Shown here one piece after another: positions 1-64,000 of a stretch of DNA of 64,000 bases. The position numbers and the translations under genes were made by a program. The stretch's first letter is position 1, and every line of letters begins with the position of its first letter. The notes beneath the pieces are model-generated. The model ran no database searches, was not told the DNA's origin, and worked only from the letters and a program-made list of their open reading frames with translations. The DNA is from Methylomonas sp. (lineage in GTDB: Bacteria > Pseudomonadota > Gammaproteobacteria > Methylococcales > Methylomonadaceae): assembly GCA_026989395.1 (NCBI GenBank), contig JALSJK010000072.1, positions 1 to 64,000 of the forward strand, written 5' to 3'.

Positions 1-824
1 TTATGTATGATTCTGCTGACCGTTGAATAATGCAATGAGTGATAACTGCCTATTTCTGCCAACGTATATCCTCCACTCCGATAAGCCATAACAATAGACT
101 CATTTCTATCTTTTGCTAATTTCGTATATTCCTTCAGCGTTTTAGGAATAGGTCGCTGTTGTATCTTCGGGACTTCTGCTATGTTTTTATCAAGTATTTT
201 TGTTTGAACCTGGTCAACAAACTTATCGGAACCAAGATATATTTGATTCTTAATATTCGACCACGGTGAAGGCTGTTGTACGCCATTTGCTACAAACTGA
301 ACATAGTGCTTTATGGCTGTCTTTTCAGTCTCGCCAAAGCTGTTTAATATCCATTCGCGATCAAACCAAGCTGGACACGACTCCATTCCTGCGGTGATTC
401 TATAACTACTCCAGCTCCAATTCTCTGCACTCTCTACCATTCCCGCGCGAACAGGGTTTAAAACAATGTAACGGGATAATTCCTGCAAATATTCATTCTT
501 ATCTACCAAGATGGCTTTGTAACGACCTTGAAAAACATGACCTACTCGTGAGTGCTTTCGATTAAACCTTTGAGTATAAACGCCATTTAGATAGCGCATC
601 CCTTTTGATAAATTTGCATCAGGGGTTTCAATCAATAAGTGATAGTGATTTGTCATTTGGCACCATGAGTGAACTGACCAATTAAATAAGTCACAACATT
701 CACCCAGCACTGTCATGTAAAGGTCTCGATCCTCGTCATCCAGATAAATAGCTTCACGACCATTACCTCTGGAAGTAATGTGATACAAAGCCCCTGCAAA
801 TTCTATTCTAAGTGGTCGCGCCAT
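1..824 (-). CDS. REP-associated (Y1, HUH-type) transposase, copy 1, partial at C-terminus
   Basis: The gene reads from ATG at 824 and runs off the window edge, lacking only the last few codons (16 bases by comparison with the full copy at 5054-5893). The product starts MARPLRIEFAGALYHITSRG, typical of TnpA_REP/Y1 transposases. It has the HUH metal-binding motif (NHYHLLIETP) and the likely catalytic Tyr in RYIVLNPVRA, followed by a C-terminal helix-turn-helix region. Such enzymes cut and join single-stranded DNA at hairpins. The one difference from copy 2 is silent (Ala2, GCG versus GCA on the coding strand). Confidence 0.88.
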   Translation of the reverse strand, partial: MARPLRIEFAGALYHITSRGNGREAIYLDDEDRDLYMTVLGECCDLFNWSVHSWCQMTNHYHLLIETPDANLSKGMRYLNGVYTQRFNRKHSRVGHVFQGRYKAILVDKNEYLQELSRYIVLNPVRAGMVESAENWSWSSYRITAGMESCPAWFDREWILNSFGETEKTAIKHYVQFVANGVQQPSPWSNIKNQIYLGSDKFVDQVQTKILDKNIAEVPKIQQRPIPKTLKEYTKLAKDRNESIVMAYRSGGYTLAEIGSYHSLHYSTVSRIIH

Positions 825-877
825 AAAATAAAAATATCAGAAATCAAATATTAATGCAAAAATAAAGACCTGACCCC
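1..877 (-). mobile_element. Y1/REP-type transposase element, copy 1 (cut by window edge)
   Basis: Positions 1-883 match 5070-5952 base for base except one substitution (C at 819, T at 5888). The right terminal inverted repeat lies at 855-877; the left one falls outside the window. Near identity points to very recent duplication or gene conversion. Both copies have the same orientation and together bracket the sigma factor/xoxF segment. The 883-base match runs six bases past the right repeat, into the tandem repeats that follow it. Confidence 0.9.
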
Positions 878-939
878 TAGATTGATGACCCCTAGATTTT
901 GACCAAGACCTGACCCCTAGATTTATGACCCCTAGATTT
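866..939. repeat. Two 40-bp tandem units with four GACCCCTAGATT motifs
   Basis: Just outside the right end of transposase copy 1 the motif GACCCCTAGATT starts at 872, 887, 912 and 927. It forms two units of about 40 bp, each opening with AGACCTGACCCC. Copy 2 has only one such motif plus an inverted partner (5941-5969). The array resembles tandem remnants of the element terminus, perhaps from repeated one-ended insertions. Confidence 0.75.
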
Positions 940-1017
940 CAAAAAATACGATATTTAATTACATTTCAATGGGCTATATCAACTTTTTCTATTTTTTGTC
1001 ATGTACAGAGCAAGAGT

Positions 1018-1542
1018 TTATTTTTTCTTCTTAGGTTGTTTTCGCAAAATTTGTTCACAGAGAAGGCTAATATTAGTATCAACTTTCTGTTTATCCGAAA
1101 AAATAGGCTTGATGGGTAAGTTTGATTTCTTTGTCGGTTTTTTTACAATGATTTTTTCTTCTAATCCAGGAAATTTTGCTTTACAGGCAGGTTGAATTTT
1201 CCCGCTAAAATCATTTTGAAATGGAAAGCCGAGATCAGGAGGCAAATCACCTGTTCTTTTAACCATATCAGTGTTTAAATTTTTTGTTGGTACGGTTGAA
1301 GTAACTTCGATTGGTGTAATCAATTTATCTTCTGGTCTTGTTAGAAAAAAAAGAAGTAAAACAGCAGCAATGAAACTGGCGGCAAAGGCGAAATAATAAT
1401 TTTGTTCAGATTTTTTTTCCTGGCTTGGAGTGTTTTGGTAATACTGTTTGGCCTGTTCGAGAACCAAATTATCCAAGTCAACGGATGATCCTGTTGTTTT
1501 GGTTTTTTCGTAAATTTGATTAAGGTCTGAAGTATTATCCAC
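1018..1542 (-). CDS. Single-pass membrane protein, putative anti-sigma partner
   Basis: A 174-residue protein that begins 7 bp after the ECF sigma gene, so the two are probably co-transcribed. It has an acidic, hydrophilic N-terminal part (about 1-48), one clear transmembrane helix (about 50-68, FAFAASFIAAVLLLFFLTRP) and a Lys/Pro-rich C-terminal part ending RKQPKKKK. No ZAS zinc motif or other known domain is visible. The gene order (sigma factor, then single-pass membrane protein) is that of anti-sigma factors, and this is the only basis for the role. The expected topology would put the N-terminus in the cytoplasm and the C-terminus in the periplasm. Confidence 0.6.
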   Translation of the reverse strand: MDNTSDLNQIYEKTKTTGSSVDLDNLVLEQAKQYYQNTPSQEKKSEQNYYFAFAASFIAAVLLLFFLTRPEDKLITPIEVTSTVPTKNLNTDMVKRTGDLPPDLGFPFQNDFSGKIQPACKAKFPGLEEKIIVKKPTKKSNLPIKPIFSDKQKVDTNISLLCEQILRKQPKKKK

Positions 1543-1549
1543 GATTTTA

Positions 1550-2125
1550 TTAATTCAATTTTTGCTTGAGATGTTTACGTAACGTGTTCATTGCATAACG
1601 TAATCGGCTTTTTATAGTTTCAGCGTTAACCTGAGTAATTTCTGCAATTTCAGAAACGCTAAATCCCATTTCAAAATGCAATAAAGCGACCTCTCTTTGC
1701 GCTTCTTTCAGGCTTTTAATTGCGTTTAATAAGCATTCGGATAACTGTAACTCTAGGATCAGGCTTTCTGGCTGTAATTGCGGTTCTTTACCTATTAGCT
1801 CGGTTTCTTTAGTTAGTTGTTCCTCATAGCTGAGTAGCGATTCTTTTCCAGTTTTTCGATAATAATCGATTATCTTATTATGGGCAATACGATATAGCCA
1901 GGTTGTAAATTTTGCATCGGGACTGTAATTCCCACAGGCTCTATGAATATTAAGCCAGATATCCTGAAATAGATCCTTACTCGTTTCCTCATTACCGCAT
2001 TGTCGGAAAACAAATCGGAATAATGCATCTTTATGTCGATGATATAGTTGTTCAAAGGCAGAATAATCACCTTTTCGACAAAGCAGTTTTAATTGTTCAT
2101 CGCTTAGAATATTTACCGAATCCAT
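1550..2125 (-). CDS. ECF-type RNA polymerase sigma factor
   Basis: A 191-residue sigma-70 family protein of the extracytoplasmic function class. Region 2 spans about residues 20-95 (AFEQLYHRHKDALFRFVFRQ, then ETSKDLFQDIWLNIHRA and FTTWLYRIAHNKIIDYYRK). Region 4 spans about 130-185 with the helix-turn-helix MGFSVSEIAEITQVNAETIKSRL. Region 3 is absent, as in the class. It directs RNA polymerase to a small regulon. The membrane protein immediately downstream probably holds it inactive. The xoxF gene lies 420 bp upstream in the same orientation, but no shared promoter motif could be defined. Confidence 0.88.
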   Translation of the reverse strand: MDSVNILSDEQLKLLCRKGDYSAFEQLYHRHKDALFRFVFRQCGNEETSKDLFQDIWLNIHRACGNYSPDAKFTTWLYRIAHNKIIDYYRKTGKESLLSYEEQLTKETELIGKEPQLQPESLILELQLSECLLNAIKSLKEAQREVALLHFEMGFSVSEIAEITQVNAETIKSRLRYAMNTLRKHLKQKLN

Positions 2126-2545
2126 TTAGTAGTTTTTTACGAAAAAAGTAAGAAAGAATGTAGATATAGCGTTCAGTAGTCGGCAATCAGTTTTGAATAA
2201 TTGTAACCACTCGGCGTATTTATAGTTTCAATATCAGCAACTTATTCCAGAAGACGCCGTAAATACGTCCGTGTAGGCTTGATTGTGTTATTCATGATAC
2301 ATTCACTATACACTTTACACTTCTTCCATAAGCCACTGATATTTAATAATTTAAGTTAAATTGAATATGCTGAATAGAGTTTCGATTAATTCATTGGTTT
2401 TTCAAAAATTAAAAAACATGGTCATTTGTTCAGTTTCAAAATCAAATTTGGTTTTTTTAATATTATCTGTACCATAAATCTTACAGCTAATGTTTATTGT
2501 TAAGGCGTTCGCCAAAAAAAAATTTCAGTATGGTTTGGAGCATTG
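2126..2545. other. 420-bp gap between xoxF and the ECF sigma gene
   Basis: No open reading frame with coding character was found. The stretch 2208-2270 holds an imperfect inverted repeat (CGGCGTATTTAT near 2213 against GACGCCGTAAATACG near 2255), probably a small dispersed intergenic repeat. A T-rich run follows the xoxF stop on the minus strand (the A-run ending at 2522) without a convincing stem. The sigma-gene promoter must lie near 2126-2230, but no clear -35/-10 pair stands out. Confidence 0.4.
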
Positions 2546-4429
2546 TTAATCTGGTAATGCAAAAACAGAGAAAACTCCGCCGAGTTTTGTATAGGATGAC
2601 AAACTCCGATATGCCCCGGCGGCGCCTAATGCACAATTATCACAATCTTTATCGATATTGGCATCAGCTATAGCCAATCCTGCCCAGCCTCCTATGCCAG
2701 AATAAATTCCAACATATTGTTTGTTTTTGTATTTCCAAGTGCTTATGTTGCCAATAATGCCTGACGGGGTCTTAAAATGAAACAACTCCTTCCCCGTTTT
2801 AGCATCTATTGCTTTGAGATAACCCTCTAGGGTGCCATAAAACACAATACCGCCTGCAGTTGCTACTGAGCCGGACCAAACAGAAAAGGGTTCTTTTATG
2901 CTCCAGATAATTTTACCTGTTGCAGGGTTCCAAGCGGTAAATTGACCAAGATTTGTTGATTTATCCGGTTGTCCTGTTATGGCGTCAATGCCAGCAGGAA
3001 ACATCCTGACTGTTGCCCCTACATAGGGCTGTCCAGCAGAATATTCGACTTCAAAAGGTTCATAGTCCATACATACATGGTTTGCAGAAATATAAATCAG
3101 ACCTGTCTGTGGCGAGTAGGAAACCGGTTGCTGATTTTTACTTCCTAAGGCAGCAGGGCAAATACCTTCAGTGGTGGTATCTTCACCATTATATTCAGTA
3201 CTGTATTTAGGAACCACGTGAGGACGACCGGATTGCATATCTATATGAGTTGCCCAGTTAACCGCATGATCAAATTTTTCAGCCAGAAGTAGTTCTCCTG
3301 TCTCTCTGTCAAGGACATAGCCAAATCCATTTCGATCGAGGTGAACAAGGGTTTTTCGTTTACGACCATTGATTTTTTGGTCAATCAAGACCATTTCATT
3401 GATGCCATCATAGTCCCATTCATCATGGGGAGTCATTTGGTAAACCCATTTAACTTTACCTGTGTCAACATTTCTGGCCCAGATACTCATAGACCACTTA
3501 TTGTCTCCAGGACGTTGAACAGGATTCCATGTGCTTGGATTTCCAGATCCATAATACATTAGCTTAAGATCAGGGTCGTAGCTGTACCAACCCCAGGTTG
3601 TTCCTCCTCCGATTTTCCATTGATCCCCTTGCCAGGTATTTAAGCTGGAATTTTTCCCAACTATTGTGGTTTTTCCTTTTTCCCAGGTGGTTGTTTTTTT
3701 TGGGTCAATTAGCATATCTTCATCTGGCCCCATGCTGTATCCTTTCCAAACCAGATGGCCATCATTAATATCGTAGGCAGCAATAAAACCTCTGACACCA
3801 AATTCACCACCAGAAATGCCGGTAATCACTTTGTTGTTCATAACAACGGGAGCTTGAGTATTGGTGGCGCCCATTTTAAGGTCGCCATTTTTTACTCGCC
3901 AAATAACCCGATCTTCTTGAGTTATTTTATGATCGCTGTTACGGTCAGAAATGATTTTGTTTGCGTCGAGAGCAACTAATGTTGTATCAGCCTGTTGCAA
4001 GAATATTTTCCCCTCGGCGTAAGCAAGGCCGCGATTGACTGTATCACAACACATAATGGCAACTGTAGAATCAGCATCCTGATTTGGTTTATATTCCCAA
4101 ATAATACTTCGAGTTTTTTGGTCGATAGCATAAACAATATTCGGAAATGGTGTGTGAATATAGATAACATCATTGACAATAAGTGGCCCACCTTCATGCC
4201 CTCTTAGAACACCCGTCGAGAATGTCCAAGCTAGCTTAAGATCTTTTACGTTATTTGTATTAATCTGGTCTAATTTACTATAGCGGGTACCAGCATAATT
4301 TCCACCCCAAATGGCCCAGTTACTTGGGTTTGATATTTTTTCCTGCAAATTGGTGTTTGCAAAAATAGATTGTGAAAATAGAGCAATTAACAATAGACTT
4401 TGTGATTTATTTTTTTTTGTAGTAAACAT
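2546..4429 (-). CDS. xoxF: PQQ-dependent methanol dehydrogenase, lanthanide (XoxF) type
   Basis: A 627-residue periplasmic quinoprotein that oxidises methanol and passes electrons to a cytochrome c. A signal peptide covers about residues 1-24 (cleavage near IFA-NTN). The body is the PQQ beta-propeller: RGHEGGPL, the vicinal Cys pair C127-C128, [13 protein letters not shown] (274-286) and [11 protein letters not shown] (335-345). D339 is the likely catalytic base, and the extra Asp D341 is the residue that marks XoxF rather than MxaF and helps bind a lanthanide. Overall it resembles the XoxF5 clade. Two local oddities stand out: an insertion with an EF-hand-like loop at 162-173, and a CDNC pair at 596-599 in an Asp-rich stretch. 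An RBS (AAGGGA) lies 7 bp before the ATG. No cytochrome or xoxJ gene is adjacent, so it stands alone on a segment bracketed by transposase copies. Confidence 0.92.
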
Positions 4430-4657
4430 TTAGATTTCCCTTGTTTGATTAATAGTGAATCTGCTGAATAAATTTCAGCGAGCTATGTTATAAACGTAGG
4501 AATCAAAAAAAAGGGTTAAATAATTTGGTATTTTTTTGCGGTTGGGATGAGGGCGGGCTTAAAGGGAATGTGATAGAAAAAATTGATATCCAATTTCTGT
4601 TATAAGTTCTCCATTATTCTGACGCACATAACGCACCAGATAAATGATATTTTTGTT

Positions 4658-5002
4658 TCATTCAAGTACAAGAGGCAATTCGATGAAAGTTTGATCGTTT
4701 AATTTGAAGCAGCGCAGCTCTAGCACTCCTTTGGTATTTAAAGAAATTATACTGTTTACGGTCAAAAATACCTCACTACATTCATAATAATTGATTTGCA
4801 TTCAGTATGTTACAGAATGTCAAAAGTGCATTTTTCAGCGTAAACAGTATATTAAATACAAGGCGTCAGGATAACAAACCATGTCTATATCTGATTGGAA
4901 AGGTGTCGCTGGGCCATTGGGGTGAGAGTGATAAATAGCAATCAGATCTTCGTTATTTTCTCGAAGTTTTGCCAGTGTTGCAATTTGTTGTTTTGGATCA
5001 AA
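4658..5002 (-). pseudogene. Remnant of M67/JAMM (Mov34/MPN) metallopeptidase gene
   Basis: Read from 5002 leftwards, the frame gives FDPKQQIATLAKLRENNEDL and then IYHSHPNGPATPFQSDID, the JAMM zinc motif (HSHP...S..D) of CysO-cysteine peptidase/desampylase-type enzymes. The N-terminal half is missing; the frame abuts the repeats beside transposase copy 2. A 101-bp TA-flanked element (4749-4851) interrupts the rest. Removing it with one TA joins ...YPDALYLI to ISLNTKGVLELRCF and runs in frame to a TGA at 4658, ending TFIELPLVLE. The gene therefore carries at least two disruptions and cannot be functional. Confidence 0.8.
4749..4851. mobile_element. IS630/Tc1-like MITE, about 100 bp, TA-flanked
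   Basis: Perfect 13-bp inverted repeats lie at 4749-4761 (TATACTGTTTACG) and 4839-4851, with TA at both outer ends, as expected for insertion at a TA dinucleotide with TA duplication (IS630/mariner group). There is no coding capacity. Taking out the element and one TA exactly restores the peptidase reading frame, which is strong evidence that this is an insertion. A full-length IS630-type parent is expected elsewhere in the genome. Confidence 0.8.
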
Positions 5003-5004
5003 CC

Positions 5005-5048
5005 ACCGGGGTCATGAACCACCGGGGTCACATGAACCACCGGGGTCA
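5005..5048. repeat. Three ACCGGGGTCA motifs at the left end of copy 2
   Basis: ACCGGGGTCA starts at 5005, 5021 and 5039, separated by short TGAACC-type linkers. The last copy merges into the left terminal inverted repeat of the transposase element. The motif differs from the right-end array (GACCCCTAGATT) outside the shared GGGGTCA/TGACCCC core. This suggests that core plus a few flanking bases picked up at different insertion sites. Confidence 0.65.
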
Positions 5049-5946
5049 GGTCTTTATTTTTGCATCGCATTATGTATGATTCTGCTGACCGTTGAATAAT
5101 GCAATGAGTGATAACTGCCTATTTCTGCCAACGTATATCCTCCACTCCGATAAGCCATAACAATAGACTCATTTCTATCTTTTGCTAATTTCGTATATTC
5201 CTTCAGCGTTTTAGGAATAGGTCGCTGTTGTATCTTCGGGACTTCTGCTATGTTTTTATCAAGTATTTTTGTTTGAACCTGGTCAACAAACTTATCGGAA
5301 CCAAGATATATTTGATTCTTAATATTCGACCACGGTGAAGGCTGTTGTACGCCATTTGCTACAAACTGAACATAGTGCTTTATGGCTGTCTTTTCAGTCT
5401 CGCCAAAGCTGTTTAATATCCATTCGCGATCAAACCAAGCTGGACACGACTCCATTCCTGCGGTGATTCTATAACTACTCCAGCTCCAATTCTCTGCACT
5501 CTCTACCATTCCCGCGCGAACAGGGTTTAAAACAATGTAACGGGATAATTCCTGCAAATATTCATTCTTATCTACCAAGATGGCTTTGTAACGACCTTGA
5601 AAAACATGACCTACTCGTGAGTGCTTTCGATTAAACCTTTGAGTATAAACGCCATTTAGATAGCGCATCCCTTTTGATAAATTTGCATCAGGGGTTTCAA
5701 TCAATAAGTGATAGTGATTTGTCATTTGGCACCATGAGTGAACTGACCAATTAAATAAGTCACAACATTCACCCAGCACTGTCATGTAAAGGTCTCGATC
5801 CTCGTCATCCAGATAAATAGCTTCACGACCATTACCTCTGGAAGTAATGTGATACAAAGCCCCTGCAAATTCTATTCTAAGTGGTCGTGCCATAAAATAA
5901 AAATATCAGAAATCAAATATTAATGCAAAAATAAAGACCTGACCCC
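5042..5946 (-). mobile_element. Y1/REP-type transposase element, copy 2 (complete, 905 bp)
   Basis: A complete element bounded by perfect 23-bp inverted repeats at 5042-5064 and 5924-5946 (core GGGGTCAGGTCTTTA). It encloses one transposase gene. Long perfect terminal repeats are unusual for Y1 enzymes, which normally act on short subterminal hairpins. It truncates a JAMM peptidase gene on its left and a MASE1 gene on its right. Confidence 0.85.
5054..5893 (-). CDS. REP-associated (Y1, HUH-type) transposase, copy 2
   Basis: Intact 279-residue transposase, the full-length counterpart of the copy at the window start. The Y1 domain covers about residues 1-150, with the HUH motif in TNHYHLLIETP and Tyr in RYIVLNPVRAGMV. 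The C-terminal part (about 225-279) carries a helix-turn-helix of DnaA-like character (GGYTLAEIGSYHSLHYSTVS). The stop codon lies within the left inverted repeat. Near identity of the two copies implies recent activity. Third-copy remains after serS share the last 52 codons. Confidence 0.92.
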   Translation of the reverse strand: MARPLRIEFAGALYHITSRGNGREAIYLDDEDRDLYMTVLGECCDLFNWSVHSWCQMTNHYHLLIETPDANLSKGMRYLNGVYTQRFNRKHSRVGHVFQGRYKAILVDKNEYLQELSRYIVLNPVRAGMVESAENWSWSSYRITAGMESCPAWFDREWILNSFGETEKTAIKHYVQFVANGVQQPSPWSNIKNQIYLGSDKFVDQVQTKILDKNIAEVPKIQQRPIPKTLKEYTKLAKDRNESIVMAYRSGGYTLAEIGSYHSLHYSTVSRIIHNAMQK

Positions 5947-5969
5947 TAGATTCATTTTATCTAGGGGTC
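5941..5969. repeat. REP-like hairpin at the right end of copy 2
   Basis: GACCCCTAGA at 5941-5950 pairs perfectly with TCTAGGGGTC at 5960-5969 across a 9-base A/T loop. The hairpin overlaps the last bases of the element's right inverted repeat and includes the stop of the truncated MASE1 frame. Hairpins of this kind are the usual substrates of REP-associated transposases. Confidence 0.7.
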
Positions 5970-6427
5970 TGAATATTTACAAATAATGAGCTAATAGGTT
6001 GTAAAACTAAAGTAATAATAAGTATTAATCCTACTATATCCTTTAGTTGCTTTAGTGACTTATCCAATTTAAAAAAATTAAATAAAATAACACCAATAAA
6101 GGATTCTAAACTATTAATAGCACCAATACACATTGCGGAGAGTGGTGTTATCCCTGCATCTAAAGCCAAAAAAAATTGCCCAAGCAATACTCCAACCCAT
6201 ATAGCTTTTCCATAGATAAGCATAGCCGCTAAAGCAAAACCTTCAGGTATAAAATAAACAATCGTAACAATATTATTTTCTTGTGAAAGAAGGAGGCTCA
6301 GTTTCCCAGTGATAAAATAAATTACTGCAAGCGTAATAGTTTTATAAAGACATAAAAAAAACTGGGGATAGAAATTGCAATCCTTACTTCCAAAAAAATG
6401 ACATATCCTATAAAAACCAGTGGGCAT
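5957..6427 (-). pseudogene. Truncated MASE1-domain membrane sensor
   Basis: The frame encodes several hydrophobic helices with the pattern of the MASE1 sensor domain (ITLAVIYFITGKLSLLL, then VYFIPEGFALAAMLIYGKAI and VGVLLGQFFLAL). MASE1 usually precedes GGDEF/EAL or histidine kinase domains. Here it stops at the end of transposase copy 2, where the last codons come from element sequence (NIQTPR). The first 30 or so residues do not look like MASE1 and may lie upstream of the true start. No output domain remains, so the gene is almost surely inactive. Confidence 0.65.
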
Positions 6428-6549
6428 AAGTATAGATAGACCTGAGTTATTTAGCTACGATATGGCCGCGTTCAGGTAGCAAGTGTACCACCTACTAATT
6501 TGATTCCAGATTTCCGAGCAAAAGCCTCGGCTAGAACTATCAGCCATCA

Positions 6550-6722
6550 GGGTCAAGTCTTTATTTTTGCATAGCATTATGTAAGATTTTGCTGACCTCT
6601 GAATAATGTAATGAGTGATAACTGCCTATTTCTGCCAACGTATATCCTCCACTCCGATTAGCCATGACAACAGACTCATTCCTATCTTTTGCTAATTTCG
6701 TATATTCCTTCAGCGTTTTAGA
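6550..6722 (-). mobile_element. Decayed third transposase copy (3' end only)
   Basis: About 173 bp match the left end and gene 3' end of the complete copy (5044-5217) with scattered substitutions. The match starts in the left inverted repeat and ends where the serS downstream region begins. The frame from 6722 to the stop at 6561 gives KTLKEYTKLAKDRNESVVM and on to NAMQK, the transposase C-terminal helix-turn-helix. It is older than the other two copies. The longer open frame running to 6845 is a chimera with antisense serS sequence. Confidence 0.85.
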
Positions 6723-6750
6723 AACAAGCTTGGTAGTTACAAAATATTTA

Positions 6751-8025
6751 TTAAGAAATACTGCCCATCCCTCCCATATAAGCCACCAAGACTTCCGGCA
6801 CAGTAATGCTGCCATCTTCATTCTGATAATTTTCCATAATTGCAATTAAAGTTCGCCCCGCAGCCAGACCAGAACCATTCAAGGTATGTACTAATTCCGG
6901 CTTTCCTGTTTCTGAATTACGCCAGCGGGCTTGTAAACGCCGCGCCTGAAAGTCCTTGAAATTGCTGCAAGACGAAATTTCCCGATAAGTATTCTGACTG
7001 GGTAGCCAAACTTCAAGATCGTAGGTTTTACTGGATGAAAACCCGGTATCCCCAGAACAAAGCAATACTTTTCGATAGGGAAGTTGCAGTTTTTTTAGAA
7101 TATTCTCCGCATGGCTCGTTAAATCTTCATGTGCCTGCACAGAATTTTCCGGTTTGACAATTTGCACCAGTTCGACTTTTTCAAATTGATGCTGCCTGAT
7201 CATCCCTCTGACATCCTTGCCATAAGCGCCTGCCTCACTTCTAAAGCAAGGAGTATGACAAACAAATTTTAAAGGCATTTCGTTGCTATCAACAATAACA
7301 TCCCTGACAATATTGGTTACTGGAACTTCAGCCGTTGGTATCAAGAAAAAAGCGGGATCGTTTTCAACTTTAAATAAATCCTGCTCAAACTTGGGGAGCT
7401 GTCCCGTTCCGTACAAGGAATCTGAATTCGCCAAATACGGCACATAAGTTTCACTATAGCCATGTTCGGTAATATGGGTATCCAGCATGAATTGAATGAT
7501 CGCTCGCTGTAATCTGGCCAATGCTCCTTTTAACACCACAAATCTGGCGCTGGCGATTTTTGCGCCCAATTCAAAATCCATGCCTTGGCACTGCGTCCCT
7601 AAATCGACATGATCCTTAACCGGAAATGAAAACTCTGGCTTTTCGCCCCATGTGGAAATTTCAATATTATCTTCTTCATTTTTCCCTTCCGGTACCTCTT
7701 CATCCAGAAAATTAGGAATTCCCGTCATCAGCTCATTAATTTTGGCCTGAATTTCACCCAGTTCAGTTTCAGCAGCTTTTAACTGATCACCCAAATTTTG
7801 CACTTCATCCAACAAAGGTTGAATATCTTCGCCTTTCGCTTTAGCCTGACCAATCGCTTTTGAACGCGTGTTCCTTTCATTTTGCAGTTCCTGAGTCTTG
7901 ACCTGAATCTCTTTCCGACGAGCTTCCAATGTTTGATAAGTACCGGCGTCAAAATCAAAACCGCGCCTGGCTAATTGTTGTTGCACATATTCCAGATCAG
8001 ATCTGAATAAACAGGGGTCTAACAT
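6751..8025 (-). CDS. serS: Seryl-tRNA synthetase
   Basis: A 424-residue class II aminoacyl-tRNA synthetase that charges tRNA-Ser and feeds tRNA-Sec where present. The N-terminal coiled-coil arm lies at about residues 27-105 ([20 protein letters not shown]...). Motif 2 is in [21 protein letters not shown], and motif 3 is [18 protein letters not shown] near the end. It is the last gene of an orn-crcB-serS run on the minus strand. Its stop lies 28 bp from a decayed transposase fragment, and the tail (YMGGMGSIS) may have been shaped by that event, though all catalytic motifs are intact. Confidence 0.95.
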
Positions 8026-8089
8026 AATATTTTTTTACCTTATAGAATTAACAGTAAGAAAACTGCTTTTTTAAAATCACAAACAAAAA

Positions 8090-8797
8090 TTAAATTTTTC
8101 TGCCCAACCATAACCCAAACCAGATAACTGAGGCACAAATAATGGTATTACTCAGAAACACGCTCAGCAACACCGGAGTGTGGAGCCTTAAGGAATGCCC
8201 ATCTTCCAGCAAATAAAGTATTAAATATAATCCAGACAAGGTGATAAAAATCCCAGTCAAGAGGATAATGCCGGCAACCCGGTGTTCTAGCACTACATCT
8301 ACCTTATTGAACAAAATTGCCATCACCAAGCCAATGATGAAAGAACCAATGGCGTTCACCGTCATTAAGCCATAAGGAATAACCCACCCCATCCAACGAA
8401 TGGTACCACTGGAAAACAGAAACAAAATCCGACCACATTGCAACCCTATCCAGACGGCAATCAAACAAGCACTAACACTCACCAGAATATTTAATAAAGC
8501 TTTCTGGAAATTACCTTGCTCCAGTAAAAACAAAGTTTCCAGGGAAAATGTTGAAAAAGTCGTAAATGATCCAAACAACCCAACCAGAACGGCGGCTCTA
8601 TATTCCTGAGAAATAGCAACTCGCTGTAAAATCAACGCTTCAGTCATCAGGCCGATTAATAATGAGCCCATCACATTAACAGCTAATGTGCCATAGGGAA
8701 ATCCCCGCCCTAACCATTGATAAACACCGGTTGAAACAAAAAAACGCAGTACTGCGCCAAATGCACCACCCAATGCAATTGCAAATACCTGGTTCAT
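8090..8797 (-). CDS. crcB: Fused two-domain CrcB/Fluc fluoride channel
   Basis: CrcB/Fluc proteins are small four-helix membrane proteins (about 125 residues) that pair head-to-tail to export fluoride. This gene encodes 235 residues. Residues 1-127 form a normal domain: GGAFGAVLRF, PYGTLAVNVMGSLLIG and the core motif GSFTTFSTFSLE. Residues about 128-235 repeat the fold (IPYGLMTVNAIGSFIIG, then LLTGIFITLSGLYLIL) but have lost the TTFSTF residues. The fourth helix of the first half aligns with the first helix of the second (CGRILFLFSSG), so the chain has about seven helices and the second half should insert upside down. Orn lies 9 bp upstream. No fluoride riboswitch was seen. Confidence 0.85.
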   Translation of the reverse strand: MNQVFAIALGGAFGAVLRFFVSTGVYQWLGRGFPYGTLAVNVMGSLLIGLMTEALILQRVAISQEYRAAVLVGLFGSFTTFSTFSLETLFLLEQGNFQKALLNILVSVSACLIAVWIGLQCGRILFLFSSGTIRWMGWVIPYGLMTVNAIGSFIIGLVMAILFNKVDVVLEHRVAGIILLTGIFITLSGLYLILYLLEDGHSLRLHTPVLLSVFLSNTIICASVIWFGLWLGRKI

Positions 8798-8806
8798 AAT
8801 TTTGTA

Positions 8807-9352
8807 TTAATACTTGATGAAATGTTCCCGATAATATTTAAGTTCATCAATGGATTCAATGACATCATCCAAAGCCTGATGGCTGGCCCGTTTGTGGAAG
8901 CCTTTTTGAATCTCTGGCGCCCAACGTGCCGCTAATTCCTTTAATGTTGAAACATCCAAATTCCGATAATGAAAAAAAGCTTCCAGTTTTGGCATATAGC
9001 GATATAAAAACCGCCGATCCTGGCAAATACTGTTGCCACACATGGGGGATTTTCCTTCTGGAACCCATTTTTGTAAAAAATCCAGGGTTTGCTGTTCCGC
9101 TTCGGCATCATCAACTGTAGTTTTCTTGACCCTGTCAATCAATCCTGATTGCCCATGATGTTTTTGATTCCAATTATCCATCGCCGCCATCACAGAATCT
9201 TCCTGGTGAACGGCCAAAACTGGACCTTCCGCCAAAATATGCAAATCCTTGTCCGTCACTACCGTTGCAATCTCAATAATAAAATCATTATCAGGGTCCA
9301 AACCGGTCATTTCCAAATCAATCCAAATCAGATTACGTGAATCCAGCGTCAT
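8807..9352 (-). CDS. orn: Oligoribonuclease
   Basis: A 181-residue DEDDh 3'-5' exonuclease that degrades oligoribonucleotides of 2-5 nt, including the pGpG made from cyclic-di-GMP. Motifs: WIDLEMTGL (Exo I, Asp and Glu), NSICQDRRF (Exo II) and [10 protein letters not shown] (Exo III, with His and Asp). The length is standard. It is the first gene of the orn-crcB-serS minus-strand group and lies back to back with the Ste24-type protease gene. The link to c-di-GMP turnover is notable, since the window encodes a diguanylate cyclase. Confidence 0.95.
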
Positions 9353-9447
9353 TTATTTATTCCATTTTATTAATAAGGTTGCGGTAAATTGTAGCATTGG
9401 CTAATCTGTACGCCTAATTATCGCAATATCATTATTAATAGGCACCA

Positions 9448-10698
9448 ATGAATACTTTTACAATTATATTTTTAGCTGCGCTAACCATTTCTTATGCCAT
9501 TCAATTCTGGCTATCCAGAAGACAGATTGAATATGTCACGACACATCGCAACCAGGTTCCTGATGCCTTTAAAGATAAAGTGCCACTGGAAGCACATCAG
9601 AAAGCAGCAGACTACACTATCGAAAAGGAAAAACTCAGTAATATCGACAGCCTGATCAGCTTGGTTTTTTTGCTGTTACTGACTCTGGGCGGCGGTATCG
9701 ATATAATCTTTAACTACTGGAATTCCCAATCACTTTCTCCACTGCTGACAGGATTAGGCGCAGTAGCAACATTAATGCTCCTGATGACTTTGGTTGATAT
9801 CCCTACCAGCTATTATCAAACTTTTGTTATCGAAGAAAAATACGGTTTTAATAAAAACACCCCTGCCCAGTTTTTTAAAGATTTGGCGATACAGCTAGTC
9901 TTGATGTTTGCTATTGGTTTACCGCTTCTGGCACTTATTCTGTGGGTGATGGACAGTATTGGAACGCTCTGGTGGCTGTGGGCATGGGCCATTTTGATGG
10001 GCTTTTCATTATTATTGAGCTGGCTTTACCCAACGCTGATCGCGCCATTATTTAATAAATTTACACCTTTACAAGATGGTCCATTGAAAGAAAGGATACA
10101 AAAATTACTGGAACGTTGTGGCTTCCACAGCAAAGGCATTTTTGTCATGGACGGCTCACGCAGATCCGGCCATGGCAATGCCTATTTTACTGGACTGGGA
10201 AATAACAAACGTATCGTGTTTTTTGACACACTGGTTGATTCGCTGGCTGATGAAGAGCTGGAAGCCGTACTAGCCCATGAATTAGGGCATTTTAAACGCA
10301 AACATGTTATTAAAATGCTGATTGCTTCGGCGATTATGAGCTTGATCAGCTTTGCAATATTAGGCTGGCTTATTGATAAAGAATGGTTTTATCATGGGCT
10401 TGGCGTATCTGAACCTTCAAATGCAGCTGCTTTGGTTTTATTTATGCTGGTTTCACCCGCCTTTACATCATTCATGCAACCCATCAGCGCCTATTTTCAG
10501 CGAAAATTTGAATTTGAAGCCGATGATTTTGCAACCGAAAATGCCGATGGCACAAAGATGATCAGCGGCTTGGTCAAACTTTATGAGGAAAACGCGAATA
10601 CACTAACCCCCGATCCAGTATATTCTGCCTTTCACTACAGCCACCCCCCTGCCGCCATTCGTATCGCACATATTGAAGAGAAAATGCAATCGGCATAA
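9448..10698 (+). CDS. M48 (Ste24/CAAX-type) membrane metalloprotease
   Basis: A 416-residue polytopic membrane protease. The zinc motif HELGHFKRKH (HExxH) lies near residue 276, and a downstream Glu in FEFEADDFA completes the site. An N-terminal Ste24-specific part carries several helices before the catalytic domain, which separates it from the shorter HtpX. The bacterial role is probably membrane-protein quality control. Its stop overlaps the start of rsgA by one base (TAATG), so the two are translated together. Confidence 0.88.
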   Translation: MNTFTIIFLAALTISYAIQFWLSRRQIEYVTTHRNQVPDAFKDKVPLEAHQKAADYTIEKEKLSNIDSLISLVFLLLLTLGGGIDIIFNYWNSQSLSPLLTGLGAVATLMLLMTLVDIPTSYYQTFVIEEKYGFNKNTPAQFFKDLAIQLVLMFAIGLPLLALILWVMDSIGTLWWLWAWAILMGFSLLLSWLYPTLIAPLFNKFTPLQDGPLKERIQKLLERCGFHSKGIFVMDGSRRSGHGNAYFTGLGNNKRIVFFDTLVDSLADEELEAVLAHELGHFKRKHVIKMLIASAIMSLISFAILGWLIDKEWFYHGLGVSEPSNAAALVLFMLVSPAFTSFMQPISAYFQRKFEFEADDFATENADGTKMISGLVKLYEENANTLTPDPVYSAFHYSHPPAAIRIAHIEEKMQSA

Positions 10699-11591
10699 TG
10701 ACAAAACTACAACAAGGACTGGTCATTTCTCATTTAGGCAAAGGACTTGCCGTTGAATCCGAAAATAAAACCATTCTCTGCCAAACCCGGCGGCAGCTGG
10801 AAAAAATTGCCGTCGGTGACCAGGTATTATTCACGCCAGTAGGAGATAACCAGGGAAGAATAGAAAAAATATTACCGCGACGGACAATACTGGCGCGGCC
10901 TGACCGAAACGGCAAAATACGTCCGGTAGCTGCTAATATTGACAAGGTATTCGTGGTTTTTGCGGTTGAGCCGCCTTGCGATTTTTTGTTGATTGATCAA
11001 TATTTAGCCATTTGTGAAAATAAAACCATTGATGCCGAACTAATTTTCAACAAAATTGATTTGCCAAGACATGTCAAAATAGAAGAAGAACTGTTAATTT
11101 ATCAGTCGCTTTCTTATCCAATTCATAGAGTCTGCGCCAAAACTGGCGAGGGTATTCCTGAATTACAACAAGCTTTAAACCATCACACCAGTATTTTGAC
11201 GGGCCAGTCCGGGGTTGGAAAATCGTCTCTCACCAATGCACTGATTCCTGACAAGCAATTAAAAATCAATAGCATCTCCGAAACCACCAAACACGGGCGC
11301 CATACCACCACTGCCGCCACGCTTTACCATCTACCTGATGGCGGTAATTTAATTGATAGCCCCGGGGTTGCCATTTTCGGTCTCGCTGAACTCAATGAAG
11401 CGCAACTTGCTTTTGGTTTTAGGGAGTTTCAAGCTTTCCTTGGCCAATGCCGTTTCCATAATTGCCGACATATTCAAGATAAAGGTTGCGCTGTCCGTGA
11501 AGCTGCTGAAAAAGGAGCAATTTCAACCAAGCGCTATCAACGTTTTCTAAAGCTCTTGCAAAAAATGCCGCCACCAAATCAAACGAAGTAA
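10698..11591 (+). CDS. rsgA: Ribosome small-subunit-dependent GTPase A
   Basis: A 297-residue circularly permuted GTPase that assists late 30S subunit maturation. The order of GTPase motifs is G4 (NKID, about residues 116-119), G1 (GQSGVGKSSL), then G3 (DSPG). The N-terminal OB domain covers about residues 1-70, and the C-terminal zinc knuckle is CRFHNCRHIQDKGCAV. The chain is shorter than the E. coli protein, which has a longer N-terminal tail, but all domains are present. It is coupled by a 1-bp overlap to the upstream protease gene. Confidence 0.95.
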   Translation: MTKLQQGLVISHLGKGLAVESENKTILCQTRRQLEKIAVGDQVLFTPVGDNQGRIEKILPRRTILARPDRNGKIRPVAANIDKVFVVFAVEPPCDFLLIDQYLAICENKTIDAELIFNKIDLPRHVKIEEELLIYQSLSYPIHRVCAKTGEGIPELQQALNHHTSILTGQSGVGKSSLTNALIPDKQLKINSISETTKHGRHTTTAATLYHLPDGGNLIDSPGVAIFGLAELNEAQLAFGFREFQAFLGQCRFHNCRHIQDKGCAVREAAEKGAISTKRYQRFLKLLQKMPPPNQTK

Positions 11592-11770
11592 TTTGCCATA
11601 ATCAAACAGCCTAAATGCAATATGCCATAAAACAAACTCTTCGATAGCGGACGTTATTTTTTTGATAGACTAAAAATTTAGCATTTGTTATGATTGAGGG
11701 ATTTGTAAGGTAATCTAAATCCTTATACTATCTTTCACATTAACAACAATCTTGTTCCCGGAGAAACTCT

Positions 11771-12784
11771 ATGTCAATTAAAGTTGCTATCAATGGCTAT
11801 GGACGAATTGGACGCAACGTATTGCGTGCACTTTACGAAGCTGGCCGTACTGATGAAATACAAATTGTCGCTATCAATGACCTTGGTGACAGCACAACTA
11901 ACGCCCATCTCACCCAATATGATTCTGCTCATGGCAAATTTCCGGGCGAAGTCAAGGCAGAAGGCGATTATCTGATTGTTAATGGCGACAAAATCAGAGT
12001 ATTTGCAGAAAGAGATCCTTCAAAACTTCCTTGGGGTGAATTAGGTATCGATGTTGTTCATGAATGCACCGGTTTTTTTGCCAGCAAAGAAAAAGCATCC
12101 GCACACCTGGATGCTGGCGCAAAAAAAGTCATTATTTCCGCACCTGGCGGAAAAGACGTTGACGCTACCATCGTTTACGGCGTTAATCACGACACCTTAA
12201 AAAGTACCGACACAGTTATTTCCAACGCATCCTGCACAACTAACTGCCTGGCACCACTGGTTAAACCATTACACGATGCATTAGGTGTCGAACATGGCCT
12301 GATGACAACCATCCACTCTTACACCAATGATCAGGTGTTAACCGATGTTTATCATCCTGATCTGCGTCGCGCCCGCTCCGCCACACAATCCATGATACCA
12401 ACCAAAACCGGTGCAGCCGCTGCAGTTGGTTTAGTGCTACCAGAACTGGCGGGAAAACTGGACGGTTTTGCAATGCGAGTTCCTACTATCAATGTTTCTG
12501 TTGTTGACTTAACTTTTGAAGCAAAAAGAGACACCACCAAGGAAGAGGTTGATGAAATACTGATCGCCGCCTCCAAAGGCCCATTAAAAGGCATCCTGGA
12601 GATCAATGACAAACCATTGGTCTCTATTGATTTTAACCATAATCCAGCATCTTCCATCTATGAATTATTACTAACCAAAGTACTGGATGGTAATTTCGTT
12701 AAAGTACTCTCTTGGTATGATAACGAATGGGGATTTTCTAATCGTATGCTGGACACAACTATCGCTTTGATGAATGCAAAATAA
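11771..12784 (+). CDS. gap: Glyceraldehyde-3-phosphate dehydrogenase, type I
   Basis: A 337-residue phosphorylating GAPDH. The N-terminal Rossmann fold is [18 protein letters not shown], with INDLGD at the NAD site. The catalytic Cys lies in [13 protein letters not shown] and the partner His in TIHSYTNDQ. An RBS (GGAGA) precedes the ATG by 8 bp. The gene overlaps pyk by 11 bp, giving a lower-glycolysis pair. In type I methanotrophs such genes serve the carbon flow after ribulose monophosphate assimilation. Confidence 0.96.
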
Positions 12785-14276
12785 AAGCTCAATAATTACA
12801 CCTGTCGACCCTTCTGAAGGATCAAAGGTATTAAAAAGAACCAAAATTTTAGCAACACTTGGCCCTGCCACGGATAAACCAGGAGTGCTGGAAAAATTAT
12901 TTCACGCCGGCATTGATGTTGTTCGCTTAAACTTCTCTCACGGCTCTGCTCAAGATCATATTGATCGCGCTAACAGCGTTAGAGAGTTAATTAAGAAAAC
13001 AGGTCGCCGGGTTGGTATCTTAGCCGATCTTCAAGGACCAAAAATACGTATTGCGCGCTTCAAGGAAGGCAAGGTTCGACTTGAAAAGGGCCAAAACTTT
13101 GCTTTGGATATCAACCTCTCTGAAGAGGCTGGCGATAATACCCAAGTGGGCATTACATACAAGCCACTTCCCAAAGAAGTTAAGCCAGGCAGCAAATTGT
13201 TACTGGATGATGGCCGCGTTGTTCTGGAAGTTGTCGAAACAGATGGTAAACGCATCAACTGCATTGTTATAGTAGGAGGCGACTTATCCAACAACAAAGG
13301 CATTAATCTGGCTGGCGGTGGATTATCCGCACCCGCTTTGACTGATAAAGACAAGCAGGATATTAAAACTATTGCCAAAATTGATGCCGATTTCGTAGCT
13401 GTATCCTTCCCTCGCAATGCCGGAGATCTAAATCTAGCTAGAAGCCTATTAGAAGGAGAAGGCTGCTATGCCGGAATTGTTTCCAAAGTTGAAAGAGCTG
13501 AAGCTATTGCGACCCAAGAAGCTATGGATGAAATTATTCTCGCTTCTGATGTTGTGATGGTTGCCCGTGGAGATCTTGGGGTTGAGATTGGTGATGCTAA
13601 TTTACCGGCAGTACAAAAACAACTTATCCAACGATCCAGGGAATTAAATCGCGCCGTTATTACTGCCACGCAAATGATGGAATCCATGATTGAAAATCCG
13701 ATTCCAACACGCGCCGAAGTATTTGACGTTGCGAACGCAGTTCATGATGGCACTGATGCAGTGATGCTTTCCGCTGAAACAGCTGCAGGAAATTACCCTG
13801 TCGAAACTGTCGAAGCCATGGTTCGAATTTGCGTGGAGACTGAAAAACAACGAAGTGTCCGACAATCGGATCACCGCGTCAACGTCAAATTTAAACGCGT
13901 TGACGAGGCCATTGCTATGGCCTCCATGTATATGGCAAACCATTCAGAAATCAACGGAATTGCTGCCTGGACTGAATCCGGCACTACCCCCTTATTGATG
14001 TCAAGAATCAGCTCTGGCATTCCAATTTTTGCCTTTAGCAGCCAGGACAAGACCCTTGGAAAAACAACCATATATCGCGGCGTTTTTCCTTTCTACTTCT
14101 CCCATGACTCAAATGATCACGCTGAAGTCAACCGTGAAATCCTGAATAAACTAAAAGAGCGCGGCTTTGCCAAACAAGGAGATCGTTTTATTATTACCAA
14201 AGGTGATTTGACAGGACAACAAGGCGGCACCAACGCATTGAAAGTCGTCACATTGGGTGAAGGCTTAACACCCTAA
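12774..14276 (+). CDS. pyk: Pyruvate kinase
   Basis: A 500-residue pyruvate kinase that converts PEP and ADP to pyruvate and ATP. Motifs: [11 protein letters not shown] at the start of the barrel, VRLNFSHG, the active-site segment [11 protein letters not shown], and ATQMMESMI. The regulatory C-terminal domain follows from about residue 360. The start overlaps the gap 3' end by 11 bp (ATGCAAAAT), which suggests translational coupling. It is the only ATG upstream of the conserved core, and the first 20 or so residues form an extension not shared by shorter family members. Confidence 0.95.
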
Positions 14277-14291
14277 CTTCCCCCGCTAAAA

Positions 14292-14329
14292 CAAGAAAGG
14301 AGAAAATCAAATATTTTTCTCCTTTCTTG
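14292..14329. terminator. Bidirectional terminator between pyk and uvrD
   Basis: A perfect 13-bp stem (CAAGAAAGGAGAA at 14292-14304 with its complement at 14317-14329) encloses an A/T-rich 12-base loop. T-rich sequence follows on the plus side (CTCTTTT). It lies between the convergent pyk and uvrD genes and probably stops both. Confidence 0.8.
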
Positions 14330-14337
14330 CTCTTTTA

Positions 14338-16503
14338 CTACAATACCTCAAGTTTTGCATAAGCCAGCATTAACCACTTAATACCGGCATCCCTGAAATT
14401 AATTTGCACCCGCTCTTGAGCACCCTCACCCTCCACTTGTAATACCACCCCTTCACCAAATTTAGCATGGCCAACATGTTGCCCCAGTTTAAAGGTATTG
14501 TTTTGTTGAATTTGTCCAGATATTGAAGCTCCAGCTGTCACCGGCCGACTCACTTGAGCACGCACTCTGACTTCCTGCATAGTTTCAGCCGGGATCTCTC
14601 TAAGAAACCGGGATGGCCTGGCAATTGTCTCCCTGCCATACAATCGTCTTGATTCAGCATAAGTCAAATACAGGTCTGACATTGCCCGCGTCATACCTAC
14701 ATAACAAAGCCGACGCTCCTCTTCTAGACGCCCCGGATCATCAACAGACTGCTGAGATGGAAACAAGCCATCTTCAAGCCCCACTAAAAATACCAATGGA
14801 AATTCCAAGCCTTTAGCAGAATGCAAGGTCATTAACTGCACACAATCATCAGAATCGTTTCCCTGCATTTCACCCGCCTCCAAAGCTGCATAGCTCAAAA
14901 ACATTTCCAGCTCACCCAGATTTTCATCGTTATCCTGATCATAATCAAATGAGCGGGCCGCGTTAACCAATTCCTCAAGGTTTTCCACCCTGGCCTCGCC
15001 TTTTTCGCCTTTCTCCTTTTTATAGGTTTCGATCAACCCGGTTTTTTCGATGACTGACTTTACCTTTTCGTATAATTCCAGATCCTGGCTTGATTCAGCC
15101 AAATCATTAATCAATTTAACAAATCCTTGCAGCGCATTTGAAGCACGAGCAGTAAAGGCTGATTCCGACAATAAATCCAAAGCAGCTTGCCATAGCGATT
15201 TATTGGTATGCTGAGCTTTTAGACGTATATCATCCATAGTCTTGGCACCAATACCACGTGTTGGCATATTAATGACGCGCTCAAATGCCGCATCGTCAAG
15301 ACGATTTGAAATCAGTCGCAAATAAGCCAAGGCATTTTTGATTTCTGCACGTTCAAAAAATCGCAACCCTCCATATACTCGATAAGGCATCCCGGTAGAC
15401 ATCAATTTTTCTTCGAATTGCCGTGACTGGGCATTTGAGCGGTATAATATGGCAACATCACTACGTAAACCACCCTCATTTACCCATTTTCTGATTCTTT
15501 CTATCACAAAATAAGCTTCATCCTGCTCATTGAAGGCAGCATATAAAGAAATGGGTTCGCCGTCTCCTGAAGCTGTCCATAACTCCTTCCCCATACGCCC
15601 CTGGTTATTGTCAATAAGACTGTTGGCAGCTTTTAAGATGTTTCCAGTAGACCGATAGTTTTGCTCTAACCTGATCACCTGATGGTCTGGATAATGACTC
15701 TGAAAGCTAAACAGATTTTCAATTTTTGCACCACGCCAACCATAAATGGATTGATCATCATCACCAACCACGAACAGGTTCTGCTGATTTTGCGTCAACA
15801 ATCGCAACCAGGCATATTGAATCGTATTAGTATCTTGAAATTCATCAACATGAACCTGCTTAAAACGTTTTTGGTAGAAATTCAGTAAATCCGGATTGTC
15901 GCGCAACAACTCATGCGCTTTGAGCAACAATTCCGCAAAGTCAACTAACCCTGACCGCTGACAAATTTCCTCGTAAGCTCGATAAACCAATAACATCTGG
16001 CGCTGGAACAAATCTCCAGTTTCAACCACACTGGCAGCCCTGATTCCCTCATCTTTTTGACCATTAATAAACCATTGAATCTGCCTGGGTGGCCATTTAC
16101 CATCATCAATATTCAGAGATTTAAGTAACCGCTTTATTAAACGATACTGGTCATCCGAATCAATAACCTGAAATGTTTCGGGTAAACCAGCTTCTTTACT
16201 ATGACGGCGCAATAAACGATGCGCCAGACCATGAAAGGTTCCAATCCACATAGCTCTGGCAGAAATATCCAACAAACTCTCAATCCGCAAACGCATTTCC
16301 GCAGCCGCCTTATTGGTAAACGTAACTGCTAAAATACTTTGTGGCGAAAGGCCTTCCACCTGGATTTGCCAGGCAATTCGATGCACTAAAACACGCGTTT
16401 TACCACTGCCAGCCCCTGCTAAAACGAGCATCGGTTGATTTGGAGCGGTAACAGCCTGACGCTGCATTTCATTTAAAGGATCGATTATTTCGGTGACATC
16501 CAT
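14338..16503 (-). CDS. uvrD: DNA helicase II (UvrD)
   Basis: A 721-residue superfamily 1A 3'-5' helicase acting in nucleotide excision and mismatch repair. Walker A is GAGSGKTR (about 29-36) and Walker B is VDEFQDTN; GDDDQSIYGWRGA and VMTLHSAKGLEFPLVFL-type motifs V-VI follow. The length matches E. coli UvrD (720) and the start MDV..I...LN..Q is conserved. A C-terminal Tudor-like region binds RNA polymerase in the family (here KLGQHVGHAKFGEGVVLQVEG). Confidence 0.96.
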   Translation of the reverse strand: MDVTEIIDPLNEMQRQAVTAPNQPMLVLAGAGSGKTRVLVHRIAWQIQVEGLSPQSILAVTFTNKAAAEMRLRIESLLDISARAMWIGTFHGLAHRLLRRHSKEAGLPETFQVIDSDDQYRLIKRLLKSLNIDDGKWPPRQIQWFINGQKDEGIRAASVVETGDLFQRQMLLVYRAYEEICQRSGLVDFAELLLKAHELLRDNPDLLNFYQKRFKQVHVDEFQDTNTIQYAWLRLLTQNQQNLFVVGDDDQSIYGWRGAKIENLFSFQSHYPDHQVIRLEQNYRSTGNILKAANSLIDNNQGRMGKELWTASGDGEPISLYAAFNEQDEAYFVIERIRKWVNEGGLRSDVAILYRSNAQSRQFEEKLMSTGMPYRVYGGLRFFERAEIKNALAYLRLISNRLDDAAFERVINMPTRGIGAKTMDDIRLKAQHTNKSLWQAALDLLSESAFTARASNALQGFVKLINDLAESSQDLELYEKVKSVIEKTGLIETYKKEKGEKGEARVENLEELVNAARSFDYDQDNDENLGELEMFLSYAALEAGEMQGNDSDDCVQLMTLHSAKGLEFPLVFLVGLEDGLFPSQQSVDDPGRLEEERRLCYVGMTRAMSDLYLTYAESRRLYGRETIARPSRFLREIPAETMQEVRVRAQVSRPVTAGASISGQIQQNNTFKLGQHVGHAKFGEGVVLQVEGEGAQERVQINFRDAGIKWLMLAYAKLEVL

Positions 16504-16646
16504 TTGAGACGTTATAATATAGAGTTGGTATAAGATGTTATGAATATTAGATTGCCTGATTAGTCTACCAATAAACTCGGATCGCTACAGAATTTTGAAC
16601 ACAACTTTGTTTTTCAATTTCTTCAAAACCATTCAGGAGAGACACA

Positions 16647-16868
16647 ATGAATTTTGATTTTAAACGCATGCTCAAATTTGAACACAATGTAGGGGAAAAA
16701 GAAAAAAAATACCGAACCATTGGGGGTTCAGTTGCTCTTCTCGTTTCTTTGCCCATAGCCAGTATTCCATTATTACTAATCGGCGTTATCCTGGTTGCCA
16801 CAGGTTATTCAGGCTGGTGCCCTGTCTATTCAGGAATGCATAAGAATACCATGGAAAAAACCAGTTAA
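16647..16868 (+). CDS. Small DUF2892-like membrane protein
   Basis: A 73-residue protein with one or two hydrophobic helices (about 25-55, IGGSVALLVSLPIASIPLLL and a further hydrophobic run) followed by TGYSGWCPVYSGMHKNT. The Gly-x-CP motif and the small size resemble DUF2892/YgaP-type inner-membrane proteins, which often accompany rhodaneses. Function is unknown. A good RBS (AGGAG) lies about 10 bp upstream of the ATG. Confidence 0.65.
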   Translation: MNFDFKRMLKFEHNVGEKEKKYRTIGGSVALLVSLPIASIPLLLIGVILVATGYSGWCPVYSGMHKNTMEKTS

Positions 16869-17043
16869 ATTTCTGCTCGCCCTTGGGGTGGACCTCCATG
16901 TGAACTTCCACCCCTTGATATTCAGATTTTTTCCTATACAAATACCCTGCAATTTTTTCCTTATCATCCAAACTGACTCCTGATATATAAAACTCCTCGT
17001 TTGGAGTGCAACAATTTTTGTGGAGACCGAGGAGGCTGTCCAA
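16786..17043 (-). CDS. Possible small hypothetical protein (weak)
   Basis: An 85-codon open frame whose N-terminal two thirds (EFYISGVSLDDKEKIAGYLY and on to EVHPKG) has a residue mix that looks protein-like. Its last 27 codons are antisense to the DUF2892 gene, which argues against a normal gene. It could be the 5' part of a decayed gene reading into unrelated DNA. No family was recognised. Confidence 0.25.
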   Translation of the reverse strand: MDSLLGLHKNCCTPNEEFYISGVSLDDKEKIAGYLYRKKSEYQGVEVHMEVHPKGEQKFNWFFPWYSYAFLNRQGTSLNNLWQPG

Positions 17044-17371
17044 TTAAGGAAGATTCTTCTTACGGCAATAGGAAATGACGCCTTTTACCGATCTTTTTTG
17101 TTGCGTAGCGCCACCCTGCGTCTCAAAAGATCAAAAAACGCATTCAATTTCCTACCTGCCTCGCTACACTCCCCTGAACCCGACAACCTTGTAAACGAAA
17201 AAATACTGCGCGCCAGCTTTTGGAAATGTACTTCGGAATTGAATCCGCTAATAATAAAACCACTATTTTGGCCGGAAACTTGACAGGAACTTAACTTTTA
17301 TAGAATATACATCTGGGTTATTTTAAAAGTTTCGACCCAATACTAATAATTTATTATAAAGGGGGAAGTCG
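16869..17371. other. 500-bp gap upstream of the PuuD-like gene
   Basis: Apart from the doubtful minus-strand frame at 16786-17043, this holds an imperfect palindrome at about 17069-17152: AGGAAAT on the left, ATTTCCT on the right, GATCTTTT/AAAAGATC inside. This looks like a dispersed intergenic repeat rather than coding sequence. A GGGGGAAG purine run just before 17372 serves as RBS for the next gene. Confidence 0.4.
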
Positions 17372-18070
17372 ATGGATATTGTTACAACTACTGCTGGCAT
17401 TGAAATGCTAATGCGCTGGGGACATTTTCTTGCAGGTATCACATGGATTGGATTGCTTTATTATTTCAATTTTGTTCAAGGTGAATATTTCAAAGAGGCC
17501 GATGCTTCTGCCAAAACTGCAGCCATCAAAGGCTTGGTACCAAAAGCACTTTGGTGGTTCCGCTGGGGGGCTGCAGCAACATTAATAACCGGGCTGGCCA
17601 TTTTTGGCCTGCGTGGCGGCGGCATGTCGATGGATATCTATGTCGGCGCATTACTTGGTGTTTTTATGTTCCTAAATGTTTGGTTAATAATCTGGCCAAA
17701 CCAGAAAGTTGTCATTGCTTCAGCCGAAGCAGTATCCGCTGGGGGAAAAGCATTGCCGGAGGCAGCGGATGCATTGGCGGCAGCAGGACTCGCCTCGCGA
17801 ACCAACACTTTGTTTTCTATTCCGATGCTATTTTTTATGGGCGCATCCTCCCATTATCCCCATAGCTTTAGTGCATTAGCCTTCATTGTGGCTGCCGTGA
17901 TCATTCTGGTTCTTGAGCTAAATGGCGCTTATCCCGCTGTCAAAAATATCAGTGTTTGCAAAAAATTACCGGCTTGCGGAAAAATGGGTCTCATGGCCAG
18001 CATTAAAGGTGTTATTCATTGTGGTCTCGGATTAACGGTTATCTTGTTTTTAATCCTTGATTATTTATAA
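17372..18070 (+). CDS. PuuD-like membrane protein (urate oxidase N-terminal domain)
   Basis: A 232-residue protein with several transmembrane helices. The start MLMRWGHFLAGITWIGLLYYFNFVQ and the WFRWGAAATLITGL segment match the Urate_ox_N domain (the membrane part of PuuD urate hydroxylase). The usual C-terminal cytochrome c domain is missing: there is no CxxCH. Stand-alone versions are common in bacteria, and their substrate is uncertain. The conserved His residues suggest heme binding. A quinone- or cytochrome-linked redox role is inference. Confidence 0.7.
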   Translation: MDIVTTTAGIEMLMRWGHFLAGITWIGLLYYFNFVQGEYFKEADASAKTAAIKGLVPKALWWFRWGAAATLITGLAIFGLRGGGMSMDIYVGALLGVFMFLNVWLIIWPNQKVVIASAEAVSAGGKALPEAADALAAAGLASRTNTLFSIPMLFFMGASSHYPHSFSALAFIVAAVIILVLELNGAYPAVKNISVCKKLPACGKMGLMASIKGVIHCGLGLTVILFLILDYL

Positions 18071-18100
18071 TTTTTTTATAAAAAGCAGCACATTTCATTG

Positions 18101-18127
18101 AGGACAAGAATTTCTCTTTCTTGTCCT
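18101..18127. terminator. Hairpin after the PuuD-like gene
   Basis: AGGACAAGAA (18101-18110) pairs perfectly with TTCTTGTCCT (18118-18127) around a 7-base loop, about 30 bp after the stop and before bcp. The T-tract is weak, so it could also be partial attenuation or an mRNA-stabilising stem. Confidence 0.6.
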
Positions 18128-18183
18128 TACTATGTTAGGGTAATGATCTATCCCATACACAATAAGTATTCAGGAGTTTATGT

Positions 18184-18672
18184 ATGTTAGAAGCACAGCA
18201 ATCAGCACCAATGTTCAGGTCTTACAACCAAAATAATGAAATGATTTCTCTTGCAGATTTTGCCGGAGAAAAAAATATTGTCTTATACTTTTATCCGAAA
18301 GACGACACACCTGGCTGCACTATTGAAGCAAATGATTTTACCAAACTGGCAGAAGAATTTGCCAAACGTGATACCGTGGTAATTGGCGTCAGTAAAGATT
18401 CCTGCGACAGCCATACTCAATTCATCGAAAAATATGGATTAAAAGTCGACTTACTCGCTGATACCTCAGGAGAACTCTGTGAAAGCTATGATGTCTGGCG
18501 AGAGAAAGAAAAGAACGGCATAAAAAAAATGGCGATACTCCGCTCGACTTTCATTATTGATAAACAAGGAAATTTGGCAGATGTCCATTATGGCGTTAAC
18601 CATGAAGGCCATGCCGAAGAAATGCTGGAAAAAATAAAAAGCATGAATGGCGAAAAAACCGAAGAACAATAA
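18184..18672 (+). CDS. bcp: Thiol peroxidase, PrxQ/BCP type
   Basis: A 162-residue peroxiredoxin that reduces H2O2 and organic peroxides with thioredoxin as donor. The peroxidatic Cys lies in FYPKDDTPGCTIEANDF. The usual PrxQ resolving Cys five residues further (CTxEA..C) is absent here, where the segment reads CTIEANDFTK; other Cys residues (C80, C99) could resolve it. The next gene, rpiA, starts 27 bp later. Confidence 0.92.
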   Translation: MLEAQQSAPMFRSYNQNNEMISLADFAGEKNIVLYFYPKDDTPGCTIEANDFTKLAEEFAKRDTVVIGVSKDSCDSHTQFIEKYGLKVDLLADTSGELCESYDVWREKEKNGIKKMAILRSTFIIDKQGNLADVHYGVNHEGHAEEMLEKIKSMNGEKTEEQ

Positions 18673-18699
18673 CTTCACTTTCAGAACTTGAATTAAACA

Positions 18700-19380
18700 A
18701 TGAATGACAAACAACTGGCTGCATGCGAAGCTGCCAATGCGGTAAAAAACGGCATGATTGTTGGTCTGGGAACTGGATCAACTGCCAATTACTTTATTGA
18801 AGCCTTGGCTGAACGGCAAAATAATGAAAAATTACAAATAACAACAGTCTCCAGCTCTGTCATTAGCTTTATTAAAGCCAAACAATTAGGACTATCTGTT
18901 CAGTCTATTGAACAATTGTCGCACCTTGATCTTTATGTTGACGGGGCTGATGAAGTCAGCCCTGATGGCACCTTACTGAAAGGCAGAGGCTCGGATTTAG
19001 TTAAAGAAAAAATCCTGGCTACAGCATCTCAACAATTTCTGGTATTGGTTGACCAAAGCAAACTGGTCAACCGTATCGGAGAAAAATTTGCCATTCCAAT
19101 TGAAGTCATGCCTTTCGCTTGGCAGCTCGTGAAGAATAACTTAGAAGAAATGGGAGGAACTGGCAATTTACGCCTTAACGCCAATGAAGATAACGTTGCA
19201 ATTACTGCTCATGGCAGCCTGGTGTTGGATATGACATTCGATACTGAAATTAGCACCCCCTTGCTGAACGAACATCTAAACGGATTACCTGGCGTTGTTG
19301 AACATGGCATTTTCACAAACTTGGCCACTACAATATTAATCGGCAAGGATGGAAAAGTTGAAGAAAGGCAGCTAAAATAA
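18700..19380 (+). CDS. rpiA: Ribose-5-phosphate isomerase A
   Basis: A 226-residue enzyme interconverting ribose 5-phosphate and ribulose 5-phosphate, needed in the pentose phosphate path and for regenerating ribulose 5-phosphate in the RuMP cycle. Motifs: VGLGTGSTANYFI at the phosphate site, DLYVDGADEVSPDG with catalytic Asp residues, LKGRGSDLVKEKI and the C-terminal GVVEHGIF. The length is standard. It follows bcp closely on the plus strand and converges on the ATP-grasp gene at 19409. Confidence 0.95.
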   Translation: MNDKQLAACEAANAVKNGMIVGLGTGSTANYFIEALAERQNNEKLQITTVSSSVISFIKAKQLGLSVQSIEQLSHLDLYVDGADEVSPDGTLLKGRGSDLVKEKILATASQQFLVLVDQSKLVNRIGEKFAIPIEVMPFAWQLVKNNLEEMGGTGNLRLNANEDNVAITAHGSLVLDMTFDTEISTPLLNEHLNGLPGVVEHGIFTNLATTILIGKDGKVEERQLK

Positions 19381-19408
19381 TTTCTGGATTTTCTACGAAA
19401 ATTTGCAC

Positions 19409-20437
19409 TTATTTTATACTTCGCGCAGTCACGGATGCGGAATTTATAGACACTGAAACCGCAACATCCTCCACAAATACTTTTAAATCGGGTTCACCCG
19501 CAATCAATTGAAAAACATTCGCAGCAACATTAAGTCCAAGCGCCTGTTTGATTCCTGCATAAGAAGTTGTTAAACGAGGATTAATTTCGAGAAAAACATA
19601 ACCATTACCCGTATCAATTAAATCAATCCCAACATACCCCCACAGCCCTGGTATTGCTTGAGCAATATCGTCAATAATATTGATTAAGTTTTCTGATTTT
19701 TTCATGGCAATATTTACTTCGCAAGCTTCCAATGAAAGCTTCTGCCCCACGATATTGATTTTTTGTTCATTAACACAAATCAGCCATCCTCGAGAATTTT
19801 TGAACAAACAAGACAAACTGATGGCGCGGCCCTGAATAAATGGCTGAACAATATAATCATCCGGCTCTTCAAGCAGCGTAACCACTCGCTTTAATTGCTC
19901 CTGGTTATTGATCAAAAAACAATTTTCACAACCAACGCCATCATTTGGCTTGATTACATAAATTTCAGTGTCCAACCATTGAAAATCAGATAATTTTTGT
20001 GTATTAATAACTGAAATTTTAGAGTCTGTTAATAACTGATATGTTAAAAGTTTATTTCCAGCCAGCTTTACGGCTCCAGCCGCTGAATTTAATAGTCTCG
20101 CACTTGAACTTTCAACTATTCTAGAAAAATCAAGTAGTACGTTGTCAGATTCCGGAGCAATAGGCCAAACAGCATCGCATTGACGACAAAGTTCAGCAAA
20201 AATACTTTGAATTTCTGAATCTTGGGTGATTTTAATTATTTCGACATTTTCAAACCGATGAAAAAGTTGATCCGGTAGTCTCGAATCACGAGTAATGTAT
20301 AATTCAGATTGGGGGATCTGGGAAAGATCGCTGATTAATGCCTGCAACATTAACTCCCCTTCGTTGGCTAAACTTTCCGGTAATGGTTGTTTTCTCAAAC
20401 CACCGCCGGTAATGAATTCAAAAACGAAAATTTTCAT
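19409..20437 (-). CDS. ATP-grasp protein beside the C1 cofactor cluster
   Basis: A 342-residue ATP-grasp protein of the archaeal/methylotroph type (starts MKIFVFEFITGGG). The ATP-grasp core covers about residues 110-300: IYVIKPNDGVGCENCFLI, VVTLLEEPDDYIVQPFIQGR and, for metal binding, IDLIDTGNGYVFLEINPR. Homologs sit in methylotroph H4MPT/methylofuran gene clusters under provisional orf names; the substrate is not established. It lies back to back with the HisA-like gene, with only 24 bp between starts, so promoters overlap coding sequence. The last 13 residues (SINSASVTARSIK) are encoded by a piece of a dispersed palindromic repeat. Confidence 0.78.
   Translation of the reverse strand: MKIFVFEFITGGGLRKQPLPESLANEGELMLQALISDLSQIPQSELYITRDSRLPDQLFHRFENVEIIKITQDSEIQSIFAELCRQCDAVWPIAPESDNVLLDFSRIVESSSARLLNSAAGAVKLAGNKLLTYQLLTDSKISVINTQKLSDFQWLDTEIYVIKPNDGVGCENCFLINNQEQLKRVVTLLEEPDDYIVQPFIQGRAISLSCLFKNSRGWLICVNEQKINIVGQKLSLEACEVNIAMKKSENLINIIDDIAQAIPGLWGYVGIDLIDTGNGYVFLEINPRLTTSYAGIKQALGLNVAANVFQLIAGEPDLKVFVEDVAVSVSINSASVTARSIK
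19414..19453. repeat. Half copy of a palindromic repeat inside a gene 3' end
   Basis: TATACTTCGCGCAGTCACGG and the following bases to about 19453 match the left end of the palindrome at 35008-35171 (ACTTCGCGCGGTTACGAATG... then GCGGAATTTATAG). Only one arm is present. It overlaps the last 13 codons and the stop of the ATP-grasp gene, so the element supplies the protein's C-terminus. Confidence 0.7.
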
Positions 20438-20461
20438 TCTGGTAATGCTGAGAAGTGGATT

Positions 20462-21181
20462 ATGAACGTCATACCCGTTATTGATTTAAAAGATGGTAAA
20501 GTTGTCCATGCTCGCATGGGAAATCGTAACCAATACCGACCTGTTGACTCAATGCTGTGCCAATCATCGGATATTTTTGATGTTATTTGTGCCTTTCTGA
20601 CACTTTATCCTTTCAAACACTTTTATATTGCTGACCTAAATGCCTTAACAGGACTTGGCAGCCATGACAATTTACTTAATAAAGTTTTACGTCTTTTTAA
20701 TAAGATCCATTTTTGGATTGATGCTGGACTAAAATCCCCGATTCATTTTTTTGTCCAGAAAAATTATACGCCAGTCATTGCGAGCGAATCCTGCAAGAAA
20801 CAAGATGTCAATTTATTGAAAAAATCAAAAAAAAACTTTGTACTTTCATTGGATTTTTCTACTGACAAACCAATAGGCCCTACAATACTGTTTGAAAATC
20901 CTGAATATTGGCCTGATATAATTATTATTATGACACTTGGGCATGTCGGCAGTAATAATGGACCAGCAATTTCACAATTACTTAATTATTGTGAAAACCA
21001 TGCAAACAAAACCTTTGTGGCTGCTGGAGGAATCAGAAATAGCGCCGATCTTTCTATATTAAAAAAAATGGGCATCCATCATGCTCTTGTTGCAACTGCC
21101 TTGCACAATGGCGCAATAACAGCACAGGACATCAAAAATCTTCAAGCAAAAAAATACCCCGAAAAACGGGGTATTTTATAG
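20462..21181 (+). CDS. HisA-like TIM-barrel protein of the C1 cluster
   Basis: A 239-residue protein related to HisA/HisF: N-terminal MNVIPVIDLKDGKVVHARMG and phosphate-binding segments AAGGIRNSADL and MGIHHALVATALHNG. The start was taken at the ATG at 20462, where homology to HisA begins, rather than an upstream in-frame ATG at 20387 that lies inside the divergent gene. HisA-like proteins recur in methylotroph H4MPT clusters; a role in cofactor synthesis is inferred from position only. The barrel Asp residues of HisA (IDLKDG, IADLNAL) are present. The last codons lie in a terminator stem. Confidence 0.75.
   Translation: MNVIPVIDLKDGKVVHARMGNRNQYRPVDSMLCQSSDIFDVICAFLTLYPFKHFYIADLNALTGLGSHDNLLNKVLRLFNKIHFWIDAGLKSPIHFFVQKNYTPVIASESCKKQDVNLLKKSKKNFVLSLDFSTDKPIGPTILFENPEYWPDIIIIMTLGHVGSNNGPAISQLLNYCENHANKTFVAAGGIRNSADLSILKKMGIHHALVATALHNGAITAQDIKNLQAKKYPEKRGIL
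21151..21177 (+). terminator. Terminator overlapping the HisA-like gene end
   Basis: AAAATACCCCG (21151-21161) and CGGGGTATTTT (21167-21177) form a perfect 11-bp stem with an AAAAA loop; a T-run is built into the right arm. The stem contains codons for the last residues (PEKRGI). Confidence 0.85.
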
Positions 21182-21203
21182 TCACACAATTGTATAACTA
21201 AAC

Positions 21204-21236
21204 TATGCCTTGCCAATATATATTGACAAGGCCATA
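21204..21236 (-). terminator. Terminator after fae
   Basis: An imperfect inverted repeat: TATG-CCTTG-CAATATA on the left, TATTG-CAAGG-CCATA on the right, with one mismatched pair. It lies between the fae stop and the HisA-like gene, and on the minus strand it follows the last gene of the C1 run. Confidence 0.6.
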
Positions 21237-21242
21237 GAAAAA

Positions 21243-21755
21243 TTATTCTTCAGAAGCAAAAGGATGTACTGCAGTATCTTTCTTCTCAAGGACTTTTTCT
21301 ATAGAAGGCGAATTTCTAACAGCACGCTCTAGTGCTTCTTTAGTCGCCGCATAGTTGTATTTCTGGATTTTGTCATCGTCTTCCGCCAACCAGTGGATGA
21401 AAACACCAACACAAACGAACAAATCATCCGCTTCAGCAGCAGGAATAGTACCGTTTTCTACGCAGTCAGCAACAGCCATTGCCACACCACGTTGTGCAGG
21501 GCCAAACATTTGAACAGCTTGCTTAGCGCCTTTAATTGTTACTTTGTTGAACATAACTGTTGCAGGCTTAACCATCAGATTAGGCGCAATAACAGCCAAC
21601 AGGCTTGAAAAACCATCTTTGTTGTTAGTTAAGCAGTTTGCAAATGCAGTTTCCGCAGCAGAACCGCGAGGACCAATCATTAAATCGATATGCGCGACTT
21701 CATTTCCGTCACCCACTAATGATTCGCCCACACGTAATGTATTGATTTTAGACAT
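21243..21755 (-). CDS. fae: Formaldehyde-activating enzyme
   Basis: A 170-residue enzyme that speeds condensation of formaldehyde with tetrahydromethanopterin to methylene-H4MPT, the entry to the main formaldehyde-oxidation and detoxification route in methanotrophs. The N-terminal [19 protein letters not shown] contains the conserved catalytic His (H22), and [18 protein letters not shown] is typical. It is the last gene of the minus-strand run. It has its own RBS (GAGGAAAA) and 51 bp of leader after the CitG-like gene, as fits a highly expressed protein. Confidence 0.96.
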
Positions 21756-21806
21756 GCTTGTTTTTTCCTCAGAAGAAATTAAATAAAAAGTTATTGAATC
21801 GACATG

Positions 21807-22679
21807 TTAAATGTCCATGCAATTTTCACCTGCCAGTTCCCGCAATAGTGCTACAAATATGGTTGCTACTGTCATATCTGCGGAAGTGCCAGGATTAATA
21901 CCCTTAGCCTTGAAGTCTTGATCTATGTCGTAAAGCATAGCTTCAAGATGTTCAGGTTTTTTAACACTAAACAGCTCCGCTTCAACTACAGCCATTGTTT
22001 TTAATACTATCGGGGAGTGCTGATTGCCATATTTCCGTTCGATGTGGCTATCAGGATATCGGCTAAGCAAACCAGCGAATACTGCCACAGCAGCCCAGTT
22101 TCTGTCGCCAAATCGATCGAAGCTTTTATTATACTTTAAAAGTGCGAAATTAAAAACATCCGCGTAATTAGTTGTATATTGAAGAGCAATTCGATCCTTT
22201 TCTGCAGCAATTGCCATCGCCTGTGTCAGATTAACTTCAGGTATGTTTTTGACATCCTGATCATCCGATTTCCCTAATCCACCAGGTGAAGCAAGCGTTA
22301 TTGCTCTAAATGCCCATATCGCATCATTAACTGTAGTTGTTTTTAAGATTTGTGCAAGAGATTGTTGTAACGAAAGTTTTTTAGGGTTTTTTTGTACTGC
22401 ACAAATCAACGGTGCACATAATAAAATTATTCCCAGGTTAGTATTACAGCCCACCGCACTTCGAGTCTGCTTGACTGCATGATAGATTTTTTCACCCAAT
22501 GAATAATCTGGATTGCAAATGGGATCGGCACTGACTTGCGCACTCACCCTGAAATCTTCAACCGTCATGTCATGGCCATCAGAATAAACACTGACATTAC
22601 CTGGCTTAAATGCCTGCACATCGACTTCACAGGCTTGAAAATAGGCCGAAACTAACTGTCTATGAGTTATGTGCTTCAC
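21807..22679 (-). CDS. CitG/MdcB-like triphosphoribosyl transferase-family protein
   Basis: A 290-residue protein of the triphosphoribosyl-dephospho-CoA synthase family (PGNVSVYSDGHDMTVEDF, GCNTNLGIILLCAPL, ASPGGLGKSDDQDV, TSADMTVATIFVALLRE). In methylotrophs this member is found within H4MPT clusters (an orf7-type gene in alpha-proteobacterial naming) and is needed for C1 growth. The reaction is unproven; transfer of a ribose-phosphate group during cofactor building is inference. The start overlaps the RimK-like gene's stop by 4 bp (ATGA). Confidence 0.82.
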   Translation of the reverse strand: MKHITHRQLVSAYFQACEVDVQAFKPGNVSVYSDGHDMTVEDFRVSAQVSADPICNPDYSLGEKIYHAVKQTRSAVGCNTNLGIILLCAPLICAVQKNPKKLSLQQSLAQILKTTTVNDAIWAFRAITLASPGGLGKSDDQDVKNIPEVNLTQAMAIAAEKDRIALQYTTNYADVFNFALLKYNKSFDRFGDRNWAAVAVFAGLLSRYPDSHIERKYGNQHSPIVLKTMAVVEAELFSVKKPEHLEAMLYDIDQDFKAKGINPGTSADMTVATIFVALLRELAGENCMDI

Positions 22680-23593
22680 GAAGCAACTTCGATTAAAGAT
22701 TTTTTATTAGGCAAATGTCGGGTTATTAAATCATCAACCAGAAGTCTGGCAACCTCAACCTGACAGACACCTTGCAACCCTTTCCACGCTGGAATACTGT
22801 TGACTTCAATAATCTGAAAATGACCTTTGCGGTCACGAATAATATCCACCCCTGCATAATCCATTTTTAAAGCCCGAGTTGCCTGCAAAGCCAGCCGGGA
22901 CATTTCCTTGTCAACAGGGACCACTTCACAGCGAGCACCGCGGGCGACATTATTTAACCAGCAAACGCCGTGTCGTCGCATTGCAGCGATTACTTTTCCA
23001 TCAATAACAAAAATTCGCCAATCTGAATAACCTGAAGTTCCGGAATCAACAAAACGCTGCAGATAATAAATCCCTTTGCTACTGGCCAGCCAAAATAGAT
23101 CGGTCATTTTTTCGATTCGCCGAATACCTTCCCCTTGCGAACCAAACAGAGGCTTGGTGACTAACTTATAGCCGCTCTGCAATTGATGTTCTGCAATTGC
23201 TACGGCTTCAGTCCGATCGCGCACTACCCAGGTTGGGGGCGTTGGCAAGCCTGCCTGTTTTAACAAAAAACTGGTCATAGCCTTGTCCACGCTTTTTTCT
23301 ATCACCCTGCCATCATTGTAAACCGGAATATGCAATAATTTCAGTACATGCAAAATATCCAGATAAAACACTACTTCCTCAAGCGAACCCCCGGGTACAC
23401 CCCGTACAAAAACAGCATCCGGTAATTTTTGCTCAAATCCCGGTATATTAACTGGCAACGAACCTGAATCGAGGGCAATTTTGCATTCCGTTAGAGAAAC
23501 ATATTGAGCGACAAATCCCTGTTCTGCAAAAGCATGGCGCAGTTGGGCGCCATGCCATCCCGGATCATCAGTAAAAATTGCAATTTGCCCCAT
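22676..23593 (-). CDS. RimK-like ATP-grasp ligase
   Basis: A 305-residue ATP-grasp ligase of the RimK family. The ATP-grasp core has LVTKPLFGSQGEGIRRIE (glycine-rich loop) and VDIIRDRKGHFQIIEVNSIP (metal-binding Glu and Asn). RimK relatives in archaea add glutamate to tetrahydromethanopterin or F420 side chains. The counterpart in methylotroph clusters (orf5-type) is thought to act in H4MPT-type cofactor synthesis. It lies 5 bp after mch and overlaps the next gene by 4 bp. Confidence 0.82.
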   Translation of the reverse strand: MGQIAIFTDDPGWHGAQLRHAFAEQGFVAQYVSLTECKIALDSGSLPVNIPGFEQKLPDAVFVRGVPGGSLEEVVFYLDILHVLKLLHIPVYNDGRVIEKSVDKAMTSFLLKQAGLPTPPTWVVRDRTEAVAIAEHQLQSGYKLVTKPLFGSQGEGIRRIEKMTDLFWLASSKGIYYLQRFVDSGTSGYSDWRIFVIDGKVIAAMRRHGVCWLNNVARGARCEVVPVDKEMSRLALQATRALKMDYAGVDIIRDRKGHFQIIEVNSIPAWKGLQGVCQVEVARLLVDDLITRHLPNKKSLIEVAS

Positions 23594-23598
23594 AAAAA

Positions 23599-24555
23599 TT
23601 AGCCGCCAAATGATTTGTCGAGCAACGCCTCATCCAACTTTCCAGCACGAAAGCTTTTTCCAGATTCCACAGCAGTAACAATAACACTGGCGGGGCTAAA
23701 CAGCATTGCGTCAATTTTAAAGAAATCATATTCATATTCCTTAAATACTTCAGCAAATGGCTTACCATAATCTTTAGAAGTCGAACTGGGCAATTCCTTT
23801 GCCAGTTTTTCCGCTGCTTCATCACCGCCTTTAACAAACAAATGCACTTGTCCGGCAAATAAAATTGCGTCATTGGTACGACCCATCGCCTTGATGAAAT
23901 CCGGATGAGGAGGGCATAATGGCGCACTGCCGCTACCGTCAATAATATCTTGCAATGGAAAATGCAGCGCATGGGCTTTATGCATGGCAACTTCCAAAAC
24001 CCTTGCAACTACTTGAAACCCACCCGCGATACTACTGGTAGGCGTTACAATGACAGTTAAAGCCGAAGGTTTTAAACCACATGCACTGGCAATTTTTTCA
24101 ACAATTTCTACCGGCGGAATTTTATCGTTTTCAATAACAATGACTGTTTCACTAGCTTCGTCTTTATAATCCAATTCAGCAAACAGCTCTTCCTTGACAC
24201 AAATAGACCGTGCCGGACCAGAACCCAGAGCATAATATTTTTCATGCGATAAACTCCAGCCGGCATATTGACTTCCCAGACAAGCTAATACCGGATTCAC
24301 AGTATGCACATTGATCATCAGTGGCCAATTTTTTGTATAAGAGCTGTGAGAAAGCGAAACATGGCCCAAACCGCCCAAACAAATTTCAGCAATAATTCGA
24401 CCGGATTCAAGACCTCCTGGAACGCTAATTCCGGCATCAACGATCGTACAACCATTGTCAAGAGTTTGAATTGCCACCCTCAGTTTGTCTGCATTTTCAA
24501 TTAGTTCTTTGACTAAAGGCCGGGCATGTTTGTTTACGCTTGTTTTATATTGCAT
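23599..24555 (-). CDS. mch: Methenyl-tetrahydromethanopterin cyclohydrolase
   Basis: A 318-residue cyclohydrolase that converts methenyl-H4MPT to formyl-H4MPT, the step after methylene-H4MPT dehydrogenase. The family features [30 protein letters not shown] and [20 protein letters not shown] are all present. It lies one base after the ATP-grasp gene (24557) and 5 bp before the RimK-like gene, so a single transcript is likely. Confidence 0.95.
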
Positions 24556-24556
24556 G

Positions 24557-25636
24557 TTAAGTTTCCTTTTGAAATATGTTCTCTACTATTTTTTGTCTTG
24601 TCGCCAGCACAGACAATACCTGATCCGAATCTACTCCACTGGCGATAATACTGCATAATGGCTGGTATTTATGAATAATTGTATTACATTTTGGCCTATC
24701 CTGAACCCAACGCGGCCATTCAATCTTTTCTGGTATCCGACAATCAGCCTTTGCATAAATAATTTGGTATCCGCTGATTTGATTCCTGACTATCGTTTTT
24801 TTTGACAACCATCCCGCATGTGCTGCGACAAATTCTGCCGGATACAACTCAACACTGGCAGTCGGTCTTGGATTGATCTCCAGAAAATAACATTGATTCT
24901 GATGCACAATAAAATCAATCCCGTTTATTCCTTTTAATCCAAAATGAGCAGTCAGCGCAGCAACCCATTCAGCAATTATTCGCTGATTTTTTGCTGATAT
25001 TTCCGCCTGATTGCAAACACCAGAAAAAACAAATTCTTGACCACGCTCTAATATAATTGACCATTGCCGGTTAAATCCTATGATTTCGGCATTTTTGCCA
25101 TCAACAAAAAAAACAGCCGAGACAACTTCTCCAGGTTGATATTGCTGCCAATATCCTTGCTGATGGTGACTATCATCAAAATTATCAACAAAAATTCCGC
25201 AACCACCTTCACTTTGAAAAGGCTTAAACAACCAGACTCCTGAATCAGGCCTGGAAAAACTCACTTCCGGAAAGCGAATATTTTGCTTGCTCAAAACCTC
25301 AAACAGACCCGCCTTGTCTTGAGCTTTTTTGAACACCTCTGGCGCGTTACCCAGCAAATTAAATTTTTCCTGCAAAAAAAACAGGGTTTGCGGGTGCTTT
25401 TCAAAGCCACTGCCATAAATGACGTTTTTAACTGGATAAATCCGCTGCAACTCATCAATTGCGGGTGTTATTTCTTCCACCGTTAATGCATGAACTTTTC
25501 TTATATCATCTGCAATCTGGCAAGTATCCTGATCCGCAAAAAGATCAATCACCAACGGTCGAAACCCAACCTGCTGCAGTTGCTTTGCCAACATCCGCCC
25601 GGATGTTGCGATCACCAAAAGAAAACTATCCGGCAA
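24557..25636 (-). CDS. ATP-grasp protein of the C1 cofactor cluster
   Basis: A 359-residue protein. The N-terminal domain ([20 protein letters not shown]) resembles a pre-ATP-grasp fold. The ATP-grasp core follows at about residues 110-290 ([53 protein letters not shown]). A C-terminal tail of about 70 residues follows. It differs from the RimK-like and 19409-20437 ATP-grasp proteins, so the block has three. Its start overlaps the beta-RFAP synthase gene by 11 bp. The reaction is unknown; the expected substrate is an acid-amine pair in H4MPT or methylofuran building. Confidence 0.75.
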
Positions 25637-26588
25637 TCACTTCACCACCGCAGTTTCTGGCGCTAGCAACCATAAAGTGCAAGTTTTCACTTCCGGAAAA
25701 TTGTTGTTCCAAGCCTTCTTTCAACAACTCCGCCTGGGCAGGATCATCAACTGCACAAAACCCGGTTGGTCCCCATGAAGTCTGACCAATGGCAACGACT
25801 CCTTTTTCTTTAAGCCATTGCATAGCCTGATCAACTTCCGAACTAGTGAAAACGCCCCCTTGCACTGGTGCAAAATGCTCTCCAACGGATTGTTGTAGCT
25901 GGCTAATAACATCACCAAAACTGTTAATATCTTTTTCAACAACTGCAGGTAATCCCTGCATCATCAACAAATAGCAAAGTCGTGCCGCTTCCTGCTGAGA
26001 GAAAGTAGGAAGTTTTTTAAAGGCTGAAACTTCTTGTTCACCGTGCAACCCTTGACCTCTACGGTCAAAAATCAGAATAAACCGCCAGTTTTCTGGTATT
26101 TTCAGCTGTGAAATAATTGGAGGTATGATGGTTTTTTCGCCTCGCCCCCCATCCACGACCAACCCACCTTGTTCAAACACTCCAATTCCAATACCTGAAC
26201 GCCTGCCTCGTGCTGTCAATGCAGCAATTTCTCTGATCTTAAGCCCTAAATCATAAAAACCATTTAAAGCCAAGCCAACCGCTAGTGCCATTTGTGTTCC
26301 TGAACCCAACCCCACATGCTCAGGAATCGCAGCTGCAACTTCAATTTGAAAGGTTTTGGGCAAATCCAGTTTAGAACATATAGATTCAGCGCATTGTTCT
26401 GCCCGTGCAGCAGAATTACCAATCACTTTGAATTGATCGGATCGCTTAATAATTAATTGGGTATAAATTTCATTCAGAGCCAGGCCAATACTGCCAAACT
26501 GACGCCCCAATGCACCACTTAAATCAATAAACCCCATATGCAATCTTGCAGGAGCAATGATAGTCAGCTTTGATATTTTTGATTTCAA
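25626..26588 (-). CDS. Beta-ribofuranosylaminobenzene 5'-phosphate synthase
   Basis: A 320-residue GHMP-kinase-fold enzyme that makes beta-RFA-P from 4-hydroxybenzoate or p-aminobenzoate and PRPP, the first committed step of methanopterin synthesis. Key parts: IIAPARLHMGFIDLSG, PEHVGLGSGTQMALAVG (the GHMP glycine/serine loop), GRRSGIGIGVFEQGGLVVDGG and the C-terminal GPTGFCAV. It heads the minus-strand C1 run leading to fae. The 34-bp gap from the HAD gene upstream leaves room for an RBS but hardly a promoter. Confidence 0.9.
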   Translation of the reverse strand: MKSKISKLTIIAPARLHMGFIDLSGALGRQFGSIGLALNEIYTQLIIKRSDQFKVIGNSAARAEQCAESICSKLDLPKTFQIEVAAAIPEHVGLGSGTQMALAVGLALNGFYDLGLKIREIAALTARGRRSGIGIGVFEQGGLVVDGGRGEKTIIPPIISQLKIPENWRFILIFDRRGQGLHGEQEVSAFKKLPTFSQQEAARLCYLLMMQGLPAVVEKDINSFGDVISQLQQSVGEHFAPVQGGVFTSSEVDQAMQWLKEKGVVAIGQTSWGPTGFCAVDDPAQAELLKEGLEQQFSGSENLHFMVASARNCGGEVIAG

Positions 26589-26622
26589 GACAGGTAAAAC
26601 AAAATTTGAAAATGTAGCCGTA

Positions 26623-27294
26623 TTATACGCTATGCCTGGATCTTTTATGCTCTATCATTTCTGCTAACCGGGCTAAACTTTTTAGCCTTATATGCTCTGA
26701 ATAGCATTTATCATAAGGCTTCGATGGTATTAATATTACAAATGCGCCTGCTGATTTACCAGCCTGTACGCCAATATCAGAATCCTCAACAACTAAAATT
26801 TCTTCAATGGCCACCTTTAAGACCTTTGCGGCTTGCAAAAAAATATCCGGCGCCGGCTTAGCATTTCTTACCTGATCTCTGGCAACAATATGCGGAAAAT
26901 ATTCAATTATTCCAGCAAGTTTTAAACATTCAACTGCATTTTCCAAATAGCTGTTAGTGGCGAGACTATAAGGGATATTATATTGCTGAAGAACCTTCAA
27001 TAACGAATAAAATCCATCTTTGACAGCTATTCCATCCTCAGAAACTATTTTATGCCAATATTTACTGCTTAATTCCCTGAATGACTCAAGCTTGAATGCC
27101 CCACCTAATTCATTGACTATCAAGCGTTCTACCTGCTGAAAGGGTTGACCTGTTAATGAGCGGCAAAAATCATTTGTCAACGTAAACCCCATGTTTTTTG
27201 CAGCTTCTTGCCAAGCCAGAAAATAAGTCTTTTCGGTGTCCAGGACCAAGCCATCCATATCCATAATAACTGCTCTAAAATCAGGTAAATTCAT
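26623..27294 (-). CDS. HAD-superfamily phosphatase, beta-phosphoglucomutase-like
   Basis: A 223-residue HAD hydrolase of subfamily IA: motif I DMDGLVLDTE with the nucleophile Asp, motif II SLATNS, motif III Lys near NAKPAPDIF and motif IV VVEDSDIGVQAG. Its start overlaps the nucleotidyltransferase stop by one base (TAATG) and it lies 34 bp upstream of beta-RFAP synthase. Position suggests removal of a phosphate from a cofactor intermediate. A general sugar-phosphate phosphatase is equally possible. Confidence 0.85.
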   Translation of the reverse strand: MNLPDFRAVIMDMDGLVLDTEKTYFLAWQEAAKNMGFTLTNDFCRSLTGQPFQQVERLIVNELGGAFKLESFRELSSKYWHKIVSEDGIAVKDGFYSLLKVLQQYNIPYSLATNSYLENAVECLKLAGIIEYFPHIVARDQVRNAKPAPDIFLQAAKVLKVAIEEILVVEDSDIGVQAGKSAGAFVILIPSKPYDKCYSEHIRLKSLARLAEMIEHKRSRHSV

Positions 27295-28241
27295 TATTGA
27301 AGCACCTTGATATATTCACCTTCCGCTTCTCTGTTGGAACCGACAACAATCCGACAACTGCCGTTACTGGCTTGCTCCAATAATCCGGAAATTTCTACTT
27401 TTTCCCCGGTAAAGGCTTGCCCGGTATATGTTGCAGTATAGCTAACAACGACTTGAGCTTGCGCTGCATCAATTTCCAACTCAGCTGGATAATCAAATCC
27501 TCGCCTGTCATTGGTTACTAAAGCTTGAATCTTGACGGAGCCAATCTTGTTAAACCGACTATTTGCCACTACTTTGTTCGAATCGACAAAACTTATATCA
27601 AATTTTCGTTGATTAATGACTGCCTTATTGAGTTTTCGCTGTTCATGCCAAACATATTCCGAAAAACTGAGTTCACAACCGCGACGCTGATACGCTTCAC
27701 GCCAATCTCCCTTGGATAAAGAAAACAACTTGCCTGCATAAATCAATTTTCTGATACTGTTTCTGGCCTGAAAAAAATCATCCCGATCATAAATCACTAA
27801 ATCAATATCTGAAGCTTTTTTCTGAGCATTTATCAATAATGATCCAGTAACACCAACTTGTTCGATTATTAATCCTGTTTCAGCCAGCAGCCAACAAAGT
27901 TGCTGCAAATCACTAATCACTGGATCACCCGGAACTTTTTGTAAAAGTAGTTGCAGTTGCTTTTCCGGCAAAAGATGTTTACATATTTTTCTTACAGGTA
28001 CCGCATGTAAATGAGCATCTTTTGATACTGAATAATAAAGATAATCTGAAAATTGATTTTCAAGAAGTGCATTGGCTTGATGAGTTGTCAGTTTTTGCCA
28101 GCCTGATGATGTTCTGTGATAACGCAAAAAACAAAGAACTCTGCCCTGTTCCGTACCATTTTCAACAACTGCAAAAACCAACCCTTCCTCGGTTTCAATA
28201 AAATCTTTAGCTAAAAAGTCACGAGAAGAATAGCTTGTCAT
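27294..28241 (-). CDS. Archaeal-like predicted nucleotidyltransferase
   Basis: A 315-residue protein with a nucleotidyltransferase core near the middle (GVTGSLLINAQKKASDIDLVIYDRDDF, the GS...D.D signature). The N-terminal part (residues 1 to about 115) and a C-terminal OB-like part (about 230-315) have no recognised function. It resembles COG2413-type predicted nucleotidyltransferases seen mainly in archaea. The start was set at ATG 28241, which avoids a 41-bp overlap with the upstream gene; an in-frame ATG at 28289 is the alternative, and neither has a strong RBS. Translation is coupled to the HAD gene (TAATG). Confidence 0.65.
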   Translation of the reverse strand: MTSYSSRDFLAKDFIETEEGLVFAVVENGTEQGRVLCFLRYHRTSSGWQKLTTHQANALLENQFSDYLYYSVSKDAHLHAVPVRKICKHLLPEKQLQLLLQKVPGDPVISDLQQLCWLLAETGLIIEQVGVTGSLLINAQKKASDIDLVIYDRDDFFQARNSIRKLIYAGKLFSLSKGDWREAYQRRGCELSFSEYVWHEQRKLNKAVINQRKFDISFVDSNKVVANSRFNKIGSVKIQALVTNDRRGFDYPAELEIDAAQAQVVVSYTATYTGQAFTGEKVEISGLLEQASNGSCRIVVGSNREAEGEYIKVLQ

Positions 28242-28248
28242 GAAACAA

Positions 28249-29178
28249 TCAAGCTGATTCGACTCGGTTTCTGCCTTTGTCTTTGGCACGATATAAAGCA
28301 GCGTCTGCGGCTATGGTTATTTTCTCAGCAGACTTATATTGCCCGGTATATGTTGCCAATCCTAAACTCAAAGTTACATTAGGGGCAATATCTGAGCCAC
28401 TGTGAGGTATTTTTTGTTCCGCAACAGCTTGCCTGATTTTTTCAGCGATAAATAACCCTCCCTGCAAATCAGTATTCGGTAAAATTACAGTGAATTCCTC
28501 GCCCCCGTATCGACATGCTAAATCTGTGGGTCTTTTCGGGACATTGGCAATTGCTGCAGCGATATTTGCCAAACATTTATCACCTTCAATATGACCATAA
28601 GTATCATTATAAATCTTAAAAAAATCGACATCGCAAATAACCACTGACAAAGGCTTCTTTTCCCGCTGCGCCAATCTATATTCCTTTTCCAGGTGTTGAT
28701 CAAAATTACGTCGATTTGCTAAACCGGTTAATTCATCCACCAGAGAAATTTTTAGTAATTTTTCATTCGCTTCCTCTAGTTGCTGCTGCGCCAATTTCAG
28801 TTTCTGTCGAGTATCGTATATTCTTTGCATAGCCATAATTTGCAATTGCAAATGCAACGGCTTAATGGGCTTGGGTATATAAGCGTCAGCGCCAGCCAAT
28901 ATTCCTTCGGTATAAGAATCCTCATCAATTTTGCTGGTAATAAAAATAATGGGTATCCATTCTTCATTGAGAATTATTCTGATTTTTTTGGTTGCTTCAT
29001 AGCCATTCATATCAGGCATTTCGACATCCATCATAATCAAATCAACTTCATTACACTTTACAAATTTTACCGCTTTCTTGCCATTTTCAGCAAAAAATGG
29101 CTGATGACCAAGCGCTACAATACATTCAGAAATATATTCTCTAATGGATTTACTATCGTCGACAATTAATACTTTCAT
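28249..29178 (-). CDS. Response regulator with GGDEF diguanylate cyclase output
   Basis: A 309-residue protein. The receiver domain (1-120) has the acidic pair D7-D8, phospho-acceptor D51 (LIMMDVEMPDMNGY) and Lys in PKPIKP. A short coiled coil (about 122-142) leads to the GGDEF domain (about 145-305) with an intact GGEEF active site (225-229). An RxxD I-site (RPTD, 216-219) stands exactly five residues before it, so feedback inhibition by c-di-GMP is likely. It should make c-di-GMP when phosphorylated. No histidine kinase is adjacent. It lies just upstream of the nucleotidyltransferase gene and may share its transcript. Confidence 0.93.
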   Translation of the reverse strand: MKVLIVDDSKSIREYISECIVALGHQPFFAENGKKAVKFVKCNEVDLIMMDVEMPDMNGYEATKKIRIILNEEWIPIIFITSKIDEDSYTEGILAGADAYIPKPIKPLHLQLQIMAMQRIYDTRQKLKLAQQQLEEANEKLLKISLVDELTGLANRRNFDQHLEKEYRLAQREKKPLSVVICDVDFFKIYNDTYGHIEGDKCLANIAAAIANVPKRPTDLACRYGGEEFTVILPNTDLQGGLFIAEKIRQAVAEQKIPHSGSDIAPNVTLSLGLATYTGQYKSAEKITIAADAALYRAKDKGRNRVESA

Positions 29179-29427
29179 AATTGACTATAAATTAATTTTT
29201 TCATCATTGGCTAAAGCTTAGCATACCAACTTAAGTGAACATGACTATCTCCCTCTGTTAAATCACCTAAAATCCAGTTGATTAATCGAGCTTAATACCA
29301 TAAGCTCATCACCGGAGCTTTTTCAACACACTCTTTTTTAAGACTGGGTGTGTATTGAAAACGAAACTCCTGAAAAAATAATAAACAGCTGTATTTCACA
29401 CAACACCGCAAGTCATGAGGAAAAAAA

Positions 29428-30990
29428 ATGAAAATCGGTATACCAAAAGAAATACACCCGGGAGAAAAACGGGTAGCTATTACACCGAATGTCACTGAGC
29501 AACTAAAAAAGCTGGGGTTTTCCGTTAGCATTGAAAAAGGCGCAGGGAAAGATGCAAATTTTTCTGACGAAGAATATCAGGAAGCAGGCGCGGAAATCAT
29601 TTCAGATACCAAAAAATTATGGTCAACTACCGATCTGATTCTTAAAGTCAGACCACCAGAAAAGCACCCTGCATCTGGCGTTGAAGAAACTGAATTATTA
29701 CCTGAAAAAGGCAATTTGATCAGCTTTATCTGGCCCGCCCAGAATAAGGAATTAATGGATACACTGGCAAAAAAGAAAGCCACTGTGTTAGCTATGGATT
29801 GTATTCCACGAATTTCCAGGGCGCAAAAATGTGATGCCTTAAGTTCAATGGCTAATATTGCCGGTTACAGGGCGGTCATTGAGGCTGCCGAACATTTTGG
29901 CCGGTTTTTCACTGGTCAAATCACGGCCGCTGGAAAAATCCCGCCTGCAAAAGTACTAGTCATTGGAGCCGGTGTTGCCGGATTGGCCGCAATCGGTACC
30001 GCCAAAAGTTTAGGTGCCATTGTCCGGGCTTTTGATACTCGTCCTGAAGTTAAGGAACAAGTAGAAAGTATGGATGCTGAATTCCTGATGCTGGACTTTG
30101 AAGAAGATGGCTCAGGAACTGGCGGTTACGCAAAAACCATGAGCAAGGAATTCATTGAAGCAGAAATGGCTCTGTTTGCACGTCAAGCGATGGACGTTGA
30201 CATTATTATCACCACTGCGTTAATTCCCGGCAAACCTGCACCAGAACTCATTACCAAAGGAATGGTTGAGTCAATGAAGCCCGGCAGTGTTATCGTTGAT
30301 CTGGCTGCGGAACAAGGTGGTAATTGCAAGCTCACCAGAGCAGACAAAGTCATCACCAAATTCGGCGTCACCATCATTGGCTACACTGATTTACCCAGCC
30401 GTATGGCCGCTCAATCCAGTCAGCTTTATGGTACTAATTTACGTCATCTATTAGCCGAACTGTGTCCGGAAAAAAATGGCGAGATCGTCGTCAATATGGA
30501 TGACGAAATGATTCGTGGTGCAACGGTTATAAAGGAAGGTGAAATCACCTGGCCACCGCCACCGCCCAAACTTTCTGCGGCGCCGGCTCCTCAAGCTGAA
30601 AGACCGGCAGCCGTTGAGGAAAAACCAGAACAGAAATCGCTATTGCCGGAACCTGTAAAACAGTTTTTACCTTTGGCCATAGTCGGTGCGCTTTTATATG
30701 CTGTAGGATCGACTGCGCCGCCATCATTTATGTCGCATTTCACAGTATTTGTACTAGCCTGTTTTATCGGCTACCAAGTGATCTGGAATGTTGCTCCTTC
30801 CCTGCATACGCCATTAATGAGCGTGACCAACGCAATCAGTGGCATTATTGTTATCGGCGCATTGGTACAAATTTCCTCCCCTGGCATTTTAATAACTATA
30901 TTGTCCGGATTAGCAATTTTAATCGCATCTATCAACATTGTCGGTGGCTTTCTAGTGACTCGGCGAATGCTTGAAATGTTTAGAAAATAA
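29428..30990 (+). CDS. pntA: NAD(P) transhydrogenase, alpha subunit
   Basis: A 520-residue PntA of the E. coli type. The soluble NAD(H)-binding domain (1 to about 380) has [18 protein letters not shown] at the start, [20 protein letters not shown] and the [11 protein letters not shown] loop. A Pro-rich linker follows (about 380-405), then four membrane helices. With PntB it uses the proton gradient to make NADPH from NADH. The RBS (ATGAGGAAAA) is close to the ATG. Bound with pntB by a 13-bp gap. Confidence 0.96.
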
Positions 30991-30996
30991 GGAGGT
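30991..30996 (+). promoter_or_regulatory. Strong RBS fixing the pntB start
   Basis: GGAGGT directly after the pntA stop, 7 bp before ATG 31004. It decides the pntB start over an in-frame ATG at 30971 that lies inside pntA and would add 11 unrelated residues. Confidence 0.85.
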
Positions 30997-31003
30997 TAAC
31001 AAA

Positions 31004-32395
31004 ATGTCTCAAGGTCTCGTTACAATGTCCTACATCGCCGCCACGATTCTTTTTATTTTAAGTCTCAGTGGTTTAAGTCATCAGGAAACTGCAAGACGCG
31101 GCAATCTTTACGGCATGCTCGGCATGGCAATTGCTATTGTCGCCACCATTATGAGCGATGCAGTCAATTCCTATGTGGTCATTATTCTAGCGTTGCTTAT
31201 TGGCGGTGCTATTGGCTCCCAGGCAGCAAAAATGGTTGAAATGACCCAAATGCCTGAACTTGTTGCAATCATGCACAGTCTGGTTGGAATGGCTGCAGTT
31301 CTGGTTGGCTATGCCAATTTTATCGACCCGGCTGCCACATTAACCGGGGTAGAAAAAAGCATCCATGAGGTTGAAATTTATCTTGGTATTTTGATCGGTG
31401 CTGTGACCTTTTCTGGATCAGTCATTGCGTTTGGTAAATTAAGTGGTCGCATCAGCGGCAGCCCGGTTTTATTACCGGGTCGGCATTGGCTTAATCTTGG
31501 TTTACTGGTCGCTTCAATCTGGTTGTGTCTGCAATTTCTCGAAAGTGCTGAAACCGGTGGTGGCACTTGGGCATTAATTTTAATGACCATTATTGCACTG
31601 GCATTTGGCGTTCACATGGTGATGGCTATTGGAGGCGCCGATATGCCGGTAGTGGTTTCCATGCTAAACAGTTATTCAGGATGGGCCGCTGCAGCCACTG
31701 GTTTTATGCTCAGCAACGATTTATTGATTGTTACTGGCGCGCTGGTAGGTAGCAGTGGTGCAATTTTGAGCTATATCATGTGCCGCGCTATGAACCGACA
31801 TTTTCTCAGCGTAATCGCTGGCGGTTTTGGCACCGAATCTGGCGGCGAAGCAGCTGTTGTTGAGGGAGAAGTTTCTCCAATTGAACCAACGGAAACAGCT
31901 AATTTATTGCTTGATGCCAGAAATATCATGATTATTCCTGGCTACGGTATGGCCGTTGCACAAGCTCAACATACAGTCAATGAGCTGACCAAATTGCTAC
32001 GCGACAAAGGAAAAAATGTACGTTTTGCCATACACCCAGTTGCCGGAAGAATGCCTGGCCACATGAACGTACTTTTAGCGGAAGCCAAAGTGCCTTACGA
32101 TATCGTTTATGAAATGGACGAAATCAATGATGATTTCCCTAACGTTGATGTCAGCATTGTCATCGGCGCAAATGATATTGTCAATCCGTCAGCACTTGAC
32201 GATCCCAACAGCCCCATTGCAGGCATGCCGGTTATCGAATGCTGGAAAGGTGGGACGACGATTGTACTAAAAAGAAGCATGGCTTCCGGCTATGCAGGCG
32301 TGGGTAATCCATTGTTTGTCATGGATAACACCCGCATGTTATTTGGCGATGCCAATGACAGTTTGCAGGAAGTGTTGAAAATCCTTAAAAGCTAA
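31004..32395 (+). CDS. pntB: NAD(P) transhydrogenase, beta subunit
   Basis: A 463-residue PntB. About nine membrane helices (1-260) are followed by the soluble NADP(H)-binding domain (about 285-463): [21 protein letters not shown] and [26 protein letters not shown], then [22 protein letters not shown] and a [18 protein letters not shown]-type loop. It completes the proton-driven transhydrogenase with PntA. In methanotrophs, which oxidise C1 compounds mainly with NAD, this supplies NADPH for biosynthesis. Confidence 0.96.
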
Positions 32396-32417
32396 TCCCC
32401 TGTCTTTTTTCAAAAAA

Positions 32418-32441
32418 AGCCCTCTCCTGCTGGAGAGGGCT
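32418..32441 (+). terminator. Terminator after pntAB
   Basis: AGCCCTCTCC (32418-32427) pairs with GGAGAGGGCT (32432-32441) around TGCT, preceded by A-runs and followed by TATAATT. The only gene downstream on the plus strand starts 48 bp later. Confidence 0.9.
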
Positions 32442-32489
32442 TATAATTGACGAGCACCAGAAAATCTACGACACTGCTATAATTTACCA

Positions 32490-33719
32490 GTGCTAAACAT
32501 CATCTGGATTTTCTTTTTTCTCACCGCCTTTGTCACTGCCGCTTTCAAGCTTCTGGTGCTTGGTGACCAGCAAGTATTTGCTCAAATCATGTCGGCCATG
32601 TTTAAACTGGCCAAAACCGCTTTTGAAATTTCTATTGGCTTAACCGGTGTATTGTCTTTGTGGTTGGGTATCATGAAAATTGGCGAACGCAGTGGATTTG
32701 TTGATTTATTAACTCGCGGATTAACGCCACTATTTTCCAAATTAATGCCTGAAGTTCCCAAAAACCATCCGGCATTGGGCTCTATTGTAATGAATATCTC
32801 TGCCAATGCTTTAGGTCTGGATAATGCTGCCACGCCACTGGGTATTAAAGCGATGAGAGAATTACAATCCTTGAATCCATCTCCTGATACTGCCAGCAAT
32901 GCACAAATCCTGTTTCTGGTCATCAATACTTCTGCTGTCACCTTATTTCCTGTGACCATTTTCACTTATCGCGCCCAGTTTAATGCTGAAAACCCAACTG
33001 ATGTATTTATTCCTATCCTGATTGCCACCTACATTTCCACCTTGGCAGGTTTATTTGCCGTAGCCAGTGTCCAAAAAATCAATTTGATGGATAAAGTCAT
33101 CATGGCCTATCTTGGTAGTTTTACTGCATTAATTGTTGGAGTGATAGGCTATTTTTCCAGCCTGGAACAACAACAAATGCTGCAACAGTCCAGCCTTGTC
33201 AGTAATGTAATTTTATTCAGTCTAGTGATCATTTTCATATCTCGGGCTGCCTGGTTACGCATCAATGCTTATGAAGCTTTTATTGATGGCGCCAAGGAAG
33301 GTTTTAAAACTGCGATTAACATAATTCCCTATCTGGTTGCCATGCTCGTCGCCATTGGTGTTTTTCGTGCCAGTGGCGCACTTGATCTCATCGCAAACAG
33401 CATCCGGCAATTGGTTCACTGGCTATCATGGGATGATCGTTTTATCGATGCACTACCCACGGCATTGATGAAACCTTTTAGTGGCAGTGGCGCTCGCGCC
33501 ATGATGGTGGACACCATGCAGACCCACGGCGCAGATTCATTTGCAGGACGTTTGGCATCGATCGTTCAGGGTAGTACAGAAACGACCTTTTATGTATTAG
33601 CCGTTTATTTTGGATCGGTCGACATTAAAAATATTCGTCATGCAGCAGCTTGTGGGATAATAGCCGATTTTTCCGGCATACTCGCCGCCATTTTTGTCGC
33701 ATATTGGTTTTTTGGCTAA
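32490..33719 (+). CDS. SpmAB-type nucleoside-recognition membrane protein
   Basis: A 409-residue polytopic membrane protein in which SpmA-like (about 1-190) and SpmB-like (about 230-409) parts, both with Gate/nucleoside-recognition domains, are fused. Typical segments: GLTGVLSLWLGIMKIGERSG, NISANALGLDNAATPLGIKA and ALMKPFSGSGARAMMVDTM. In spore formers the two halves are separate spore-maturation proteins; here a transporter of unknown substrate is likely. The start is GTG at 32490, fitted by family alignment. A TATAAT lies only 7 bp upstream and there is no RBS, so the mRNA may be leaderless. It overlaps mtaB by 1 bp. Confidence 0.85.
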   Translation: MLNIIWIFFFLTAFVTAAFKLLVLGDQQVFAQIMSAMFKLAKTAFEISIGLTGVLSLWLGIMKIGERSGFVDLLTRGLTPLFSKLMPEVPKNHPALGSIVMNISANALGLDNAATPLGIKAMRELQSLNPSPDTASNAQILFLVINTSAVTLFPVTIFTYRAQFNAENPTDVFIPILIATYISTLAGLFAVASVQKINLMDKVIMAYLGSFTALIVGVIGYFSSLEQQQMLQQSSLVSNVILFSLVIIFISRAAWLRINAYEAFIDGAKEGFKTAINIIPYLVAMLVAIGVFRASGALDLIANSIRQLVHWLSWDDRFIDALPTALMKPFSGSGARAMMVDTMQTHGADSFAGRLASIVQGSTETTFYVLAVYFGSVDIKNIRHAAACGIIADFSGILAAIFVAYWFFG

Positions 33720-35005
33720 TGCAAATCCATCTTAGAACATTAGGTTGCCGCCTTAACGAAGCAGAATTGGAAACCTGGGCGCAGGGCTTTCAAAATGCCG
33801 GCCATCAAATTACTCGAGAGTCAGGTCGAGCCGACTTAATTGTCATTAATTCTTGTGCAGTTACACAAGATGCCGCACGTAAATCACGGCAATTAATTCG
33901 CCGTATACATCGTGATAATCCTGCTGCCAAACTGGTGGTCAGTGGCTGTTATGCCACTTTAAATCAGGATGAAGCATCTGAGTTAATGGGTGTTGATCTA
34001 GTAATTAGCAATCGAGAAAAAAATCAACTGGTTGATAAGACACTCTCCGAATTGAATCTTGTCAGTATGCCAAATATGGCGACTGAACCGGGAGGAATTT
34101 CACTTTTTAGTAGAGGCCGACAACGTGCCTTTGTCAAAGTACAGGATGGTTGCCGCTATCGTTGTACATTTTGTATTGTGACTATTGCAAGAGGCGAGGA
34201 ACAAAGTCGACCAGTTAAAACCATTGTTGATGAAATCAATCATCTAGCCGAACAGGGAATCAAGGAAATTATTCTCACCGGCGTACATCTGGGCGGTTAT
34301 GGCTCGGATATCAATAGTCATTTGTCAGAATTATTGCAGACCATTCTAGCTGAAACCGACATTCCAAGAATCCGGCTTGGATCACTGGAGCCCTGGGATC
34401 TACCCGAAAATTTTTTTCAGCTATTTGAAAACCAAAGATTAATGCCCCATTTACATCTGCCTTTGCAAAGCGGTTCTGATACCGTTCTTAGAAGAATGGC
34501 CAGACGTTGCAAAACAGAAGAATTCAGTAAGATTGTCCGTCAAGCAAGAGAGCAAATCCCGCATTTTAATTTAACCACGGACATTATCGTCGGCTTTCCA
34601 GGTGAAACTGAACAGGAATGGCAAGAAAGCTATGATTTTATTCAACAAACTGGTTTTGGTCACATCCATATCTTCAGCTACTCGCCAAGACAAGGAACCA
34701 AGGCCGCAACATTACCAAATCAAGTGCCTAACGAGATTAAAAAACGCCGTAGTCAGCAATTGCATCAACTGGCTAAAACGATGAAGACCGAATTCCAACA
34801 GCAAAATCTTGGGGAAAGCTTTCCAGTGTTGTGGGAAGGCCAAACTGACTTACAACAAGACGGGCGCATCAAGATTTTTGGCTACACACCCAATTATTTA
34901 CGTGTTTTCACTTTAATCAACCCCGAAAAAAAATCTTTGGCAAATCAAATTATCCCAGCGAATACTTTAGCTATTGTGAATGCGGAAATTATTACTGATA
35001 TTTAA
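33719..35005 (+). CDS. mtaB: tRNA t6A37 methylthiotransferase
   Basis: A 428-residue radical-SAM methylthiotransferase making ms2t6A at position 37 of tRNAs reading ANN codons. The N-terminal UPF0004 domain has Cys residues in RTLGCRLNEAE, VINSCAV and VSGCYA. The radical-SAM CxxxCxxC is DGCRYRCTFCIV, and a C-terminal TRAM-like part is present. The start was placed at ATG 33719, overlapping the previous stop by one base (TAATG), because the conserved family start is MQIHLRTLGCR. An in-frame ATG at 33650 lies in the upstream gene. Confidence 0.92.
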   Translation: MQIHLRTLGCRLNEAELETWAQGFQNAGHQITRESGRADLIVINSCAVTQDAARKSRQLIRRIHRDNPAAKLVVSGCYATLNQDEASELMGVDLVISNREKNQLVDKTLSELNLVSMPNMATEPGGISLFSRGRQRAFVKVQDGCRYRCTFCIVTIARGEEQSRPVKTIVDEINHLAEQGIKEIILTGVHLGGYGSDINSHLSELLQTILAETDIPRIRLGSLEPWDLPENFFQLFENQRLMPHLHLPLQSGSDTVLRRMARRCKTEEFSKIVRQAREQIPHFNLTTDIIVGFPGETEQEWQESYDFIQQTGFGHIHIFSYSPRQGTKAATLPNQVPNEIKKRRSQQLHQLAKTMKTEFQQQNLGESFPVLWEGQTDLQQDGRIKIFGYTPNYLRVFTLINPEKKSLANQIIPANTLAIVNAEIITDI

Positions 35006-35007
35006 GA

Positions 35008-35171
35008 TATACTTCGCGCGGTTACGAATGCGGAATTTATAGCGCATTGATTTATGCCGAGAGCAAGGCACTAAAACTGGTGCATAGCAAGCTACGCAAC
35101 TGTTTTAGTAACGCAGCTATCGGCAAAAACTCAGTCGTTAGAAATCCGTAGTCGTGACCGCGCGCAGTATA
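35008..35171. repeat. 164-bp palindromic repeat element
   Basis: The left half from TATACTTCGCGCGGTTACGA and the right half ending in GACCGCGCGCAGTATA are imperfect inverted repeats of about 55 bp: GCGGAATTTATAG/CTACGGATTTCTAA-type arms, then ATGCCGAGAGC against GCTATCGGCA. A stem-loop centre holds AAACTGG/CTGTTTTAG. It starts 2 bp after the mtaB stop. One arm recurs at 19414-19453. It has no coding capacity and is probably a mobile or structural repeat family of this genome. Confidence 0.75.
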
Positions 35172-35413
35172 ACTATTGTCAAATTAAAAAAACTCAATAT
35201 TCTTCTATTCTTTCCCCAATAAAAGTCAAATCAATTAACACTTTTTTTCGATTTATTCAGGTTGATTTCGCTGAGTGGATAGTCGAGCATTCGAAAAAAT
35301 ACCCAAATAACTTAATTTTTAGAAAATGACAAACACCTTAAGCCCATGTTAAGATAGAGAGTTTTCACTTAAATTTAAGCCTGTTAAATAACAGCTAACT
35401 GTATCTCGGCATA

Positions 35414-38400
35414 ATGAATATGGCTAACACCCAAAAATCCAAAAAACAACCAATGCTTCATAACCCCGAACTGACAAAAGATAGTTGCGGCGTAGGATTC
35501 ATTACCCATAAATATGGCAAACAAACCCACCAGCTATTAACCTTGGCTAACGAAGCTTTATGCACAATCCCGCATCGCGGCGGCATGAGCGCAGAAGGCA
35601 TTGGCGATGGCGCGGGGGTAAACATTGATTTGTCTTTGAAGTTTTTCCGCAAAATCACTCAAAAGTCCGAGTTGAAACTGGGTGAATTTGGTGTGGCCAA
35701 TTTCTTTTTCCCAGAGGATCACAGTCACTTTGATTCAGCAGCCGTTGAATTAGTTGAAAAATATCTGACAAAATACCACCTGCCAATTATCGCTTGGCGA
35801 GATATCCCCGTTGATAACAGCAAAATCAACAAAGCCGCCATTAAAGCACAACTACCAATCAAACAAGTCATTTTTGGCAAACCGAAAGCATTAACCTCTG
35901 CTACTCATGACGAATACGAAAAATATATCCAACAAACCCTGCTTGATATTGAAGTTGAAGGATTTAGCCGTGATGAACTGAACGGTTTTTATCCTCTTTC
36001 AATGAGTTCACGAACTCAAGTTTATAAAGGCCGGCTTAATTCATTCGAATTAATACCTTATTTCACTGATCTTTATGATGAAGATCATGAAATCGCCATT
36101 CTTTTTTTTCACACTCGTTTTTCCACCAATACTGCTCCAGCAACGATGATGGCCCAGCCTTTCCGTTACATGGCACATAATGGCGAGCTTAATACTGACA
36201 AAAAAAATCGTTTAAGCGAAAATGCTATCGCCAGACAGCATGACAAACACATTGTTTTCCCTTGCGGACAATCTGATTCCGGGCGCCTCGATCAGACATT
36301 AACCCGAAGAATTAATGAAGATGAACTGGATATTGTGACGGCTGTATTAGCCATGATGCCGCCAGCCTGGGAGAATGACCCGACCTTATCGCCTGAAGTT
36401 CGCGCCATGCTGGAATATTTCAGTCTTTACGAAGAAAAAAACGATGGGCCTGCCGCCTTGGTATTTAGCGATGGCATCCGTGTCGGAGCGCGGCTAGATC
36501 GTCTTGGTTTACGGCCATTACGCTCTGTCGAAACCAATGACTACCTGGCTGTCATGTCCGAAGCTGGACAAATTGATTTCCCTGCCGCTGAAGTATTAAA
36601 GCGTGGGCGTATTGAAGCTGGCGGCATGCTGTATTTTGATCATTCAACCAGAAAGACCTACACCAGCGATCAAGTCATGGACAGGCTTGCTAAACAGCAA
36701 AATTATCAGAAACTATTAGCTGAAAAGTGTGTTCATCTTGATGAATTACCGGAAGAGCAGTTCAAAAACCTAAACGAAAACAAATATTTCAACATTAATC
36801 AGCAGCATACCGCATATTCCTTGAATCAGGAAAGCTTCAAATTTCTGCTTGATCCCATGTTGAACACCGGCCTTGAAAAAGTCTCAGCCATGGGTTACGG
36901 CATTACCCCAAACGCTTTGTCTGGCAAAGAAGGCGGCATGTCCCGTTACTTTAGCCAGCGTTTCGCTCAAGTCACTAACCCACCGCTTGATTCCTTGAGA
37001 GAAAGTGACGGCATGACCTTGCGAGTTGCTCTGGGCGCAAAACCGACATTCGCTAAAACTGCGAGCAAACAACTGGTTATCAATTCACCAATTATTCAGC
37101 GCACTCAACTGGCCCAAATACGGAATCAGAAAACCATTAAGGTTGCTGATATTGACATGCTTTATTCCCCCTCACAGGACAGTAAAGAAAATGAAGCCAA
37201 TCTGGAAGCAGCGCTGACCACAATTTGCAAATTGGTTGAGCAAGCTGCGATTGACGGCCATGGCATTATCATTTTAAGTGACGCAAACATCAGCAAGGAT
37301 AAAGCTGCTATCCCCGCCTTATTAATGATCGCAGCCGCCAATCAACACTTGGTCAATAAAGGCTTACGTTTCAATTCATCATTAATTGCAGAAACCGGAC
37401 AAGCTGCCGGCCCTCATGATATTGCAACAATTTTAGGTTTTGGCGCATCAGCAATATGCCCCATCAGCGTTCATAACCGTGTCATCAGCCACTTTACAAC
37501 TGAGCAAGAGCAGCAAAATGCGTTGAATAACTTCCAAAAGGCTGCCGAAAAGTCATTGATGAAAACCATGGGGAAATTCGGTTTATGCACAGCCGAAAGC
37601 TATATCGGTGGCGAATTTTTTGAATCCAATTACCTCGATACTGAAGAACCCAGATTAAAACCATATTTCCCAAATATCCATTCATCAGTTGGCGGCGCAC
37701 GTTACGCTGATATCGCGGCCAGCGCCACAGAATGGCATTTCAAAGCCCTCGAGGTTAATGAAGAAAAAGACATTCCTTTTCTTGGCTTATTTAAAGAGCG
37801 TCAGGATGGTGCGGGCCATACTTTCGGTAACACTGCGGTCAGAGAATATATCAACATGACCGATGAACCCGTTCTTTATATCACCAAAGAAAAATCTCAT
37901 GTTGCTTCTGATATTGCCTATCTGGATACTAGTTATGAAAAACGTACGCCGGAACAAATTGATGCGTTTGGAGTAACACCAGCCTATCGAAGCTTCACAA
38001 CAAATCTGTATCTGGAAAGAGAAGAAAGACCTGCTGCTCTGAGAGATATTATGCATTTTCCTGCAGATATCAGTAAAGCTTCCAGCAAACCTGATTTTGA
38101 CAAAATTTTGGGCAAACAAAGCCTGATAGGTAATAACAATTTCTTGATTAGCGGATTAATAGTTGAGGAGCCTGCTTCTAACGAGTTCACTGTTTTTCTG
38201 GAAAACCCAAGTGAGACGCGTCTAACCAACCTGGCCGAACTCCTGAAAGACCGATTTAATGATGAAAAATTTGATTTAACCATTAAAAACAGTCAAATCA
38301 TCATTAAAATTTCAAACCCAGAAAACGGCCTGTTACCCCATTACTTAAGAAATATTAATACCCCACATAAATCTGTCAGCCTTAAAGCTGTGCAACCGGC

Positions 38401-40894
38401 CCATGAAATAACCGCCTCACTCGCCACTGGCGCCATGAGTCATGGTGCTTTGATTGGCCCGGCGCACGAAGCCGTTGCACATGGCACCAATATTGCCGGG
38501 GCATTAAGTAATTCAGGCGAAGGCGGTGAGCACTCAAGCCGTTTCAATACCTTGCGATCCAGTAAAATCAAACAGTTTGCATCAGGCAGATTTGGAGTTT
38601 GGGCGGGCTATCTTGCCGATTTGAACATTGAAGAAATAGAAATAAAAATCGCTCAGGGTGCAAAGCCAGGTGAAGGCGGCCAATTACCAGCACCAAAAGT
38701 AACTGTCGAAATTGCTGCTTTACGTGGCGGCACCCCGAAAGTTGAACTGATTAGCCCTCCCCCCCATCATGATACTTATTCGATTGAAGACCTTGGACAA
38801 CTTATCCATGATGCCAAAGCTGCACGTGTCCGGGTTGTTGTCAAACTGGTTTCTTCTGAAGGGATTGGCACCATTGCCGTCGGCGTTGCCAAAGCAGGCG
38901 CCGATATCATTAATGTTGCCGGCAATACGGGCGGTACTGGCGCTGCGGCTGTTACCAGCCTAAAAAACACCGGCCGCTCACCAGAAATAGGTATCGCTGA
39001 GGTTCATCAAGCGCTGGCTGCCAACGGTTTAAGAGACAAAATAATTTTACGCTGTAGTGCCGCCCACCAAAGCGGTATGGATGTTGTTAAATCGGCAATA
39101 CTCGGCGGGGATTCATTCGAATTTGGAACGACGGCACTAATGATGCTGCGCTGTGTGATGGCGAAAAACTGCAATATTAAATGTCCGGCAGGATTAACCA
39201 CAACCCATGAAGAATTCAAGGGCGACCCAAGAATTCTGGCACAATTCTTTATGAATGTCGCTCACGAAGTCAGGGAAATTCTTGCCTCATTAGGTTATAA
39301 AAGCTTGAGAGAAATTCGTGGCCAAACTGACCTGCTGCATTTAATTAATCATAAAGATATGATTGGACAACTGGATTTTACGCTCTTGTTACGACAAGTT
39401 GAGGTTGTCAAAATAGCTAATCCAATTTATCTGGAAGCTGATTTCAGCATTGATGACAAAATTATTAAGCTGGTTAAATCGGAAATCATTGAAGGCAAAA
39501 AAAATCAGATTATTATTGAAGGTAAAGATTACAAACTCAATAACCGTAACAAAACTGTTGGCGGGCAAACTGCGATCGATATTGAACGTCTTCTAGCTTA
39601 TCAATTGTCAGATCAACAAGTTAACGAATCTAAAGTCATTTATGTTAACCAACATGGTCGAAAATATTTTGCTCCAGACACTGTTATTATACGCACCACT
39701 GGTTCTGCCGGCCAAAGTTATGCAGCATTCCTGAATGATGGCATGCGAATGGAACATACCGGAACATGCAATGACGGTGTTGGCAAAACTGCCTGCGGTG
39801 GTACCATTATCGTTCGCTCACCTGGCGGTGGCAACAAAATTCCCGGCGAAAATGTCCTGATTGGCAACTTTGCCTTATTTGGCGCCAGCGGTGGAAAAAC
39901 CTTCATTAATGGCGAAGCAGGAGATCGTTTCGCAGTAAGGAATTCTGGCGCAATGGCTGTGGTCGAAGGTGTTGGGGATTTTGCTTGCGAGTACATGACC
40001 AATGGTTCGGTTCTCAATATTGGCAGTTTTGGCAAAGGCGTTTGTAATGGCATGTCGGGTGGTAATGCCTATCAATATGACCCCGACAACAAACTTGAAC
40101 AACTTTATGACAAATCCTCAGTCAAATTCTATGATTTAACTGAGGATTCTGAAACGGCCCGAGCTCACGAGCAGTTCATCTTGCACATGCTGGAACAACA
40201 TACTGAATATGCTGACTCCAGTAAAGCCAGAAAAATACTGAGCAACTGGGAAAAAGAGCGGCAACATTTCAGGTTTTCCATTCCATTAGCACTTTACAAA
40301 ACACAAACTGCTGAATTTATTGCGCAAACCATGGACCGAAAAACCATGATTGAGGAATTAGCCGTTGCTTTTGCTCAACAGCAGATCCGGGAAATCAAAA
40401 AAGCCAATGAAAAACAGCAGCCATTGTTTGACGGAAAAATACCCGCTTACGGGCAGATTGATACGGCGCTAACCTTTAAGCTTCTCAATAGTTTTGCAGT
40501 TATCCATAAAGCCAGACAGATTGCTCAATCTCAATCTACACAAGCTGCATCCGACATGAGCAATGAACAATTGGTCACCCAGCTCATTAACCTGCAAGCC
40601 AGAAAGTTACAAGATGCCATCGTTAAAGATACGCGGGAAGCCTACGGAAATTATACTGATGAACAACTCGCTATTCTGACTTCTGAAAAACGCTTGAATG
40701 ACTACAAAACTGCATTAATGAACCGGGATGTACAAAGCATTTATTCCATCGGCACCACCGCCTGGATTATCGAGCAAAGCGCAATCAACAAAACAGCACT
40801 TGCTGAAATTCCTTCAGTAGAAGCCTATTTGGCAGGCTTATGCAGTCATGACATAGCTCAAGAAATGCTTTCTGAAGACGTTGCAACAGCATAG
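35414..40894 (+). CDS. Divergent, extra-long glutamate-synthase-like protein (GltB type)
   Basis: An 1826-residue protein; ordinary GltB is about 1480-1530. The N-terminal class II amidotransferase has nucleophile C25 (DSCGVGF, after a propeptide of up to 24 residues), HRGGMSAEGIGDGAG, FHTRFSTNTAPA and AHNGELNTD. The FMN/synthase domain follows: SGEGGEHSSRFNTL, ISPPPHHDTYSIEDLGQLIH and VAGNTGGTGAAA, where GltB normally has SGHDGGTGA. The 3Fe-4S cysteines are C1247, C1253 and C1257, spaced Cx5Cx3C instead of the usual Cx5Cx4C. A GXGXG helix domain follows (about 1430-1600). The last 175 or so residues are an extension without known match. No gltD is nearby; a CysJ-like reductase follows by 80 bp. 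Glutamine-dependent amination is likely, but the acceptor may differ. Confidence 0.82.
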   Translation: MNMANTQKSKKQPMLHNPELTKDSCGVGFITHKYGKQTHQLLTLANEALCTIPHRGGMSAEGIGDGAGVNIDLSLKFFRKITQKSELKLGEFGVANFFFPEDHSHFDSAAVELVEKYLTKYHLPIIAWRDIPVDNSKINKAAIKAQLPIKQVIFGKPKALTSATHDEYEKYIQQTLLDIEVEGFSRDELNGFYPLSMSSRTQVYKGRLNSFELIPYFTDLYDEDHEIAILFFHTRFSTNTAPATMMAQPFRYMAHNGELNTDKKNRLSENAIARQHDKHIVFPCGQSDSGRLDQTLTRRINEDELDIVTAVLAMMPPAWENDPTLSPEVRAMLEYFSLYEEKNDGPAALVFSDGIRVGARLDRLGLRPLRSVETNDYLAVMSEAGQIDFPAAEVLKRGRIEAGGMLYFDHSTRKTYTSDQVMDRLAKQQNYQKLLAEKCVHLDELPEEQFKNLNENKYFNINQQHTAYSLNQESFKFLLDPMLNTGLEKVSAMGYGITPNALSGKEGGMSRYFSQRFAQVTNPPLDSLRESDGMTLRVALGAKPTFAKTASKQLVINSPIIQRTQLAQIRNQKTIKVADIDMLYSPSQDSKENEANLEAALTTICKLVEQAAIDGHGIIILSDANISKDKAAIPALLMIAAANQHLVNKGLRFNSSLIAETGQAAGPHDIATILGFGASAICPISVHNRVISHFTTEQEQQNALNNFQKAAEKSLMKTMGKFGLCTAESYIGGEFFESNYLDTEEPRLKPYFPNIHSSVGGARYADIAASATEWHFKALEVNEEKDIPFLGLFKERQDGAGHTFGNTAVREYINMTDEPVLYITKEKSHVASDIAYLDTSYEKRTPEQIDAFGVTPAYRSFTTNLYLEREERPAALRDIMHFPADISKASSKPDFDKILGKQSLIGNNNFLISGLIVEEPASNEFTVFLENPSETRLTNLAELLKDRFNDEKFDLTIKNSQIIIKISNPENGLLPHYLRNINTPHKSVSLKAVQPAHEITASLATGAMSHGALIGPAHEAVAHGTNIAGALSNSGEGGEHSSRFNTLRSSKIKQFASGRFGVWAGYLADLNIEEIEIKIAQGAKPGEGGQLPAPKVTVEIAALRGGTPKVELISPPPHHDTYSIEDLGQLIHDAKAARVRVVVKLVSSEGIGTIAVGVAKAGADIINVAGNTGGTGAAAVTSLKNTGRSPEIGIAEVHQALAANGLRDKIILRCSAAHQSGMDVVKSAILGGDSFEFGTTALMMLRCVMAKNCNIKCPAGLTTTHEEFKGDPRILAQFFMNVAHEVREILASLGYKSLREIRGQTDLLHLINHKDMIGQLDFTLLLRQVEVVKIANPIYLEADFSIDDKIIKLVKSEIIEGKKNQIIIEGKDYKLNNRNKTVGGQTAIDIERLLAYQLSDQQVNESKVIYVNQHGRKYFAPDTVIIRTTGSAGQSYAAFLNDGMRMEHTGTCNDGVGKTACGGTIIVRSPGGGNKIPGENVLIGNFALFGASGGKTFINGEAGDRFAVRNSGAMAVVEGVGDFACEYMTNGSVLNIGSFGKGVCNGMSGGNAYQYDPDNKLEQLYDKSSVKFYDLTEDSETARAHEQFILHMLEQHTEYADSSKARKILSNWEKERQHFRFSIPLALYKTQTAEFIAQTMDRKTMIEELAVAFAQQQIREIKKANEKQQPLFDGKIPAYGQIDTALTFKLLNSFAVIHKARQIAQSQSTQAASDMSNEQLVTQLINLQARKLQDAIVKDTREAYGNYTDEQLAILTSEKRLNDYKTALMNRDVQSIYSIGTTAWIIEQSAINKTALAEIPSVEAYLAGLCSHDIAQEMLSEDVATA

Positions 40895-40974
40895 ATGCTT
40901 AGACCTTTTACATTCATCAAATTTTAATAGTAACTATTGCCGTCTATTTTGACGTAAGAGCAACCAATATCAAT

Positions 40975-42714
40975 ATGAAAACACCCTTAATCCCCCAGGA
41001 TGCGCCTTTCAATGAATTACAACGCGCGTGGCTCAATGGATTTTATTCCGGCATGCATACGCACATGGTACAAATTGCTGGCGCCGTCAAACCATCAAAT
41101 GCGCGAACTATCCACATCATTTATGGCACTCAAACGGGAACATCAGAATCCCTTGCCCATGATGCGGCAACATTAGCCAAAACTCACGGCCTGTCGCCTA
41201 AAGTCTATGGTATGGATGAAATTGACCTCGATACCCTGACTAGCTTTGAATACCTGGTCGTCATTACCAGTACGTACGGGGACGGTGAAATGCCGGATAA
41301 TGCTGAAATGTTATGGCAAAGCATCTGCCAAGATTCAACGCCTCGCCTTGAAAACATGAAATATTCAGTTCTTGCCTTAGGCGATAGCAGTTATGACAAG
41401 TTTTGTCAGGCAGGAATAGATTGGGATAATCGCCTTGCGGAGCTAGGGGCAACGAGAATCGAACAACGGGTCGACTGTGATGTGGACTATGAAGATGCTG
41501 CCGAATCCTGGTTAAATTCGGTCATACCATTAATGTCTGAAGGCTCTACAACAACGCTGATTGATATTGAACAAACCGCTTCAGACAAACCCAAATATAA
41601 CCGTAAAAACCCATTCCCGGCTAAAATGCTGGTCAATCGCCTGCTTACTGCTAAAGACTCTTCCAAAGAAACTCGCCACTATGAAATTTCCATAAGCGGC
41701 TCTGGCCTGTACTATGAAGCAGGCGATGCCCTAAACGTCATCCCAAGCAACTGCCCACAACTGGTTGAAGATATTATAAAAGCCATTGGTTGCAGCGGTG
41801 ATGAAGATGAGCCTGTCAACGGCCAACCAATGCCCTTTCGTGAAGCGCTGATGGTACATTTTGAAATCAAGCAGCCAGCAAAGGAATTCATTGCCGAAAT
41901 AGCATTGCGTTCTGGCGATCAGGAACTGAATGGGATACTGGAATCAGGAGACAAAGATAAATTATCTGATTATTTATGGGGAAGAGATACCTTGGATTTG
42001 TTGTTACAATTTCCTGATGTTGAATTTACAGCCGCTGAATTTTTAGGTTTGCTCAAACCATTACAGCACCGTGCCTATTCAATATCTTCCAGTGGCAATA
42101 TGTATCCTGAAACTGTCCACTTAACTGTTGCCAGTGTTCGTTACCACAGTCATGGCCGTGAACACAAAGGCGTTTGCTCTACTTTTCTGGCAGATCTGGT
42201 TAACGAAAACACTGAAGTTAAATGTTTTTTTGCGCCAAATAAAATTTTCAAGGTTCCAGAAGATAACGACCTGCCCGTGATTATGGTCGGGCCTGGAACA
42301 GGAATTGCCCCTTTCAGAGCATTTTTACAGGAACGCCAGTACCGTAATGCCAAAGGAAAAAACTGGTTGTTTTTTGGAGACCGCAATGCGGCAACGGATT
42401 TTCTTTATCAAGATGAACTGGAAGAAATGCTAAAAAGTGGCTTATTGACCCAGCTCGACCTGGCTTTTTCAAGAGATCAGCAACAAAAAATTTATGTTCA
42501 GGACCGGATGAAAGAACACGGGGCGCAATTATTCAACTGGCTTGAAGAAGGCGGATATTTCTTTGTTTGTGGCGATGCCTACCGCATGGCAAAAGATGTG
42601 GATACAGCGCTCCACGAGATTATTGCCAAACATGGAAAGCTTTCAGAACAAGAAGCCATTGATTATGTCAATATGCTAAAGAAAAACAAACGTTATGTAC
42701 GGGATGTCTATTAA
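40975..42714 (+). CDS. CysJ-like NADPH diflavin reductase
   Basis: A 579-residue diflavin oxidoreductase resembling the sulfite reductase flavoprotein. A short N-terminal helix region (PFNELQRAWLNGFYSGMHTH) is followed by a flavodoxin FMN domain (about 47-190: IIYGTQTGTSESLA, TSTYGDGEMPDNA, ALGDSSYDKFCQAG). The FAD domain follows (about 210-440: HRAYSISSSG, GVCSTFLADL), then the NADPH domain (VGPGTGIAPFRAFLQER, FSRDQQQKIYVQD and C-terminal KNKRYVRDVY). It carries electrons from NADPH through FAD and FMN to an iron-sulfur partner. No cysI is present here; the GltB-like gene 80 bp upstream is the obvious candidate partner, which is inference. Confidence 0.88.
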   Translation: MKTPLIPQDAPFNELQRAWLNGFYSGMHTHMVQIAGAVKPSNARTIHIIYGTQTGTSESLAHDAATLAKTHGLSPKVYGMDEIDLDTLTSFEYLVVITSTYGDGEMPDNAEMLWQSICQDSTPRLENMKYSVLALGDSSYDKFCQAGIDWDNRLAELGATRIEQRVDCDVDYEDAAESWLNSVIPLMSEGSTTTLIDIEQTASDKPKYNRKNPFPAKMLVNRLLTAKDSSKETRHYEISISGSGLYYEAGDALNVIPSNCPQLVEDIIKAIGCSGDEDEPVNGQPMPFREALMVHFEIKQPAKEFIAEIALRSGDQELNGILESGDKDKLSDYLWGRDTLDLLLQFPDVEFTAAEFLGLLKPLQHRAYSISSSGNMYPETVHLTVASVRYHSHGREHKGVCSTFLADLVNENTEVKCFFAPNKIFKVPEDNDLPVIMVGPGTGIAPFRAFLQERQYRNAKGKNWLFFGDRNAATDFLYQDELEEMLKSGLLTQLDLAFSRDQQQKIYVQDRMKEHGAQLFNWLEEGGYFFVCGDAYRMAKDVDTALHEIIAKHGKLSEQEAIDYVNMLKKNKRYVRDVY

Positions 42715-42744
42715 TTCCCATCATATCCAATATTCAGGCAGAAA

Positions 42745-43482
42745 TTAATTTTTCTGTCTGAATGCCTCATACATTAAGACAGCAGCAGCCACAGACGCAT
42801 TTAAACTTTCAATTTCACCAACCATTGGAATTTTTACCAGCAGATCGCAATTTTCTCGAGTCAGCCGGCGCATTCCTTTCTCTTCCGCCCCAACAACCAA
42901 AGCAATTGAACCGATAAAATCGGCCTGATACAATGACAATTCCGCTTCTCCGGCAGCACCAATAATCCATATCCCCTGGGTTTTCATCCAGGATAAAGTC
43001 CTCACTAAATTGGTAACCTGATAAACTGGCACTGTTTCGGCCGCACCACAAGCCACCCTGCACACCGTTCCAGTTATGCCAGCTGCTTGATCCTTGGTAA
43101 CAATCACACCATGCACACCAACTGCATCGGCGGTTCTTAAACAAGCGCCAAGATTATGCGGATCCTGTACATGATCCATTACCAAAAAAAAAGCCGGTTC
43201 GGGCAAATCAATGACGTCTTGCTTAAGCTGATGCTCTGTTTTTGCCCTTGGCATTTCAACATCAATGATAATACCCTGATGATTTTTTCCATCAGACAAT
43301 TTATCAAGGATTTTACGATCCACCTTTTCAAGCCGAATCTTCTGTCCAATCAATCTCTCTATAAGCTTTTGCAAACGTTGATCATGGCGGTTTTTACCTA
43401 TCCATGCCTGATGAATTTTATCTGGTGAGTAATCCAATATGGATTGCACCGAATGAATACCAAAAACTTTTGTTAATGTCAC
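42745..43482 (-). CDS. rlmB: 23S rRNA (Gm2251) 2'-O-ribose methyltransferase
   Basis: A 245-residue SpoU/TrmH-type methyltransferase with an N-terminal substrate-binding part (VFGIHSVQSILDYSPDKI) and the C-terminal trefoil-knot SAM domain: MDHVQDPHNLGACLRTADA (motif 1), VGAEEKGMRRL (motif 2), MVGEIESLNASVAAAVLMYE (motif 3). It methylates the ribose of G2251 in the ribosome's peptidyl-transferase region. Its start overlaps the rnr stop by 4 bp, and the rnr-rlmB order is the usual gammaproteobacterial one. Confidence 0.94.
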   Translation of the reverse strand: MTLTKVFGIHSVQSILDYSPDKIHQAWIGKNRHDQRLQKLIERLIGQKIRLEKVDRKILDKLSDGKNHQGIIIDVEMPRAKTEHQLKQDVIDLPEPAFFLVMDHVQDPHNLGACLRTADAVGVHGVIVTKDQAAGITGTVCRVACGAAETVPVYQVTNLVRTLSWMKTQGIWIIGAAGEAELSLYQADFIGSIALVVGAEEKGMRRLTRENCDLLVKIPMVGEIESLNASVAAAVLMYEAFRQKN

Positions 43483-45713
43483 TTTTTACGCCTTCTGCTT
43501 TTGGTTTTGGTTTTTTTTCTGGTTTTTGCAGACACCTGAAGATTAAAATCGATTTTCTTTTCATCAAGATCGACCCGAGCAACCGTCACTTGCACCAAAT
43601 CCCCCAAGCGATAACGAGTCCCTGTTCGCTCCCCTTTCAATTGATAATTTTGAGGATCAAAATGAAAAAAATCCTCGCCCAAAGAACTAATATGTACCAA
43701 GCCTTCAACATATATATCATTGAGTTCAACAAAAAAACCAAATGATGTTACCGCTGAAATAATGCCTGGAAAATCTTCACCGACCTTGTCCATCATAAAT
43801 TCACATTTCAACCAGCTAACAACATCTCGCGTTGCCTCATCGGCGCGCCTTTCGTTAGCAGAACAATGCTCTCCCAGTGTCACCATATCCGGAAAACCAT
43901 AATAAAAAGTTTCCGGCTTTTCATCCTGCAGACAATGGCGGATTGCGCGGTGAATCAGTAAATCCGGATAGCGCCTGATCGGTGACGTAAAATGCGTATA
44001 GGCATCCAAAGCCAACCCAAAATGGCCTTTTTTTTCCGGTGTATAGACTGCCTGAGACAACGAACGCAATAACACAGTTTGTATCAAGTGGGCATCGGGA
44101 CGATGCTTGGTTTGTTCAATCAAAATCATATAATCCCGAGGTTTTGGTTTGTCGCCGCCACCGAGCTGTAACCCAAGACCGGCCAGAAATGTTCTTAAAG
44201 TCTGGAGTTTCTCGCTAGTCGGGCCATCATGTACCCGTAATAAATGAGGAATTTTTTTTCGGATTAAAAACCGGGCCGCTGCAGTATTCGCAGTTACCAT
44301 AAATTCTTCAATCAATTTATGGGCATCATTACGAACAACTGGGACAATTTTTTCAATCTTACGGTTTTCTGCAAAAATTATTTGCGTTTCCTGAGTATCA
44401 AAATCCATTGCGCCACGTTGTTCTCGGGCAATCTTCAATGCTTTATAAAGCTTATATAATTCTTGCAAATGAGGAACAAGAGCTGCATATTTTTTTTGTA
44501 GCTTTTTATCATCATCCACCAGTATTGCCGCAACTTCTGTATAAGTCAGCCGGGCATGGGAACACATCACCGCTTCAAAAAAACGGGACCGAAACAACTT
44601 GCCATGCGCATCAATATGCAACTCACTGACCATACACAATCGATCTTGTTTTGGGTTCAATGAGCATAAACCATTCGACAAAATCTCTGGCAACATTGGA
44701 ATAACGCGCTCAGGAAAATAGACCGAGGTGCTGCGTAATTTCGCTTCATCATCCAAAGCCGTTGCAGGTTTAACGTAGTGTGAAACATCAGCAATAGCAA
44801 CAAGTAACTTCCAGCCTTTTTTGGTTTTTTGACAATAAACCGCATCATCAAAGTCACGCGCATCCTCGCCATCAATTGTCACCAAAGGAATATTTCGCAA
44901 ATCGACTCGGCCTTGCTTGGCAGACTCAGGTACATCAGGCGTTAAAGTTTGAATTTCGCCCAGTAATGCATCAGACCATTGATGCGGCAATTCATGCGCA
45001 CGGATAGCCACCTCAATCTCCATGCCCGGCGCCATATGATCGCCCAGCACCTCAATAATTCTGCCAATTGGTTGGCTGCGCTTGGTTGGCTGGGCAATGA
45101 GCTCAGCGACAACAATCTGACCGGGCTTTGCATCCCCGACTTCTCCATTGGGGATAATAATATCCTGGGCGATATTTTTTTTATCGGGAGCCACAAAAGT
45201 AATCCCGCTTTCGCTGTGTAATCTCCCCACAACTTGCTGAGTATTCCTTTCCAACACCTCAACAACCGCTCCTTCACGGCGCCCTCTTCTGTCAACCCCG
45301 GCAACTCGAACAACCACACGGTCATTATGCATGAGTTGTTTCATTTCCCGCGGGGACAAGTAAAGATCATCAGATCCATCATCAGGCTTAACAAAACCAA
45401 AGCCATCGGCGTGCCCAATGACCCGCCCAGCAATCAAATCCTTACTGTCAATTAAGCAATAGCGTTGCTTGCGATTAAACAACAGTTGACCATCCCGCTC
45501 CATTGCCCGTAATCGTCGCCGCAATGCTTCCAGTTGTTCCTCGCCTTCAATGCCAAGTTTTTCGGCAATTTGTCGTCGATTAAGTGGCATCCCCTCTTGT
45601 TCAATGAGGTTTAAAATTGCCTCCCGACTTGGAATAGGATTGCCATATTTTTGCGCTTCCCGTTGCGCAAAGGGATCTTTGATTTTGACAGGTTTAGTCT
45701 GTTTTTTTGTCAT
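43479..45713 (-). CDS. rnr: Ribonuclease R
   Basis: A 744-residue RNase II-family 3'-5' exoribonuclease able to degrade structured RNA. Domains in order: N-terminal winged helix (about 20-85, REAILNLIEQEGMPLNRRQI), two cold-shock domains (about 85-245), the catalytic RNB domain (about 260-590; IDGEDARDFDDAVYC carries the metal-binding Asp residues), S1 domain (about 640-725) and a basic tail (KTRKKTKTKSRRRKK). The tail is typical of RNase R and separates it from RNase II. It forms an operon with rlmB and is divergent from tRNA-Leu. Confidence 0.95.
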   Translation of the reverse strand: MTKKQTKPVKIKDPFAQREAQKYGNPIPSREAILNLIEQEGMPLNRRQIAEKLGIEGEEQLEALRRRLRAMERDGQLLFNRKQRYCLIDSKDLIAGRVIGHADGFGFVKPDDGSDDLYLSPREMKQLMHNDRVVVRVAGVDRRGRREGAVVEVLERNTQQVVGRLHSESGITFVAPDKKNIAQDIIIPNGEVGDAKPGQIVVAELIAQPTKRSQPIGRIIEVLGDHMAPGMEIEVAIRAHELPHQWSDALLGEIQTLTPDVPESAKQGRVDLRNIPLVTIDGEDARDFDDAVYCQKTKKGWKLLVAIADVSHYVKPATALDDEAKLRSTSVYFPERVIPMLPEILSNGLCSLNPKQDRLCMVSELHIDAHGKLFRSRFFEAVMCSHARLTYTEVAAILVDDDKKLQKKYAALVPHLQELYKLYKALKIAREQRGAMDFDTQETQIIFAENRKIEKIVPVVRNDAHKLIEEFMVTANTAAARFLIRKKIPHLLRVHDGPTSEKLQTLRTFLAGLGLQLGGGDKPKPRDYMILIEQTKHRPDAHLIQTVLLRSLSQAVYTPEKKGHFGLALDAYTHFTSPIRRYPDLLIHRAIRHCLQDEKPETFYYGFPDMVTLGEHCSANERRADEATRDVVSWLKCEFMMDKVGEDFPGIISAVTSFGFFVELNDIYVEGLVHISSLGEDFFHFDPQNYQLKGERTGTRYRLGDLVQVTVARVDLDEKKIDFNLQVSAKTRKKTKTKSRRRKK

Positions 45714-45940
45714 GCCTGGTTATTTGCTTTCTGGTGCATAAATGGATATAGAACTTCACTTCCACTAATTATATAACCTCTTCTAACCCCACATCTAAAA
45801 ATAGATTAAGAATCCGACCTGACTGCCTGAATAATTGACCATATCGAAGGATTCAATCGCAGCTCAAGCCGCCCCTCCCGCGTGATAAGGATATAAAATG
45901 TTGGCCGCATTGTATATGCTGGCTTGACGACAATGGTACA

Positions 45941-45969
45941 TTGACAAAAAATACCGGAATCGGTATAGT
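45941..45969 (+). promoter_or_regulatory. Sigma-70 promoter of tRNA-Leu
   Basis: TTGACA at 45941-45946 and TATAGT at 45964-45969 with a 17-bp spacer, 34 bp before the mature tRNA 5' end. Close to consensus, as expected of a stable-RNA gene. Confidence 0.88.
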
Positions 45970-46003
45970 TCGCAGCTCACTTACTTTGCATCGCAAAGCA
46001 CTT

Positions 46004-46090
46004 GCCGAGGTGGTGAAATTGGTAGACACGCTAGCTTCAGGTGCTAGTGGGGGCAACCCCGTGGAGGTTCAAGTCCTCTCCTCGGCACCA
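46004..46090 (+). tRNA. tRNA-Leu (anticodon CAG)
   Basis: An 87-nt type II tRNA with acceptor stem GCCGAGG/CCTCGGC, discriminator A and encoded CCA (46088-46090). The anticodon stem is CTAGC/GCTAG with loop TTCAGGT, giving CAG, which reads CUG. A long variable arm (GGGGGCAACCCCG) and a T-loop GGTTCAAGTCC are typical of tRNA-Leu. Confidence 0.96.
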
Positions 46091-46215
46091 TTCTGTATTT
46101 TTCTCGATTATCCCTGCAAAATACTCAATAAATATACTTAATCTTCATTGCTCCTGTTCAATTAGATTGTTATGATTAGCATATAATGGCAAATAAATGA
46201 TACCCATAAAAAAAC

Positions 46216-46593
46216 ATGAAGATTAAATTAAAAAAGGTAAAATTTTTAAGCGTTTATTGTTTAGCTCTTTTCATAATCTCCTGTGCAACTTCTCCTGTCA
46301 ATCAACAACGACTTGATGAACAAATTTCAAACATAAAAAGAAATATTTCACTGGTTAAAAGATATCCCCAGTCACAAGATATTGCCAGCAATGAACTTCA
46401 ACTAGCATTGGAAAATTTAAAACTTGCAGAACAAGAGTTAAAATCAGGTAATTTATTTAAAGCCAAACTCTATTTAGACAAAGCTCAATCAGATGCTGAA
46501 TATGCTAAAAGTAAAGTTCGCGCTGTAACCTATAAAAAACAATTGGAATTTAAAGAAGCCCAACTAAATCAAGCTCGAGAATTGTCACATTAA
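46216..46593 (+). CDS. Small lipoprotein, DUF4398-like
   Basis: A 125-residue protein with a lipoprotein signal peptide (YCLALFIISC; the Cys at about residue 23 would be lipidated). The mature part is almost wholly helical and charged (ASNELQLALENLKLAEQELK, KAKLYLDKAQSDAEYAKSK). It looks like DUF4398, which often precedes OmpA-like or Lpp-like envelope proteins. A second protein of the same type follows by 39 bp. A TATAAT at 46182-46187 could be its promoter -10. Probably an outer-membrane-anchored periplasmic helix bundle. Confidence 0.7.
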   Translation: MKIKLKKVKFLSVYCLALFIISCATSPVNQQRLDEQISNIKRNISLVKRYPQSQDIASNELQLALENLKLAEQELKSGNLFKAKLYLDKAQSDAEYAKSKVRAVTYKKQLEFKEAQLNQARELSH

Positions 46594-46632
46594 GGCCACA
46601 AGAAACTCATTTTCACTGTTTATAAAATAATT

Positions 46633-46998
46633 ATGACAAATCATAAATTCAATAGAAAATATCTGCCTTTGTTAGTAACCGTAATTATCGTCGCTTCAGG
46701 CTGCTCTCAGAAACTACCAAAAAGCGAAGAATTACTTGCTGCAGAGAAATTTTATCAAAAAACGGCCACGAATCCTGAAGTTACTAAATACGCCACTACT
46801 GAACTAATAAAAGCTAACGACAGCCTTAAAGCGGCCTCTCAAGCAAAAAACCACGAAGAAATGAATGCCCTTGCCCATATTAGTAAAAATCAAACAGGCA
46901 TAGCAATTAAAAATGCTGAAATTAAAGCCTCAACCAAAAGAATTGGAGAAATCATGGACTCTCTTTCAGAGCAGAATAAAGGCACAAAAGTTGAATAA
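46633..46998 (+). CDS. Second small lipoprotein, DUF4398-like
   Basis: A 121-residue protein with signal peptide and lipobox (TVIIVASGC, Cys near residue 24), then a helical region (ATTELIKANDSLKAASQAKN and AHISKNQTGIAIKNAEIKAS). DUF4398 proteins usually carry a C-terminal OmpA domain or precede one; here the chain ends without it. It is a distant paralog of the preceding gene and probably co-transcribed. Role in the envelope is unknown. Confidence 0.68.
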   Translation: MTNHKFNRKYLPLLVTVIIVASGCSQKLPKSEELLAAEKFYQKTATNPEVTKYATTELIKANDSLKAASQAKNHEEMNALAHISKNQTGIAIKNAEIKASTKRIGEIMDSLSEQNKGTKVE

Positions 46999-47162
46999 AT
47001 AGCACCCTACTTTTTTCCTCGAAAGAACTTCCATTTTCTATTCAAAGCAAGCATCTTTAAACCTTCTCCAAACCCCCGTGCAGACAAAACACTAAAAAAA
47101 TAATGCCTGCCAGCATCTACACAACGACATAAAAGAAAAGCCAACTCTCTTATACAATAAAA

Positions 47163-47996
47163 CTAGAGAAAAAACGGCGGCTCTAACAACTCTGGCGTTG
47201 GCGCTAAAGGATTAAGTGTTGTAACAATCAATCGTCCTGACTGAAAAAAGAACTCCAATCCATCATTCGTACCAGAAACATCAACCATAACTCGACAACT
47301 CTTGTCTCCTCCAGCAATAAGATCTTTTACTATGACTGTACGAGCCAATCTCCCCGATCCACGATGAATTTTAAGTCGATGCCAATACTTGCTTATTGGG
47401 TAAACCACTTTCCTTACATATTGCAGCCCAGAGCCATAAACCTCATGGACATTTACTCCCTCGCTTCCATTATAAAATATGCCACTAAATAGACTATGGT
47501 ATCTATCCAGCTGAATTCCATTTTTTCCAACAATACTAACAGCATTTTCTTGACTGATCATGTTATTAGCTGCTGGGTTATAAATAGCCTGCGCAACAAA
47601 ACCCCCAACGCTCATGCCAGAAAAAAAACCGATACCTTTATCACTGATATCAATCTGTTGCTCAGACTGGGGAGTTGCAACTAATTTGTAAGAACCTCCT
47701 AAAGATAATACTGATAATTCAAACATATTAAAGTTGACATCTGACAACACAGTTAAGGGGTATTCGCCAACACTGTCGGCACAAGAACTTGCATCAACTT
47801 TGGCTTCCGCAACATGTAAAACACCCTCCAAAAGTGTAATAGCGATCTTTTCACTCTCAGACAAATCAGTTTTTTCAACATTAGCAATATCTGGTCCGTT
47901 ACCATAAGGTGAGGGCGAAGCAGGTGGCTCCATTGAAAAAGCATCCTCACTCCCTAACAGAAAGGCTGCACATACAAAAATCAGACTTTTCCACAT
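47163..47996 (-). CDS. Exported protein of unknown function (paralog A)
   Basis: A 277-residue protein with a signal peptide (MWKSLIFVCAAFLLGSEDAF) and no known domain. It aligns end to end with the product of 48146-49000. Shared parts: SESEKIAITLLEGVLHVAEAK, ASSC with SCRVMVDVSGTNDGLEF (two conserved Cys residues that could pair), LSLGGSYKLVATP, IDISDKGIGFFSG and YPISKYWHRLK. The predicted make-up is mostly beta. It is likely periplasmic or secreted. The tandem arrangement points to duplication. Confidence 0.7.
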   Translation of the reverse strand: MWKSLIFVCAAFLLGSEDAFSMEPPASPSPYGNGPDIANVEKTDLSESEKIAITLLEGVLHVAEAKVDASSCADSVGEYPLTVLSDVNFNMFELSVLSLGGSYKLVATPQSEQQIDISDKGIGFFSGMSVGGFVAQAIYNPAANNMISQENAVSIVGKNGIQLDRYHSLFSGIFYNGSEGVNVHEVYGSGLQYVRKVVYPISKYWHRLKIHRGSGRLARTVIVKDLIAGGDKSCRVMVDVSGTNDGLEFFFQSGRLIVTTLNPLAPTPELLEPPFFL

Positions 47997-48041
47997 AAAA
48001 TTCTCCCTGAAAATACTAAATTTTAGTTACTTATAACCCAT

Positions 48042-48088
48042 AGAGCCCGCGAAAATCATGCTTTAAAAACAAGATCTTCGCAGGCTCT
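48042..48088 (-). terminator. Hairpin between the two exported paralogs
   Basis: AGAGCCCGCGAA (48042-48053) pairs with TTCGCAGGCTCT (48077-48088) with one mismatch, about 58 bp downstream of the 48146-49000 gene on the minus strand. No T-tract follows, so partial termination or mRNA protection is equally likely. Confidence 0.5.
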
Positions 48089-48145
48089 TATATACCACCT
48101 AAGTCAATATCACATTATCTTAAGCGGAAATACCATATGGGTTAA

Positions 48146-49000
48146 TTATGGTAAAAATGGTGCTTGAGAAAATTCAGCCACAGGAGTAGAAGGAGCAACT
48201 GTGGAAACTGTCAAAGTCCCAGCTTGTTGAATAAACTCAAAACCATCGTTTAAACCAGCAATATCAACCGTGATTCGGCATCTGCTTTGTCCCACCAAAC
48301 GATCCTTGACAAAAACGGTTCTTCCGTTGGAACCATCACTACGATGAGCTTTTGAACGCTGCCAGTACTTGTTTACAGGATATGAAAATTTATGCAGAGT
48401 TTGTAAACCCCAATCAAAAATCTCATAAGCATTAGCACCTTGTGTGCCTTGATAGAAATCCTTGATTACTCTTCCTTGATATCTATCAGGACTCCCGTTA
48501 TTCCCCATAACCGATACCGCACCACGTTGGAACAGTATATTATTTGCATCATTATAGATTGCACGCCCTCTAAATCCATTAACTGCCGAACCATCAAAAA
48601 TACCAGCACCCGTATCTGCAATATCGATCTTTTGGCCACCCGGTGCAGGAGTTATGGGAAGCGGATTAGCCACTAGTGTGTATGACCCCCCCAAGGATAC
48701 AATTGTTGCAGAATTGTTACCCGCAAAAACATTATTAATGTCCGAAACTGCACTCAATGGATAAGAACCTGCAGTACTGCCACATGATGTTGCGTGGATC
48801 TTAGCTTCAGCAACCTGCATGGTTGCTTCAAGTAACGCAAACACAATTCTTTCTGCTTCAGACATGTTGGTGCTGGCAACCGCTGTTGAAGTCGGGCCAC
48901 CCGCATAGACTGCAGGTGATGAAGGTGGATCCACACTTAAAGCAACAGTTGAGAAACCAGCCATTAATGCCGCAGCAGCATAAGTCGTATATTTCTTCAT
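48146..49000 (-). CDS. Exported protein of unknown function (paralog B)
   Basis: A 284-residue protein with a clear signal peptide (AAAALMAGFSTVALS) and good RBS (AGGAGAGAG). It has the same layout as paralog A: MSEAERIVFALLEATMQVAEAK, TSCGSTAG and RCRITVDIAGLNDGFEF with the two conserved Cys, IVSLGGSYTLVANP, IDIADTGAGIFDG, YPVNKYWQRSK. The C-terminal end (SQAPFLP) echoes LEPPFFL of paralog A. No family is recognised. It lies upstream of paralog A on the same strand. Confidence 0.7.
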   Translation of the reverse strand: MKKYTTYAAAALMAGFSTVALSVDPPSSPAVYAGGPTSTAVASTNMSEAERIVFALLEATMQVAEAKIHATSCGSTAGSYPLSAVSDINNVFAGNNSATIVSLGGSYTLVANPLPITPAPGGQKIDIADTGAGIFDGSAVNGFRGRAIYNDANNILFQRGAVSVMGNNGSPDRYQGRVIKDFYQGTQGANAYEIFDWGLQTLHKFSYPVNKYWQRSKAHRSDGSNGRTVFVKDRLVGQSRCRITVDIAGLNDGFEFIQQAGTLTVSTVAPSTPVAEFSQAPFLP

Positions 49001-49164
49001 AACTCTCTCCTAATTTAATTATTTTCCAAATCGCTCTTTCAATATCTTAACCTCTTGATATTGACATATTGAGTAACATACCCAATTCGTTATTAACGAG
49101 TAACTAGCTATCTTTTTGCAAAATCCGTGTATAGCAACTCGTCACTTACTTTGTTCTTTAAAAT

Positions 49165-49836
49165 TTATCCTGTTGTTATTTTACGCCTCATAAATAAGCC
49201 TAATAATGCAGAACCCATTAACAGAAAAGCTGGCGGCAAAGGTACATTTGACACTGCCTCCACTTTCATCTGTAGCGGAGTTAAACCACTCAGCCCCGTT
49301 CCAGAAGTAGGTGGAAAAAGGCCGGAGTCAAATATCCATGGGCTATCGCCAGCCGTCCCAGCTCTATACCACAAGACATCTTCTCCATTTCCTGTACTTG
49401 TAAGCTTAAGCCAATAGTCAGTATTGGCAGCAAGCGTAACATTCCCGGGTGAACTAAATACATTTGCAGTCGATATATTAGATAAAAACTGTGGGGCAAT
49501 CATTTCCGCAACAAGAGAACCAAGCGCCCCACTATCGTTCTCCAAAATTTCTAACTTATAATTTCCAGCAGTCGCAGGCCCATGGCCAATGAGGTTGTCA
49601 TCAAACCCTAGTAGAAATAAGGAAACATCACCCAGAGTGCAACCATTTGCACATTGACTTCCAGTAGAAAAACCGGCTGCTGCCCAACCCGGAAATCCTA
49701 AAGGTAAGGTTATTCCTCCATTGTTTTGCACTTGATCAATCGTGTCAATAAGGGTGACATCCACCGAAGCCTGAACTCCTGACATGCCTAATGCCAGAAC
49801 AAAAGTGCTACATATCTGTTTAATTCTTTTCTTCAT
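49165..49836 (-). CDS. PEP-CTERM-like exported protein
   Basis: A 223-residue protein. The start is ATG 49836, where an AGGAG RBS fits; an in-frame ATG at 49866 would add ten residues without RBS. Signal peptide to about residue 24 (ALGMSGVQA). The body has the choice-of-anchor look (GNYKLEILENDSGALGSLVA, NTDYWLKLTSTGNGEDVLWY). The C-terminal sorting signal is VPLPPAFLLMGSALLGLF followed by MRRK, the VPLPA variant of PEP-CTERM processed by exosortase. No exosortase is in the window. Confidence 0.8.
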   Translation of the reverse strand: MKKRIKQICSTFVLALGMSGVQASVDVTLIDTIDQVQNNGGITLPLGFPGWAAAGFSTGSQCANGCTLGDVSLFLLGFDDNLIGHGPATAGNYKLEILENDSGALGSLVAEMIAPQFLSNISTANVFSSPGNVTLAANTDYWLKLTSTGNGEDVLWYRAGTAGDSPWIFDSGLFPPTSGTGLSGLTPLQMKVEAVSNVPLPPAFLLMGSALLGLFMRRKITTG

Positions 49837-50509
49837 CAACGTTATTCTCCTCTTTAAAAAAAACATAATTACTTCATGGATACCCTGTATTTTTGGACGA
49901 TCTAATTTCCAAGCACCCTAAGAGATTGCCGGTTCGCGTATCCCACGGAATCAATTTCCGTTCGCGTTATTATTTTGTTCGACCGCCTCTAAAATTTAAA
50001 ATCAATAACTCTATTAATTTCTTTAACAGCAAGCACAACCTATGCCAATATATAAGTTATTGAAAATATTATTATAATAATAACTCACACCAAGAGTTAC
50101 CTTATTTTTGTATAAAAAATGCGACAACCACATCCTTTAATTTAAAAAATATATATAAAACAATATGTTATATTTAATTTAAATGTAATATTTTTTTTAC
50201 AAACCTGAAATAAGGCCCGTCATATTCCTTCGATTGTCAGCTGTTTTCTCCCCAGGAAAGTAATGATTCGCCCACAATGCTTTTTGTTTCAACTGATAGC
50301 GTGTGTAAAAAAATTGGACATGCAAAATCATTCTTGATCAAAAATGTGACTCACACAGTCCTTTCACTTCAGGTTTGCCTGCCAATAAAGAAAAAACCAA
50401 AAACAATTTGCCCGGGGTAAATTCAACTTGCTATCATATGTTTCACGGAAACCAATATGTTCCACGCGATAATTTTAAATAACTAATAATCAACCATCAG
50501 GACAAAATC
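49837..50509. other. 670-bp divergent regulatory region between two PEP-CTERM-like genes
   Basis: No coding sequence was recognised. It contains a short hairpin (ACGGAA/TTCCGT near 49945-49961), the sigma-54-like site at 50032-50047, an A/T-rich block (50080-50200) and, before the rightward gene, a direct repeat ATATGTTTCACG (50436-50447) / ATATGTTCCACG (50455-50466) spaced 19 bp apart, a possible activator site. Confidence 0.4.
50032..50047 (-). promoter_or_regulatory. Candidate sigma-54 promoter
   Basis: On the minus strand TGGCATAGGTTGTGCT has GG and GC 12 bp apart, as in the -24/-12 consensus (TGGCAC-N5-TTGCT). It would give a leader of about 185 nt before the 49836 start. A sigma-54 activator gene lies nearby (51324-52298), and PEP-CTERM genes are often sigma-54 controlled. 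Confidence 0.45.
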
Positions 50510-51214
50510 ATGACCGAAAAAAACTATCTCGCAATCTTTGCATTATCCATTTCAGTAATGACTTCGCCAGCCGCCATAGCGGCTAAAATTATTAATGGCG
50601 ACTTCCAAACTGGCGATTATTCTAGCTGGTTTCAAGATGTAGACGGATTTGGCCCTCCTATTGAAGGCTTAAATGATTTCAGTATTGTAGAACTTATACC
50701 CGGCGACTATGCGGCCAGAATTGAAGTTGATTACAGATCAGTGCCCGGGAGCCTGAACAGCTTTAATCTTGATGAAGCACTTTTTTCCAATGTACTTTAC
50801 CAACAAATCGATTTAACTCTAACAAACCCTCAAGATACTTTATATTTAGGTTTTGATTGGAGTTTTTCTGGCGAAACCACCCCTTCGGATGACAACTTTG
50901 TTGTTGGCTTATTTCGCTTTGGGGGAAATTATTTTGATGCAAATGGCAATCCCGGCTTTTTAATAAGCTCCACCAACTACGGCTCTGGCTCATTTAGCAC
51001 CACTCTTGACAGCTCTTATAATAACTCTTTAGGTTGGTGGCTGGGGTTTCAGCTTGACGTTGGTCTTGATGGATACGGTTCCTTTATAACATTAGATAAT
51101 ATAGAAATATCATCCACCCCGTCTACAAATGAAGTGCCAATTCCAAGCGCTTTCTGGCTTTTTGGAACTGCAATATTTGCCTTGTTTCGAAAAAACAGCT
51201 CGGCAATAAAATAA
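50510..51214 (+). CDS. PEP-CTERM-like exported protein
   Basis: A 234-residue protein with a signal peptide (FALSISVMTSPAAIAA), then a carbohydrate-binding-like beta-sandwich body: KIINGDFQTGDYSSWFQD (the NGxFETGDFSGW pattern of PEP-CTERM proteins), YQQIDLTLTNPQDTLYLGFD and FITLDNIEI. The C-terminus has VPIPSAFWLFGTAIFALFRK, a weak variant of the VPLPA sorting signal. It is divergent from the other PEP-CTERM-like gene. Confidence 0.8.
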   Translation: MTEKNYLAIFALSISVMTSPAAIAAKIINGDFQTGDYSSWFQDVDGFGPPIEGLNDFSIVELIPGDYAARIEVDYRSVPGSLNSFNLDEALFSNVLYQQIDLTLTNPQDTLYLGFDWSFSGETTPSDDNFVVGLFRFGGNYFDANGNPGFLISSTNYGSGSFSTTLDSSYNNSLGWWLGFQLDVGLDGYGSFITLDNIEISSTPSTNEVPIPSAFWLFGTAIFALFRKNSSAIK

Positions 51215-51285
51215 GAATTTAAGTAACTATTCAGCATATTTAATTTAGCTAAAATCACTCAATATCAGTAACTTATGGAATAAGT

Positions 51286-51309
51286 GTATGTGTCATGGAT
51301 GACACATAC
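51286..51309. terminator. Hairpin between convergent genes
   Basis: GTATGTGTCA (51286-51295) and TGACACATAC (51300-51309) form a perfect 10-bp stem with loop TGGA. It sits between the PEP-CTERM-like gene and the convergent sigma-54 activator. No long T-run on either side. Confidence 0.6.
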
Positions 51310-51323
51310 CAAGCCTAATAAAA

Positions 51324-52298
51324 TTAACCAACCTCTTCTTCGGGTACAGTTTGAACAATAGACTGGGAACTCTCTGATTTTTTGAGGGAAATATCATGTT
51401 TTTCTATTAGCCGATATAGAGTAGCTCTCGTAATATTTAATAGTCTTGCAGCTTCAGGTATATTTTGCCCTGCATACCTTAAGGTAAACAAAACCACGCT
51501 TTTTTCAGCTTCATCCTTAGCTTCTTTCAGCGTTTGAATACCCGCCCTGATTTCTCTCCTCTCCAAACCCAGGTCTTTTGGAAAAATCTGATCCTTTTCA
51601 GACATGATAACAGCCCGTTTAATCCGGTTACTAAGCTCCCTGATATTTCCAGGCCAGGAATACGATCTTAAGGCGGCAAGCGCATCACTGCTGAATTTTT
51701 TCTCCTTGATATCATTCTGACCCATGAATTCAACGGCGAAATGCCTTGCAAGAACATCAATATCTTCTGGCCGCTCACGCAGAGGAGGAATATGCAAACG
51801 TAATACATTTAAACGATGATAAAGATCGTCTCTAAATTGTTTTTGCTCGATCGCTTGTTCTAAATTAACATGGGTTGCGGCAATAATTCTTACATCGATC
51901 GAAATGGTTGACCTACCGCCCACCCTTACGATGGTCTTGTCCTGTAGGAAACGTAATAAATTTGCCTGCTGATTAAGCGGTAAATCACCGATTTCATCAA
52001 GAAACAAGGTGCCGCCATTAGCCTGTTCGATTTTACCTAAGGTTTTTTCATGAGCACCAGTAAAAGCTCCCTTTTCATGCCCAAAAAGCTCAGATTGAAT
52101 TAATTGATCTGGAAATGCACCACAATTAACTGCGATGAAGGGATTATTTTTTCGTAAGGATTTTTCATGAATGGTCAGGGCAAAAACTTCTTTTCCCGTC
52201 CCTGTTTCACCGGTAATCAAAACCGGAGCTTCTGCTCCCGCCATACGATCGACCAAACGCAATAACTGCTGTGTTTCTTTGCTGGTGCCAAACTTCAT
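51324..52298 (-). CDS. Sigma-54-dependent activator without receiver domain
   Basis: A 324-residue bacterial enhancer-binding protein made of the AAA+ domain (Walker A GETGTGKE; GAFTGA loop in GHEKGAFTGAHEKT; Walker B GGTLFLDEIGDLP) and a C-terminal Fis-type helix-turn-helix (QNIPEAARLLNITRATLYRLIE). There is no N-terminal sensory or receiver domain: the chain starts almost at the AAA+ fold. Such proteins are always-on or controlled by partners. Position next to PEP-CTERM genes recalls the PrsR-type regulator of exosortase systems. Confidence 0.9.
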   Translation of the reverse strand: MKFGTSKETQQLLRLVDRMAGAEAPVLITGETGTGKEVFALTIHEKSLRKNNPFIAVNCGAFPDQLIQSELFGHEKGAFTGAHEKTLGKIEQANGGTLFLDEIGDLPLNQQANLLRFLQDKTIVRVGGRSTISIDVRIIAATHVNLEQAIEQKQFRDDLYHRLNVLRLHIPPLRERPEDIDVLARHFAVEFMGQNDIKEKKFSSDALAALRSYSWPGNIRELSNRIKRAVIMSEKDQIFPKDLGLERREIRAGIQTLKEAKDEAEKSVVLFTLRYAGQNIPEAARLLNITRATLYRLIEKHDISLKKSESSQSIVQTVPEEEVG

Positions 52299-52700
52299 AA
52301 TCCATACCTCTTTAGCGTTATTATTATTTTCAAAAAATTAGCAACTTCGTTAGTTATTATGCTAACGCAAATGAAGGCTAATTTCTGATCTTACTTCCTT
52401 AAACTATGTGTGATATTTACTTGTTTTTTCATTTATTGAAGCTTTTATTAACCCAAAGTGGATAAAAAAATAAACCCTATATAAAAATAGTTTTTTGCGT
52501 TTTTTGAATAGCCGCTGATGCAAAATTGAAATATAAATTATTCATCCTAAAAATTAGCTAGAATTTCTAGCATTCCTGTGAAAAAACAATCTAGCATTTA
52601 ACATATAATTAGATCCTTATCTACACCAAAAATCTTGATTTAATAATACCGCAATTGTCGCAATTGCGCTATTCGCAGAAATATTTTCAGGAAAGCTACT
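52299..52700. other. 400-bp upstream region of the sigma-54 activator
   Basis: A/T-rich and without coding character. It contains a perfect 15-base palindrome GCTAGAATTTCTAGC (52557-52571), a further TCTAGCATT at 52590-52598 (also present at 52566-52574, so a 24-bp direct repeat), and a small stem CGTTAG/CTAACG near 52352-52375. These may be regulator sites for the activator gene or for an unseen small RNA. Confidence 0.35.
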
Positions 52701-53999
52701 TTAATGCAATTTAATTCGTTTATAGACGCTGTCTCTGAATAAATTGGAAAGTGTTAACATTGCAGTCCGGTAATAGCCATGAATCGCAATTTGATGCATT
52801 TTATATAACGCCAGATAGACCACACGGGCAATAAAGCCGCCAACACTGACCGAACCCATCAGATTTCCCATTAGATTACCAACCGTCGAATATTTCCCCA
52901 ATGACACCAGCGAACCATAATCACGATAAACATAATTTACCAGCTCCTCTTTTCCCTTGACGCGATTAACAATGGATTTAGCCAATGTTGTCGCCTGTTG
53001 ATGGGCCGCCTGTGCCCTGGGAGGAACATTGGCGTCATGCCCCGGCCAAGGACAGGCTGCACAATCACCAATGGCAAAGATATTTTCATCACTGGTTTTC
53101 AGGTTTTGCTGGACAACCAGCTGATTAATATTGTTGATTTCCAAGCCCCCCAGGTCTTTGAACCAATCCGGCGCCTTGATACCCGCAGCCCAAACTTTTA
53201 ATTCTGCAGGAATCAATTCACCATCATGGGTTTTTATTGCCTCTTTTGTTACTTCCACAACCCGGCAATCAAGCCTTAAATCAATACCTAGATTAATAAG
53301 CTGCCGTTGCGTTGCCATTGCTAACCGATCCGGCAAAGCTGGCAGTAACCGTGGCGCGGCTTCAATAATGGTAATTTGTACATCCTTAACCGCATCTAAT
53401 CCATACATAGCCAAAGTATTGGTCACTTCATGAAGCTGCGCGGCTAATTCAACACCCGTAGCTCCTGCCCCAACGATACCGATCGATAATTTGGTTTTGC
53501 GAGAAACATGACTTTTAATATAGGTTTCAACCAGTTGTTGCTGAAAATCGAAAGCCTCGGCAACCGAATCCAGAAACCGGCAATTTTTATCGACACCTTT
53601 TATATTGAAGGTATTACTAACGCTGCCGACTGCCATCACCAACGTATCATATTGAAAATCTCGCCTTGGAATTAGCTCCTCGCCAGTTTTTTCGCTTAAT
53701 GTAGGTGCGACAGATATTTGCTTGTTTTCCCTGTCCAAACCATCCATCTTACCTAATCTGAATAAAAAACCAGAACGATAGGCTTGAGCCAAATACTCAA
53801 CCTGTTCGGTTTCATCTAAAGTTCCAGCGGCAACTTCATGCAACAATGGCTTCCATATATGCGTATGAGTTGCATCCAGTAAAGTTATATCTGCCAATCC
53901 CTTCCTGCCCAACTTTTTCCCTAAATATGTTGCCAATTCCAAGCCCGCAGCACCGCCACCGACAATAACAACTTGATGTCTTCTGATTTCTTTGTTCAT
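52701..53999 (-). CDS. ndh: Type II NADH:quinone oxidoreductase
   Basis: A 432-residue single-subunit NADH dehydrogenase, peripheral on the inner face of the membrane, passing electrons to quinone without pumping protons. Two Rossmann motifs: VVIVGGGAAGLELATYLGKK (FAD) and SIGIVGAGATGVELAAQLHE (NADH). Also present are FAIGDCAACPWPGHDANVPPRAQAAHQQ, the family's conserved FAD-binding end, and a hydrophobic C-terminal anchor region. The 5' end overlaps nothing; a DUF2782 gene diverges 182 bp upstream. Confidence 0.93.
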   Translation of the reverse strand: MNKEIRRHQVVIVGGGAAGLELATYLGKKLGRKGLADITLLDATHTHIWKPLLHEVAAGTLDETEQVEYLAQAYRSGFLFRLGKMDGLDRENKQISVAPTLSEKTGEELIPRRDFQYDTLVMAVGSVSNTFNIKGVDKNCRFLDSVAEAFDFQQQLVETYIKSHVSRKTKLSIGIVGAGATGVELAAQLHEVTNTLAMYGLDAVKDVQITIIEAAPRLLPALPDRLAMATQRQLINLGIDLRLDCRVVEVTKEAIKTHDGELIPAELKVWAAGIKAPDWFKDLGGLEINNINQLVVQQNLKTSDENIFAIGDCAACPWPGHDANVPPRAQAAHQQATTLAKSIVNRVKGKEELVNYVYRDYGSLVSLGKYSTVGNLMGNLMGSVSVGGFIARVVYLALYKMHQIAIHGYYRTAMLTLSNLFRDSVYKRIKLH

Positions 54000-54181
54000 T
54001 TAGTTTATGCCTGTATTTATTATTAATAGCTTTACAGATAACAGCAAAGATTTGCCAAAAATGATATGACACACAAAAACTGATAATGCCAAATTAAATA
54101 ATTACATCCAAATTTGGCACCACGCCTTTAAAATCTGTAATATGATGATTATATCAATAGTTTATTTAAAGAGAATCTAGC

Positions 54182-54517
54182 ATGCGTAGATTAGTTATTT
54201 TAGCCACCTTATTTCCAGCACTGGCTCTAGCTGAAACACCCAGCAACACAACCCAGGCACCAGAAGTTCCCGAACCTCCCCTGCCCGTGCAAAGTGGAGA
54301 AGCTCTAGAACCAGATATTACCATTATTCGCCGCGGCAAAAAGACCATCCATGAATATCGTTTGAATGGCAAATTAGTTAAAGTAAAGGTTATTCCAGAT
54401 ATCGGCCCACCTTATTATATGGTTGATGTTGATGGAGACGGGACGCTTGAAGAAGTAAGAAACAGCGATCTGGAAAAGGGAATTCATGTTCAACAGTGGG
54501 AAATTTATAGTTGGTAA
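54182..54517 (+). CDS. DUF2782 exported protein
   Basis: A 111-residue protein with a signal peptide (MRRLVILATLFPALALA), a Pro/Glu-rich linker (about 18-45) and a conserved C-terminal core (TIIRRGKKTIHEYRLNGKLV, IPDIGPPYYMVDVDGDGTLE, WEIYSW), matching DUF2782. This family is widespread in gammaproteobacteria and its role is unknown; it often neighbours DNA polymerase I or homoserine kinase genes, neither of which is here. Confidence 0.85.
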   Translation: MRRLVILATLFPALALAETPSNTTQAPEVPEPPLPVQSGEALEPDITIIRRGKKTIHEYRLNGKLVKVKVIPDIGPPYYMVDVDGDGTLEEVRNSDLEKGIHVQQWEIYSW

Positions 54518-54698
54518 CAACCAGAGAAATTATCCAGAAATACCTTTATCGAGCCAAAGCGTAACTTCTCAGCGTATTTATTTTTTCAAAATCAGAAATT
54601 ATGGTTATTTTAAACATGCTGATTAGTTTCGCTAAAGTTTTACTGTGGTTTGAAAATTAATTTGTATTTTAAATACTCCAAATACCTAACCCGCATGG

Positions 54699-55580
54699 TC
54701 AGCCGACTTCGGCCAGAAGGCGATCCATCATGCTTTCAGCCTGACTCAAATATCCAGAACCAAATAAATTCAAATGGTTCAAGATATGATAAAGATTGTA
54801 TAAAGTTTTCCTGACTTGATATCCCGAATCCAACGGAAAAAAATCATTATAAGCCGCATAGAAATTTGCACTGTAACCTCCAAACAATTCTGTCATTGCT
54901 ATATCAACTTCCCGGTCGGCATAGTAGCAAGCGGGATCATAAATGACAGGCTCGTTAGTATTAGCTACGCCAGCGTTACCAGCCCATAAATCCCCATGAA
55001 CAAGCGATGGCTGGGGCTGATAGCCAGTAAAAAATACACCAAGCTGACCGCAAAGCAACTCGCCTTGTTTTTGTAAACGGCCGGTATAGCCTTTATCGGC
55101 AGCCAGTTTTAATTGGAATTTCAAACGCTGATGACACCAAAAATCCGGCCAGAACTCACTGGGATCATTAATTTGGGGAGTACTCCCGATGGTATTATTT
55201 CGAAACCAGCCAAAATAAGGCTGCTTAATCCGATGAAGCTGGGCAAGTTTCTCGCCTAACATTGCATCGGTATTTGAAGAACCTCGTTTTAAATTCAGAT
55301 TCTCCATCAATAAAAAACTGTGATGGATGACTTGGCCACAAGAAATGGGCTTCGGAACTCGAATAGTCCTGGTTGCAGCGATTTCATTTAAGCCTGCTTG
55401 CTCGGCTTCAAACATATCGACAAGTGCCGATTGATTTACTTTGACGAAGTAGGTTTGCCCACCACTACTGATCGAATAGGCTTGATTAATATCGCCACCA
55501 CCAATCTGCTGAACTGTATCAATCTGAAAATCTTGATTCAGAACAACTGCGAGATGCTGCTCCAGACTTTGCCAATCCAT
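54699..55580 (-). CDS. Fructosamine kinase-family protein
   Basis: A 293-residue protein of the fructosamine/ketosamine-3-kinase family, which phosphorylates glycated (Amadori) amines for repair or use. Features: IGGGDINQAYSI, YFVKVN (ATP Lys), the catalytic loop LVHGDLWAGNAG and metal-binding PVIYDPACYYADREVDIAM. The length is typical. No partner gene is adjacent. It may protect proteins from sugar phosphates, though the bacterial function is rarely shown. Confidence 0.9.
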   Translation of the reverse strand: MDWQSLEQHLAVVLNQDFQIDTVQQIGGGDINQAYSISSGGQTYFVKVNQSALVDMFEAEQAGLNEIAATRTIRVPKPISCGQVIHHSFLLMENLNLKRGSSNTDAMLGEKLAQLHRIKQPYFGWFRNNTIGSTPQINDPSEFWPDFWCHQRLKFQLKLAADKGYTGRLQKQGELLCGQLGVFFTGYQPQPSLVHGDLWAGNAGVANTNEPVIYDPACYYADREVDIAMTELFGGYSANFYAAYNDFFPLDSGYQVRKTLYNLYHILNHLNLFGSGYLSQAESMMDRLLAEVG

Positions 55581-55659
55581 ATAAGGAAATCAATTTAAGA
55601 AACAACTGAATATCAGTCTATCTCATTTTCTTCTTATACCGGAAAATTATTAATTATAC

Positions 55660-55689
55660 TGACCGCAAGAGAACACTCTCTTGCGGTCA
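55660..55689 (-). terminator. Terminator of the cold-shock gene
   Basis: TGACCGCAAGAGA (55660-55672) with its perfect complement at 55677-55689 and a 4-base loop: a 13-bp stem 16 bp after the cold-shock gene stop. The T-tract on the minus side is interrupted. Confidence 0.8.
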
Positions 55690-55705
55690 AAGTACAGAAA
55701 AACGA

Positions 55706-55915
55706 TCAGGAAGGCTGAACATTCTCCGCTTGCGGTCCTTTTTGGCCCTGTGTAACTTCCATCGTCACACGCTGACCTTCAAGCAAAGTCTTACGGCCAG
55801 AGCTATTGATTGCACTATAATGTACGAATACATCTTTACCGCCCTCTTGCTCTATAAAACCATAACCTTTTTCATCGTTAAACCACTTTACTGTACCTTC
55901 TACTTGCTCTGCCAT
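55706..55915 (-). CDS. Cold-shock protein, CspA family
   Basis: A 69-residue single cold-shock domain with RNP1 (KGYGFIEQ) and RNP2 (VFVHYSAI), and the conserved QKGPQAENV end; an RNA chaperone. The start was set at ATG 55915 ([12 protein letters not shown]), the usual family start; a GTG three codons upstream is possible. Ahead lies a long A/T-rich leader, as for csp genes controlled at the RNA level. Confidence 0.92.
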
Positions 55916-56510
55916 ATTACTCACTTAATATTACTAAACTCGCCAGATCAAATCCGGCTTAAAAAAAACTCACCGATTAAATCGGCACGGAATCAAATCA
56001 AGTTGATCACAGCTGCATTATAACCGGAAAATTTGTAGGAAAATGAAGAAAATATTAAATAAATTCCATATTTAGGAAAATCTCCCGTTAAAACCCGAAT
56101 ATTTATTAACAATTCAATTGTCAAACAAATTCTGTTTTTATTGGAGGAATCATTTATCTGCTTAAAACAGCATAAACAATAACGTTTATTTTCAGTGGCT
56201 TAAAAACATGCTATCCTTGCTGCCGACCAACAATTAGTATTTATTGTTAGAAAAAAATCGGCAGCTATAATTTTTATTGAACCTTTTAAAAAAATATTAA
56301 TTTTCTCACTAGCCCCGGCAATCAGTGCCGATAAACCATTTCATTTAATCCAAATCTCGCCAAGTTGAGTTCTTGGAACCCACTCAAGACCTTGCTCAAT
56401 AGATGCAGTGCAAAGTATAAACATTTTGGCCGACTTTTAACCCCATAAGCGCTATTCAGTAATATCCTGAACAGGTTCTTAGACTATAATTCGCATCTTA
56501 CTTTTCAATA
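55916..56510. other. Long intergenic region between csp and the acyltransferase gene
   Basis: No protein frame recognised. Three stem-loops: GCTGCCGA/TCGGCAGC (56219-56265, with an inner AACAAT/TTGTT helix), CGGCA/TGCCG (about 56320-56336), and TTGAGT/ACTCAA (about 56364-56389). The csp 5' leader takes the left part. The right part could hold a small RNA or the leader of the acyltransferase gene. Confidence 0.4.
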
Positions 56511-57407
56511 TTGCTTTTCATTCATATCATGCATCGGGTTCTTTATTACACGGTTTTACCACTTTTCTGGTCAATTTCCCTGCTTCCTATCTCAGTTCTA
56601 TATCTTTTTTCTGATTTTTTATATTTCATTATTTTTATACTGCTTGGCTATCGAAAAAAAGTGGTATTGGAGAATCTGAGAAATGCCTTCCCCGACAAAT
56701 CAAAGCATGAAATTGATCAAATTATGCGCGACTATTACCATTATCTCTGTGATTTGCTGGTAGAAGTTCTGAAAGGCGCCACAATGACCAAAGCAGAATA
56801 TCAGCAACGATGGACTGCCGAAGCCACAGAAGTTAATAAAATTCATGCACAAAATCGCAGTGCCATTTTTATTCTAGGTCATTTTGGAAACTGGGAGGCC
56901 GCCGCCCCGGTTTGTACTTTTAATTCAAATTACCATGTCAACATTATTTATAAACCCATCGCAAACAGTTATGTCGAAAAACTAATCAACAAAATAAGAA
57001 CCCGATTCGATAACAAAGTGACGCCAATGGATAAAATATTGCGGCAAATGATCAAGGATAAAAACAAACACGATTTGATTGCCTATGCCTTTGTCTCAGA
57101 CCAATCACCATCTCCCAAAAATGCCTACTGGATGGAGTTTTTGAATCAGGACACGGCCGTTTTTACGGGGGTTGAAAAAATCGCCCAAAAACTGAATATT
57201 CCTGTTATCTATATCTCGGTACAACGTAAAAAGCGCGGCCACTATCATATTCAGCCAACGGTACTGTTTGAAAACCCAAAAGAAACGCAGGAAGGTGAAA
57301 TCATGCGTGCCTTTATGAAACATCTTGAGCAGGATATCATCAAAAATCCAGCTTGTTGGTTATGGTCGCATCGAAGATGGAAACACAAACGCACCCAAAG
57401 TCCTTAA
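56511..57407 (+). CDS. LpxL/HtrB-family lipid A acyltransferase
   Basis: A 298-residue inner-membrane lysophospholipid/lauroyl acyltransferase-like protein. An N-terminal membrane segment (VLYYTVLPLFWSISLLPISV) is followed by the acyltransferase core with the HxxxxE catalytic pair (LGHFGNWEAA), then YKPIANSYVEKLINKIR and the C-terminal WLWSHRRWK, characteristic of the family. It adds a secondary acyl chain to lipid A. The start is an ATG-like codon at 56511 or the ATG six codons later (MHRVLYY). Confidence 0.88.
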   Translation: MLFIHIMHRVLYYTVLPLFWSISLLPISVLYLFSDFLYFIIFILLGYRKKVVLENLRNAFPDKSKHEIDQIMRDYYHYLCDLLVEVLKGATMTKAEYQQRWTAEATEVNKIHAQNRSAIFILGHFGNWEAAAPVCTFNSNYHVNIIYKPIANSYVEKLINKIRTRFDNKVTPMDKILRQMIKDKNKHDLIAYAFVSDQSPSPKNAYWMEFLNQDTAVFTGVEKIAQKLNIPVIYISVQRKKRGHYHIQPTVLFENPKETQEGEIMRAFMKHLEQDIIKNPACWLWSHRRWKHKRTQSP

Positions 57408-57513
57408 ATTAACAATTTGCTATCATTTGGGTGCGACAAAATGACACATTCAAACCCTTGAGAAAAAGCGTTAGACTAGGCTAAACCTAACCAAAACTAA
57501 TTCTCTGTATTAA

Positions 57514-58236
57514 ATGGATATAAACAGAAAGCACGACAAACCACCATCCAGGGCAATTAAATTTGATGCCAGTCTTGCCAAACAAACTGCATACCATGAA
57601 GCAGGACATGCAACAGCCATTTATCTTTAAAACAAGCAGCACGAATTACCCGCTGTTTTTTTTCAGATTTCTACCGGACAGTTCTGTGGTAATAAAATCG
57701 ATCATAAACAAACTTCTTCCGCAAACAACACTTCTGTTGAAGGCGGTCTGTTAATTCAGAATTTACCAGTCTCAGCCATCGCTGCTAAAAACCAATCGTC
57801 AACTATAGCCCAGCAGAAACTACAAATAGCCTATGAAGCTGATATAGTTAATTTACTGGCCGGACCAATCGCTGAAGCTAAATATATTGCTTTACGAGAC
57901 GACGAAGTCTTTAATCCGTTATTGATATCTGTTGAATCCCTCAAATTTTACGGCGGCAAATCTGATCTTGAGCAAGTCAATGCTTATCTTGATAGCTTTA
58001 TAGCTAATTCGCACGAACGAAAACAAAAACTGGCCGAATTATTTACCAAAGCCTTCCACTTTGTGGATGACAGACGTAGCTGGAAAGCAATTGCTAGTCT
58101 GGCAACCTATATCCTAAACAGTAAGGATCACGTTATATCTTGTGAACAAGCTTTCAGTATTCTTGATGAATGCTATGTATTGCTTTCTAAAGTCATAGAA
58201 AAAACCAACTACAACTACGGTACAAGCATGAAATAA
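57514..58236 (+). pseudogene. M41-like zinc peptidase gene with one in-frame TAA
   Basis: From ATG 57514 the frame gives MDINRKHDKPPSRAIKFDAS, then QTAYHEAGHATAIYL with the HExGH zinc motif of M41 (FtsH-type) peptidases. A TAA at 57628-57630 (codon 39) comes right after it. The same frame then stays open for a further 201 codons to 58236, with family-like segments (YEADIVNLLAGPIAEAKYIA). There are no AAA+ parts, so it is a stand-alone peptidase. Most likely a nonsense mutation (AAA to TAA fits) or a sequence error; a recoded stop is less likely. Confidence 0.75.
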
Positions 58237-58524
58237 CTTGAACAACTGGCTTGTCTTTTTATCCGTCTTCTGCGTTGTAAAAATAGTTACATAGCTGGCT
58301 GCACCTATTGCTACGCCTTGAATAAAAATAAAAATACTGCCCCAGTTGCCCAACTTATTCCTAGCTCGTTCCTAAACTTTTTGTTTCTCTAGAAACAAAA
58401 AAAACACCGCTAATTATCGCTCGGTCAAAAAGACACTTTGATGCTGAGTTACTACTGTCACTAGTGTTATACTTCAATTCCTGCAGACTCGCATTACTCG
58501 CATTATTAGTGTTCCAAAAAGCCA

Positions 58525-60792
58525 ATGCATCATTTGTTTGAAAGCCTTTCCTTAAATATTCTGATACTCAATATTACCCCGCTGGAGCACGAAAACAGAT
58601 TTTCTTTTGAAATCAAATTCCTGAATAAACAAGCCAGCCATTTCTTAGGGTATCCACCGGAAGACTTGCAGCACAAAACCATTTATGAAATCACCAGCCC
58701 GGAAGTCCCTGCCGAATTCTGGAATGATGCCTTCAGGCAATATCAAGAAGATGCCAGCCAAAACTCTTTTTCTACAAAATTGCTTGATAACAATAATAAC
58801 TCAATCGATTGCCTGATTTCTTTCTCGCAACTACCTGCCGATAATCCGAATAATCAAGAATATCTCATTTTTCTCCAAAAAAATACCGATCTTGCCAAAT
58901 GTGAACAGGATCTATCCATTATGCGTTTGGCTATTGAACAAAGTGTCTGTGCAGTAATGATTACTGACGCCAAGGGCCGTATTGTCTATATCAATCCGAA
59001 ATTTATCGAATTAACCGGTTTTTCCAAATCGGAATTACTAGGTGCTAATCCAAGAATATTCCAGTCTGGCTACACTTCTCCTGAACAATATCAAGCCATG
59101 TGGGAATCATTAACCCAAACAGGGAGATGGCAAGGAGAATTAAAAAATAGAAAAAAAGACGGGGAAATTTACTGGATCAAGGAAAAAATCACTGCTATCA
59201 GAAATAATCGCAATGAAATTACCCATTACCTATCTATCGAAGAGGACATTACCCAGAACCGGCAAGTGAAATCAGCTTTAACAGAAAGCGAAGCAAGATT
59301 TAGCCAAATGGCCGATATGACTGGTGAATGGCTTTGGGAACAAGATCCACACGGATTCTATATATATAGCAGTATCGCGGTAAAGAAAATTTTGGGTTAT
59401 CTTCCGGAAGAAGTCATCGGCAAACATTACAGTGAACTGTTAACACCGCAGGACAAACAAAAACATACCAAGGGATCATCATCATTACGGCCATTTTATT
59501 CGCTGATTAATTACTATCGGCACAAAGACGGCCACCAGGTAATTACGGAATCAACCGGACTACCAATAAAAAATCATGCCGAAAAAGTAACAAAATGGCG
59601 AGGCGTCGACCGGGATATTACCGCTCAAAAGCATTTTCAAGATGCCCTGATCGAGAGTGAAAAACGTACCCGCCTGATTATTGAAAGCGCCCTCAATGCG
59701 ATTGTCATTATCGATTCTTATTGTATTGTTGATGACTGGAATCATCATGCCGAAAAAATGTTTGGTTGGTCACATCAAGAAGCTATCGGTCAGCGCGTTG
59801 ATGAACTCATTATTCCTAAGCGTTTACGGCCTTTGTTTCACAAAGGAATAAGAAAGTTTTTGAAAACCGGAAAATCAAAAATAATCAATAAACGCCTGGA
59901 AAGCTTTGCGATCCGCCGTGATAACAGTGAATTTCCAGTCGAATTCAGTCTTTCACCCTTACAATTGGGAAACGCATTCATTTTTAGCGGTTTTATTCAT
60001 GACATTACCGCCCGCCGAAGAGCAGAACAACAAATTCGTCAGGCACAGATTAATCTTGCCATCACTCAAAGCGAATTTAAAATTGCTCATCAAATCCAGT
60101 CCACCCTCTTGCCTTCAGCGCCAATCAACACCCCCCAATTTGAGATTACTGGCCTGTGCCTCCCAGCCGATCAAGTTGGAGGAGATTATTTTGATTATTT
60201 TTATCGCGATAAAAAATGTCTGGATTTTGTAATTGCAGATGTTTCCGGCCACTCAATCGGACCGGCATTGTTTATGGTTGAAACACGCAGTGTTATTCGC
60301 GCACAACTAAATAAATCAGCCAGCCCGTCGGTAACTCTGGATATGCTTAATAGCGTATTATTTCAAGATCTGGATAATGCTGATTATTTTATTACTTTAT
60401 TTTATTGCCAATATTTTCCGGATAGCCAGGAATTATTTTTTGCAAATGCCGGGCATCCACCGCCATTAATTTTTCGCCACGGAGAAAACCAATGCACTCA
60501 ACTTGATGCTGAAGGACTGGTTCTTGGCGTACGAAAACGGGTCATTTTCGAAGAAAAAAAACTGGCACTCGAAAGCGGTGACTTAGTCCTGCTTTATACT
60601 GACGGACTTACTGAAGCAGAAAACCAGCATGGCGAATTTTTCGGTATTAAACAGGTTTGCCGGATTATTTCTGATAATGCAAAAAAGCCGCCAAATAAAA
60701 TTATTGAAACACTCATTTCTGAACTTAAACAATTTCGGGGAAATGGAACTTTTATTGACGATATTACCTTGATGATTTTGAAGATTTTATAA
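58525..60792 (+). CDS. Multi-PAS SpoIIE-type serine phosphatase
   Basis: A 755-residue cytoplasmic protein with four PAS-like segments: about 1-125, 130-255 (ITDAKGRIVYINPKFIELTG), 260-385 (ILGYLPEEVIGKHYSELLTP) and 390-510 (MFGWSHQEAIGQRVDELIIP). A helix linker follows, then a C-terminal PP2C/SpoIIE domain (about 545-755; LPADQVGGDYFDYFY, VIADVSGHSIGPALFM, GDLVLLYTDGLTEAEN). Such RsbU-like proteins dephosphorylate an anti-sigma-factor antagonist on a sensed signal. No antagonist or kinase is adjacent. It is the first of a signalling group with the next genes. Confidence 0.9.
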   Translation: MHHLFESLSLNILILNITPLEHENRFSFEIKFLNKQASHFLGYPPEDLQHKTIYEITSPEVPAEFWNDAFRQYQEDASQNSFSTKLLDNNNNSIDCLISFSQLPADNPNNQEYLIFLQKNTDLAKCEQDLSIMRLAIEQSVCAVMITDAKGRIVYINPKFIELTGFSKSELLGANPRIFQSGYTSPEQYQAMWESLTQTGRWQGELKNRKKDGEIYWIKEKITAIRNNRNEITHYLSIEEDITQNRQVKSALTESEARFSQMADMTGEWLWEQDPHGFYIYSSIAVKKILGYLPEEVIGKHYSELLTPQDKQKHTKGSSSLRPFYSLINYYRHKDGHQVITESTGLPIKNHAEKVTKWRGVDRDITAQKHFQDALIESEKRTRLIIESALNAIVIIDSYCIVDDWNHHAEKMFGWSHQEAIGQRVDELIIPKRLRPLFHKGIRKFLKTGKSKIINKRLESFAIRRDNSEFPVEFSLSPLQLGNAFIFSGFIHDITARRRAEQQIRQAQINLAITQSEFKIAHQIQSTLLPSAPINTPQFEITGLCLPADQVGGDYFDYFYRDKKCLDFVIADVSGHSIGPALFMVETRSVIRAQLNKSASPSVTLDMLNSVLFQDLDNADYFITLFYCQYFPDSQELFFANAGHPPPLIFRHGENQCTQLDAEGLVLGVRKRVIFEEKKLALESGDLVLLYTDGLTEAENQHGEFFGIKQVCRIISDNAKKPPNKIIETLISELKQFRGNGTFIDDITLMILKIL

Positions 60793-60795
60793 ATC

Positions 60796-62083
60796 ATGGC
60801 CGAACAAAAAACAGAGATTCAAAAAGCTTCATTGAACAGCGATCATAAACTTTCAGATCTGTTCCAGATTCTGGAGATCACCCGAAACCTTGCCATCAAT
60901 AATGATCTTCAATCGCTACTGAGCCAAATTGAACATGCTGTTGTTGATATTTTTCAATGCGAGCGAGCAACCGTTTTTGTTTACGATAATAAAACTGATG
61001 AGTTGTTTAGCTTTGTCAATCAAAGACAAGAGTGTGTGCGAATGTCTGCCACACAGGGAATTGCCGGTTTTTGCTTTCAGAACAGCAAGGTTTGTAAAGT
61101 AGAAGATGCCTATAGTGACGAAAGATTTAACAAAATTATTGATCAAAAAAACCGGTTTTCGTACTTCTAATATTCTGGCTTGTCCTTTGTATGGCAGTCA
61201 GCAACATCGCTTAGGTGTCCTGGAAGTTATTAATAAAGCATCTGGCACTTTTGATCAATGGGATGAAACATTAATCATGACACTTGCCGCTCAGTGCGGA
61301 ATGGCCATTCACAGACAATTTCTGACTGAATAAACCATTGAAAAACAACGAATTAAAAGAGATCTTGATTTGGCCAGAAAAATTCAAATCAGTTTATTAC
61401 CCAAATCCCCACCTGCTATTCAAGGTTTTGATGTTTTTGGCTGGAGTCAGGCAGCAGAAGAAACCGGTGGTGATTTCTTTGACTTCCTCGATTTAAAAAA
61501 TGGCCAATTATTATCTTGCATTGCCGATGTAGCTGGTCATGGCATTGGATCAGCCATACTTGCCGCTGAATGCAGCGCCTTACAAAGATCAGCCTTTACG
61601 TTGGAGCCTGATATTCCAAACAGTCTGACACATATCAATAAATTACTATGTGAAAATATTCCCGATAATTATTTCATTACCGCTTTTTTTTGCTCGTTAA
61701 ATGCTAACACATCCACTCTGGATTTTATTTCAGCAGGTCACGGGCCGGTATTACTGTTCCGATCTCAAAAAAATCTAGTTGAGCATCTACCCATTCACGA
61801 ATTACCCTTAGGTATATTCTCTGATACTTCTTATAAACGGCTGGAATCAGTTCAGTTACATTCCGGCGATATCCTGGCGGCTTTTACCGATGGATTCTAT
61901 GAATGGGAAAACCCGCAAGGTTTAAGTTTTGGTATCGAAAATATTGCCAAAACCATCATAGAAAATCAGAACCTCAGTGCAAAAGCAGTGGTTACTGCTA
62001 TTTACCAGAGATTATTGCATCATTGTCAACATATCGTCCAGGCTGATGATATTACTGCAATCATCATCAAAAAGTTACAATAA
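60796..62083 (+). pseudogene. Broken GAF-SpoIIE phosphatase (frameshift and in-frame stop)
   Basis: Three open pieces together make a GAF plus SpoIIE phosphatase: 60796-61170 (GAF first part), 61106-61333 (GAF second part, another frame) and 61370-62083 (phosphatase, IADVAGHGIGSAILA, GDILAAFTDGFYEWENP). A run of seven A at 61145-61151 changes frame (six would keep it). A TAA at 61331-61333 then interrupts between GAF (HRQFLTE) and the linker (TIEKQRIKRDLDLARK), which is otherwise continuous with the phosphatase. Could be sequence error, phase variation or decay. It starts 3 bp after the PAS-SpoIIE gene's stop. Confidence 0.8.
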
Positions 62084-62097
62084 TTTTTTACACCGCA

Positions 62098-62205
62098 TTA
62101 ATTTTGTTCAGCTAGTCGAGATTTTCTTTTCAATACAAGCCACAAAATCGACAAATTTATAACCACCTGAATCGTACTTGAAATTGCTACTATCATTGTT
62201 TTCAT
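62098..62205 (-). CDS. Possible 35-residue membrane peptide
   Basis: A short frame with a well-placed RBS (AAGGTGAG, 5 bp before ATG 62205) encoding MKTMIVAISSTIQVVINLSI and then LWLVLKRKSRLAEQN: one hydrophobic helix plus a basic tail. It ends just downstream of the broken phosphatase gene, on the opposite strand. Many small membrane proteins have this form; function unknown. Confidence 0.45.
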   Translation of the reverse strand: MKTMIVAISSTIQVVINLSILWLVLKRKSRLAEQN

Positions 62206-62407
62206 AGTTCTCACCTTAATAAATCAATTCATTCAGGTTTAGTATCGTCTCCAAATGATTACAATTCTGTGATGTAGTGGCCAGTTCTTTGTGAATTTTT
62301 ACCATCCAAAAAAAATGTATCCAAAAAGTTGGCAAAAATTAATGATCTTCTACACTGTATTTTAATAACAACTTATTTTTTATAGCAGCGACCAGGCTTT
62401 TTATCTT

Positions 62408-63628
62408 ATGACAAACAAAATTGACGTTCTCGCTATTGACGATGATAAGTTTGTCCAAAAAATGATCACTAAAGCACTAAGCTCCGATGATTTATCTGTT
62501 CGCACTGCCAACGACGGTGAATCAGGAATCAAGCAAGCTATCGATCAAGTTCCTGATATTATTCTTCTTGATGTCGAAATGCCGGGTATCAATGGTTATG
62601 AAGTTTGTGATCGCCTGCGTAATTCAGAAGCCACAAAAGACGTGCCTATCGTTTTTTTATCATCCCACAGCTCGCTCAGAGAACGTTTGCAAGGCTATGA
62701 AGTCGGGGCTGACGATTATCTGATTAAACCTTTTGAAGCCGAACATTTACTTGCCCGAATTAATGTTCTAATCAAATATTATCAGGAACGCCTGGAACTA
62801 AAACAGCAGTTTGAATTAGCTCAGAAAACAGCCATTATGGCAATGACTGGCTCGGGTGAGCTTGGTCAAGCCATGCAATATCTTGAACAAAGTTTGAGTT
62901 ATCATAATGTTGATGATTTGATCAACGGTCTGTTTGAAACAACCAATCAATTTTCCTTGAATTGCTGCATTATGATCGTTGATGATGGAAAATATTCCTG
63001 GTTCTCTTCTGAAGGCATCATCAGTCCACTTGAAAAAGAACTACTGGAAATGTGTGACAGGTCAGTTCGGTTTCTGGATTTCGGCGCTCGAACCATTATC
63101 AATTATCCTTTAGCCAGTCTGTTGATAAAAAACATGCCACTGGATGACATGGAACGGTATGGCAGAATGAAAGACCTTTTACCCATCCTGATTTCTGCCA
63201 TTAATACCAAAATCAACACCCTAAAAACCCAGGAATCATTAACCGAACAAAGCGTTAATCTACTTGAATCATTCAAAATGATTAAAAGTAACCTTTATCA
63301 CCTGGGAACCACTATCGTCAAAAATCGAAAAGATAGTCGAACCATCATGAGCAGCCTGGTCGAAGATCTGAATTATGATTTATTACGCATGGGGCTGGAA
63401 GAAGATCAGGAAGAATTTTTACTCAATCGTATTGACTCAGCCATCGAAGAGGCTATGATCCAAATTGATGCAGGCAAAGAAATCCGTGATGTACTGACAT
63501 TTATCCTGAACAACCTTCGAAATGTCATGGACAAACAGGAAACCTTGTTTAATGCGTTTACTGCAAGCCTGGCTACTGAATCTTCAGACCATGATGATGC
63601 CCTGGATGATGGCGTTGAATTATTTTAA
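62408..63628 (+). CDS. Response regulator with uncharacterised C-terminal region
   Basis: A 406-residue protein. The receiver domain (1-125) has DDD at 11-13, phospho-acceptor D55 (ILLDVEMPGINGYEVCDRLR), and Lys in LIKPFEAEHL. From about 128 on there is a coiled coil (YYQERLELKQQFELAQKTAI) and a region of about 250 residues with a GAF-like stretch (about 165-265, LINGLFETTNQFSLNCCIMI) and a helical end (about 280-390). No GGDEF, EAL, HD-GYP or DNA-binding motif is seen. It may signal through protein contact with the phosphatases upstream. Confidence 0.82.
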   Translation: MTNKIDVLAIDDDKFVQKMITKALSSDDLSVRTANDGESGIKQAIDQVPDIILLDVEMPGINGYEVCDRLRNSEATKDVPIVFLSSHSSLRERLQGYEVGADDYLIKPFEAEHLLARINVLIKYYQERLELKQQFELAQKTAIMAMTGSGELGQAMQYLEQSLSYHNVDDLINGLFETTNQFSLNCCIMIVDDGKYSWFSSEGIISPLEKELLEMCDRSVRFLDFGARTIINYPLASLLIKNMPLDDMERYGRMKDLLPILISAINTKINTLKTQESLTEQSVNLLESFKMIKSNLYHLGTTIVKNRKDSRTIMSSLVEDLNYDLLRMGLEEDQEEFLLNRIDSAIEEAMIQIDAGKEIRDVLTFILNNLRNVMDKQETLFNAFTASLATESSDHDDALDDGVELF

Positions 63629-64000
63629 ACGTTGCAATACCTTGTTCAAGGCTATATAAGGCAAAAGATTGGTCGGTTCGTTGGTATTAATTTGTAACAA
63701 AATCCCCTGAAACTCTTCAAATTGCATTTTTCTATCAGGATGCGCAAAATAATCCAGACAATTTTTTCCTTCCAAAATGATTTTTTTAACGATATCAGCT
63801 AGTGCTTGTTTAATATCGTCTCGTAATTCAAGAGTGATTTTTTTCTCCCAAAAGTCATGTTGTGGTAATGCTGATAATTTCTCATCAATCTCATTCAAAC
63901 CTAAAAAAACCTTTGTAGTTTCAAAAAGTTCCGAAATTTCCGCCATATCCCGACCAGTTTCCATTGCGACTGAAACCAAAACAGGAAAATCATCAAGCTT
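63620..64000 (-). CDS. C-terminal end of an NAD-glutamate dehydrogenase-like protein (partial)
   Basis: The frame enters from beyond the window and runs to a stop at 63620, giving the last 126 codons. LVSVAMETGRDMAEISELFE and the following FLGLNEIDEKLSAL, then FWEKKITLELRDDIKQALAD, resemble the end of the large (about 1600-residue) NAD-specific GDH family. No catalytic part is visible. The 3' ends of this gene and the response regulator overlap by 9 bp. Identification is moderate. Confidence 0.65.
   Translation of the reverse strand, partial: KLDDFPVLVSVAMETGRDMAEISELFETTKVFLGLNEIDEKLSALPQHDFWEKKITLELRDDIKQALADIVKKIILEGKNCLDYFAHPDRKMQFEEFQGILLQINTNEPTNLLPYIALNKVLQRLK

Follow-up and report, generated by a model that had tools for sequence, protein, structure and literature searches.

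This locus raises the question of how a bacterial gene that encodes two CrcB domains on one chain would make a fluoride channel: by pairing of the two halves within the chain, or by pairing of one half with that of another chain. The gene lies in a stretch of 64,000 nucleotides from the methane-oxidising bacterium Methylomonas sp. that was analysed as a whole (here called the window). The first-pass annotation of this DNA had proposed two CrcB domains on a single chain, and the open reading frame is indeed present, with both halves matching CrcB profiles. The gene, its two halves (D1 and D2) and its neighbours are as follows.

8090..8797, reverse strand: fused crcB gene, 235 aa, seven predicted TM helices (ORF; AF2 model with mean pLDDT 78)
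8423..8797, reverse strand: D1, complete Fluc subunit, residues 1-125, TM1-TM4, with the TM3 break at residues 79-80 (PF02537, NF010791, model compared with 5nkq_C)
8381..8422, reverse strand: junction, residues 126-139, from the end of D1 TM4 to the TM1-TM2 loop of the second copy (hhalign; D2 starts at CrcB column 24)
8093..8380, reverse strand: D2, CrcB copy without TM1, residues 140-235, TM2', TM3' and TM4' (PF02537, hhalign, purifying selection)
8546..8563, reverse strand: TTFSTF motif of D1, residues 79-84, with F81 and F84 (invariant, 103/103 fused proteins)
8675..8677, reverse strand: pore Asn of D1, N41, in PxGTxxxN (invariant)
8228..8245, reverse strand: D2 counterpart of TTFSTF, ITLSGL, residues 185-190, Leu at both Phe positions (hhalign alignment; survey of 103 sequences)
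8354..8356, reverse strand: D2 counterpart of the pore Asn, N148 (Asn in 69/103)
8807..9352, reverse strand: upstream neighbour, oligoribonuclease-like ORF, 9 bp from crcB (ORF list; named by sequence recognition)
6751..8025, reverse strand: downstream neighbour, seryl-tRNA synthetase-like ORF (ORF list; named by sequence recognition)

A chance ORF, a frameshift and an assembly artefact can be ruled out, since the same frame is kept in 103 distinct sequences and the dN/dS, where computable, is 0.02-0.23 in D1 and D2 alike. Thirteen more full-length fused relatives were found at 56-95% identity. A search of the genome for CrcB recovered the fused gene only, and neither the window nor the genome yielded a fluoride riboswitch. 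Elsewhere in the window, a transposase-like ORF (MARPLRIEFAGALYHITSRGN...) is located at window:5054-5893(-), and a short ORF at 6561-6845(-), next to the serS-like gene at its 3' end, has a tail that approximately repeats the C-terminus of that protein and is apparently a remnant. The genome also encodes a CLC-type protein (L190:1224-2525(-)), which contains GSGIP; at the position of the gating-glutamate motif found in many CLCs it reads GFGGP.

D1 is matched in profile searches by PF02537 at 6e-32 (110.5 bits, curated cut-off 32.9) and by NF010791 at 6.7e-43 (146 bits, cut-off 129). Both pore motifs, TTFSTF and PxGTxxxN, are located in D1 and are invariant across the relatives. Of the residues central to Fluc, D1 also retains all those that never vary among single-domain CrcBs (G10, G11, G14, R18, T37, N41, G73, G76, T79, T80, F81, S82 and F84); of these, F81, F84, N41 and T37 are each found in 103/103 fused proteins. 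The dN/dS of this half is 0.02-0.09. The AF2 model gives D1 the four-helix fold with a broken TM3 (helices 64-78 and 81-93), and this part of the model aligns to 5nkq_C with a Z-score of 18.6 and an rmsd of 1.3 over 123 residues. The chain as a whole, at 235 aa and with a second CrcB copy, falls outside the length of single-domain proteins (~120-130 aa).

D2 spans residues ~128-235, after the complete D1 at 1-125. Residues 106-235 alone match NF010791 (9e-10) and PF02537 (1.4e-4) in profile searches, and residues 127-235 alone match PF02537 (7.8e-5). When 14 second halves were compared with 15 single CrcBs, hhalign gave a probability of 99.5% (P = 5.6e-23), and the second halves of a diverged family of the order, f4, also match CrcB (98.4%, 5.4e-15). 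The profile alignment of the second half to CrcB, on which the recognition of a second domain hinged, thus succeeds. The second domain had also been described as sharing a helix with the first; the domain is there, but no helix is shared at the sequence level. The hhalign match begins at CrcB position 24, past TM1, so that D2 begins after TM1, which it has lost, and the preceding helix is TM4 of D1 itself. This joining helix has the TM4 signature N103, S107, C111, W116 and G118, which is also seen in single CrcBs, and lacks the TM1 motif GGxxGxxxR. The junction in related genes, LYPWLGHGFPY, resembles the D1 TM1-TM2 loop, VYQWLGRGFPY, and the repetition is near word for word in f4. Taken at the level of sequence, the crcB identity, the fusion and the loss of TM1 are established.

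The fusion was also sought elsewhere in the Methylococcales, as the first-pass annotation had suggested, and it recurs in most of the order, where the fused form is the sole fluoride-channel gene. The 103 distinct intact fused genes encode proteins of 225-240 aa and, by their record names, all come from this one order; among the records that carry a name are Methylomonas, Methylococcaceae and a methanotrophic symbiont of Bathymodiolus. CrcB matches were obtained in 286 of the 311 genomes of the order and none in the other 25, and the families f2 and f8 contain only single CrcBs of 123-124 aa. No full-length fusion was found outside the order in a class sample of 369 genomes and a phylum sample of 249, although this survey of ~600 genomes is a sample and not a census, and the profile used would miss unrelated fusions. 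D2 has been lost from three genomes that branch within the fused clade (fork support 99/95). It is wholly gone in G040 (133 aa) and G182 (118 aa), while part of it is left in G024 (160 aa), and all three retain TTFSxF. The loci with this whole or partial loss of D2 are L084, L140 and L158. Another related genome, G298, contains two complete fused crcB genes that face each other (L087:1486-2187(+) and 2484-3188(-)).

The two Phe of each Fluc pore come from different subunits, one contributing its first Phe and the other its second (PMC4969038, PMC5417652). When one Phe per pore is removed from Ec2, no flux can be measured (PMC4969038), and transport is abolished when the Phe positions receive aliphatic residues such as Ile, Leu or Ala (PMC5636608). 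The loss of TTFSTF from the second half, noted in the first reading of the sequence, is borne out: D2 reads ITLSGL, with L187 and L190. The accompanying claim that only one pore site would be complete is not supported: with F81 and F84 both in D1, the two pores of an internal D1:D2 pair would each contain a single Phe, and neither would be complete. Among the 103 fused proteins, position 187 is Leu in 54, Phe in 15, Gly in 12, Ala in 12 and Val in 7, and position 190 is Leu in 82 and Phe in 6; in the 15 proteins with F187, this residue would complete one internal pore, on the D1 side. The minimum number of changes on the D1 tree is 26 at position 187 and 11 at position 190, and zero at F81 and F84.

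The dN/dS of D2 is 0.04-0.23, about two to three times the value of D1, which indicates purifying selection. S188 (86/103), G182, N217 and mostly N148 are kept in D2, while in f4 the pore Asn and the motif of D2 are gone. D2 is not a junk sequence. That the fused protein no longer conducts fluoride would be in line with the missing motif in D2 and with the riboswitch not being found in the genome, but it is highly improbable given that D1 is fully conserved, at its low dN/dS, and that the fused gene is the only crcB of the genome.

The helices in the AF2 model are at 2-29, 35-57, 64-78 with 81-93, 97-127, 142-165, 170-198 and 207-234, and TM3' of D2 is continuous, as opposed to the broken TM3 of D1. 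An odd number of helices, here seven, would place D2 upside down relative to D1. The earlier expectation of an inverted second half agrees with this count, from which the topology itself is predicted. Modelling with the 14 fused sequences gave a pLDDT of 57, and adding 14 single CrcBs raised it to 78. The D1-D2 arrangement in the model is unreliable (pTM 0.58), and since only 14 fused rows inform D2, the arrangement was not used as strong evidence. Against the FEX chain 9op1_C, the best alignment is limited to residues 1-128 of the model (Z 9.8), and the Foldseek alignment to 9op1 over both halves has an rmsd of 20 A, both of which should be read with the uncertain domain arrangement in mind.

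If inverted, D2 could serve as the antiparallel partner of D1 in a single-chain pseudo-dimer, with one Phe per pore or with stand-in residues, and thus be FEX-like in principle. We regard this as possible but rather unlikely. It would agree with the odd helix count that sets D2 inverted, with the retention of S188, G182, N217 and mostly N148, with the persistence of D2 across the order under purifying selection, and with Phe 187 in 15/103 proteins, in whose species the D1-side pore would be complete; against this, both Phe positions of D2 are Leu in the present protein, and such changes abolish Fluc activity (PMC5636608). Furthermore, D2 lacks TM1, a helix that contributes to the D2-side pore in the FEX model (PMC5417652), three relatives have lost D2, and the AF2 model, with its uncertain domain arrangement, did not align to FEX over both domains. 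The invariance of F81 is also left unexplained: in an internal pair F81 would serve the D2-side pore only, yet it is invariant even in the f4 sequences.

The explanation that we favour, with a probability of roughly 55%, is that the working pore is formed by the D1 halves of two oppositely inserted chains, and that D2 is a non-conducting appendage. Two crcB copies would have been fused with loss of the first TM helix of the second copy, giving a seven-helix chain in which D1 is a complete Fluc subunit in the normal orientation and D2 is what remains of a second, three helices in inverted orientation. The D1 of one chain would pair with the D1 of an oppositely inserted chain, as in the homodimeric, double-barrelled Fluc, so that each pore would combine the F81 of one chain with the F84 of its partner, while D2 may be retained for stability, insertion or packing. 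The invariance of F81 and F84, the drift of D2 and its loss in three relatives fit such pairing across chains. The match of the modelled D1 to single Fluc subunits (Z 18.6) and the restriction of the FEX 9op1 alignment to D1 also appear to favour pairing between D1 halves. Evidence on the other side is that D2 is under purifying selection (dN/dS 0.04-0.23), that F187 is present in 15/103 proteins, and that the modelled domain arrangement is weak (pTM 0.58). In addition, traits of the TM3 crossing (S188, G182) persist in D2, as does the TM2 Asn except in f4, and D2 might therefore still pair with D1.

Pairing of D1 with D1 requires insertion in both directions. The K/R bias is -1.8 +/- 1.5 in the fused chains and 0.1 +/- 0.5 in the single CrcBs. 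A near-zero bias is necessary for dual insertion and is what the fused chains have; it is not decisive, and it is also compatible with a passive internal pseudo-dimer. Both kinds of pair might even coexist, with D1:D1 pairs conducting and D2:D2 or D1:D2 contacts making a larger assembly; the near-balanced charges permit either insertion and the two halves are each conserved, but the loss of D2 is tolerated, and we consider such an assembly improbable.

A single origin of the fusion is likely from the D1 tree, in which two fused sequences (L032 and L043) are placed, without support, outside both main fused groups. The simplest history would be a tandem crcB pair in which a deletion took the first stop codon and TM1 of the second copy. 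It is possible that the history of the fused gene includes an early FEX-like stage that was later given up in many lineages.

Compared with the homodimeric Fluc/CrcB proteins (Ec2, Bpe; PDB 5a43, 5nkq), D1 is a full member in sequence and fold, with the TM3 break, TTFSTF, PxGTxxxN and the polar-track helix in common. However, these proteins stop after TM4, at ~124 aa, while the fused protein adds a CrcB copy without TM1 for a total of 7 TM helices. The eukaryotic FEX proteins (PMC5417652, PDB 9op1) also have two CrcB domains per chain, one of which is degenerate and the second of which is expected to be inverted. They differ in having an extra linker helix and 9 TM helices, where the fused crcB has lost a helix and contains 7 TM helices and no linker helix, and in having one Phe per domain, which meet in one complete pore, whereas D1 has both and D2 none. 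Heterodimeric pairs, such as La1/La2 in Lactobacillus, similarly consist of two diverged CrcB copies, but these are separate genes that keep three of the four Phe (PMC5636608); the fused crcB is a single gene that keeps only two, both of them in the same domain. Fixed-topology heterodimeric Flucs are encoded by two separate genes, and this genome has one crcB. The engineered concatemers (Laf-TM, WT/WT; PMC3755343, PMC4969038) share the antiparallel design on a single chain but depend on a foreign glycophorin helix. A concatemer mutant with both Phe replaced in the same domain, which resembles the fused crcB protein, was biochemically intractable and hence untestable (PMC3755343, PMC4969038). 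The predicted protein is neither an ordinary Fluc nor a FEX.

The fused Flucs of eukaryotes captured a linker helix (PMC3755343), and fusing dual-topology proteins with four TM helices has been said to need an added helix (PMC3755343, PMC9574504). Dual-topology proteins with an even helix count have been called evolutionarily frustrated (PMC3962082). In a literature search with most subscription journals outside its reach, we found no published report of a bacterial fused Fluc or of CrcB in the Methylococcales. That the protein is a natural single-chain inverted-repeat Fluc, in which the even-helix problem was solved by deletion of a helix and which conducts with one Phe per pore, is a doubtful proposal; if true, the chain would be the natural counterpart of the double Phe mutant with both changes in one domain, which could not be tested in vitro. 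The evolution of membrane proteins poses the standing question of how upright and inverted halves come to be joined in a single chain, and this bacterial order shows an alternative route to fusion, by which one helix is lost rather than added. The stages are preserved within the order, from a single copy, to a fusion with a recognisable D2, to a fusion with a decayed D2, and to the loss of D2. The fused proteins are natural material for asking whether each Fluc pore truly needs both phenylalanines.
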